43,652 bases of DNA from Deltaproteobacteria bacterium (GTDB lineage: Bacteria; Desulfobacterota; DSM-4660; Desulfatiglandales; HGW-15): positions 1-43,652 of the forward strand of contig JAFDJA010000005.1 of assembly GCA_019307745.1 (NCBI GenBank), written 5' to 3'. The position numbers were made by a program, and so were the translations under genes. Each line of letters opens with the position of its first letter. The stretch's first letter is position 1. The notes beneath the pieces were generated by a model. It was given only the letters and a program-made list of their open reading frames with translations. It was not told the origin of the DNA and ran no database searches. Positions 1 through 43,652 of the stretch are shown piece after piece.

Positions 1-103
1 CTGGTTTATGGGACCCTTACGGCAGTGGGATCAAGCGGGAATGAGGTTGTGTTTACCTCGTTTACGGATGACGATTTTGGCGGAGACTCAAACGGAGGCG
101 GTC
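1..103 (+). repeat. Perfect direct repeat of 3848-3950 (module start)
   Basis: Bases 1-103 and 3848-3950 are identical. They encode the start of the same beta-helix module, and similarity then resumes at about 230-540 versus 3960-4275, including stretches of nearly 100 identical bases. The window begins inside this repeat, so the left edge may be an assembly break. Confidence 0.85.
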
Positions 104-1323
104 ACTCGACCGGGACCCCGGGGTACTGGGGCAGAATCTATTTTAACAATACATCCTCGTCCCGCCTGGAGCATGTGAAGGTCAGATACGGGGGATATAA
201 CAGCGATGGCAACATCTATATGTACAACTCTGCTGTGCCGGTGATATCGAGTGAGATCTCAGATGGGTCATCCTTTGGGATCTATTCCTATGATTGCTCT
301 CCCCTGATCCAGGGAAACACGATCTCCAATAATGGGAGCTATGGTATCTACCATCGTGGTTACTACACCCTGCCAAGCCCGGTGGACCGGAATAACACCA
401 TTACGGGCAACTCTTATGGAATCTATGTTCAAAACGCCACCCCCACGATTGACGGGAACACGATCACAGACAACACAAGTTACGGCATCTATTTTACCCA
501 GGTAACAAACAGTCCGGTTATTACCAGTAACACCATTACAGGGAATAATAAGCCGGTGCGCCTGCCATTTTCATCATTGCCCGGCCCTGACGCAGGCAAC
601 ACCCTGTCACCCAATACCTATGAGCAGATCGAGTTTTACGGCAACACCCTGAGCCATGACCTGACCCTGACCACCGCCCCTGTTAACCTCTATTACCAGG
701 TTGGAGGGAATGTGACAGTTGCCACAGGGGCAAAGCTGACAATCGAGCCGGGTGTGGTCTGGAAGTTTGCAAGCAGTGTAGGCATAGACGTAAACGGGGC
801 TCTTTACGCGGTTGGTGGCTCATCGGATAGTATTGTCTTTACCTCCTACCGTGACGATGAGTTTGGCGGAGACACTAATGGCGGAGGTTTCAGCACTGGT
901 CAGCCGGGAGACTGGAATCGGATCTATTTTTCCGATTCAGCGGTTGAATTTCTGACACGCCTGGAACATGTGAAGGTCCTTTATGGCGGGAGTGGCGGGT
1001 CTGGCAACATTAATATGAACAACTCTTCTGTACCGGTGATATCGAGTGAGATCTCCTACGGATCATCATACGGTATCTATGCCTTGAATTGCTCTCCCCT
1101 GATCCAGGGAAACACGATCTCTAATAATGGGAGTTATGGGATCTATACCTGGGATGGCTCTCCCCTGATCCAGGTAAACACGATCTCCAATAATGGAAGC
1201 TATGGTATCTACCATCGTGGTTACTACACCCTGCCAAGCCCGGTGGACCTGAATAATACCATTACGGGGAACTTTGGTGGAATTTACGTGCGATATGCCA
1301 CCCCCACGATTGACCACGATTGA
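1..1323 (+). CDS. Beta-helix surface protein, 5'-partial first fragment of a broken gene
   Basis: The frame is open from base 1, so the true start lies left of the window. The protein consists of right-handed parallel beta-helix (PbH1-type) coils of about 23 residues, with recurring units such as SPLIQGNTISNNGSYGIY, alternating with cap segments such as LTIEPGVVWKF. It also contains the FGGDSNGGG-type loop repeated in later modules. Such proteins are normally secreted or surface-bound, either as adhesins or as polysaccharide-active proteins; no catalytic site is recognisable. The frame ends at TGA 1321-1323 only because a 10-bp unit is duplicated at 1304-1323. Removing one copy fuses this frame to the next fragment in the middle of a coil. 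I therefore read this as a piece of one large gene rather than as a complete protein. The function is unknown beyond the fold. Confidence 0.75.
   Translation: MVYGTLTAVGSSGNEVVFTSFTDDDFGGDSNGGGHSTGTPGYWGRIYFNNTSSSRLEHVKVRYGGYNSDGNIYMYNSAVPVISSEISDGSSFGIYSYDCSPLIQGNTISNNGSYGIYHRGYYTLPSPVDRNNTITGNSYGIYVQNATPTIDGNTITDNTSYGIYFTQVTNSPVITSNTITGNNKPVRLPFSSLPGPDAGNTLSPNTYEQIEFYGNTLSHDLTLTTAPVNLYYQVGGNVTVATGAKLTIEPGVVWKFASSVGIDVNGALYAVGGSSDSIVFTSYRDDEFGGDTNGGGFSTGQPGDWNRIYFSDSAVEFLTRLEHVKVLYGGSGGSGNINMNNSSVPVISSEISYGSSYGIYALNCSPLIQGNTISNNGSYGIYTWDGSPLIQVNTISNNGSYGIYHRGYYTLPSPVDLNNTITGNFGGIYVRYATPTIDHD
1304..1323 (+). repeat. Perfect 10-bp tandem duplication causing a frameshift
   Basis: The unit CCACGATTGA occurs twice back to back (1304-1313 and 1314-1323). 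With one copy the reading continues as ATPTIEDNAITDN, the pattern seen in the parallel modules. With two copies the frame shifts by one and meets TGA at once. This could be a real slipped-strand duplication or an assembly error in a repetitive gene. Confidence 0.85.
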
Positions 1324-3958
1324 AGACAACGCCATTACAGACAACAGCGGGGCGTGGGGCATATACTATTATGATGCTCCTGCCGCGCCTGTGATTTCAG
1401 GCAATACGATCACAGAAAATTTCCGAAGCATGATAATCCCGGCAAGCTCCTTACCCAACAGCGCTGACGGGAACACCCTTGCCCCTAACAGCGTAAACGG
1501 GGTGTGGATACGGGGCAACGCGAGGGCCACAGACCTTCGTCTGGAGATGCTCTATGCGGGAGAAGAGCATGAGCTCAGCACCTACCAGATCTATGACACA
1601 ATGACCATGAATTCGGGAGTTACCCTTACGGTGGACCCCGGTGTGGTGGTGAAGTTTTACTCTGGCGCGGGGCTTACCATCAACGGCGGGCTTGACGCGC
1701 AAGGGACATCGGATTTTCCTGTTGTCTTTACCTCCTACAAGGATGACCAGTACGGAGGGGACCTGAACCTTGACGGTTATGATACAACTCCTGTCAACGG
1801 CGATTGGCGTGGCATCTATTTCACCAACCAGGCAGATGACGGAGCGTGCGTGATCGACAACGCGGTGATCCGGTACGGCGGCAGCGCCAACAGCGGTATG
1901 ATATACGCCTATCAGACGAATTTTCCCATCACCAACAGCGTGATATCCAACTCCAGCACCAATGGTATTCGTTCCTACCAGTCGAGCCTGACACTTGCCA
2001 ATAACGAGGTCTTCAGCAACATTGGTGATGGTCTCTATCTTGAATCCTCAGGCACCCATACGATGACAGGGATGAGGATCTTTGCCAATTTTGGTGACGG
2101 GATAGAGGTCAGGAACAGTGTAAGTTCAGCAGTAACGGACAGTGAGATTTTTGGAAATACTGGCTACGGCATCAGGAACAGTACCGGTGTGACTATACCT
2201 GCCCGGGACAACTGGTGGGGAGCAGTGGACGGTCCCGGCGGCAGCGGCACTGGTTCCGGAGATGAGGTCAACGCCTATGTGGATTATGGCTCTCATCTTA
2301 CAACCGGTACGGAGTTCAGCTATTTTGACGCGGGCGGCACAGGTCATTATGGGTACAATATAAGCCAACCAACTGTGAGCGGAATTCCTTCCGATGAATG
2401 GGGTACAAATCCCACGCAGACTTTCCTGTATAATATGGATGAAGGCTTGATTACTGCCGAGTACGCTGACCTTTCAGCATCCTCAACATACAGATTGTTT
2501 GTAACCTATCTGAATCAGGACGATGGCGGCGGGATACAAAACCTGACCGATATAAACAATAAAATAATCCATCCCTCATGGGTGCTCCCTACATCTAATC
2601 CGGTGCAGTATGACTTTTTTATTGCCCCTGATTCCATTGTGGGCGGGAACCTGAGGCTTAATTTTAATGGTCTTTCCGGCCTGAGGACCGTGGTTTCCGG
2701 CATCTTTTTGATAAAAGAGATCTCAACTGACAGCACACCTCCGGTAATTCATCTGAACACCCCGGTCAATGGGGATATTCTGCGGACAGAGGAGCATTTC
2801 ATCTCAGGTACGGTATCTGATGCAGATTCCGGCGTATGGGCTGTGGAAGCCGGGATACAGAAGACAGGGGAAGATCTGAACTGGTATCCTGTAACCTCTG
2901 TCAACAGCACCGGAACGTGGGCATATCAATGGAATAATCCTTCCAGCGGCGAATACACACTCATGGCCAGGGCCGCGGACCAAAGCGGCAATCTGGCGAT
3001 CGCTCTGGAAGTGGCGGTTGTCACCATAGACGGATTAGCGCCATCTCCTGTGACAGGGCTTTTTGTCCAGGGTCTCAGCGGTGTCAGTGATACAATGCGT
3101 CTCACCTGGGCTCTATCCACAGACGATGGGTCAGGGGCCAGTGATGTGGCTGGATATGAGACCTACAGGAGTGAGGGTGCATTCCTGGACTACACCCTTG
3201 TGGGCCAGGCCGCGCCAGGGATCTCTCAGTTTGATGATACCCCTGTGGCAGGGGGGACGGATTATTTTTATTATGTCAGCGCCGTGGATCACGCGGGAAA
3301 CGGTTCGGATTCCACAGTTTTTGGGCCTGTGCAATCAACAGGTGCCAGTGACATAACCCCGCCTGAGGACGTCGCCAGTCTTACAGCCTATGCAACTCAG
3401 GTTTCAGGAGGCAATCCGTCTGTATTCCTCACATGGGCGGGAAGCGCTGATACAGCAGGAGACCTGGTAGACCAACTTCTTTATGTGTCAACAACGAGTG
3501 GTATTACATCCTTTGGTAATAACAACCCGGACTATGATAACGGCCTTGCATACAGCCTTGGCAGAGAGGCCCGGAGTTACCAGGAGATCAGTTTGGCCTC
3601 TGGTCAGGCTTACACCTTTAGGATTACCACTGTTGACGAAGTTCCCAATGAGAGCAGCGGGACAACGGTCACAGTAACACCTGCTGGTATTGAAACCGAG
3701 GTAATCACCCTGGGTGGGACACTTTCAACTGACACGCATCTGAAGAGTGGTGTTTATGTGATCTCAACCGACCTTACTATTCCGGTGGGTGTCACCCTGA
3801 CCATTGAGCCCGGGGTGATAGTGAAGTTTGCCCAAAATCGTTCCATGCTGGTTTATGGGACCCTTACGGCAGTGGGATCAAGCGGGAATGAGGTTGTGTT
3901 TACCTCGTTTACGGATGACGATTTTGGCGGAGACTCAAACGGAGGCGGTCCTATATGA
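1324..3958 (+). CDS. Beta-helix surface protein, middle fragment (frame-shifted)
   Basis: This is the continuation of the beta-helix gene, in the next frame. An open frame with a nominal ATG begins at 1274, but homologous coding resumes only after the duplication at 1304-1323, and no ribosome binding site marks a start. The order is: the end of one beta-helix module, a full module ending in the typical DNWWGAVDGPGG turn, a jelly-roll-like segment, an Ig-like domain (from about 2735, with STPPVIHLNTPVNGD) and an FN3-like domain (about 3015-3340). A linker and the start of another module follow (LTIPVGVTLTIEPGVIVKF). The frame stops at 3956-3958 because sequence present in the parallel module at 104-215 is missing here. 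The fragment is not expected to be made on its own. Confidence 0.65.
3848..3950 (+). repeat. Second copy of the 103-bp module repeat
   Basis: Identical to 1-103. Just after this copy about 112 bp are missing relative to the first copy: the sequence passes from GGCGGTC straight to CTATATGAAC, where the first copy has bases 104-215. The loss shifts the frame. Confidence 0.85.
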
Positions 3959-6900
3959 ACAACTCTTCTGTGCCGGTGATATTGAGTGAGATCTCAGATG
4001 GGTCATCCTTTGGGATCTATTCCTATGATTGCTCTCCCCTGATCCAGGGAAACACGATCTCCAATAATGGGAGCTATGGGATCTACCATCGTGGTTACTA
4101 CACCCTGCCAAGCCCGGTGGACCGGAATAACACCATTACGGGCAACTCTTATGGAATCTATGTTCGATACGCCACCCCCACGATTGACGGGAACACGATC
4201 TCAGGCAACACCAACTACGGGATATATTTTTACCAGGTAACAAACAGTCCAGTTATTACCAGTAACACCATTACAGGGAATCAGGTCTCGATGGTTGTTC
4301 CTGCCAGCGCACTGCCGGATAGTACGAATGTACTCACGCCCAACACAAAGAGCTATATTGGCGTCTATGGAAATGCGATCCAGGAAGATAAGCAGCTGCT
4401 TGTCTGGGGGGAGGGCACACCCGATGAAGTCAGCACCTATGTGGTATTTTCCGGAAACGTAACTGTGCCGGCCTACACCTTTCTTGTCATTGATCCCGGA
4501 GTTACCATGAAGTTCGGCACAGGCGCGGAACTTACAGTTAATGGCGCCATTGTCGCGGATGGGACAATAGATAAAAAGATCGCCTTTACCTCGATCAAGG
4601 ATGACACCTATGGGGGGGATACCAACAACGACGGCTTTAACAGTACTCCTGCCAACGGTGACTGGCAGGGAATTGTTTTCAATGATTCCTTTTTTGAGGC
4701 TTCCTCCTACCTTAATCATGTAAAGGTTCATTATGGCGGATCAAACGGCTCTGGTGGAATTTATATCTATCAGGCCGACATAACCATGGAAAACAGCGAG
4801 ATCTCAAACAGTTACTCCAATGGTGTTCGTGTGTATTCTGCTTCTCCTACGATAACCGGCAACCGGATCTGGGGAAACAGCGCGGATGGTATTCGGGTGG
4901 AGCAAAATTCCGACGCAGAGATCACCTTTAACAAGATCTCCACCAATTTTTCTGACGGTATAGAAGTTCTCGGATCTTCCAATGTACTGGCCACCAATAA
5001 TCAGATTTTCATGAACCGGCAATATGGAATCTACAATCAGACCGGCAACCTGGTGGATGCCACACAGACCTGGTGGGGTGACTCTGACGCAAGCGGCCCA
5101 TATCACGCCACAACGAATCCCGCAGGAACCGGTAACCGGGTAAGTGATAATGTGGATTACAGCTCCTTCAAGACAACGCCTGCTCTTGCCTTTTCTTATC
5201 GTAACTTCAGTGTTGCATCAGGATCTACATACGGGTCCATGGATATGCCCGTATTGACACAGGGGGCACTTTCCGATGAATGGGACCCCGGCAGTTTAAG
5301 GCCGGATCGTACCATGGCCTGGGATGAGTCTAAAGTCATTCTGGATTATACCGGTCTAGTGAGCACTGATCGTTACAAGGTGCGAACCAGTTATTTTAAC
5401 GGTGATCCCAGTGCCAGCCTCCAGAGCCTGACAGACCAGACGGACAACCAGGTCCACGGATCAATTGTGATGCCCACATCGGTGCCTGTCCAGTTCGAAT
5501 TTTCCATCCCATCCTCCTACTATTCAGGCGGCACTGTCTCATTGAAGTTTGTACATGACAATCCAGACACCTCTATTCGGGCGGCGGTCCCGGAGGTGTG
5601 GCTCATGCAGAATATCCTTGAATTCACTCCGCCCCTGTTTGAGGCGGTGGAATACAATGATATGGATGGCGACGGTCTGCTGAGTGTGGGTGATGAGTTT
5701 TATTTCCACTTTTCCGAGGAGATGGATAGTGCCTACCTGGTAAGCGGCACTACTGATGCAAACGCCCGGCTTGTGCCGGAAGGCGGTCTCATATACGGCA
5801 CAATCAATCAGACACGCTGGACCCCTGATAATAAGACGGCCATTGTCACCCTCTCGGATGGCTTTACTGTGACCGGATTAGAGACCATTACTCCTAACGG
5901 TCTGTATGATCCGTTTGAAAATGAATCAATCGGCAGCCAGGATCTGACTATTGTTGATACTATTGATCCTGTATTTACTGGATTGGACTGGATAGATAAT
6001 GACGGAAACAGCGGAATCAGCCTGGGAGACCAGTACATCTTTCATTTCAGCGAGACCATGGATATTTCAGTGATCCAGGACGGGACAGTGGATGCCAACG
6101 TATACCTCAGGCCTGCAGGCGGGATGCGCTATGGAGACGCGAACACGATCAGTTGGGGTCCTGATGGAAGAGAACTTGCTGTGACAGTTACTGAGGGCTT
6201 TACTATCCTCGGGAACGAACTGGTAATTCCAAGCAGCCTAGTGGTTGATGTGGCGGGAAATTCTGTTTTTGGATCACACCAAGCCTATGCATCTACATTG
6301 TATGTCCTTTCTATGAATGTCAGCGGGAATGGTACAACCTCTCCGTCAATAGGGAATCACTACTATATTGAGGGCAGCGGAGTTTCCATCACGGCAGTCC
6401 CTGACAGCGGGTGGGAGTTTGTCAGCTGGAGTGGTGATTTGACGGGTTCAGCTAACCCCACAACAATTGCCATGGATTCAGATAAGACGGTCACGGCTGT
6501 GTTTACTGGGGGAGTGACAACAACCTATACCCTGACAACCATTACTTCCCCTTTCGGAGGAGGCTCGATTACAGCCTTAGGTATAGACTGTCCCGGGGAT
6601 TGTGTTAATACCTATGATACAGGCACAGTGGTCACAATTACTGCTACACCTGACAGCGGGTGGGAGTTTGTCAGCTGGAGTGGTGATTTGACGGGTTCAG
6701 CTAACCCCACAACAATTACCATGGATTCAGACAAGACTGTCACGGCTGTGTTTATCGGGGGAGTGACAACAACCTATACCCTGACAACCATTACTTCCCC
6801 TCTCGGAGGAGGTTCGATTACAGCCTTAGGTATAGACTGTCCTGTGGATTGTGATAATACCTATGATGAAGGCACAGTGGTTACTGTTACTGCTACACCT

Positions 6901-8487
6901 GCCAGCGGGTGGGAGTTTGAGAGCTGGACGGGCGGTGTCGCAAATACAGGTCTTTCAACAACAACGGTGACCATGAATTCCGACAAGACGGTCACGGCTA
7001 AGTTTACTGAGTTGTCAGCCCCAAAACACAAGCTCACTATTGAAATTCAAGGTGTCGGAGCGGTATCTCCTTTTGAGGGAACCCGTTCATTGCCAGAAGG
7101 TGATGTGACTCTGAGCGCGGTTACCGGAGAAAAATGTGCATTTCAATACTGGCAATACAGCGGAGTAACCATCTCTGATGGGATCTTAATGATTTATCTG
7201 ACTGAAGATATGACCATTGTTGCAGTATTTAACTGCCCCCCTGATACACCTTATATCAAACCGGACGGGGGTATTGAAGATAATGCCATTATCCCACCTC
7301 CACCTGACATGACAACCGTATGGCTTCACACAAGCGATTTTGCTGATGCTGATGATGATACACACCTTTATTCACACTGGCAGGTAAGAAGAGGTGACAG
7401 CATCTGGGGCAGGTATGATTATCCCGGGTCTTTTGATTTTATCGCGGATTTATTCAGCGGTCTTACTATGCATGAGGTTTCCGGTATTACTGTTGGAATG
7501 AAGTATGACTGGAGGGTAGGATATGTTGATTCCGGAAGTGGAGTAACCTCTCTATCTAAAGAGTACAGTTTTATTGTTGGGGAATTGGAACTATGTTCGA
7601 AACCTGTTCAGGGTGGCGATAAGGTTTTTGATTACAGGATGATCTCTTTTCCATACTGGCCCAGAATTTCTTTTGCGGAAAAATTGTTTGGCCTTACCGA
7701 TGATCCTACGGTTTTCAGGGCAGGCACCTATGTTCCAGGCTCAGGATACAGAGAGTATGGACACGGTCTTAGAATTAAACCTGGAAGGGCCTATTGGGTA
7801 CTTTCAAGGAATCCCGTTAATATCAGCTTTAGCGGTGTGTCGGTAAGTACCGGCCTGGATATTGAAACAGGATTGTATTATAATGGAAAGACAGGAAACG
7901 GCTGGAACCAGATAGGAATTCCCAATAACAAGGTGTACTCATGGGATGACATACAGGTAGTACAATATGATCTTGCCAGCGGTACTACAAAATTTGGTCC
8001 AACACCGATCTATTCCGGGGTGACATACTCGGAAGTGTCTGCCTATATTGATACAAGGTTGTGGAAATGGACTGGAGATCCGGATCTACCGTATATCTCA
8101 TATGATCCGCATGATTCTGGGGTCACATATACCTCTGGTGCCAGTATTTTGTATCCTTACAACGGCTATTGGGTGGAGGCAAGGAAACCAAACGTATTTC
8201 TTGTGTTTCCGGCAGATGCGGGAGAACCTGCTCCCCTGTTTGAAAGTTTTTATGATGTGCCGCGTGTGAGCCAGGCAGATATCTCACGTACCGTATTTAT
8301 GGACTCTCCCCCAATGCCGGGCAGCGGTTCCAAAAAAAGTTCCGATGACACCGGGTGTTTTATTTATATGGCCGATTCTGTTTCCTGGCACAAGACGGTA
8401 GGCGTTGTGGCTTTGATCATCCTGCTTATGATTGTAAGATTTATCTATCAACTGAAGGTTAGTCGTGGAAGCAGTGCGGGTATCTGA
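3955..8487 (+). CDS. Large beta-helix / InlB-repeat surface protein, C-terminal fragment
   Basis: This is the largest piece of the broken surface gene. The ATG at 3955 lies inside a module (MNNSSVP, which aligns with MYNSAVP and MNNSSVP of the other modules) and has no Shine-Dalgarno sequence, so it is a fragment edge. Order by residue: beta-helix coils (1 to about 390), a jelly-roll-like segment, two Ig-like domains each starting with a D-x-D-x-D-like loop (DMDGDG, DNDGNSG; about 565-780), and three divergent InlB B-repeats of 83 residues (about 782-1020). Then come a further repeat, a Tyr/Trp-rich C-terminal region and a tail. The tail has a GCFI motif, one membrane helix (VVALIILLMIVRFIY) and a short basic end, which suggests C-terminal anchoring or sorting. 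It is likely displayed on the cell surface; ligand and activity are unknown. Confidence 0.75.
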   Translation: MNNSSVPVILSEISDGSSFGIYSYDCSPLIQGNTISNNGSYGIYHRGYYTLPSPVDRNNTITGNSYGIYVRYATPTIDGNTISGNTNYGIYFYQVTNSPVITSNTITGNQVSMVVPASALPDSTNVLTPNTKSYIGVYGNAIQEDKQLLVWGEGTPDEVSTYVVFSGNVTVPAYTFLVIDPGVTMKFGTGAELTVNGAIVADGTIDKKIAFTSIKDDTYGGDTNNDGFNSTPANGDWQGIVFNDSFFEASSYLNHVKVHYGGSNGSGGIYIYQADITMENSEISNSYSNGVRVYSASPTITGNRIWGNSADGIRVEQNSDAEITFNKISTNFSDGIEVLGSSNVLATNNQIFMNRQYGIYNQTGNLVDATQTWWGDSDASGPYHATTNPAGTGNRVSDNVDYSSFKTTPALAFSYRNFSVASGSTYGSMDMPVLTQGALSDEWDPGSLRPDRTMAWDESKVILDYTGLVSTDRYKVRTSYFNGDPSASLQSLTDQTDNQVHGSIVMPTSVPVQFEFSIPSSYYSGGTVSLKFVHDNPDTSIRAAVPEVWLMQNILEFTPPLFEAVEYNDMDGDGLLSVGDEFYFHFSEEMDSAYLVSGTTDANARLVPEGGLIYGTINQTRWTPDNKTAIVTLSDGFTVTGLETITPNGLYDPFENESIGSQDLTIVDTIDPVFTGLDWIDNDGNSGISLGDQYIFHFSETMDISVIQDGTVDANVYLRPAGGMRYGDANTISWGPDGRELAVTVTEGFTILGNELVIPSSLVVDVAGNSVFGSHQAYASTLYVLSMNVSGNGTTSPSIGNHYYIEGSGVSITAVPDSGWEFVSWSGDLTGSANPTTIAMDSDKTVTAVFTGGVTTTYTLTTITSPFGGGSITALGIDCPGDCVNTYDTGTVVTITATPDSGWEFVSWSGDLTGSANPTTITMDSDKTVTAVFIGGVTTTYTLTTITSPLGGGSITALGIDCPVDCDNTYDEGTVVTVTATPASGWEFESWTGGVANTGLSTTTVTMNSDKTVTAKFTELSAPKHKLTIEIQGVGAVSPFEGTRSLPEGDVTLSAVTGEKCAFQYWQYSGVTISDGILMIYLTEDMTIVAVFNCPPDTPYIKPDGGIEDNAIIPPPPDMTTVWLHTSDFADADDDTHLYSHWQVRRGDSIWGRYDYPGSFDFIADLFSGLTMHEVSGITVGMKYDWRVGYVDSGSGVTSLSKEYSFIVGELELCSKPVQGGDKVFDYRMISFPYWPRISFAEKLFGLTDDPTVFRAGTYVPGSGYREYGHGLRIKPGRAYWVLSRNPVNISFSGVSVSTGLDIETGLYYNGKTGNGWNQIGIPNNKVYSWDDIQVVQYDLASGTTKFGPTPIYSGVTYSEVSAYIDTRLWKWTGDPDLPYISYDPHDSGVTYTSGASILYPYNGYWVEARKPNVFLVFPADAGEPAPLFESFYDVPRVSQADISRTVFMDSPPMPGSGSKKSSDDTGCFIYMADSVSWHKTVGVVALIILLMIVRFIYQLKVSRGSSAGI
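6400..7010 (+). repeat. Tandem 249-bp (83-residue) InlB-type repeats
   Basis: Copies start near 6400, 6649 and 6898 with an exact 249-bp period. Each encodes SGWEFVSWSGDLTG-like and SDKTVTAVF-like strands plus a CPxDC pair. The first two copies are almost identical at the DNA level, which points to recent duplication or gene conversion. Confidence 0.85.
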
Positions 8488-8540
8488 AAGAAAGGTTTGA
8501 TAATGGTTGATCTGGTTGGTGGATTTTTTTGCGTGGATCT

Positions 8541-8582
8541 AAAAACAGGGGCAGGGTCGTATCTGACCCTGCCCCTGTTTTT
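8541..8582. terminator. Bidirectional intrinsic terminator
   Basis: A perfect 18-bp inverted repeat (8541-8558 against 8565-8582) with a 6-base loop, GC-rich in the middle and with A5/T5 at its ends. It works on both strands and lies between the convergent surface-protein gene and the tungstate-operon regulator. Confidence 0.9.
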
Positions 8583-8601
8583 CTCATGAATCCAGGATGT
8601 G

Positions 8602-9510
8602 TCAGCCGGGAAAGGCCATCTCTCCTGAATTATTCAGGTCGTATCCTTCCAGGCTTTGGGCAGACTCTCTGAATTTTTTATTATGTAGAAGCCCCAGAAA
8701 AAGCTGAATACCTTTCTCAAAAAAACGTTCTTTTTGAATGATAAAATCAAATTGCTCCCAGCGAAGTAGGATAAAATCAAGGCCCAGCACGCCCGCGACT
8801 GCCCTGATTCCTGGCCCGGCATCTGCCCTTCCCGCAAGCACTTCAAGCCCCACATCAAGATGCTTCTGGAACTCATTCTGATAACCTTTAATCTCATCTC
8901 CTTTTATCCCGGCCTTTTGCAGTTCAGTGTCCAATAAGAGGCGTGTACCTGTGCTTAGAGGCCGGTTTGCGATCCTGATTTCAGGTTTTCCCAGATCTGC
9001 CACGCTCCGAATCCCTCTGGGATTTCCTTTTGCGATCAGAATACCCTGCTCACGTCTGCAGAAATTGACCACAGCAGGCATATGGTCCAGCTCATCTCTC
9101 GCAAATCCAAAATTATAATCCTGTTCATCCTCCTGGAGGAGATGACTCGATGCTATATGACAAAGGTTCCGCCTTAATGCCCGGATGCCGCCCATGCTTC
9201 CCAGGTTGCCGAATACTGCGATATGGTCAGGGTAGTGGCTGTTAAACAGTGATAATGCCTGATCAAGGAGGATATCATTGCTGCCGCTGACTATGAGAAT
9301 GCCATGATAAGGAGGGAGTGGATCAGATGGTCTTGGAAAATTAATTGTCTGATTCTCCACCCATTGCTCTATCAGGTAGCTGGGGAAAAGCCACTTGCCG
9401 GTCACCTTGGTAGCGGGAAGACTCTTTTCACTGATTAGGGAATAGACCATCTTCTCATTGATATTTAACAGTTCAGCAACCTCTTTTGTATTGAGCAGTT
9501 TTTTGTCCAT
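8602..9510 (-). CDS. HTH / periplasmic-binding-like regulator of the tungstate operon
   Basis: 302 residues. An excisionase-type winged HTH (about 5-55; NTKEVAELLNINEKMVYSLI, followed by WLFPSYLIEQWV) is fused to a PBP-like domain of the substrate-binding fold (about 80-285; GSNDILLDQAL, RIANRPLSTGTRLLLD, GRADAGPGIRAVA). Proteins of this build are found beside molybdate/tungstate transporters and are thought to sense the oxyanion, or a cofactor, in the cytoplasm. The gene is the last of a minus-strand tupA-tupB-tupC-regulator operon, 39 bp after tupC, with a good SD (AGAGG) before ATG 9510. By inference it controls the promoter upstream of tupA. It could sense molybdate rather than tungstate. 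Confidence 0.85.
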   Translation of the reverse strand: MDKKLLNTKEVAELLNINEKMVYSLISEKSLPATKVTGKWLFPSYLIEQWVENQTINFPRPSDPLPPYHGILIVSGSNDILLDQALSLFNSHYPDHIAVFGNLGSMGGIRALRRNLCHIASSHLLQEDEQDYNFGFARDELDHMPAVVNFCRREQGILIAKGNPRGIRSVADLGKPEIRIANRPLSTGTRLLLDTELQKAGIKGDEIKGYQNEFQKHLDVGLEVLAGRADAGPGIRAVAGVLGLDFILLRWEQFDFIIQKERFFEKGIQLFLGLLHNKKFRESAQSLEGYDLNNSGEMAFPG

Positions 9511-9549
9511 GGATTACCTCTCTATTTTTTTGAAAAATTGAACAGGGTT

Positions 9550-10563
9550 TCATTGCAAGATCATGATACCTTCAGGTGGACAGGCTATGTAGACCTCCTC
9601 TCCCACACAAAATTTCATATCCTTATAAGTCTCTTTGGGTATGAGTACACCAAGCAGTACTCCCGTATCAACCTGGGCTCTGACATATTCCTGTTCATCG
9701 GCAATCTGGATGAGTCGTCCTTTTGATAAGCCTGGCGGGGGAGTGACTTTGCCGTATTTTTTAATTTTAAGTGCTGTGGGGCTTATAGATATTTTGATTC
9801 TGCCGGATTGTTCTGTCTGTACCGGGAACTTCAGTCCCGGCATAACTGTACAATATTTATTCCCATTATCATCTATCTCGATATAGCCGCCAAATATATT
9901 TTCATTAATTGCCTTGGTCTTTTTCCCGTTTTCCAGAAATATGGTCTTGTCTGATATCCTGGAGGCAAGAACCGTGTCATGAGTGGAAAATATGACAGAG
10001 ATCCCTTTTTTCTGGTTAATCTCTCTGATAATACGTTCAATAACAGTCCGATTTTCTACATCAACGCCTGACATGGGTTCATCAAGAAGGATGGCGTCAG
10101 GAGAGCAGGCAAGCGCCTGGGCTATGGCAACCCGCTGGGTCTCGCCTCCTGAAAGGTTCTGCGCTTCTGAGGTCATATATGATTCCATCCCCACAAGTCC
10201 AAGGATTTTTTTTACGGCCCGCTTCCGTTCCGGTCCAGGTATGCCGCGTGTCTTCATGGGAAACTCGACGTTCCTGAAAACTGTTGAGGTAAACATTATA
10301 GGCTGCTGCTGCACAAGGACGATTTTTTTCCGAAGTCTGAACCTGTCAGGTGAGCTAGTAAAATCTATATCTTCATTCCTGAAACGGATTTCACCGGATG
10401 TGGGTACAAGCAGAAACGCGAGTATCTCAAGCAGGGTTGTCTTGCCAGCGCCATTCGGGCCCAGCAGGCTGATGATCCTGCCTTTTTCTATCAAGAGGGA
10501 TCTCAATTCCAGGACTGTCCTGTCATTATAAGTTTTTATCAGATTTGTGATTTCGTATAACAT
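9550..10563 (-). CDS. tupC: Tungstate/molybdate ABC transporter ATP-binding protein
   Basis: 337 residues from ATG 10563 (MLYEITNLIK). An earlier in-frame ATG at 10602 lies inside the upstream permease gene and is unlikely. It contains Walker A GPNGAGKTT, signature LSGGETQRVAIAQAL, Walker B AILLDEPMSGVD and the switch His (IFSTHD). A C-terminal TOBE/Mop-like domain (about 265-335) probably binds oxyanion and regulates ATPase activity, as in ModC. It powers uptake through the TupB permease at the inner membrane. The start is 1 base beyond the permease stop, so the two are probably coupled. Confidence 0.88.
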   Translation of the reverse strand: MLYEITNLIKTYNDRTVLELRSLLIEKGRIISLLGPNGAGKTTLLEILAFLLVPTSGEIRFRNEDIDFTSSPDRFRLRKKIVLVQQQPIMFTSTVFRNVEFPMKTRGIPGPERKRAVKKILGLVGMESYMTSEAQNLSGGETQRVAIAQALACSPDAILLDEPMSGVDVENRTVIERIIREINQKKGISVIFSTHDTVLASRISDKTIFLENGKKTKAINENIFGGYIEIDDNGNKYCTVMPGLKFPVQTEQSGRIKISISPTALKIKKYGKVTPPPGLSKGRLIQIADEQEYVRAQVDTGVLLGVLIPKETYKDMKFCVGEEVYIACPPEGIMILQ

Positions 10564-10564
10564 C

Positions 10565-11260
10565 CTAATTTGTCGTCCTGCCTTGGAAATAATTAAACAC
10601 AATATTTACACTGAAGCTCACAAGAAGGAGGATAAGACCCAGGGCGATGCTCAAGACAAACTCCCCCTTGTCATACTCCAGGGCCATGGCGGTTGTCATG
10701 GTCCGGGTAAATCCTTTTGCATTTCCCCCAAGCATCATACTTATACCCACCTCTGCTATTACCCTGCCAAAGGAAAGGATGACAGCGCCCATGATTCCAA
10801 AACGTGCCTCACGCATTATCACGCAGGCGGTTTGCCAGCTGTTGGCCCCCAGGGTCAGGGCAGTTTTGCGATATCGGTCGTCAATACGACTTATTGCCGA
10901 TATTGTAAATGTGGTCACAATGGGAGCAATCAGGATAATCTGACCAATGATAATGGCCTTTTGGGTATAAAGGAGGTCCAGAGGGCCCAATATTCCCCTG
11001 CGTGAGATAAAAGAATACACAAAGAGACCAATGACAACTGTTGGAATTGAAAGCATCGTGTTCAAGACCGTAATCAGAAGTCGTTTGCCCCTGAAATGGC
11101 GCATAGAGATGGCAAGGCCTGTTGGGATACCTATAAGGCCGGCAATGAGGGTGGAAGCGATACTCACCTTAATAGAGACACCGACAATATTGAAAAGCTC
11201 AGGATTGAGGGAACAGATGAGCATGAAGGAGGATTTGAGGCTGTCAAAAAGAAGTGTCAT
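10565..11260 (-). CDS. tupB: Tungstate ABC transporter permease
   Basis: 231 residues with about five hydrophobic segments and the binding-protein-dependent permease fold, including the EAA-like loop (ALTLGANSWQTACVIMREAR, roughly 135-155) that docks on the ATPase. The length and the GRVIAEVGISMMLGGN segment fit the TupB/ModB-like family. It lies between tupA (6 bp gap) and tupC. It forms the membrane channel for tungstate; specificity cannot be proved from the permease alone and is inferred from TupA. Confidence 0.88.
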   Translation of the reverse strand: MTLLFDSLKSSFMLICSLNPELFNIVGVSIKVSIASTLIAGLIGIPTGLAISMRHFRGKRLLITVLNTMLSIPTVVIGLFVYSFISRRGILGPLDLLYTQKAIIIGQIILIAPIVTTFTISAISRIDDRYRKTALTLGANSWQTACVIMREARFGIMGAVILSFGRVIAEVGISMMLGGNAKGFTRTMTTAMALEYDKGEFVLSIALGLILLLVSFSVNIVFNYFQGRTTN

Positions 11261-11266
11261 AAGGCT

Positions 11267-12175
11267 CTATCTTTCCTGTGTTTCAGAAATTGCATCCGGA
11301 AAGAACGCCTGCTGTCCATGAATTTTGTACCCTGAAATAATGGACTGGGCTTTTGGGGAGATAAGCCATTTTGCAAACCTGTCTGCCAGCTCAAACCTTA
11401 CATGTGGATGTTTTTTCTGGCTTACAGGGATGATGCCATATGGATTAAAAAGCACCGGGTCCCCCTGACACATGATTTCCAGGTCCAGCCCCAGTTCCCT
11501 GCCGAATTTGTAGTTCAGGAATGTTCCCCGATCAGTAAGGGTGTAGGCATGCTTCTCCTCTGCAAAGGTAAGTGCTTTGCCCATGCCCTGCCCTATGGAC
11601 ATATACCATGTGCCCATACCTTCTGGGTACTTAAAGTAAAGTTTTGATTTATGTCCATTTTCTATGACTTCCGTGGTTTCAGTTTCAAGAGGAATACCAG
11701 CGTTCCTCCAGAGGTCCAGTTCCTTAATGTGGGTGCCGCTGTCATCGCCTCTGGAAACAAACATAGATCTGTTCTCCGCGATCCTCTTTAGGGCGGTGGC
11801 GGCTTCATTTGTCCCCTTGATCCCTGCGGGATCATCTTTTGGCCCGACCAGCACAAAGTCATTATACATAATCCCCAGACGATAGGCACCATATCCTTCA
11901 GCGATAAAAAGGTCTTCCCTCTTCCGTGCGTGTACAAAGATGATATCAACATTTCCGGATATGGCATCAGCAATGGCAGCACCTGTACCCTTAGCAAATA
12001 CCTTGACCCTAATGCCTGCCTCTTTTTCGAATTCCGGCAGGAGTATATCGAGCAATCCGGAGTTTTCAGTGCTGGTTGTGGTGGCCATCTTGATAGATTC
12101 ATCTGCACGGATCATTGAGGATGCAAACAGCATGAAGCCAACTGTTAATATCCCTATAATTTGGCGTTTTATCAA
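11267..12175 (-). CDS. tupA: Tungstate-binding periplasmic protein
   Basis: 302 residues. The start is TTG 12175, chosen because AGGAGGG sits 5 bases upstream. An N-terminal signal peptide (about 1-24) is followed by MATTTSTENSGLL; the TTTS motif is typical of TupA oxyanion-binding proteins. Later conserved segments are GTGAAIADA, DIIFVHARK, NDFVLVGP and FVSRGDDSGTH. It captures tungstate in the periplasm and delivers it to TupB/TupC. Tungsten would supply tungsto-enzymes such as formate dehydrogenase or aldehyde oxidoreductase, in line with fdhD further along. Molybdate is a possible alternative ligand. Confidence 0.88.
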   Translation of the reverse strand: MIKRQIIGILTVGFMLFASSMIRADESIKMATTTSTENSGLLDILLPEFEKEAGIRVKVFAKGTGAAIADAISGNVDIIFVHARKREDLFIAEGYGAYRLGIMYNDFVLVGPKDDPAGIKGTNEAATALKRIAENRSMFVSRGDDSGTHIKELDLWRNAGIPLETETTEVIENGHKSKLYFKYPEGMGTWYMSIGQGMGKALTFAEEKHAYTLTDRGTFLNYKFGRELGLDLEIMCQGDPVLFNPYGIIPVSQKKHPHVRFELADRFAKWLISPKAQSIISGYKIHGQQAFFPDAISETQER

Positions 12176-12210
12176 ATTTACCCTCCTATTTGGTCCTGAT
12201 CCATAACTTT

Positions 12211-12230
12211 AATAACTATCTTTGGTTATT
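12211..12230. promoter_or_regulatory. Inverted repeat, candidate operator of the tup operon
   Basis: AATAAC and GTTATT form a 6-bp inverted repeat with an 8-base spacer. It lies between the predicted -10 element (12248-12253) and the tupA start, where a repressor would block transcription. The binding protein is inferred to be the HTH/PBP regulator at the end of the operon. Confidence 0.45.
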
Positions 12231-12247
12231 GCAAGAGATATCATTCT

Positions 12248-12276
12248 TTTATAATTACCGATAATCACTTTAACAA
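12248..12276 (-). promoter_or_regulatory. Promoter of the tup operon
   Basis: On the minus strand TTGTTA (12276-12271) and TATAAA (12253-12248) are separated by 17 bp, a good sigma-70 arrangement. Transcription would start near 12241, about 65 bases before the tupA start. Confidence 0.6.
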
Positions 12277-12390
12277 ACTCATGCAAACTCAATGGGATCA
12301 ATTGGTCCTCAATAAAGTCTTTGAATTGACCACCCTTGCCATATCGTAAAAGATGTTTTAGAATTCATGCGCGTTAAAGGAGGTTTAATA

Positions 12391-13158
12391 GTGAAAAGAG
12401 AAAGAAAACCCAGATACAGGTGGTATGATCATATCCTGCTTAATATTGTCCTTCCTGTATGCGTGTTGCTTCTCAGGATAATCTTCCTGACCTGCCGTCT
12501 GACAAAAATAGAGGGAAAAGAGATGGAAGAGGCAGCCCTTGAAAAGTCAGGCGGGAGGGCTATCTATCCTGTATGGCATCAGCGTGGTACATACCACACA
12601 CATATACTAAAATCCCGAAGGTTGACTGTCATGGTCAGCCAGAGCCGTGATGGAGAATATGCATCCCGTCTTTTAAATCTTCTCGGCGCGAGGACCCTTC
12701 GTGGATCATCCACTCGTGGTGGGCTTAGTGCGCTGTACCAGGCGACCAAAATGATCAAGGCGGGAATAAACAGCGGAATGGTCGTCGACGGACCTAAGGG
12801 GCCGCCCCGTGTAGCAAAGCTGGGGGCTGTGATCCTGGCTAGAAACGCCCAGGTCCCTATAATTCCTGTGGCCTGGGGTGTTGACAGGTGCTGGATACTC
12901 AATACATGGGATCGTCTTATAATACCAAAACCATTTTCCAGGACTACCTACCGTTATATGGAGCCGATCTGGGTGCCTCGTTCAGCCAAAGGAGAAGAAC
13001 TGGAAAAATACCGCAAGCTTTTTGAGGACAGGTTAAACGAGGCCACAACCTGGTGTGACATCCAGCTCGGACCTGAAAAACCATGGAGGCTACCAGGTGA
13101 AGGATTGGCGGAAATTGGCCCGGCACAAGGTATTAAGTTTGATAGTGAAATTGTCTAA
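12391..13158 (+). CDS. DUF374-family lysophospholipid acyltransferase-like protein
   Basis: 255 residues from GTG 12391. An upstream ATG at 12367 is in frame, but the strong SD AAAGGAGGT lies inside it, 6-7 bases before the GTG, so the GTG is preferred. An N-terminal hydrophobic segment (ILLNIVLPVCVLLLRIIFL) is followed by the LPLAT-like core: VWHQRG, VSQSRDGE, the ARTLRGSSTRGG stretch and VVDGPKGPPR. These match the DUF374 family, related to KdtA/LpxL-type acyltransferases of lipid A or phospholipid synthesis. The acyl acceptor is unknown. It is probably at the inner membrane. It lies divergent from the tup operon and upstream of hemC without obvious coupling. Confidence 0.82.
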   Translation: MKRERKPRYRWYDHILLNIVLPVCVLLLRIIFLTCRLTKIEGKEMEEAALEKSGGRAIYPVWHQRGTYHTHILKSRRLTVMVSQSRDGEYASRLLNLLGARTLRGSSTRGGLSALYQATKMIKAGINSGMVVDGPKGPPRVAKLGAVILARNAQVPIIPVAWGVDRCWILNTWDRLIIPKPFSRTTYRYMEPIWVPRSAKGEELEKYRKLFEDRLNEATTWCDIQLGPEKPWRLPGEGLAEIGPAQGIKFDSEIV

Positions 13159-13320
13159 TCAGCTTATCGTTTTCAATGAAGTTTTTGGCCTAAATTATAC
13201 TGTGCAGGCGATGGGTTAATGGTAGGGATAATTTTTTAACAGTAACCACTTTGACTGATATCATGTTGATTGTGATGAATGTTTAAAAGTATACACCGGT
13301 CTGACCGGGTAGGGTGTTTT

Positions 13321-14247
13321 ATGAAACTCAAGATAGGGACAAGAGGAAGCAAACTGGCACTTACACAGAGCGGGTGGATTAAAGATCAGATAGAACAACA
13401 ACATCCTGATGTCCAGGTGGAGCTTGTCAGGATTAAAACAAAAGGAGATAAGATCCTTGATTCTCCCTTGAGTAAGATCGGTGGGAAGGGTCTGTTTGTG
13501 AAGGAGATTGAAGAGGCTCTGATTAGAAGGGAGGTGGACTTGGCTGTTCACAGTATCAAAGATGTGCCAGGAGAGCTTCCGGACGGGCTCCACCTTTCGG
13601 TTTATCCGGAAAGGGAAGATCCCAGCGACGCTTTTCTCTCTCTGGAATATAGTATTTTTTCAGATCTGCCTAATGGGGCATCTGTGGGAACCGGCAGTTT
13701 GAGGCGGTCATCACAGCTCTTGAATATGCGGCCTGATCTGGATATTGTCGCGATACGGGGAAATGTGGACACTCGCATAAAGCGGATGGAATCAGGAGAG
13801 CTGCAGGGGATCATCCTTGCTGCGTCCGGGCTCAATCGTCTGGGTCTTTCCCGGAGGATAAGCCAGCTGCTTCCTGTTGAAGAGTTCATGCCCGCAATCG
13901 GGCAGGGCTCTTTAGGTCTGGAGATAAGAGAGAATGATGAGGCGGTCTATTCGCTGATCAGTTTTTTGAACCATGAGCCCACTCAGATAGCCGTTCGGGC
14001 GGAAAGGGCCTTTCTTAAAAGGCTTGAAGGGGGATGCCAGGTCCCGATTGGAGGGCATGCAGTCCTGGAAGGAGAAACAATAAGGCTCTGTGGAATGGTT
14101 GCAGAGCTTGATGGAAGCATGATTATAAGGGATGAACTCAAGGGAGAAAAGCAGTCCCCGGAGATTCTTGGAATTACCCTTGCTCAGCAACTTTTAGATG
14201 CAGGTGCAGGCGAGATCCTTGCCAGGGCATATGGGAGTAGCAGGTAG
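13321..14247 (+). CDS. hemC: Hydroxymethylbilane synthase (porphobilinogen deaminase)
   Basis: 308 residues from ATG 13321, the family's usual start (MKLKIGTRGSKLAL); a longer frame begins at 13279 but lacks conservation. It polymerises four porphobilinogen molecules to hydroxymethylbilane in tetrapyrrole synthesis. Conserved features are KTKGDKI, GKGLFVKEIEEAL, the VHSIKDVP motif, GTGSLRR, RGNVDTR and GGCQVPIGGHA. Cys239 in the last is the residue that carries the dipyrromethane cofactor. Length and order are normal for a complete enzyme. No other hem gene is in the window. Confidence 0.97.
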   Translation: MKLKIGTRGSKLALTQSGWIKDQIEQQHPDVQVELVRIKTKGDKILDSPLSKIGGKGLFVKEIEEALIRREVDLAVHSIKDVPGELPDGLHLSVYPEREDPSDAFLSLEYSIFSDLPNGASVGTGSLRRSSQLLNMRPDLDIVAIRGNVDTRIKRMESGELQGIILAASGLNRLGLSRRISQLLPVEEFMPAIGQGSLGLEIRENDEAVYSLISFLNHEPTQIAVRAERAFLKRLEGGCQVPIGGHAVLEGETIRLCGMVAELDGSMIIRDELKGEKQSPEILGITLAQQLLDAGAGEILARAYGSSR

Positions 14248-14387
14248 GGCTTTATGGGAGATGTTTGTATTTTATGATGAATATAGTTTAGCTATTTCTA
14301 AGTTTCATGTTGAACTTTAAAAGAGTTTTCAGGACAGGATTAAGTGTGTGCAGGGCAGCAGGTTCTGGAAAAGGACCCGAAACATAG

Positions 14388-14762
14388 TCATGAATAGCCA
14401 CGCACAATTTTTTTGAAATAATTCATTATATCCCTTGAGTCTGCAATTACTGTATAAATAAGTACTATAAACTGCAGGCCGAAAATCACGCTCTCAACCT
14501 TAAAAAAGAGAGATGGATCTTTAATGAAAATAAGAAAAGGAACAATTATGGCGGAGATCCAGAGAAGCAGATACTGTATTAAAATTCTTTTTCTGTGATC
14601 TTGCCCTTTTATGAGAGATACTATCTTCAACAGGATAAAAATAATAAGGATATCTGAAATGCTCCACAGGATTCCCTGAAACCTTGTGACCGCCATATAT
14701 GCCTCAGTAGTAAATCCTGTACCTATCTGTAGAAACAATCTGTCTAGCAATGAACCGTTCAT
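14388..14762 (-). CDS. Unknown small membrane protein, second gene of a coupled pair
   Basis: 124 residues from ATG 14762, which overlaps the stop of the upstream gene in an ATGA (14759-14762). That overlap argues for this start over an ATG at 14819 inside the neighbour. It has three or more hydrophobic segments (about 28-50, 60-80, 88-106). Residues 33-50 (W33, D37, K46, then IVSLI) repeat the W-x3-[E/D]-x8-K-[VI]-[FV]-x-[LF] motif found three times in the upstream protein, so the two proteins are related pieces of one repeat family. I recognise no known family. They probably act together in the inner membrane. Confidence 0.65.
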   Translation of the reverse strand: MNGSLLDRLFLQIGTGFTTEAYMAVTRFQGILWSISDILIIFILLKIVSLIKGQDHRKRILIQYLLLWISAIIVPFLIFIKDPSLFFKVESVIFGLQFIVLIYTVIADSRDIMNYFKKIVRGYS

Positions 14763-15352
14763 GACTGCATCCTTTTTAGTAAAAAAAACACTTTGATCCC
14801 TATAAGGGCAACCGCCCACTCAAAAAGAATCCAGAATATACCGCATAGTTTGATATAGAAGAAGAATATGTTTTTTATATTACTGTCTCTTAATCCGGTT
14901 GCTCCGATCAAACTGTTAAGGTAGAGATGGTAAATCAGATATAATACCAGAAAAATGACAAACAATATGAATGATTCATATCGGAGGGATGTCGCCTGTG
15001 TATATTGTTTGCCTTCAATGGCCCCCTTTAGGAGCCTGAAGATTTTAAAGGAATATATTACTATTGCTCCCTCAATAACTACCCACAAGGTGCATAAAAA
15101 ATTCCATACATATCCGTTATAGTAGCGATGATGGGATAAAAAATTAAAAAATTTGAAGAAATTATTAAGGTGAAGTTCCAGTGAAAAGTTGAAAAGTGTT
15201 AGTATGATAAAAAAAGTAATCCAAATTATAAGATAATTTTTTTGATCTGTATCTCCTTTAGCAAGGAAGAGAAAAACTTTTCTCATATATACCATAATCA
15301 ACCCTTCGGCAAGAAGCCACAGGAGGCCCATTATTTTTGTAAAAATAGCCAT
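14759..15352 (-). CDS. Unknown multi-pass membrane protein with three internal repeats
   Basis: 197 residues, with five or six hydrophobic segments. Three copies of a motif stand at W12/E16/K25, W90/E94/K103 and W174/E178/K187, each W-x3-E-x8-K-[VI]-F-x-[LF]-L, with spacings of 78 and 84 residues. Each motif is a membrane helix with a buried acidic residue and a Lys at the cytoplasmic or periplasmic edge, followed in copies 1 and 2 by a second hydrophobic helix. The third copy ends at the stop codon, and a fourth copy continues in the downstream overlapping gene. No family is recognised. ATG 15352 is taken as the start; its SD is weak. Confidence 0.65.
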   Translation of the reverse strand: MAIFTKIMGLLWLLAEGLIMVYMRKVFLFLAKGDTDQKNYLIIWITFFIILTLFNFSLELHLNNFFKFFNFLSHHRYYNGYVWNFLCTLWVVIEGAIVIYSFKIFRLLKGAIEGKQYTQATSLRYESFILFVIFLVLYLIYHLYLNSLIGATGLRDSNIKNIFFFYIKLCGIFWILFEWAVALIGIKVFFLLKRMQS

Positions 15353-15560
15353 TGATAAAAGCCTTAACCTTTATAAAAAATAGAGTTTTGCATCCTGATC
15401 TTTGCAGGCGTAGTGAGAAATTCCCTGTATATATTTTCATGAATTATAAACTGTACCAGGGGAGTATAAAAAATGTAATCTGCCAAAGCATACTCGAAAA
15501 AAGACATATCACACAATATATATTTTTGAATAGCCTTTATCCAAGTTTTTTATTTTTCAC

Positions 15561-15590
15561 TTGACGTAGGTTAAAATAATAAAATATCAT
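15561..15590 (+). promoter_or_regulatory. Promoter of the first cold-shock gene
   Basis: TTGACG (15561-15566) and TATCAT (15585-15590) are 18 bp apart. The start would be near 15597, giving a leader of about 90 bases, which is usual for csp genes. Confidence 0.5.
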
Positions 15591-15592
15591 TT

Positions 15593-15629
15593 AATCACCT
15601 TTATATAAGTTGTGTATAAAAAGGTGATT
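15593..15629 (+). promoter_or_regulatory. Inverted repeat at the 5' end of the csp leader
   Basis: AATCACCTT (15593-15601) pairs with AAGGTGATT (15621-15629), with inner TATA/TATA pairing. The RNA would begin with, or just inside, this hairpin. It could stabilise the leader, act as a temperature-responsive element, or be an operator in DNA. Confidence 0.55.
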
Positions 15630-15688
15630 CGCTGGGGGTGGTATTGGAGAAAATAGATTTTTTTCAGTAAGTAAAGGAGGTGGAGATT

Positions 15689-15889
15689 TTGGAAACGGGA
15701 AAAGTTAAATGGTTTAATGAGAAGAAGGGTTTCGGTTTTATTGAACAGGAGGATGGACCTGACCTGTTTGTCCATTACTCGGCAATTGAATCTGAGGGAT
15801 TTAAGACTCTCAATGAGAATGATGAGGTGAGTTTTGAAGTGATTGAAAGTGAACGTGGACCAAAGGCTCAGGATGTCAAAAAGTTGTAA
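15689..15889 (+). CDS. CspA-family cold-shock protein
   Basis: 66 residues. TTG 15689 is chosen as start because AAAGGAGGT ends 7-8 bases upstream and it gives the normal family N-terminus ([18 protein letters not shown]). A GTG at 15680 overlaps the SD itself. It is a single-stranded nucleic-acid-binding OB fold with RNP1 (KGFGFI) and RNP2 (LFVHYSAI), acting as an RNA chaperone. It is monocistronic, with its own promoter, a leader hairpin and a terminator. A paralogue lies at 24549-24749. Confidence 0.93.
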
Positions 15890-15910
15890 GAATGTCTAAA
15901 AACACACTGT

Positions 15911-15948
15911 AAAGGGCATTATTTTTATGAAAAATATGCCCTTTTTTT
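15911..15948 (+). terminator. Terminator of the first cold-shock gene
   Basis: AAAGGGCAT and ATGCCCTTT form a 9-bp stem with an AT-rich loop, followed by a T run at 15942-15948. Confidence 0.85.
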
Positions 15949-16037
15949 ATGGAAAATTTATTTGAAACAAGTGTCGCAGGTTTTTTATCTATGAATTTTT
16001 TCACTACACAGTATCAGGGGGTCACTCAAAAATAACT

Positions 16038-19000
16038 TCAGTGGGGCTTCCCTGTGATTTTTCCGTCCGCAATTTTAAGGACTGTTGTATCAGGGGCTAC
16101 CTGTCTGAACATCTTCACGGTCTCAGAGTGGCATGTAAAGTAAAGTACCTGGTGTTCCCTTGACAACTCAAGTATGCCTCGCGCAGTTGCCAGGGCTCTC
16201 TGCCTGTCAAAGTTGACCAGTATTTCATCCATTATAACAGGCAGAGGAATGGATGTCTTGGTGAATTCTCTGATAAATCCGAAACGGAGCGACAGGTATA
16301 GTTGTTCAGCTGTCCCGCGACTGAGTTGCGTGAGCTCTTTCCTGCTGCTGTCTTCGCAGACAACTTCAATGCGATTCTCTCCGATTGGTGCCGTAATGGA
16401 CTGATATCCGTTATCTGTCATTTGTTTAAAAAACCGGCCTGCTTCAGCCCTTACTCCAGGCTGCTGTTGATTTTCAAACTTTTTTCTTGCCATTCTGATA
16501 AGCATCTGGGTAAGCCTTACTCCTGCCCATTCCTCTGCATAGGAGGACAGTTCCTGTATTAATTCTTCCTCCTTTGTCCTGATTTCCGAAATCCGATCAT
16601 CATTAATCAGCTGGCGTATCTGCTCTTCAAGTGTCGCGTGTTCGCTTTTAAGCCGATCAAGCCTGCTTTCTACATCATTCAGGCTTTCTGATAACCTGGG
16701 TCCTTCCTCAACCAGCTCCTCTTGGGTGGAATTTTTCAATTCACTGGTTATGGCTTCAAGGGTGTCCAGGCTGTGGGCAAGCCTTTTTATACTGTCTTCA
16801 TAGTGCTCAATTTCTTTTCTCAGGCGGGATTGTTCCTCAAATATATTTCCTCGATGTCTGAAATGCTCTTCGCTATCAGCCCCCCCTGATGCTATCAACC
16901 CCTGCTGTTCCTCACGGACCTCTTCAATCTGGTTTTTCAGGCGTTTGATGTTTTCACGAACCGTCTCGATCTCCCGGAGATGAAGTTGCTGTTTTTGCTT
17001 AGCCTGCTCGGTATTTACAAGTTCGCGGATCAAGGCAGGGACTTCGCCCCGTATGTCTGCGAGTTTTATTTTCTTTTTTCTGCAGGCCTGAAGGATTTTT
17101 CCGGCTAGATCCAGGTACTTATCCCTCTGATCTTCAAGGGAAGATTTCTTTGATCTTGTCAGGATCAGATTTTGAAGCAGTTCCTTGCAGACCTGGATCA
17201 GGGAGAATGTATCAAGCACGCCATCTGGGGAAAGTACAGGGTCAAGACCTCTTTTTTTCAGTAATTTCTGCCACATACTTTGGATCTTCCCGTGCTTTTC
17301 CTGGATTAGATGCAGTTTTTCTTCAGCCTGGTCATGCTGTACAGCTGCCTGGTTGAGCTGGCTTTCAGCATCTTTCCATTGATTCAGTCTTATTACCTGT
17401 TCTGATAGCTTCTGCTCGATCTGCGTGAGAGATTCCTGCTGAAAAAGCTCTGCCAGTTGAAGAACGGATTTGGGAGCAGTCATCAGTTTCCGTGTCTGCT
17501 CCATATTCTCTTTCAGGTCAGCGATTGTTTTTTCCAAGTCGGTGATCCTTGATATAACGGGAGAGGTATCTGACCTTCTCTGCAGCTTTTTTCTTACAAG
17601 GAGAAGTGCTGTGCCTACAATAACTGATATGAGAAGGATCCCAAGGCCGGCTGTCCAGGAGGAGATGAATCCCACCAGGAAAAGCAGAACAGTGCCGCTG
17701 AAAACTGTTATAAGCAAAGCCCGGGACAGGAGGGCAGATAATCCCGCTGATACAACGTCCAACCGTTTTTTTTCTTCTCTGAGATCATTTCTGCGTTCTT
17801 CCGTATGACGAAGTTCATCTTTGAGTTGTTCCTCCTTTTCCTTAAGAAGGGACAGCTCCCTGCATGCCTTGATCTGTTGATTCAACTCCTCATGGTCTTT
17901 GATATCAGGTTCATCCAGGGCGTTGAAGCTGGCTTCTGCCTCTCTTTTTTTCGAGGCTGCCTGCTCAACTGTCTCTCTTTTGCTCTGCTTCTCCTGTTTG
18001 ATTCTGTTCAGCTCTTCTCTGAAGTTGCGGACCTCTTCGCCAGTACTGATTGAGAGATCAAAGTCCCTGACCTTTTTTTCTGACCATGATGGGCCCAGTC
18101 TATCCAGTCTTTCATTAAGGGAGTTTGTTCCCATTGAGATTTCCTGGTCCAGGGATCCAATCTCCTGTAAAATTGCATCAAAATGGTTCTGGTCCTCCTG
18201 AAGCTGTCTGATCGATATGGCATGCTCAAGAAGGCTGGAATCCGTGTTTAGTCCCAGCAGCAGGGACTCCCTTTTACTAAGCTCTTCTTCCTTATTAAAA
18301 AGCTCTTCCCGGAGGGCCTCAAGCCGGGAACTGAATCCTTCGAGTCTTGCAAGGCCGTTTGCCGGAAAAGTTTCAACAGGATCCAGGCCTTCAAGTTTTT
18401 CTTCTGCTAGGGAAAGGTTGATCCACTCAGGAAAAATGTTGACCCATTGGCTGTTTTTTCTGATGCAGGCAATCAAATGGTTTTTTTCCCCTTCACAAGT
18501 GCAGATCTCTTTTTTAAGAACAGAGAGTCGGGATTTTATGCGGTCATACTCTTCTGCCGGATATTGAAGGATTTTCTTATCATTGATAATTGAAGCAAGT
18601 TGAGAAAGGACTTTATTGATTGCCGGTTTGGTTCCGCTGGGTTTAAAGAGTTCCCCTTCTTTTTTTTCAAGAGAGGCCTTAAAAGAGGATAAGGTGTTGG
18701 GGTCGATTCCAGCACTGGCACTGAAGAGCACCTCCCTGACCTCATCCGTATTCAGGCTTTCAATGCTCTGTAATTCCGAAAGGCTGAACGCGTAAATATT
18801 TTTGAAAATGGATCTGTTAGTCATACCAGTAAGGCGGTTTAACAGGTCAGTTCCTCCGGTTGTATGTTCAGGGGTGCGGACCTCTACCTTACCGCCCTTT
18901 GTGCCTTGAAATCGTTCTACCGTGTAACTCTTCCCATCATTGGAAAGAAGCACAATGTTTCCGCCATGTCTGCCGCCTGCAAGGGGAGGATAGGGATTTT

Positions 19001-19172
19001 CCGTGCTTCTGCCATCAGGAAAGCCGAACAGTATTGCCCTGATAAATCCCAGGAGAGTACTCTTGCCTGCCTCATTATTGCCCTGGAATATGGTTAGGGA
19101 GGGATGCAGTTCATCTATTGTGACATCACTAAAGACACCAAATCCATCTATATATATCTGCTTCAGCTTCAT
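16038..19172 (-). CDS. yhaN: YhaN-family AAA ATPase (Rad50/SbcC-like)
   Basis: 1044 residues. N-terminal Walker A GNNEAGKS (31-38), long coiled coils (about 190-450 and 540-850), and C-terminal signature LSRGTAEQLYLSLRFG and Walker B LPVIMDEILVNFD. Instead of a zinc-hook hinge the middle (about 480-530) holds one or two very hydrophobic segments (LLITVFSGTVLLFLVGFI, GILLISVIVGTALLLV), as known for YhaN-type proteins, suggesting membrane association. With the YhaO nuclease it should form an Mre11/Rad50-like DNA-end-processing complex. The start overlaps the yhaO stop by one base (TGATG), implying coupling. The exact role is not settled for this family. Confidence 0.85.
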   Translation of the reverse strand: MKLKQIYIDGFGVFSDVTIDELHPSLTIFQGNNEAGKSTLLGFIRAILFGFPDGRSTENPYPPLAGGRHGGNIVLLSNDGKSYTVERFQGTKGGKVEVRTPEHTTGGTDLLNRLTGMTNRSIFKNIYAFSLSELQSIESLNTDEVREVLFSASAGIDPNTLSSFKASLEKKEGELFKPSGTKPAINKVLSQLASIINDKKILQYPAEEYDRIKSRLSVLKKEICTCEGEKNHLIACIRKNSQWVNIFPEWINLSLAEEKLEGLDPVETFPANGLARLEGFSSRLEALREELFNKEEELSKRESLLLGLNTDSSLLEHAISIRQLQEDQNHFDAILQEIGSLDQEISMGTNSLNERLDRLGPSWSEKKVRDFDLSISTGEEVRNFREELNRIKQEKQSKRETVEQAASKKREAEASFNALDEPDIKDHEELNQQIKACRELSLLKEKEEQLKDELRHTEERRNDLREEKKRLDVVSAGLSALLSRALLITVFSGTVLLFLVGFISSWTAGLGILLISVIVGTALLLVRKKLQRRSDTSPVISRITDLEKTIADLKENMEQTRKLMTAPKSVLQLAELFQQESLTQIEQKLSEQVIRLNQWKDAESQLNQAAVQHDQAEEKLHLIQEKHGKIQSMWQKLLKKRGLDPVLSPDGVLDTFSLIQVCKELLQNLILTRSKKSSLEDQRDKYLDLAGKILQACRKKKIKLADIRGEVPALIRELVNTEQAKQKQQLHLREIETVRENIKRLKNQIEEVREEQQGLIASGGADSEEHFRHRGNIFEEQSRLRKEIEHYEDSIKRLAHSLDTLEAITSELKNSTQEELVEEGPRLSESLNDVESRLDRLKSEHATLEEQIRQLINDDRISEIRTKEEELIQELSSYAEEWAGVRLTQMLIRMARKKFENQQQPGVRAEAGRFFKQMTDNGYQSITAPIGENRIEVVCEDSSRKELTQLSRGTAEQLYLSLRFGFIREFTKTSIPLPVIMDEILVNFDRQRALATARGILELSREHQVLYFTCHSETVKMFRQVAPDTTVLKIADGKITGKPH

Positions 19173-20431
19173 CAGTCATCTCCAGTGTAAATCCCTTGAA
19201 CACAGCTTTTTTCCGCATCTTTAAGGAGTTTTTCAAGGCTGGTACTCTCCGGGGGAGTAAGAAACCTGCGGGCCCTGGAGTTCTCAAAAAGAAGGGAGAG
19301 TTCCTGTTTCAGGATGTTTTCAAATTTCTCATCTTCCAGGAGCTCTTTGGAATAGCACAGGAGTTGTCCGAGAAAATCCTGTTTTTCCATGGCCGCAGCA
19401 ATATTGAACTCAGGGCTGACGCTGACCTTGATTTTTTCCACCCACACAAAGGGGGAAAGGGCCATCCCTGCTTCCCGTGTCAATTCAAGAAGGTCTTCTA
19501 TTATGTTAGGGCCTTTTAGTCGTTTGGCAAGGGGGCCGTTTCCAATGATTGAGATCCTGGTAATGGAGGGTCTGCCTGACTGGGTTTCGGAGATCTCTTT
19601 GCATCTGCTTTCGAGGCAGTTGATGAGGTCCTGCTCCGCTTGCATATCATTAATGCTGACCTCACTTGAAATCCAGCGGACCATGTCCACAGGGTAAAAT
19701 TCCATGTCAATCTCTTTATCCTCATTGACCCTTACAAGAAAACATCCCTTTTCGCCTGTCTCATTGATGCCTCTACCCTGTGTGTTGCCAGGATAGACTA
19801 TCCTCGGCACATGGTCCGAAAGGATGATTTTTCTGTGTACATGGCCCAGGGCCCAATAATCCATGCCGGATTTTAAGAGATCTGCCATTGTGCATGGGGC
19901 ATATTCCTTAAAACCTTTTATTGATCCCGCGTTTGCGTGAAGAAGTCCAATATGGAATGTCTGGGATGTTTTTTTAAAGCGACGCGCCAGATTGCGGGTC
20001 TCATTCTTTTTGGGATAGCTGATTCCCTGGATGCAGGCAAGGAGTTCGTTGTCCCTTTCTACGGGAATTGTTTCCAGGGAATCTCTGAACTGATGAACTG
20101 ATTCAGGCCATTTGAGGTTTGAAGACCATCCATTAAGAGGGTCATGGTTGCCATGTACTACAAAGGATCGAATTCCAGCATTGTCAAGAATCTTAAGACC
20201 TTCCTGGAATTTCAATTGAGCTCTGAGGCTCCTGTCTGCACCGTCATACACATCCCCTGATATGAGCAGGAAGTCCACCTTTTTATCTAGACAGAGCTGG
20301 ATAACATTGTCAAATGCCTTAAAAGTGGCAGAGCGCATGACAGAGGCGAGCTCAGGGTTGTTATGACCCATGGAGGCAAAGGGGCTGTCCAGGTGAAGGT
20401 CAGCGGCATGTATGAAAGAAAAAGGGGGCAT
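19172..20431 (-). CDS. yhaO: YhaO-type DNA repair exonuclease (Mre11/SbcD-like)
   Basis: 419 residues. Metallophosphoesterase motifs are in order: DLHLD (motif I), SGDVYDG (II), GNHDP (III), LLHAN (IV) and LGHVHR (V), the two-metal site of the Mre11/SbcD nuclease family. The C-terminal third (about 270-410) is the family-specific capping/partner-binding part. It is the first gene of a yhaO-yhaN pair with a 1-base overlap, so it is expected to work with the Rad50-like partner on DNA ends. The upstream gap to bioB is 210 bp. Confidence 0.88.
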   Translation of the reverse strand: MPPFSFIHAADLHLDSPFASMGHNNPELASVMRSATFKAFDNVIQLCLDKKVDFLLISGDVYDGADRSLRAQLKFQEGLKILDNAGIRSFVVHGNHDPLNGWSSNLKWPESVHQFRDSLETIPVERDNELLACIQGISYPKKNETRNLARRFKKTSQTFHIGLLHANAGSIKGFKEYAPCTMADLLKSGMDYWALGHVHRKIILSDHVPRIVYPGNTQGRGINETGEKGCFLVRVNEDKEIDMEFYPVDMVRWISSEVSINDMQAEQDLINCLESRCKEISETQSGRPSITRISIIGNGPLAKRLKGPNIIEDLLELTREAGMALSPFVWVEKIKVSVSPEFNIAAAMEKQDFLGQLLCYSKELLEDEKFENILKQELSLLFENSRARRFLTPPESTSLEKLLKDAEKSCVQGIYTGDD

Positions 20432-20641
20432 GGTTTCAAATTGTCTATGAATAATTGAATATTCGTTGTTCAGTCACCAGCGCTAATATGAAATTCGATG
20501 CAGTCACAGATTATGATTTAGCACGACCTCTTAAGCAAAGCGGCGTCGAGGTCAAGCCATAACCGGCTAAGTGGATAAAATTTAACAACACTGCTTTAAT
20601 TGCTTTGGCCTTCAGTATTTAGAACTCAAACTTTCGTTATT

Positions 20642-21625
20642 TTATCCTGCTCCTTCCACCTCAACCTCAAATCCCAGGTCAGCGATCATCTGGATGGCCT
20701 CATCGGCTGGCTGGCCAGAGGTGGTTAAATATCCTGTGACAAAGATGGAATTAACAGCATATAGAACCATGGGTTGAAGAGTGCGGATGTGTTGTTCCCT
20801 CCCTCCTGCAACCCTGAGCTCCCTGTCTGGGATGAGAAAACGGGCAAGGCAGACCACTTTCAGACAGCGCCGTGGAGTAAGATTCTGGGCCAGGCCGCCC
20901 AAGGGAGTTCCTTTGATCGGAATCAAAAAATTTAACGGGATGGAATCGGGATTAATCTCTCTTAATGCGAGCAGCAGGTCAATGATATCTTCATCTGACT
21001 CTCCCTGTCCGATAATTCCGCCTGAGCATATCTCCAGTCCTGTTGCCCTGCACAGGGATATTGTGTTGATTCGGTCCTGATACGTATGGGTAGTACAGAT
21101 ATGAGAGTGATATTTTTCACTGGTATTCAGGTTGTGATTCACACGATTAAGGCCTGCGGCCTTCAGCTTTTTCGCCTGATCACCATCAATCAGGCCTATG
21201 GAGCAGCAGGTGGAAATTCCTGTCTCATTCTTGATCTCCGCAATAACAGCACATAAGGAATCAATTTCGGTGTCAGTGGGTTTTCTGCCACTCAAGGCCA
21301 TACAGAATCTTTTAGCATCAAGATCCTTTGCCCTGAGTGCTTCGCTGACAAGCTTTTCCTCCGAAATAAGGGGATATTTATCTATCTTTGCTTTAGATAT
21401 TCTAGATTGGGAGCAGTAGTGACAGTCCTCTTGACAGAGCCCGCTTTTGGCATTTGTGAGCACCTGAATCTGGACCGTGTTTCCAAAATATTTGTGCCTC
21501 ACCCTGTAGGCCGCGTCAAGCAAGGTGAGAATATCTCTGTCAGGAGCGCAAAGTACCTGCATGCATTCTTCACGGGAGAGAAGTCCCCCTTGTAGGGATA
21601 TATCCGCAAATCGCATGTACTTCAT
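20642..21625 (-). CDS. bioB: Biotin synthase
   Basis: 327 residues, normal length. A radical SAM enzyme inserting sulphur into dethiobiotin. The [4Fe-4S]/SAM motif is C64-x3-C68-x2-C71 (GLCQEDCHYCSQS); the motifs for the auxiliary cluster and substrate site (CMALSGR, CCSIGLI, LNTSEKYH, GIIGQGES, RVAGGREQH) are present. SD AAAGGA lies 9 bases before ATG 21625. It follows fdhD in the same direction with a 51-bp gap and may belong to the MOSC-fdhD-bioB transcript. The other bio genes are not in the window. Confidence 0.95.
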   Translation of the reverse strand: MKYMRFADISLQGGLLSREECMQVLCAPDRDILTLLDAAYRVRHKYFGNTVQIQVLTNAKSGLCQEDCHYCSQSRISKAKIDKYPLISEEKLVSEALRAKDLDAKRFCMALSGRKPTDTEIDSLCAVIAEIKNETGISTCCSIGLIDGDQAKKLKAAGLNRVNHNLNTSEKYHSHICTTHTYQDRINTISLCRATGLEICSGGIIGQGESDEDIIDLLLALREINPDSIPLNFLIPIKGTPLGGLAQNLTPRRCLKVVCLARFLIPDRELRVAGGREQHIRTLQPMVLYAVNSIFVTGYLTTSGQPADEAIQMIADLGFEVEVEGAG

Positions 21626-21676
21626 TATATTAATCCTTTCTCTGGCCTTGGTTTAAATTAGGCGTTTTTTCATTTT

Positions 21677-22498
21677 CTATGGAGACTGTATGGAAAGCCG
21701 CTTGCTGCCACACAGGATGATAAGTCCTGAGTCTCTATCTGTGCAGGCAAGGGTCATATTAAGTCTTTTACCTATTTCAACCGCAAAAGATGTGGGCCGT
21801 GATACACTCAAAAGGATGGGCACTCCGGCACGTGCGGCCTTTTGTACTAGTTCATAACTGATGCGTGAAGAAAGGACAGCTATCCGGGCGTCTTTGAGTG
21901 TGTTGCCTATAAAAGCCTTTCCAATCGCCTTGTCCAGGGCATTATGGCGGCCAACATCTTCCGCAACAGAGATCAAATTAAGCTCAATGTCGCAGAGTAA
22001 GGCAGCGTGAGAGCCGCGTGTTGTTTTATAAAATTGTTGATGGTCGTTAAGCAGATTAAAGCAGTCCAGGGCCTGTTCGGCAGTAATCGCGCTATTGTCT
22101 GTTATAGGGGGCAGATCCTGTACTATCTCCTTTATCAATTCCCTGCCGCATAGACCGCAACTGGTCTGGCTGATAAAACCTCGCCTATTGAGCAGATCAG
22201 ATGCTTCAGCCAACCGTTTTTCCGTGAGCCGGATTTCTATGACATTCGGGTCCATTTCAGCACAGTGGCCTAATGTGGCAAAATCATCAATGCTCTCAAC
22301 AATACCCTCAGTAAGGCAAAAGCCTGCTGCATGTGCCCTCTCTTCGCCGGGAGTGCGCATAACAACCGTATATGGGTTGCCTTCCATTCGGATCATAAGC
22401 GGTTCTTCCTTGATAAGCTCCTGTTCGAATGCTATGTTCCCGCCATTGCTGTAAAGAATGGCTTCGCAGGGATATGTTTTATTAATATTGTCGGTCAT
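21677..22498 (-). CDS. fdhD: Formate dehydrogenase sulphurtransferase / accessory protein FdhD
   Basis: 273 residues. It carries the CGLCG motif (Cys114 and Cys117 in QTSCGLCGRE) that relays sulphur from a cysteine desulphurase to the Mo/W cofactor of formate dehydrogenase, and the family blocks RTPGEERAHAAGF, VAEDVGRHNALDKAIG, SSRISYELVQKAARAGVP and CGSKRLSI. It acts in the cytoplasm. It lies 9 bp after the MOSC-domain gene and before bioB. A formate dehydrogenase must be encoded elsewhere. Together with tupABC it indicates Mo/W enzyme metabolism. Confidence 0.95.
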   Translation of the reverse strand: MTDNINKTYPCEAILYSNGGNIAFEQELIKEEPLMIRMEGNPYTVVMRTPGEERAHAAGFCLTEGIVESIDDFATLGHCAEMDPNVIEIRLTEKRLAEASDLLNRRGFISQTSCGLCGRELIKEIVQDLPPITDNSAITAEQALDCFNLLNDHQQFYKTTRGSHAALLCDIELNLISVAEDVGRHNALDKAIGKAFIGNTLKDARIAVLSSRISYELVQKAARAGVPILLSVSRPTSFAVEIGKRLNMTLACTDRDSGLIILCGSKRLSIQSP

Positions 22499-22507
22499 CC
22501 TGGAATT

Positions 22508-22948
22508 CTAAGAAGGTGAATGAATGGGTTGGATAATATCTCCGCATCTTATAGTGCCTCCATTCAGCACTTTGGCAAAAATGCCCTCTTTGGGCATAAT
22601 ACAGTCCCCGGCCTGGTAATAGATGGCACATTTGTTGTGGCACACCTTGCCGATCTGGGTAATCTCAACGACCACGGAGTCTCCAATCTTTACCTTTGTC
22701 CCCACTGGTATTTTGGGCCAGTCAATACCAGAGGTGGCAATGTTTTCCGCAAAGTCACCAAAAGTGACATTAAGGCCGCTTTCACGGGCTTTTTCTATAG
22801 ATTCGGAGGCCAGAAAGCTTAACTGTCTGTGCCATGGCCCGGCATGAGCATCTCCTTCAAGGCCGTGATCTTCAATAACTGCTGCCTCATTAACGCAATT
22901 CTTTCGTGTCCCCTTTTTCCTGCTTATTGCAATAGACTCAATCTTCAT
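22508..22948 (-). CDS. MOSC-domain protein
   Basis: 146 residues, a free-standing MOSC domain (the family of MoCo-sulphurase C-terminal domains). Typical features are the start MKIESIAISRKKGTRKN, GLEGDAHAGPWHRQLSFL, FAENIATSGIDWPKIPVG, and the conserved Cys region GKVCHNKCAIYYQAG that may carry sulphur or bind pterin. It is the first gene of the MOSC-fdhD group, behind a candidate promoter at 22987-23015. A role in molybdenum/tungsten cofactor handling is inferred from the domain and the neighbour. Substrate unknown. Confidence 0.88.
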   Translation of the reverse strand: MKIESIAISRKKGTRKNCVNEAAVIEDHGLEGDAHAGPWHRQLSFLASESIEKARESGLNVTFGDFAENIATSGIDWPKIPVGTKVKIGDSVVVEITQIGKVCHNKCAIYYQAGDCIMPKEGIFAKVLNGGTIRCGDIIQPIHSPS

Positions 22949-22986
22949 CTGAATATCCTTATATATGCACTTATGTGAAGGGCTTT

Positions 22987-23015
22987 AAACTAATGGTAAT
23001 TGGGAGGATTGTCAA
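22987..23015 (-). promoter_or_regulatory. Candidate promoter of the MOSC-fdhD operon
   Basis: On the minus strand TTGACA (23015-23010) and TAGTTT (22992-22987) with a 17-bp spacer. The -35 is perfect, the -10 weak. Confidence 0.45.
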
Positions 23016-23137
23016 GGTTATGACTGATTGAAGAATCTCCTGAATTCAACTCATAAGTACGATTTATATATAATTAAGCAATGAGTTAACTATGGTGATA
23101 TAAGTATTTCTTTAACCGCCGCGAAAAAGGAGTGCTT

Positions 23138-23170
23138 ATGAGCCACGGCAAAAAGCCAACAAGTTTGTAA
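23138..23170 (+). CDS. Possible 10-residue leader peptide
   Basis: ATG with SD AAAAAGGAG 5 bases upstream encodes MSHGKKPTSL and stops at TAA, directly followed by a 7-bp hairpin at 23171-23191. This could be a regulatory leader peptide. There is no conservation evidence in the window. Confidence 0.25.
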   Translation: MSHGKKPTSL

Positions 23171-23191
23171 AAATAACCCCTGAAGTTATTT
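23171..23191 (+). terminator. Hairpin after the mini-ORF
   Basis: AAATAAC and GTTATTT form a perfect 7-bp stem with loop CCCTGAA, followed by a T-rich but imperfect tail. It is a weak terminator or leader structure. Confidence 0.35.
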
Positions 23192-23332
23192 ATTTAAGAT
23201 AAAAATTATTTGGTAAAAAAATTTTATTCTAGAGCGAATTTCAGGCTTTTTAGCTGCAAACCATAATATTTGACTAAGCCATGAGGTTATATATCAGAAC
23301 GTTCGAAAAGATCAGGCCCAAGGAGGAGCCTT

Positions 23333-23422
23333 ATGCTCACACATAATCCAATTATTTCTGCTTTACCATTTAATCCTTCTGTCACTATAGAAGATCTTGT
23401 GTATATAAAGGTCATTGACTAG
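23333..23422 (+). CDS. Possible 29-residue small protein
   Basis: ATG 23333 is preceded by AAGGAGG with a 6-base spacer, the best SD of the region. The product runs from MLTHNPIISALPF to VYIKVID and ends at TAG. It has no membrane segment and no family I know. It could be a real small protein or a remnant of a longer gene. Confidence 0.35.
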   Translation: MLTHNPIISALPFNPSVTIEDLVYIKVID

Positions 23423-23572
23423 CATCTATATTTTATCTGAATCTTGCATAAACAATATTAAAGTGTATCATAAAAAGAAATATATTTACGTGGTTACACA
23501 GTATTTTAATTGGATATAGCAGGTACCTTAGTTGGTTATTGCAAAAACAAGATCAAACTTTTCAAAATTGTT

Positions 23573-23711
23573 TGCTCTTCGGGAGCATTGATTTTACCAA
23601 ATCTGTTGTGTTATCAAACGTTTTCATTAGACAAGCAAAGCTTCACGCTTGATACCTTGTATTTTTTTTGCACGAGCTTCGCTGTGCGCAGGCCCACTAC
23701 TTCGTAGCGGG
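23573..23711. repeat. Cluster of four TTC-loop hairpins
   Basis: Hairpins at 23573-23587 (TGCTC/GAGCA), 23632-23651 (CAAGC/GCTTG), 23670-23687 (GCAC and AGC against GCT and GTGC) and 23693-23711 (CCC and CTAC against GTAG and GGG). The last two have identical C-TTC-G loops and sit 5 bp apart. This is REP-like in style; whether it recurs elsewhere in the genome is unknown. Confidence 0.4.
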
Positions 23712-23732
23712 TTCCCGGATTTGTTAATCTCG

Positions 23733-24200
23733 ATGCTTGCACAATTCAGGTTTAAAAAAAATTATGGCCATTGCGCCCGGTCAGACAAGAAAACGGGAAG
23801 TGAGGAATCCGTGGACATTATACGTAGGGATGGGTTTGATTTCGGCTTTGATCCCAGTGCATGTAAAGACTGCCCTGGATTTTGTTGCTATGGCGATTCA
23901 GGCAATATTTGGGTAGATCAACAGGAAATTCTTCAAATTTGTTCTTTATTGCAGATAAATCCAGTCGATTTTATCCGTATATATCTCAACCGTATTGGCA
24001 ACCGATTTTCAATAAAGGAAGTTATTACTGTAAGCGGGTTTGAATGCATATTTTTTAAAGGTCCCCGAAAAAAGTGTTCAATCTATACCGTCAGGCCATT
24101 TCAGTGCCGCCAATATCCCTTCTGGGGACACTTCAAGAAACACAAAGAGCAGGTAATCAGGGAATGCCCGGGTATCATTGTAAAAAAAGACAAAGTGTGA
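23733..24200 (+). CDS. YkgJ-family cysteine-cluster (putative metal-binding) protein
   Basis: 155 residues from ATG 23733; GTG 23811 is an alternative start with a purine-rich stretch upstream. Cysteines fall in the YkgJ/UPF0153 pattern: CKDCPGFCCYG near the N-terminus, then FECIFF, KKCSIYTVRPFQCRQYPFW and ECPG. They probably bind an Fe-S cluster or zinc. The motif PxxCRxYPFW is typical. The biochemical role of the family is unknown. It is monocistronic, between the hairpin cluster and the second cold-shock gene. Confidence 0.8.
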   Translation: MLAQFRFKKNYGHCARSDKKTGSEESVDIIRRDGFDFGFDPSACKDCPGFCCYGDSGNIWVDQQEILQICSLLQINPVDFIRIYLNRIGNRFSIKEVITVSGFECIFFKGPRKKCSIYTVRPFQCRQYPFWGHFKKHKEQVIRECPGIIVKKDKV

Positions 24201-24548
24201 TGTTTCCTGAAAAACAGCTCCTCTGCTTGTGTTTCACTCTAGAATAAGCAAGACACACTATGCTTCTTTTTAAAGCGTTAAATTGTTTTACCAGAGGAAC
24301 TCGCAAGCTGGAAGCAAGCAATGTTTGAGTTTAATCTATATGTAATCGTATTCGAAAGTTTGTTTCATCTAAAAGTTTCAAACAAGACAATCACCATTTT
24401 TCCATTGATTTTATATTGTATTTGAGTATAAATATGTTAACTGCTCTAAAGTGGTCAGGGAAATTGGTGGTTAAATACCTTCAGGATATTATATGCAGAT
24501 AATAACTTAGGAACAAAGAATACTAACAACAATAAAAAGGAGAAATGC
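24201..24548 (+). other. Intergenic region with the second cold-shock promoter
   Basis: AT-rich with no gene. A candidate promoter for the cold-shock gene lies at 24405-24432, leaving a leader of about 110 bases. The left part shows nothing I can name. Confidence 0.5.
24405..24432 (+). promoter_or_regulatory. Candidate promoter of the second cold-shock gene
   Basis: TTGATT (24405-24410) and TATAAA (24427-24432) with a 16-bp spacer. The long leader that follows fits csp genes. Confidence 0.4.
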
Positions 24549-24749
24549 ATGGCAACAGGGACAGTAAAATGGTTTAATGAAAAAAAAGGTTTTGGTTTTA
24601 TTGAAAGGGAAGAGGGTGGAGATATTTTTGTTCATCATACAGCTATCAACATGTCTGGATTTAAGACACTTTATGAAGGTGAGAGTGTTACGTTTGAAGT
24701 AGAAGATGGACCCAAAGGGCCTGCAGCAGCAAACGTGGAAAAGGCGTAA
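24549..24749 (+). CDS. CspA-family cold-shock protein (second copy)
   Basis: 66 residues, with SD AAAAAGGAG before the ATG. OB fold with RNP1 (KGFGFI) and RNP2 (IFVHHTAI); starts [19 protein letters not shown] and so resembles the paralogue at 15689-15889 closely, but with a [14 protein letters not shown]-terminus. It is an RNA chaperone, monocistronic with its own leader. Having two paralogues suggests one may be constitutive and the other cold-induced; the sequence does not tell which. Confidence 0.95.
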
Positions 24750-25074
24750 TTGCTTTCAAAGGGTGTGATTGATTTGACACCTTATTGAATGAAAAGGGGG
24801 CAAAGGTCCCCTTTGAGATAAATATTTTATTTATTATCTAAGCATTATCTAAAACGGTGGTAAATGGCAAAATTTAAATGGCAATGGTAAAAGCTCCAGA
24901 AAGATACAGAATAAAAAAAAGAATAAAAAAAGACGACGCAAATTAGAAAAAAAATAGAGGACAAAGAGGGGCAAGACCTGTATCAGGATGTGAAAGAGAC
25001 ACTATAAATTTAATAAAGAGGATAAGGCCGAGAGACCAGGAATGAGGATTGAAGGAGATATGCCGCCCCCCCCA
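24750..25074. other. Purine-rich convergent gap
   Basis: After the hairpin at 24793-24814 a strongly purine-rich, A-dominated plus strand runs from about 24890 to 25060 and ends in a run of eight C at 25066-25073. Only very short frames without good SDs occur. I see no gene. Confidence 0.5.
24793..24814. terminator. Weak terminator hairpin after the cold-shock gene
   Basis: AAAGGGG and CCCCTTT form a 7-bp stem with an 8-base loop. No clear T run follows on the plus strand. Confidence 0.5.
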
Positions 25075-25413
25075 TTAGCCTTGTTCATACCTTTTAATTA
25101 TAACTCTTACTTTTTCCTTGTTTTTATCTATTACATCTGTGGGAACATTCCATGCCTCGGAGCGGCTCGCAAGGCTCTCAATTACCTCATATAAATCCTC
25201 AACTGTTGGATCATAAAAATTTTTATTACAGAGCTGAAAGCATGTGGACACGGTATTGTTAGCCATTTCATAAATTTCCGCATCTGTCCCGTTCTCTGTA
25301 AGCTTGATCATCTCTGTGTGATGGGCGTGTCTGAGGCAGTCGATAATCAGATCTCTAAGACCAATAACGCTATCAGGGATTTCCATACAATTTTCATCCC
25401 ATTTTTTAAACAT
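25075..25413 (-). CDS. Unknown small protein
   Basis: 112 residues from ATG 25413, chosen because GGGAG lies 5-6 bases upstream; a longer frame to 25461 has no SD. The product is soluble and probably mostly helical (IGLRDLIIDCLRHAHHTEM, EDLYEVIESLASRSEAW), charged, with His, Cys and Asn-rich parts. I do not recognise a family. It is monocistronic and convergent with the second cold-shock gene. Codon use looks normal for the window, so it is likely a real gene. Confidence 0.6.
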   Translation of the reverse strand: MFKKWDENCMEIPDSVIGLRDLIIDCLRHAHHTEMIKLTENGTDAEIYEMANNTVSTCFQLCNKNFYDPTVEDLYEVIESLASRSEAWNVPTDVIDKNKEKVRVIIKRYEQG

Positions 25414-25499
25414 TTTATTCTCCCTTCTTCCCCAAAAAATTAACCTTGAATTAAAATTCATCCCTTAAGATTTGTTTTGTGGTATATCGTCTAAATTAT

Positions 25500-25517
25500 G
25501 CACCAGCCATCTGGTGC
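25500..25517. repeat. Perfect inverted repeat
   Basis: GCACCAG-CCAT-CTGGTGC, a 7-bp stem with a 4-base loop and no T run. It lies 87 bp upstream of the unknown small gene (25075-25413), divergent from the synthetase. It is a candidate operator or REP-like element. Confidence 0.4.
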
Positions 25518-25889
25518 GGTTTGTCAAGGCAAGGGGCGGATTAAAGTTTATTCGCTTGAGAGCAGAGCTGTTCGTATGGTGGCTCCTGTAAGCGGATCCC
25601 GGGTGCATGATTCTGAACATGCCATTTTATTAATATGCCTTAAGCATTCTTTCGGTAAATGCCGCTTAATCCTTAAGTTTTTTTTCGATCTTTATCATTT
25701 TACTAGATCCCTAGTCGAAAATTAAGCTTTAGCATGATATCCTTATATTCGATAATTCTTTTGAAGATAATCCTCATACTATGGATTGAGTACAAGATGC
25801 AGACATCAATCATTGGTTGCTGCAGTGATACAGGGCTTTTCAGACTAATCCAATAGATAAAAAGTTCAAGCCTGCCTTGAAATTTCCCC

Positions 25890-25919
25890 TTGACATGAAA
25901 AATAATAAGAGTGTAATTA
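25890..25919 (+). promoter_or_regulatory. Promoter of the acetoacetyl-CoA synthetase gene
   Basis: TTGACA (25890-25895) and TAATTA (25914-25919) are 18 bp apart; the start would be near 25926, giving a leader of about 250 bases. Confidence 0.55.
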
Positions 25920-25941
25920 ATCGAGCCTACGTAATGATATA

Positions 25942-25999
25942 GGTGTTAATTGGCACCATAATGTGATAAGCCTCAAAGCTTGTATTGTGTGCCTTTTTT
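25942..25999 (+). promoter_or_regulatory. Attenuator-like terminator/antiterminator in the leader
   Basis: GGCAC-c-ATAAT (25952-25962) pairs with ATTGTGTGCC (25984-25993), a 10-bp stem with one bulge and one G-T pair, followed by six T (25994-25999): an intrinsic terminator inside the leader. GGTGT (25942-25946) can instead pair with GCACC (25953-25957), using the same bases. The two structures exclude each other, as in attenuators and riboswitches. The ligand, if any, is unknown. Confidence 0.5.
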
Positions 26000-26176
26000 C
26001 AAGTTACTTGTCCAATCTATTCAGTGCCGTTATCATTATTTTTTGTTTTAACTCAAATCATCAAGGCCAGAAAATATACAATGCGCTTATTGTTTGGCAT
26101 TTGAAAGGGTAAAGATATTTCAACTGTTAAATAGCAAGAAATAAGATCATAATCAATTGAGTCAAGAGGAGGAAAA

Positions 26177-28129
26177 ATGGGAAAACTTTTATGGGAACCT
26201 AGTGAAGAAAGAATTAAAAATTCGAATATGTATCGATTTATGGGGATTGTTAACGAGAAATACGGGAAAAATTTTTCAAAATATGATGAGCTGTACGAGT
26301 GGTCAGTTAATAGCATTTCTGATTTTTGGGCCACCATGTGGGATTTTGCAGAGATCAAGGCATCACAGCCCTATGAAAAGGTTATTGAAGATGAAAAGCA
26401 GATGCCGGGTGCAAAATGGTTTCCCGGTGCACGTCTCAACTTCGCAGAGAATCTCCTTCGATATCGTGATGACAAGATTGCTCTCATCTTTAAGGGTGAA
26501 GATCACGAGACTGTCAAGATCACATATACCGAACTCTATGATCAGGTTGCCCGTTGTGCCAAGTCTTTAAAAGAAGTTGGTGTCAAGGTGGGTGATCGTG
26601 TCGCAGGGTTTGTACCTAATATGCCTGAAGCAACCGTTGCTATGCTGGCAGCTACCAGCCTGGGCGCCACATGGTCATCATGCTCTCCTGATTTTGGTCT
26701 CAAGGGAGTGATGGACAGGTTTGGTCAGACAAAACCTAAAATACTTTTTACTGCAAATGGCTACTGGTTTAAAGGCAAAGGTATTGATTCTCTTGCAAGG
26801 ATTAATGAAATTCTGGGGAATCTTTCATGCATTGAAAAGGTTGTAGTAATTCCTTACACGGAGACAGATCCGGATATCAGCAGCGTTGAAAATGCGGTGA
26901 ATTATCATGATTTCATCTCCGGTCAAACAGATCTGGAAATAGAATTCGAGCAGCTTCCCTTTAATCATCCGCTTTATATAATGTATACATCAGGCACTAC
27001 AGGGCTCCCCAAGTGCATGGTGCAAAGTATTGGAGGAATTCTCATAAATCAGATGAAGGAGCACCTGCTCCATACCGACCTGAAGCGAGATGATACGATC
27101 TTTTATTTTACCACATGTGGATGGATGATGTGGAACTGGCTGCAATGCGGGCTTTCAGCAGGCGCAGCACTGATGCTGTTTGATGGAAATCCCTTCCATC
27201 CTGATCCCGGAGCACTCTGGAAGATGACTGAAGATGAAGGTGTGACCATTTTTGGTACAAGCGCAGGCTATATCACGGCACTTATCAATGCCGGGGTTAA
27301 ACCAGGGGTAGAATATGATCTCTCCAAGGTCAAGGCTATCCTATCAACAGGATCACCCCTGTCAGAAGAGGGGTTTGAATATGTATACAGAGAGATAAAA
27401 GAGGATATCCAGCTATCCTCCATATCTGGCGGATCTGATATTAATGGTTGTTTTGCCCTTGGTAACCCTATGCTTCCCGTGTATTCCGGGGAACTTCAGT
27501 GCAGAGGGCTTGGCATGAAGATAGCATCTTATGATGAAAACGGAAAGCCTGCTTTAAACAATCAGGGTGAACTGGTTTGTGCCGCACCCTCTCCCCCCAT
27601 GCCAATCTATTTCTGGAATGATCCTGAAAATGTGAGGTATCTGGATGCTTATTTCAGGGATTATCCTGGTATATGGAAACATGGAGATTTTGTTGAGATA
27701 AATGACCATGGTGGATTAGTTATTTATGGGAGGTCTGATGCCACCTTAAATCCCGGAGGCGTCCGGATTGGGACTGCAGAGATCTATCGTCAGGTAGAGA
27801 TGCTGGAAGAGGTTGAGGACAGCTTGGTTGTGGGACAGAACTGGGATAATGACGTCAGGGTCATCCTGTTCGTGAAGATGGCTGAAGGAATGGAGCTTTC
27901 CGAAGATCTGGTCAATGTGATCAAGGCTACTATCCGTTCAAATGCCTCACCAAGACATGTGCCAGCAAAGATCATCGCTGTACCTGCTATCCCATATACC
28001 CTAAATATGAAGAAGGTTGAGCTTGCAGTTAAAAAGGTGATTGAGGGCAAGGAGGTGCTTAACAAGGATGCACTGCTTAATCCTGATGTTCTTGATTTTT
28101 ATACTGACATACCTGAACTCAAGGAGTAA
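26177..28129 (+). CDS. Acetoacetyl-CoA synthetase (acetoacetate-CoA ligase)
   Basis: 650 residues with SD GAGGAGG before the ATG. An AMP-forming acyl-CoA synthetase (ANL family); the N-terminal block (WEPSEERIKNSNMYRFM), WFPGARLNFAENLL and the family-specific FTTCGWMMWNWL support acetoacetate as substrate rather than acetate. It has the phosphate loop YTSGTTGLPK, GTSAGYI, SISGGSDING and the hinge region YGRSDATLNPGGVRIG. The catalytic Lys site reads TLNMKKVELAVKK (Lys612), where many homologues have SGK. The role is activation of acetoacetate for ketone-body or butyrate/PHB-type metabolism. It is monocistronic behind a long leader. The substrate is inferred. Confidence 0.88.
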   Translation: MGKLLWEPSEERIKNSNMYRFMGIVNEKYGKNFSKYDELYEWSVNSISDFWATMWDFAEIKASQPYEKVIEDEKQMPGAKWFPGARLNFAENLLRYRDDKIALIFKGEDHETVKITYTELYDQVARCAKSLKEVGVKVGDRVAGFVPNMPEATVAMLAATSLGATWSSCSPDFGLKGVMDRFGQTKPKILFTANGYWFKGKGIDSLARINEILGNLSCIEKVVVIPYTETDPDISSVENAVNYHDFISGQTDLEIEFEQLPFNHPLYIMYTSGTTGLPKCMVQSIGGILINQMKEHLLHTDLKRDDTIFYFTTCGWMMWNWLQCGLSAGAALMLFDGNPFHPDPGALWKMTEDEGVTIFGTSAGYITALINAGVKPGVEYDLSKVKAILSTGSPLSEEGFEYVYREIKEDIQLSSISGGSDINGCFALGNPMLPVYSGELQCRGLGMKIASYDENGKPALNNQGELVCAAPSPPMPIYFWNDPENVRYLDAYFRDYPGIWKHGDFVEINDHGGLVIYGRSDATLNPGGVRIGTAEIYRQVEMLEEVEDSLVVGQNWDNDVRVILFVKMAEGMELSEDLVNVIKATIRSNASPRHVPAKIIAVPAIPYTLNMKKVELAVKKVIEGKEVLNKDALLNPDVLDFYTDIPELKE

Positions 28130-28133
28130 GCAT

Positions 28134-28185
28134 AGTCCCTGGAAAGATAAAAGTATCACAATCTTGAGGGGACTTTATTTTTTCA
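28134..28185. terminator. Terminator between convergent genes
   Basis: AGTCCC and GGGGACT, with inner AAGAT and ATCTT, pair across a short loop, followed by TTTATTTTTT. It lies after the synthetase and before the convergent recN end. Confidence 0.5.
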
Positions 28186-28330
28186 CAATCGGGGGGAGAA
28201 ACAGGATTTAAGGTCTGGGATGAAAAAAGTCTGAGGATTGAAATTGGAATATGGAAGAGACTGCCTATTGCCTGGTTTTGTCAGAAATGTTTTATTACCA
28301 AAACACAACAGAACTAGGTGACGGCAGAAT

Positions 28331-30028
28331 TTAAGTTTGGCTCAGCATATCTTTTGCATGTGCCATCGCCTGTTTAGAGATTACTTTACCTCCAAGGAGT
28401 CTCGCAATCTCCTGAATCCTTTCGTGGGAAGTAAGCGCTAAGATATCGGTCTGTGTCCTGTTTTCCTTCACCCTCTTTTTTACCAAAAAGTGATATTTGC
28501 CTTTACTCGCGATCTGAGGCAGGTGAGTGATACACAGGATCTGGTGGTATTGGGCAAGAGTTTGGAGCTTCTCTCCCACGACCTCGGCAGTGGCTCCGCT
28601 GATGCCTGCATCAACTTCATCAAATACAACCGTCTCCACAGATTGTTTTCTTGCCAGGATACTTTTGAGGGCAAGCATGATTCTGGAAAGCTCTCCCCCT
28701 GAGGCTATCCTGGAAAGAGCTCTCAACTCCTCTCCCACATTTGGAGAGATCATGAATTCTATTTTGTCAATTCCGTCAGCTGTTATTTTTTTTAAAAGTT
28801 CTTCCTGTTCATTACTGCCTAATGTCTTCTGCTCATCAAACCTGACTTCAAACCGAGTCCCCTCCATATCAAGGAGTGCAAGCTCTTTTTCAACTGAGCT
28901 ATTCAGTATTTCAGCTGAGATTCTCCTTTTTTTTGACAGCTCAATTGCTCTTTTTAGGATTTTATCCTCTGTGCCTTTTAACTCCAGTTCTATCTTCTCT
29001 AATTCTTTTTCCTTCTGGTCCAGATTATCCATCATGCCAGAGAGCCTTTTCTGGAATTTCTGGATATCCTCAAGTGATGGCCCATATTTTCTCTTAAAGT
29101 TATTCAGGAACTGAAGCCTTTCTTCCACATCCTCCAGGCGAACAGGGTCTGCTTCTATGCAATCTTGAAGATCTCGAAGCTCCAATCCGACAGCCTCAAT
29201 CTCTGATGCTGCCGATTCAAGACTTTTTATGATTGGTTCCAGTCTTTTCTCCATGCTGATTCCGTGGTTCAAATCCCGAATACACATCGAAATATCGGAT
29301 AGGGCAGAGGCCTCATTTTCATACAAGGCCTGATAGGTTTTGCTTATTATCTCTCTGATCTGCACGGCATATTTTAGCCTTTTTTTCTCTTCATCAAGGA
29401 GCTTGTCCTCCTGCTCCAGTATTTGGGCAGCATCTATCTCTTGTATCTGGAATTTTGCCAGTTCCTGTTTCTCCCGGCCTTCTTTTATAATCCGACTCAG
29501 CTGTGAGCAACTGCCTTTCAGCGACTCGTATTGGTCAAAGACCTTTGCCAGATCCATGCGCTCGTCAACAAGCACTCCAAAATCGTCCAGCAGAAAAAGG
29601 TGATTTTCCGGCCCCAGCAGTAGCTGATTTGAATGCTGCCCCGAAATGCTGATCAGTGTGCTTCCTAGTCTGGAAAGCATCTGGAGCGTGGCTATACAGC
29701 CGTTTATCAATATTTTATTGCGGCCTTCACGGGATAGGGTCCTTTTGATCAGGAGCTCTCCGTTATCTAAGGGGATCTCCATACCAGAGAGGAGTTCTGA
29801 AAGAGCGGGATTATCCGGTGGATTAAAAAATGCCTCGACCCTTGCCTCATCCGCTCCGGTGCGGATAAGATCGCCAGATGCGCGGCCGCCCAGGATAAGA
29901 TTGACAGCATTGATTATGATAGATTTTCCCGCACCGGTCTCACCGGAAAGGATATTCAATCCTGGCTGGAAATTGATCTCCAGATGGTTGATAATTGCAA
30001 AATTTGAAATAACTAACTGAGCAAGCAT
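28331..30028 (-). CDS. recN: DNA repair protein RecN
   Basis: 565 residues, full length. An SMC-like ATPase: Walker A GETGAGKS (29-36), coiled coils (about 160-370), signature ASGGELSRIMLALK and Walker B VVFDEVDAGISG, then ITHLPQIASKG. It acts in recombinational double-strand-break repair on the nucleoid. It is the last gene of a minus-strand group after the lipoprotein gene (53-bp gap); upstream lie acyP and ligA. No LexA-type site is obvious. Confidence 0.96.
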   Translation of the reverse strand: MLAQLVISNFAIINHLEINFQPGLNILSGETGAGKSIIINAVNLILGGRASGDLIRTGADEARVEAFFNPPDNPALSELLSGMEIPLDNGELLIKRTLSREGRNKILINGCIATLQMLSRLGSTLISISGQHSNQLLLGPENHLFLLDDFGVLVDERMDLAKVFDQYESLKGSCSQLSRIIKEGREKQELAKFQIQEIDAAQILEQEDKLLDEEKKRLKYAVQIREIISKTYQALYENEASALSDISMCIRDLNHGISMEKRLEPIIKSLESAASEIEAVGLELRDLQDCIEADPVRLEDVEERLQFLNNFKRKYGPSLEDIQKFQKRLSGMMDNLDQKEKELEKIELELKGTEDKILKRAIELSKKRRISAEILNSSVEKELALLDMEGTRFEVRFDEQKTLGSNEQEELLKKITADGIDKIEFMISPNVGEELRALSRIASGGELSRIMLALKSILARKQSVETVVFDEVDAGISGATAEVVGEKLQTLAQYHQILCITHLPQIASKGKYHFLVKKRVKENRTQTDILALTSHERIQEIARLLGGKVISKQAMAHAKDMLSQT

Positions 30029-30081
30029 CTATGATATCCATGTTCCTGGGACGGATTTTCATCCCTTAGCTGTGATCTTTC

Positions 30082-31017
30082 CTATTTGTATTTTACGATC
30101 TGGCCAACTTTAAACTGGCTGCCGGTCAATGGAATGGAAATTGAGCTATCCGCCATATTTTTTTCCGTGATGATCTCTCCAATTTTAGGACCGCGGAAAA
30201 AATATTCTTTCCCATCCGCAGAAGTGATAGATTCCCCCATGCCATATACCTCAAATATGCCGCCAGGGATCAAGCCTATGTCCTGACCGCCGTTAATCTC
30301 TATCATGTTGTCATTAACACCGACGATCCTCCCTGTCCAGGGTTTATCCCTTGAAACATCAAGGACTTCAACCGCCTGGTCTTCAAGAATATATGAAGCA
30401 AATTTGAAAAAAAGTCTGTCATCAGGTTTCCATTTGAGCTCCTGATTTTTTTCAACACTCCCTGGTATACGGAACATCTCTGATTCTTGATTGCACATAA
30501 GGATTGTACCACTGACAATATCAAGGACACTTATCGACATGGATATTTCAACATCCATTTTGTATCTTCGAAAAGGCCATATTCCGCGTTTTTTGACTAT
30601 AACATCAAAGGGATTTAAGACCACAGATATCAGCATATCCATACCCATTTCTTCTGCTCTTTCCGCCATATCCGGATCCAGAATCATTCCATATAGGGGA
30701 GAGCTCAATTCCTTAGTGGAAGGGGCATTCCCAGTCTCTTTGCTGATTATCAGGTGTCCTTCTTTTCCCAAATGATATACTGCAGTCGCTGTAATCCATA
30801 CCTTTATTGTATTCCCCACGCCTTCCTGATCAATAAGGGGGGCAATTATTACCCTCTTTTTTAACTCCAGATTTTCGGGATTGGTCTTTCCTGAATCAAA
30901 TTGGTCAGAATCTTTTTGGTTGCCTGTGCCTAAATTGCCACAGCCAAGCGAGTTAAAGGTGAAAAATAACAGAATGGTAAAAAATAGATTGAAAACATGC
31001 CTTTTTCTAAATTTCAT
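30082..31017 (-). CDS. Putative lipoprotein, FlgT/CsgG-like
   Basis: 311 residues. A signal peptide with lipobox LGC (Cys26 in FNSLGCGN) implies lipidation and export. An N-terminal half (KRVIIAPLIDQEG, TATAVYHLGKEGHLIIS, ADMLISVVLNPF-like) resembles CsgG/DUF-type domains that assemble at the outer membrane, and the C-terminal part (about 225-310; GGQDIGLIPGGIFEVYG, FKVGQIVKYK) resembles the FlgT C-terminal fold. The function is unknown; a secretion or envelope-assembly role is inferred. It lies between acyP and recN in one direction. Confidence 0.7.
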   Translation of the reverse strand: MKFRKRHVFNLFFTILLFFTFNSLGCGNLGTGNQKDSDQFDSGKTNPENLELKKRVIIAPLIDQEGVGNTIKVWITATAVYHLGKEGHLIISKETGNAPSTKELSSPLYGMILDPDMAERAEEMGMDMLISVVLNPFDVIVKKRGIWPFRRYKMDVEISMSISVLDIVSGTILMCNQESEMFRIPGSVEKNQELKWKPDDRLFFKFASYILEDQAVEVLDVSRDKPWTGRIVGVNDNMIEINGGQDIGLIPGGIFEVYGMGESITSADGKEYFFRGPKIGEIITEKNMADSSISIPLTGSQFKVGQIVKYK

Positions 31018-31085
31018 ATTGATAAGCCTCTTTGCAAGGAAATAACATATTATTGCAATAAGTTAATTAAAACAATCTGATAAAA

Positions 31086-31364
31086 TTAAAAAACAACTTT
31101 AAACGAATCCAACTCCCCTTTCCAGTCCACCCAAATTTCATCAACCTGATCTACTTTTGCATATGGAGGGCCCTTATGGCACCAGTCAATGAGCTTTTTT
31201 ATACTGTCCTTCGGACCTTCGATCAGGGCTTCCACAGAACCGTCAACCCGGTTCTTCACCCATCCGGAAACTCCCAGTTCAACTGCCTGCTTGCGGGTAG
31301 ATTCTCTGAACCACACACCCTGGACCCTGCCATGAATAACAAGTTTTACGCTCACATTTTCCAT
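31086..31364 (-). CDS. acyP: Acylphosphatase
   Basis: 92 residues, normal length. It hydrolyses acylphosphates. Signature motif GRVQGVWFRESTRKQA, with the catalytic Arg in WFRES, and the catalytic Asn in GWVKNRVDGSVEAL. Fold elements continue to FKVVF at the end. It lies 15 bp after ligA, probably co-transcribed with it, the lipoprotein and recN. The cellular substrate is unclear for the family. Confidence 0.94.
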   Translation of the reverse strand: MENVSVKLVIHGRVQGVWFRESTRKQAVELGVSGWVKNRVDGSVEALIEGPKDSIKKLIDWCHKGPPYAKVDQVDEIWVDWKGELDSFKVVF

Positions 31365-31379
31365 AGTTTCACCTATTAA

Positions 31380-33407
<2,028 letters not shown>

Positions 33408-33595
33408 TTAAAATATATGGTATGTAAGAGTTTATGAAAAATGATATAATTCAAGATAAACGCTGGTCAGTGCCTGGTTCAGATCGCACACCTTAATTTG
33501 CATCAGGAAACTTTATAATGTACCTATCAATCCTGTAATAATTGTCAGGTCAGGAATATGTCAAGATTATAATTTGCTGTTGTCAATTGCACTAT

Positions 33596-33612
33596 CTATT
33601 TTGTCAAAATAG
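33596..33612. repeat. Perfect inverted repeat CTATTTT-GTC-AAAATAG
   Basis: A 7-bp palindromic arm pair with a 3-base centre, about 200 bp upstream of ligA. It is a possible operator or a chance AT-rich palindrome. Confidence 0.3.
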
Positions 33613-33885
33613 AAAACTTATATTAATCAGGGATGTAATGGCAACCCTTAAATCAATGCGAGCCGGAGGATATAGGATTATTATCTGATCAGCATTGAAC
33701 TAAGAGCAGTGATCATCAGCAAGGGGGGGTAGCCGGAAGTCTTTTAAGATGAAAATATTTTAAGATTCAATCCTTTAGTGCAATCAATAATAATGTAGAT
33801 ATTTGATGAAAACTTTAGAGGATTATGGTAAATTACTGCCTGATAATTAGCGGGGATAAACGAATCATTCAAGGTGTATTTTGGC

Positions 33886-33915
33886 TTGACATTTATGGTA
33901 ATAAAAATCTATATT
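33886..33915 (+). promoter_or_regulatory. Promoter of the ffh operon
   Basis: TTGACA (33886-33891) and TATATT (33910-33915) with an 18-bp spacer; start near 33922, about 30 bases before ffh. Confidence 0.6.
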
Positions 33916-33950
33916 ATCCGATTACGATTTTTAATAGAGTCCACTAATCT

Positions 33951-35276
33951 ATGTTCGAAAGCTTATCAGATAAATTAAATCAGACTTTCAAGCAATTGAA
34001 AGGGCATGGAAGATTAAGTGAAAAAAACATTCAAGATGCCCTGAAACAGGTTCGTCTGGCACTGCTTGAGGCTGACGTAAACTATAAGGTTGTTAAGGGT
34101 TTTATTAATAAGATCCGTGAGCGTACTGTCGGCCAGGAGGTCCTTACCAGTCTGACGCCAGGTCAGCAGGTAATCAAAATCGTTAGTGAAGAGCTTACAG
34201 CTCTGATGGGAGAGACTCGGCAGGAGCTGGAGCTCACAGGAAGAACTCCTTTCGGTATCATGTTGGTGGGGCTTCAGGGTTCTGGAAAAACTACCACAGC
34301 TGGAAAGCTGGCCTTGCACCTCAGGAAAATAGGAAGACATCCATACCTGGTACCTGCAGATATTTATAGGCCAGCAGCCATTGACCAGCTGAGCAAGCTG
34401 GGTGCGCAACTTAATTTACCTGTTTATGCGACAGATCCGAGTATGAAGCCCGAGGAAATATGCTGTGACGCCATGTCAAAGGCTGGTATGGCTGGAGCCG
34501 ATGTCCTCATCATGGACACTGCGGGGCGTCTTCACATTGATGAGGATCTTATGTCCGAGCTGGTCAGGATAAAAGAACAGGTTAATCCTACTGAAATCCT
34601 GTTTGTGGCTGATGCAATGACTGGACAGGATGCTGTTACTGTGGCGAAACAGTTCAATCAGCTCCTTGATGTCACGGGCGTTATTCTTACCAAGATGGAA
34701 GGTGATGCCAGGGGTGGCGCAGCCCTTTCCATTAAGGCGGTCACGGACAAGCCGATCAAATTTATCGGTGTAGGGGAAAAGATGGATGCTCTTGAACCCT
34801 TTCATCCGGACAGGATGGCATCCCAAATTCTTGGAATGGGGGACATGCTTTCCCTGATAGAAAAGGCGCAACAGGAGTTTGATGAAAAAGAGGCCATCAA
34901 CCTCGCAAAAAAACTCAAAAAACGGAAATTTGACCTTGAGGATTTCCGGAAACAGCTTCAGCAGGTCAAAAAGCTTGGCTCTATTGAGCAGATCATTGGG
35001 ATGCTTCCAGGAATGGGTCAACTGAAGCAGCTGAAAAAATTAAAGCCAGACGAAAAAGAACTGGTAATGGTTGAAGCCATTATAAACTCCATGACAAAGG
35101 AGGAAAGGGCTAATCATAAGATAATAAATGGAAGCAGGAGAAAGAGGATCGCAAAAGGAAGCGGAACAAAAATCCAGGACGTGAATCGTTTATTGAAAAA
35201 TTTTACACAGACAAAAAAGATGATGCAGGGTTTTATGAATGATGGACATATAGGTATGCCCTCAATGTTTAATTAA
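33951..35276 (+). CDS. ffh: Signal recognition particle protein Ffh
   Basis: 441 residues. The N domain (1-95; SLSDKLNQTFKQLKGHGRLSE) is followed by the G domain with P-loop GLQGSGKT (107-114), DTAGRLH and TKMEGDARGGAALS, then the M domain with the RNA-binding helix-loop (IGMLPGMGQ ... RRKRIAKGSG) and a short Met-containing tail. With 4.5S RNA it targets nascent membrane proteins to FtsY. It is the first gene of a translation/maturation block. The SD is weak. Confidence 0.97.
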   Translation: MFESLSDKLNQTFKQLKGHGRLSEKNIQDALKQVRLALLEADVNYKVVKGFINKIRERTVGQEVLTSLTPGQQVIKIVSEELTALMGETRQELELTGRTPFGIMLVGLQGSGKTTTAGKLALHLRKIGRHPYLVPADIYRPAAIDQLSKLGAQLNLPVYATDPSMKPEEICCDAMSKAGMAGADVLIMDTAGRLHIDEDLMSELVRIKEQVNPTEILFVADAMTGQDAVTVAKQFNQLLDVTGVILTKMEGDARGGAALSIKAVTDKPIKFIGVGEKMDALEPFHPDRMASQILGMGDMLSLIEKAQQEFDEKEAINLAKKLKKRKFDLEDFRKQLQQVKKLGSIEQIIGMLPGMGQLKQLKKLKPDEKELVMVEAIINSMTKEERANHKIINGSRRKRIAKGSGTKIQDVNRLLKNFTQTKKMMQGFMNDGHIGMPSMFN

Positions 35277-35328
35277 TTCTCTTCATTTCTATTTTAACAA
35301 CAGATTACTGTCTATCTTGCTTGGTGGA

Positions 35329-35359
35329 TTGACATATATCATAGATATAAACCTAATTA
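35329..35359 (+). promoter_or_regulatory. Possible internal promoter before rpsP
   Basis: TTGACA (35329-35334) and TAATTA (35354-35359), spacer 19 bp, in the 106-bp ffh-rpsP gap. The spacer is longer than ideal. Confidence 0.35.
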
Positions 35360-35382
35360 TTAGGAGGGGAAGTTAAAGATAA

Positions 35383-35616
35383 ATGGCCGTAAGAATCAGA
35401 CTAACGAGAAAAGGGACCAAAAAGAAGCCTTTCTACCGTTTGGTAGCGGCTGATGCCGAGTCTCCTCGTGATGGAAAATTTCTGGAGATACTCGGAACAT
35501 ATGATCCGATGAAGAATCCTGCAGAGATAAAAATTCACAAGGACAGGGTTGACCACTGGATTGCCAAAGGCGCTGTTGCCACTGAATCAGCAAAGGCAAT
35601 TTTGGACAAGGGATAA
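35383..35616 (+). CDS. rpsP: 30S ribosomal protein S16
   Basis: 77 residues, normal length, with the family start MAVRIRLTRKGTKKKPFYRL and ILGTYDPMKNP. It binds 16S rRNA in the 30S body. The SD GGAGGGG lies 10-13 bases before the ATG. It is followed by khpA, rimM and trmD, the classic order. Confidence 0.97.
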   Translation: MAVRIRLTRKGTKKKPFYRLVAADAESPRDGKFLEILGTYDPMKNPAEIKIHKDRVDHWIAKGAVATESAKAILDKG

Positions 35617-35688
35617 TTGTTGCTTAAGAGTTCTGCCACGATGGTTAAACTGATGCTGTATTGAATTCAAGAACGGAGGATTTCTGTG

Positions 35689-35919
35689 ATGAAGGAATTG
35701 ATTGCTTACATTGCTAAAGCGTTGGTGGACAAACCAGATGAAGTAAGTGTGACAGAAATTGAAGGGGAGCAGACCTCAGTAATCGAATTGAAGGTGGCTA
35801 AAGATGACCTGGGCAAGGTAATTGGCAAGCAAGGGAGAACTGCCCGTGCCATGAGGACCATACTCAGCGCATCCTCCACAAAACTGAACAAGAGATCTGT
35901 CTTGGAGATTATTGAGTAA
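35689..35919 (+). CDS. khpA: KH-domain RNA-binding protein KhpA
   Basis: 76 residues from ATG 35689 with SD GGAGG upstream; a GTG immediately before it (35686) is a possible start. It is a single KH domain: [21 protein letters not shown] carries the GxxG loop (GKQG) for RNA binding, and the end is KRSVLEII. It is an RNA-binding protein linked to ribosome biogenesis and RNA regulation, partner of KhpB in some bacteria. It is between rpsP and rimM as in many genomes. Confidence 0.93.
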
Positions 35920-35921
35920 CT

Positions 35922-36443
35922 TTGAACCGAGTTTCTCCTGAAGAACTGCTCCTGCTAGGGAAGGTTGCACGTCCTCACGGACTGGACGGGCGTCTGAGGA
36001 TTTACTCCTATGCCCAGTCACTGAAATCCTTCCTTGACGCTGGAACTGTTTTCATTAGACCTCTTCATGGGGAGATGGCTGGTTTTAAAATCTTATCTGT
36101 CAGCCCTCATAAAAAAGTCTTTATTATGAAACTTGATGGTTTGGATTCAATAGCGGCTGCTGAGAAATACCGCGGTGCAGATATCTTTATCCGGAAGGAT
36201 ACCCTTAAACGGGATGATGATGAATTTTTTTGGTTTGAGCTGATTGGCCTTGATGTATATCTTGATACAGGCAGGTATATCGGCACGCTGAAAAACATCC
36301 TGCCTACTTTGAGCAATGATATCTATGTGGTTGGGGAGGGAAAGTCAGAGATCCTTATTCCCGCAATACAAGATATTGTTAAAGAGATAGACATAGAAAA
36401 CAGGAAAATGATTGTTTACGAATCGGAGGGGTTGTTTGATTAG
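35922..36443 (+). CDS. rimM: 16S rRNA processing protein RimM
   Basis: 173 residues from TTG 35922, two bases after the khpA stop; no better start exists because the conserved [18 protein letters not shown] follows at once. It has an N-terminal RimM barrel and a C-terminal PRC-barrel domain (about 95-170; [31 protein letters not shown]). It binds S19 and helps 30S maturation. The weak SD and TTG suggest coupling to khpA. Confidence 0.93.
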
Positions 36444-36445
36444 AT

Positions 36446-37174
36446 ATGCGATTTGATATTCTCACCCTTTTCCCTGAACTGTTTCCCCCTTTTTATAATG
36501 AGAGTATTCTGGGAAGAGCTGTTAAAAAAGGGCTCGTGGATATCAGGTTAACAAACATTCGCTCTTTTGCCCATGGTCGTCACAATGTAACCGATGATCG
36601 CCCATATGGCGGTGGAGACGGCATGGTCATGAAACCAGGGCCAATATTCAGGGCTCTGAACTCAATTGAAAGATTAAACGAAAAAACGCCTGTTATTCTT
36701 CTTACTCCTCAAGGCCGGACATTTGATCAGTCCATTGCCTGGGAGTTGTCAGAACGGGAGCAACTGATACTTGTCTGCGGCCGTTATGAAGGTGTAGACG
36801 AAAGGATCAGGACAGGCTGCATAGACATGGAGCTCTCCATTGGAGACTACGTGCTGAGTGGCGGTGAGCTTGGGGCAATGGTTTTGCTGGATGCTATAAG
36901 CCGCCTTGTTCCGGGCGTGCTCGGAGGAGAGAGATCCAACAAGGAAGACTCCTTTGAAGGTGGTTTACTTGAATATCCTCATTACACGAGGCCAAACATC
37001 TTTGATGGGGAAGGAGTCCCGGAGGTTCTTCTTTCCGGCGATCATGAAAAAATCAGGAAATGGCGCAGGGTTGAATCACTGAAAAGGACCCTGGAAAGAA
37101 GACCAGACCTCCTGAAAAAGGTCCGGCTTACGGACGAAGACAAGGTTTTTTTAAAAGAGATAAAACGGGATTGA
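36446..37174 (+). CDS. trmD: tRNA (guanine37-N1)-methyltransferase
   Basis: 242 residues, normal length; starts two bases after rimM. SPOUT methyltransferase with trefoil knot: [65 protein letters not shown] and YPHYTRP. It methylates G37 of tRNAs to prevent frameshifting. Neighbours rimM and rplS are as usual. Confidence 0.97.
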
Positions 37175-37256
37175 CAAGGTTTCAGGGTTTCCTGGCCAGG
37201 GATTTTATTTATACGGCTAACCGGGACAATCAGGGAAAGGTGGTCAGAGTTGTTCT

Positions 37257-37820
37257 ATGAGGCTATATATCGGGCTTCTTCATTATCCCGTCTACAATAA
37301 GAATGATCAGAAGATAACCTCGGCAATAACTAATGTAGACCTTCATGATTTATCCAGGTTGTCCAGGACATACGGTGTAAAAAGTTTTTTTGTCATAACC
37401 CCATTGAAAAAGCAGCAACGTTTTGCTGAACGTATTATAGCTCACTGGGTTGCAGGGTATGGAGCGAACTATAACTACCTGAGAAAAGAGGCAATTGAAC
37501 TAATAAGGATTACTCCCTCACTTGATAGTTCCGTGAAGGAGATACGAAAAATAGAGGGTGAAGATCCCCTGATTATTGCAACCTGCGCATCAGAACACCT
37601 GGAAAGGTCCATAAGCTATTCTAGCATGAAAAAGGTTCTGGGTTCTGACAGGGCTGTATTTCTCATATTCGGAACAGCATGGGGACTGCACAATGAGATA
37701 ATAAATAGGGCTGATTTCATACTTGAGCCTGTTAAAGGGAACAATGATTATAATCATCTGTCTGTAAGAACTGCGGCTGGAATAATTCTGGATCGACTCT
37801 CAGGCGGATATCAGCAATAA
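37257..37820 (+). CDS. SAM-dependent RNA methyltransferase (SPOUT, Methyltrn_RNA_4 family)
   Basis: 187 residues. It begins MRLYIGLLHYPVYNKNDQKI and has FVITPLKKQQ, WVAGYGANYN, IIATCASEH and the C-terminal knot region FLIFGTAWGLHNEI plus NDYNHLSVRTAAGIILDRL. It belongs to the TrmD-linked SPOUT family found between trmD and rplS in deltaproteobacteria and some other anaerobes. The RNA substrate is unknown. Confidence 0.88.
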   Translation: MRLYIGLLHYPVYNKNDQKITSAITNVDLHDLSRLSRTYGVKSFFVITPLKKQQRFAERIIAHWVAGYGANYNYLRKEAIELIRITPSLDSSVKEIRKIEGEDPLIIATCASEHLERSISYSSMKKVLGSDRAVFLIFGTAWGLHNEIINRADFILEPVKGNNDYNHLSVRTAAGIILDRLSGGYQQ

Positions 37821-37861
37821 ATTTATAAATATAGCTTAAGGCTATTGATTGAGGAGGAGCT

Positions 37862-38206
37862 ATGAACTCGTTAGAGCAATTTGAAGCAGAACAGATGAGG
37901 ACAGATATCCCTGATTTTAAAACAGGAGATACTATAAAGGTGCATGTCCGTATCAGAGAAGGGGAAAAAGAGCGTATCCAGGTATTTGAGGGCTTTGTTA
38001 TCCGAAGGAGAAAAGGGACAACCAGCGCAACCTTTACTGTACGTAAGGTTTCCTATGGAACCGGAGTAGAGAGAATTTTTCCCATTCACTCGCCTTTAAT
38101 CGACAAAATCGAGATTATCGCAAGAGGTAAAGTGAGAAGAGGAAGACTTTATTACATGCGCAATCTTAGAGGTAAGGCCGCACGTATTAAAGAAAAAAGA
38201 ACCTAA
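37862..38206 (+). CDS. rplS: 50S ribosomal protein L19
   Basis: 114 residues with strong SD GGAGGAG before ATG 37862. It has the family blocks [31 protein letters not shown] and [18 protein letters not shown], and ends [12 protein letters not shown]. It lies at the 30S-50S interface. Part of the ffh-rpsP-rimM-trmD operon. Confidence 0.97.
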
Positions 38207-38224
38207 ATTTTAGAATAGACAGTA

Positions 38225-38875
38225 TTGCCTTTTTCAGACAATAACCTACGACTTTTCCCGAAACAAGGTAAGCCTTCAGGGTTCGATCCCCTCTTTTACG
38301 AGTCCATGGCCCGTAAAAACGGGTATCAACTTATTGCCGGAGTGGATGAGGTCGGAAGGGGACCTCTAGCAGGTCCGGTTGTGGCTGCGGCAGTCATTCT
38401 TCCTGAGGATTTGATATTGTCAGGAATACAAGATTCAAAAAAAATGACACCAAAGGGAAGAGAAAAGGCCTTTGAGGTTATTGACGAACACGCTCTTGCC
38501 ATTGGTATAGGTGTGGTTTCTCACCGTTTTATTGACAAAACCAACATCCTGACGGCCTCCCTTGAGGCCATGAAACAGTCCGTATCCTTTCTTTAACCTG
38601 CCCCGCAATATGTCCTTGGTGATGGAATTCATAAGTTTCCAGACTTAATCCCTCAAAAATGTATCAAAAAGGGTGATCAGTTGAGTCTTAGTATTTCAGC
38701 CGCATCTGTCATTGCCAAGGTATACAGGGACAATATTATGTGCTCCCTCAATGAACGGTTTCCGGAATTCGGGTTCTGTCAACATAAAGGTTATGGTACA
38801 GCCAGGCACCTGGAAGCCCTCAAGCACTATGGGCCTTGCCCTGTTCATAGACGTTCCTTTAAGGGGGTTTGCTGA
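38225..38875 (+). pseudogene. rnhB: Ribonuclease HII, interrupted by an in-frame TAA
   Basis: 216 codons plus the final stop, but codon 124 (38594-38596) is TAA. The same frame continues unchanged on both sides: before it LIAGVDEVGRGPLAG to SLEAMKQSVSFL, after it PAPQYVLGDGIHKFPDL then ISAASVIAKVYRD and GYGTARHLEALKHYGPCPVHR. All four acidic active-site residues are recognisable: D and E of DEVGRG, the D of GDG (usually VDG), and D of VYRD. The enzyme would remove ribonucleotides from DNA. The TTG start at 38225 is likely but ATG 38306 is possible. It is a true nonsense mutation or a sequencing error; TAA readthrough is less likely. Confidence 0.85.
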
Positions 38876-38876
38876 C

Positions 38877-39245
38877 TTGACAAAGGAAAGGCTTGAACTC
38901 GGACACCATGGTGAAAAGCTGGCCCTAAAAGAGGCCAAACGCCTGGGATATAAATGTATTGAACAGAACTATCGCTGCAAACTAGGGGAGATTGATCTTA
39001 TTGCCAGAGACGGTGCCTGCCTTGTTTTCATAGAGATAAAGACACGGAAAGGCTGTTCCACCGGCTATGCAAAAGAGGCTGTTAATCTGAGAAAGAGGAT
39101 TCAGATATCTCGGGTTGCCCTGTATTATATGAAGGACAAAGGTTGTTGCGATAAAAAGGCAAGGTTTGATGTGATCGCTATCAGCATAAACAATGGCGAA
39201 AAAGAGATTGAAGTTATCAAGAATGCCTTTGACCTGGCTTGTTAA
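38877..39245 (+). CDS. yraN: YraN/UPF0102 putative endonuclease
   Basis: 122 residues from TTG 38877, one base after the rnhB stop, with AAGGGGG about 9 bases upstream. A longer frame to 38712 runs through rnhB and is discarded. It has the restriction-endonuclease-like fold: GHHGEKLALKEAKRLGY, then GEIDLIARDG, VFIEIKTRKG with the D...ExK catalytic pattern. The role is thought to be DNA processing; substrate unknown. Neighbours rnhB and rsmI are common. Confidence 0.9.
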   Translation: MTKERLELGHHGEKLALKEAKRLGYKCIEQNYRCKLGEIDLIARDGACLVFIEIKTRKGCSTGYAKEAVNLRKRIQISRVALYYMKDKGCCDKKARFDVIAISINNGEKEIEVIKNAFDLAC

Positions 39246-39316
39246 CGACCCTGGATGGAGGGGGCGGGCTTAAGTCTTTTAAGGCGGATAAGGGAGCGGC
39301 CATTTCCTCTAAGACA

Positions 39317-40210
39317 ATGGAAGACAACAATGAACATAACAGCCTTGGGGCTGGCACCTTGTATGTAGTATCCACGCCGATCGGTAACCTTAAGGATATA
39401 ACTCTCAGGGCCCTGGATATATTAACAGGGGTGGATATAATAGCTGCTGAGAATGTAAACCATTCAAAGGGTCTCTGCTATCACTACAATATCAGTACCA
39501 GGCTGACCAGCTATAATCAGCACAACCACAGGACAAAAGGGCCTGAACTTATAAAAAAAATAAAGAATGGTTCGGACATTGCCCTTATTACCAGTGCCGG
39601 TACGCCGGCTATTTCAGATCCAGGCTCTTTGCTTGTCAGCCTGGCAGTTGAACATGGCATAAAGGTTTCTCCTGTTCCGGGAGTATCTGCCGTGATTGCT
39701 GCGCTTTCCGTGTCAGGCCTGAAGATGGACAGGTTCGTGTTCCTGGGATTTCTTCCCAACAGGACCGGCAAGAGAAAGAATGAGTTGAAAAAAGTGACAC
39801 AGGAGCCTCGAATTATGGTCTTTTATGAGTCGCCCAGAAGAATTATCTCAATGCTGACAGACGTCCTGGAGATCCTCGGGGATCGAAATGTTATCCTAAT
39901 GCGTGAACTCACAAAGGTGTATGAGGAGATAAGGCGAGGTCCGATTAGTTCCGTCCTTGAGGTGTTGGACCGGGACAATATCAGAGGCGAGTTCACCGTG
40001 ATTGTGGAAGGGGCTGAAGAGGGGGTAAAAAGTCACAGCCAGAATCCCGATATTGAACAAGAAATCAGGGATTTACTGCAGACGGGCAAAATGGGTGTAA
40101 AGGCGATTGCAATATTGTTGTCAGAGACCCACGGTCTCGCCTACAGAGAAATATATAAAAAGGGGCTTGCCCTTCAAAATGAAACTGAAAAGAAAAGCAT
40201 AGTAAAATAA
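39317..40210 (+). CDS. rsmI: 16S rRNA (cytidine1402-2'-O)-methyltransferase
   Basis: 297 residues from ATG 39317; a frame to TTG 39239 overlaps yraN and adds no conserved sequence. Tetrapyrrole-methylase-like family: GTLYVVSTPIGNLKDITLRAL, SAGTPAISDPG, PGVSAVIAALSVSGL and FYESPRRI. The usual AEDTR motif reads AENVNHSKGL, with changed residues after the Glu. It makes 2'-O-methyl-C1402 in 16S rRNA. Confidence 0.9.
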   Translation: MEDNNEHNSLGAGTLYVVSTPIGNLKDITLRALDILTGVDIIAAENVNHSKGLCYHYNISTRLTSYNQHNHRTKGPELIKKIKNGSDIALITSAGTPAISDPGSLLVSLAVEHGIKVSPVPGVSAVIAALSVSGLKMDRFVFLGFLPNRTGKRKNELKKVTQEPRIMVFYESPRRIISMLTDVLEILGDRNVILMRELTKVYEEIRRGPISSVLEVLDRDNIRGEFTVIVEGAEEGVKSHSQNPDIEQEIRDLLQTGKMGVKAIAILLSETHGLAYREIYKKGLALQNETEKKSIVK

Positions 40211-40348
40211 CTCTAATTATAGTATAAATTTTAATGAGATATGGTGGCTTTAGTGAATTATTAATGATAAATCACTTCTTTTGTTTTTCGTTTTAAATTT
40301 CTAAAAGTATGTTTTGAAAATTATTTGGTTTTTCCCTGCTGATTTTAT

Positions 40349-40621
40349 ATGCCTTTGACAAAAAAACTGAAAATAATAAATGATCTTGGACTCCATGGAC
40401 GTGCTGCCGCTAAAATAGTGACCTTGGCCAACAGCCACTGTTCTGATTTAGTTTTTATAAAAGACGGGATAGAAGTGGATGGATCCAGTATTCTTTCGAT
40501 ACTTACCCTTGCCTGTCCACAGGGTACTGAGATAGAGGCCAGGACAACGGGTAAAGATGCTGATGAGTTGATGGAAAATCTGAATGAACTGTTCGCAAAA
40601 AAATTTGGTGAGGGGAAATGA
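40349..40621 (+). CDS. ptsH: HPr-like phosphocarrier protein
   Basis: 90 residues. NDLGLHGRAAAKIV places the phosphorylatable His16; DGSSILSILTLACPQG has Ser47 at the position of the HPr kinase site (SIMGVM in Gram-positives). It receives phosphate from enzyme I (next gene, overlapping by ATGA). No EII permease lies in the window, so the role may be regulatory. The SD is weak. Confidence 0.9.
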   Translation: MPLTKKLKIINDLGLHGRAAAKIVTLANSHCSDLVFIKDGIEVDGSSILSILTLACPQGTEIEARTTGKDADELMENLNELFAKKFGEGK

Positions 40622-42408
40622 GCACTCACAAGTCAGTTGAAACCATAAGGCTGCAAGGCATACCTGTTTCTCAGGGTATCATTATCGGCAAAACCCGCCT
40701 TGTTGACAGGTCGAGGATTCAGATCAATTATCTCTATCTGAATGGCTCTAAAGAGTCAAGGGCAGAGGTCAGGCGTTTCAAAGATGCCCTGAAGTCAACA
40801 AAAAAGCAGATTTTGACCATTAAAAACGGCATGTCAGAACAGATAAAGGAGCATTCCTTTATTCTTGATACCCACCTGATGATCATAGATGATAAGATGA
40901 TCTCAGAAACTACTGTTAAGACCATTCGAAATGAATTAATCAATGCGGAATGGGCACTTAAAAAGTCTGTTGATGAGATTAGGCAGGCATTTGAAAAGAT
41001 TGATTATGAATATATCAGAGACCGTATGAATGATGTGGAGGCTGTGACAGAAAGAATCCTGCTGAATCTTGTTGGAAAAGAACATGAGAGCCTCGCTAAT
41101 ATTGATGAGCGAGTAATAGTTGTGGCGCATGATTTGTCGCCAACAGATACGAGCGAGCTTAACACCGACAAAGTAATGGGGTTTATTACAAATGCCGGTG
41201 GGCGGACATCACATACTGCAATCATGGCCAAGGCGTTTAAGTTGCCGGCTGTTGTTGGTCTCGAGTCCGTTACTAGTCAGGTCCAGGATGGCACCCTTTT
41301 AATCGTTGACGGTTATAATGGAAATGTAATTATCAATCCTGATGATGATGAAATTATCAGGTATCAGGAAAAGCAGCTTTATCATGAAAAATACGAATCA
41401 TCCATCCTGAAGGACAGCCATCTTCCGTCAGAGACAACAGACAACTACCGGGTGACTATCAAGGCAAATATCGAATTTCTGGAAGAGATTGATGCAGCCA
41501 AGGAGCTGGTTACTGAAGGCATAGGGCTCTACAGGACAGAGTTTTTATATCTGAGGCAGAAGAGAATACCTTCTGAAGACGAGCTTTTTGAAGACTATCG
41601 GGAGGTAGTGGAGCAGATATCACCGTCTCCGGTCACCATAAGGACCCTGGATATTGGTAGAGACAAGTTTCCGTCTGAAATGCTGGAGCCGGGCGAGACC
41701 AATCCGGCCCTGGGACTCAAGTCAATAAGGTTCTGTCTGGAAAATCCAGAGATATTTCGAAGTCAGCTTAGGGCCATTCTGAGGGCCAGTGCCTTTGGCA
41801 GGGTGAGGCTGATGTTTCCCATGATATCAGGTTTGCAGGAACTAATTGATTCAAAAAAGGTTCTACATGAGGTCATGGAGGAGCTTGACAGCAGGAATAT
41901 CGCCTATGACAAGAACATTGCCGTGGGCATAATGATAGAGATTCCTTCTGCTGCTGCTATCGCGGACATCCTGGCAAAACATGTGGATTTTTTCAGCATT
42001 GGAACAAACGATCTGATCCAGTATTCCCTGGCAATAGACAGGACCAACGAACATGTGGCCCACATTTACAGACCATATCATCCTGGTATCATCAGGATGA
42101 TAAATTTTGTCGCGAAAAGCGCCAACGAAGCAGGGATCAATGTCTCTTTGTGCGGTGAGATGGCTGGTGATCCCATGTGTGTTCCTATCCTCCTTGGAAC
42201 AGGCATTGATGAACTCAGTATTAATACAGAGGGAATTCCTCTGATAAAAAGTGTAATCCGTTCGCTCTCCAGGAAAGAGGCAATGGAAGATTTGGAGGAG
42301 TTGTTGACACTGCCTACTTCAAAAGACATAAGGAGATTCCTGGAAAAACGGATTGAAGGCGTTATGCCGAAGATCATAGAAAATGGCCTTCAGGAGAATA
42401 TATCTTAA
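40618..42408 (+). CDS. ptsI: Phosphoenolpyruvate-protein phosphotransferase (PTS enzyme I)
   Basis: 596 residues, normal length. Active His199 in GGRTSHTAIMAKAF, with the PEP-binding C-terminal barrel (TEGIGLYRTEFLYL, SIGTNDLIQYSLAIDR, VSLCGEMAGDP with Cys512). It transfers phosphate from PEP to HPr. It overlaps ptsH by ATGA, so the two are coupled. The absence of a sugar permease nearby suggests a regulatory phosphorelay, as in many deltaproteobacteria. Confidence 0.95.
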   Translation: MSTHKSVETIRLQGIPVSQGIIIGKTRLVDRSRIQINYLYLNGSKESRAEVRRFKDALKSTKKQILTIKNGMSEQIKEHSFILDTHLMIIDDKMISETTVKTIRNELINAEWALKKSVDEIRQAFEKIDYEYIRDRMNDVEAVTERILLNLVGKEHESLANIDERVIVVAHDLSPTDTSELNTDKVMGFITNAGGRTSHTAIMAKAFKLPAVVGLESVTSQVQDGTLLIVDGYNGNVIINPDDDEIIRYQEKQLYHEKYESSILKDSHLPSETTDNYRVTIKANIEFLEEIDAAKELVTEGIGLYRTEFLYLRQKRIPSEDELFEDYREVVEQISPSPVTIRTLDIGRDKFPSEMLEPGETNPALGLKSIRFCLENPEIFRSQLRAILRASAFGRVRLMFPMISGLQELIDSKKVLHEVMEELDSRNIAYDKNIAVGIMIEIPSAAAIADILAKHVDFFSIGTNDLIQYSLAIDRTNEHVAHIYRPYHPGIIRMINFVAKSANEAGINVSLCGEMAGDPMCVPILLGTGIDELSINTEGIPLIKSVIRSLSRKEAMEDLEELLTLPTSKDIRRFLEKRIEGVMPKIIENGLQENIS

Positions 42409-42493
42409 TGGCAATCTTCCCGGTTTATATTCTCCCGCTAACTTGCCTGTTAATACAGCCAGATGAAATTTAAAGATATTAATCAGGGCTATT

Positions 42494-42949
42494 ATGCATA
42501 AGAAGATAATATGTCAAAACAGAAAGGCTTCTCATGACTATTTTTTAGACGAGTTTTTTGAAGCCGGAATCGTACTTTACGGACCAGAGGCCAAATCCCT
42601 TCGGGACGGCAGGGCCAATCTGGTGGACGGCTATGCAGGGGTGAAAGATGGTGAGGTTTTTCTTTATAATATGCACATCTCTCCTTACCCTTATGCCCAT
42701 CACCTTGATCTTGATCCAAAGAGGACCAGAAAGCTCCTCCTTAACAGGAGAGAGATAAAAAAGTTGCATACTAAGACAAAATCAAAGGGGTACTCTCTGA
42801 TACCTACGAAGATCTATTTTTCCGGAAGCTGGGTTAAGGTCGTGATTGCCCTTGCCAAGGGAAAGAAAAAAGTGGATAAAAGGCATGCTCTCAGGGATAA
42901 AGAGATGAAAAGGGAGATGGATCAGGCCAGAAAAAAACGAGATTATTGA
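42494..42949 (+). CDS. smpB: SsrA-binding protein SmpB
   Basis: 151 residues, normal length. It contains KASHDYFLDEFFEAGIVLYG, KSLRDGRANLVDGYAGVKDGEVFLYNMHI and HDLDP-like RTRKLLLNRREI, with the basic C-terminal tail (KGKKKVDKRHALRDKEMKREM) that reads the empty mRNA channel. With tmRNA, encoded 47 bp downstream, it rescues stalled ribosomes. Confidence 0.97.
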   Translation: MHKKIICQNRKASHDYFLDEFFEAGIVLYGPEAKSLRDGRANLVDGYAGVKDGEVFLYNMHISPYPYAHHLDLDPKRTRKLLLNRREIKKLHTKTKSKGYSLIPTKIYFSGSWVKVVIALAKGKKKVDKRHALRDKEMKREMDQARKKRDY

Positions 42950-42973
42950 CTAATAATTTAAAGTGGTTAATTT
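42946..42973 (+). promoter_or_regulatory. Candidate ssrA promoter
   Basis: TTGACT (42946-42951) and TAATTT (42968-42973), spacer 16 bp, overlapping the end of smpB. A short 5' leader would be removed. Confidence 0.35.
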
Positions 42974-42996
42974 AACAGAATAAATCTTTTAAACAG

Positions 42997-43351
42997 GGGG
43001 GCGAAACGGGTTCGACGGGGATAAAGAAACTTAGGTTGCATACCGAGATTCCATCTACTCGTAAAACGGGTGGGCTTTAAAATAATCGCAGACGATTATA
43101 ACTACGCCTTAGCCGCGTAAAAAGGCTAACGTCCAGACTATTTTTCCTGCGAAATAGTCCAGGACGTCATCTTAGCAGGATAGCCGATCTGATTAACCTG
43201 CGGATCAGTGAGGCGAAACACTTTCACAGGTTAGCCAATGGCAACTTTGCCTGGTAGGGACCCAGCGGCGAAAATCTAGTATCAGGATATGTATGTAGAC
43301 GCTTAAGTGGAATATTTTCGGACGGGGGTTCGACTCCCCCCGCCTCCACCA
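42997..43351 (+). ncRNA. ssrA: tmRNA (SsrA)
   Basis: The mature ends are defined by a 7-bp acceptor stem: GGGGGCG (42997-43003) with CGCCTCC (43341-43347), discriminator A and CCA (43349-43351). The stem has G3-U70, the alanine-charging determinant. A GGTTCGACGGGG block follows the 5' arm and a T-arm GGGGGTTCGACTCCCCC precedes the 3' end. The tag frame GCA...TAA (43088-43120) encodes ADDYNYALAA, which ends in the usual degradation signal. Pseudoknot-like regions follow. It is adjacent to smpB. Confidence 0.95.
43322..43351 (+). other. Probable attachment site (att) at the tmRNA 3' end
   Basis: The T-arm/acceptor end of tmRNA is the usual target of this integrase type. A P4-type integrase starts 164 bases downstream. 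The second att copy is outside the window. Confidence 0.55.
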
Positions 43352-43368
43352 AATTAAATTCCCAAATA

Positions 43369-43441
43369 GTCCAATAAAGCCTTAAACCCCTAATCTAATA
43401 AAGGATTTAGGGGTTTTTGCATTCCAGTAGCGTCCAATAAA
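43369..43441 (+). repeat. 10-bp direct repeat flanking the tmRNA terminator
   Basis: GTCCAATAAA occurs at 43369-43378 and 43432-43441. It may be an arm-type recombinase site, or chance. Confidence 0.3.
43383..43418 (+). terminator. tmRNA terminator
   Basis: AAACCCCTAA and TTAGGGGTTT pair across a 12-14-base loop, followed by a T run. Confidence 0.85.
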
Positions 43442-43446
43442 AACTA

Positions 43447-43476
43447 TTGACATCCCGTCACTTTTGACGGTATATT
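43447..43476 (+). promoter_or_regulatory. Integrase promoter with TGACGG repeats
   Basis: TTGACA (43447-43452) and TATATT (43471-43476), spacer 18 bp. TGACGG occurs at 43465 and 43477 in direct orientation and as CCGTCA at 43455; ATACCGTCA (43507-43515) reaches into the start codon. This array looks like an operator. Confidence 0.5.
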
Positions 43477-43514
43477 TGACGGTATAATGCTAACATAGCA
43501 ATGGAGATACCGTC

Positions 43515-43652
43515 ATGCCCCTTACAGATTCTGCTATTCGTACTGCTAAGGCAAAAGATAAGCCTTACAAGTTATCCGATGAAAAGGGCCTTTATCTTCT
43601 TGTAAATCTGGCAGGGAAATATTTCAGGTATGATTACCGGTTTGCAGGCAAG
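43515..43652 (+). CDS. int: Tyrosine recombinase / integrase, 3'-partial
   Basis: The first 46 codons run to the end of the window. ATG 43515 is preceded by GGAG 8 bases upstream. The product starts MPLTDSAIRTAKAKDKPYKL, followed by SDEKGLYLLVNLAGKYFRYD and YRFAGK: the Arm-DNA-binding domain (DUF4102) of P4-type integrases. The catalytic domain is beyond the edge. It lies just downstream of tmRNA, a common insertion target, so it marks the left end of an island or prophage. Confidence 0.88.
   Translation, partial: MPLTDSAIRTAKAKDKPYKLSDEKGLYLLVNLAGKYFRYDYRFAGK

Follow-up and report, generated by a model that had tools for sequence, protein, structure and literature searches.

A putative two-subunit membrane complex with a repeated acidic helix in deltaproteobacterial-type and Synergistota genomes

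We read two overlapping genes in a 43,652-nucleotide stretch of Deltaproteobacteria DNA (contig JAFDJA010000005.1, here called the window) as encoding an uncharacterised, putative two-subunit membrane complex, P1 and P2, in which an acidic membrane helix would be repeated. If this reading is correct, an unannotated membrane complex has kept both of its subunits and the repeated helix in at least two phyla. The repeat, split over two genes that lie apart in one genome, would be a clean case of repeat-built membrane proteins dividing into subunits, and the pair is small enough for expression and testing.

The gene pair and its four motif copies

The first-pass annotation had placed the two genes at 14388-15352, with an ATGA overlap and four copies of W-x3-[ED]-x8-K, and translation of the minus strand reproduced all of this exactly (Table 1). 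Three motif copies in P1 were not obtained in any of 200,000 residue shuffles, and at least one copy in P2 was obtained in 0.7% of 200,000. Outside P1 and P2, the motif occurs as a single copy in one frame only (225 stop-to-stop frames of at least 60 codons, whole window).

Table 1. The gene pair and its motif copies in the window
Feature	Position	Strand	Description
P1	14759..15352	-	197 aa; five membrane helices predicted, of which three carry the motif; has homologues
P2	14388..14762	-	124 aa; three membrane helices predicted, with the motif in the first; has homologues
ATGA, P1 stop overlapping P2 start	14759..14762	-	Seen in the sequence
Motif copy 1, W12/E16/K25 of P1	15278..15319	-	E or Q in 28/28 aligned P1
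Motif copy 2, W90/E94/K103 of P1	15044..15085	-	E or D in 28/28 P1; R at K103 in 25
Motif copy 3, W174/E178/K187 of P1	14792..14833	-	E178 in 28/28 P1
Motif copy 4, W33/D37/K46 of P2	14625..14666	-	D in 31/32 P2; Asn in the remaining one

The G+C content is 31-37% across 14300-15800, which covers the pair and its upstream region, compared to about 46-52% on both flanks; the low value might be due to hydrophobic codons or to horizontal transfer. Elsewhere in the window there is a 249-base tandem repeat (6400-7007, 87-93% matching) within a 1510-aa frame (3955-8487), a tmRNA gene (42997-43351) with the tag ADDYNYALAA, and, on the minus strand at 9550-12175, three genes that by eye resemble an oxyanion (e.g., tungstate) ABC transporter, encoding the ATPase, the permease and the binding protein.

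The first-pass annotation knew no named family for the pair, and our searches bear this out. All members of both families stayed below the Pfam and NCBIfam cut-offs, and the best matches were strays, each confined to one member (for example TMEM128, 0.0015). PADLOC, searched with P1 only, and PHROGs, searched with P2 only, gave no convincing match. The PDB gave no worthwhile match for P1 or P2 by sequence and none at E <= 0.001 by fold; the best fold match for P1, a GPCR (E 0.34, rmsd 9.6), was dismissed as noise. No match to P1 was found at E <= 0.001 in a viral fold library, viral contigs gave no relative of P2, and no description of the pair was found in the published literature.

Repeat structure and predicted shape

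Helix profiles were built from the collected homologues and compared pairwise; E-values between such short profiles are approximate. With whole-family profiles, the pairwise matches among the three P1 motif helices have E-values of 2.4e-4, 2.3e-4 and 4e-6, in ungapped alignments whose register is that of the first-pass annotation. Pairs of a motif and a non-motif helix of P1 gave E-values of 0.03-0.36, and the two non-motif helices matched each other at 0.011. In the type I subset (defined below), the first helix of P2 matches P1 helix 1 (2e-6) and helix 5 (1.1e-4), and none of 100 column shuffles reached the observed scores. The match of this P2 helix to P1 helix 1 is weaker in the whole family (E 0.0026; 1 of 100 shuffles reaches the score), and it did not match P1 helix 3 in the profile comparison (E 0.046 in type I, 0.05-0.09 overall). 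The last helix of P2 was considered as a fifth repeat copy and rejected, with E >= 0.03 in the same type of comparison. Judged from these profiles, the motif helices are genuine repeats.

The similarity extends beyond single helices. Hairpin 1 of P1 matches hairpin 2 at E 2.8e-5 over both of their helices; the hairpin of P2 matches the first hairpin of P1 weakly (E 0.004). Taken together, the helix and hairpin matches indicate that P1 consists of a duplicated hairpin followed by a third motif helix and that P2 opens with a fourth. The proposal of a duplicated helix-hairpin family is thus borne out within P1, where both the hairpins and the motif helices match, and falls short at the link between the P2 helix and P1 helix 3.

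AlphaFold2, run with family alignments on P1 and P2 as single proteins, gave confident models in which the pair is predicted to have five plus three long helices. The P1 model (pLDDT 90.3, pTM 0.85) also contains a short helix (62-72), and the P2 model (pLDDT 89.6, pTM 0.71) has a short N-terminal helix before its three long ones. According to the positive-inside rule, basic residues are expected on the cytoplasmic side of the membrane. Their density is higher past every motif helix as well as at the C terminus of either protein, and therefore all four motif helices probably run from outside to inside. It had also been suggested that the acidic residues are buried. Their mid-helix position points in that direction, but a conservation-moment test for their facing was not significant.

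Distribution, linkage and conservation

P2 homologues were found in 32 genomes: 21 of the 188 from the Synergistota, and others scattered sporadically among deltaproteobacterial-type bacteria. The window's genome was searched first, together with 60 relatives, of which 4 have the gene. A search of named contigs then brought in MAGs labelled Deltaproteobacteria and another labelled Acetomicrobium (Synergistota), and a search of the relatives of genome G463 gave four further carriers. In the window's own phylum, 2 of 395 genomes are positive, one of them being the window's genome. The pair is possibly present in other phyla as well, because the lone genome-contig scan was queried with type I only. 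Draft genomes are among those covered.

P1 lies directly upstream of P2 on the same strand in 30 of the 32 genomes. One of the other two, G543, has a contig that stops short of P1. In G699, P2 stands alone on one contig (C73, loci L095/L103) and P1 on another (C198, locus L101), both intact; this is the sole case found of the two genes being apart. Their unlinked co-occurrence, in this single draft genome, is the strongest sign that P1 and P2 cooperate. The earlier suggestion of a repeat family split over two genes holds, and both genes co-occur wherever this could be checked (30 linked, 1 unlinked, 1 contig end). The homologue search found no fused P1-P2 protein; a 339-aa frame in G906 (E 5.7e-4) was tried as a fusion and rejected, since it looks by eye to be of the TehA/SLAC1 type and is absent from the matches of both refined profiles at E <= 1. 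In G466 (L011:1050-1640), P1 is frameshifted and misses its second helix next to an intact P2, so that either the copy is broken or the assembly may be at fault. The MAG G010 carries the pair twice, in nearly identical form and at contig ends (L003/L012 on C208 and L006/L013 on C44); the two copies are probably strain variants.

Residue conservation was assessed from 28 aligned P1 and 32 P2 sequences, and the family falls into two subfamilies. Type I includes the window, the remaining deltaproteobacterial-type genomes and two Synergistota genomes; it has E16, E94, E178 and D37, mostly with the tryptophan present four residues earlier. Type II, the larger one, includes the rest of the Synergistota carriers and has Q16, D94, E178 and D37; W12 is kept, and W90, W174 and W33 are mostly replaced by M, Y and C. 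K25 and K187 are unconserved, the former position usually holding W or Y; at K46, every P2 sequence but one has K or R. Across the family, the tryptophans and lysines are thus generally lost, with W12 and R103 as exceptions, and the repeated helix with an acidic (or Gln) residue at its middle is present throughout, with three copies in P1 and one in P2. The W/E/K motif is exact in the window's proteins, but since W and K vary, the motif as first written is one subfamily's version, from which the acidic position persists. Given the Gln in type II and the Asn in one genome, a fixed site of four carboxylates is not common to all members.

P1 and P2 change type in concert, and their pairwise identities correlate (r = 0.91). 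This fits co-inherited partners, and shared ancestry alone can suffice to explain it too. dN/dS is 0.07-0.23 in close pairs, and the pair is shown to be under purifying selection.

Possible role and comparison with known systems

The reading that we tentatively prefer, and that is quite possible, is a two-subunit inner-membrane complex derived from a duplicated acidic hairpin and handling a cation or proton as a transporter or channel. A two-helix hairpin with an acidic residue near mid-membrane in its first helix would have been duplicated to give rise to P1 and P2, which would assemble in the inner membrane as a complex of five plus three helices. The three motif helices of P1 and the one of P2 would run parallel, from the outside inwards, and their basic ends would lie on the cytoplasmic side. 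Their four side chains (Glu/Gln, Glu/Asp, Glu and Asp) would be placed at a similar depth and may form a shared site that binds and passes a proton, a metal ion or an organic cation, making the complex a small transporter or channel. The bolder form of this idea is unlikely: a new family of heteromeric transporters for ions or small molecules, in which four homologous parallel helices from two proteins would each contribute one acidic or polar side chain to a ring at a single depth.

It is also conceivable, if doubtful to the same degree, that the pair has a structural or assembly role, in which hydrogen bonds between the acids and W, Y or Q would hold the helices together, and P1-P2 would stabilise another membrane system with no transport. 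The changes from Glu to Gln and from Trp to Tyr or Met, which preserve polarity or bulk and not charge, would suit such a role. However, E178 is unchanging and D37 almost so, which is strict for packing alone, and the neighbourhoods lack a constant partner gene.

Less likely again is a membrane sensor or signalling accessory that would feed a histidine kinase. Kinase-like genes adjoin P1 at two loci: in G021 (L010), P1 begins one base past the stop of a 999-aa protein with, by eye, PAS, histidine-kinase and receiver parts, and in G699 (L101) a kinase-like gene that bears a receiver lies convergent to P1. This is, however, limited to those two loci. Neighbours differ elsewhere and include, by eye, genes for an S8-type protease and serpin-like and RibBA-like genes. 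Beyond close relatives, no neighbours are common to the pair loci apart from P1 and P2 themselves; because the neighbours vary by lineage, no pathway is indicated.

For the named systems compared here (SMR, NuoJ/NuoK and lycopene cyclases), the defining features are general knowledge. CrtYc and CrtYd are heterodimeric lycopene cyclases, small adjacent repeat-derived membrane proteins with conserved acids, and P1-P2 resemble them as two small adjacent membrane proteins that derive from a repeat and have conserved acids. By analogy, the pair might be a membrane enzyme of two subunits whose substrate is lipid-soluble and whose acids serve as general acids, which we consider improbable: the lycopene cyclase domain is missing from the NCBIfam match lists of all members at E <= 1, no carotenoid genes near the pair are common across loci, and a widely common pathway gene is absent nearby.

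NuoJ and NuoK of complex I, and their Mrp counterparts, have five and three helices, lengths of about 200 and 120 aa, genes that overlap and membrane acidic residues, and P1-P2 share with them the five- and three-helix partners, the similar sizes, the overlap and the identical gene order; yet a relationship to these proton-path subunits is disfavoured and very improbable, as the conserved acid of P2 sits in its first helix, the NuoJ and NuoK families are missing from the Pfam match lists of all members at E <= 1, the PDB search by sequence was equally blank, complex I is not among the fold matches listed (all 6 for P2, best 50 of 279 for P1) though it is well represented in the PDB, and no complex I or Mrp genes or operon were found as shared neighbours of the pair.

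Paired small multidrug resistance (SMR) transporters such as EbrAB and YkkCD are encoded by two small adjacent genes, and their homologous four-helix subunits take opposite orientations. P1-P2 differ from them in having five and three long helices, in the lack of full-length homology between the subunits and in that both subunits look C-in, and the SMR family is missing from the Pfam match lists of all members at E <= 1. What the two systems have in common is a pair of small adjacent membrane-protein genes and a conserved membrane acid in the first helix.
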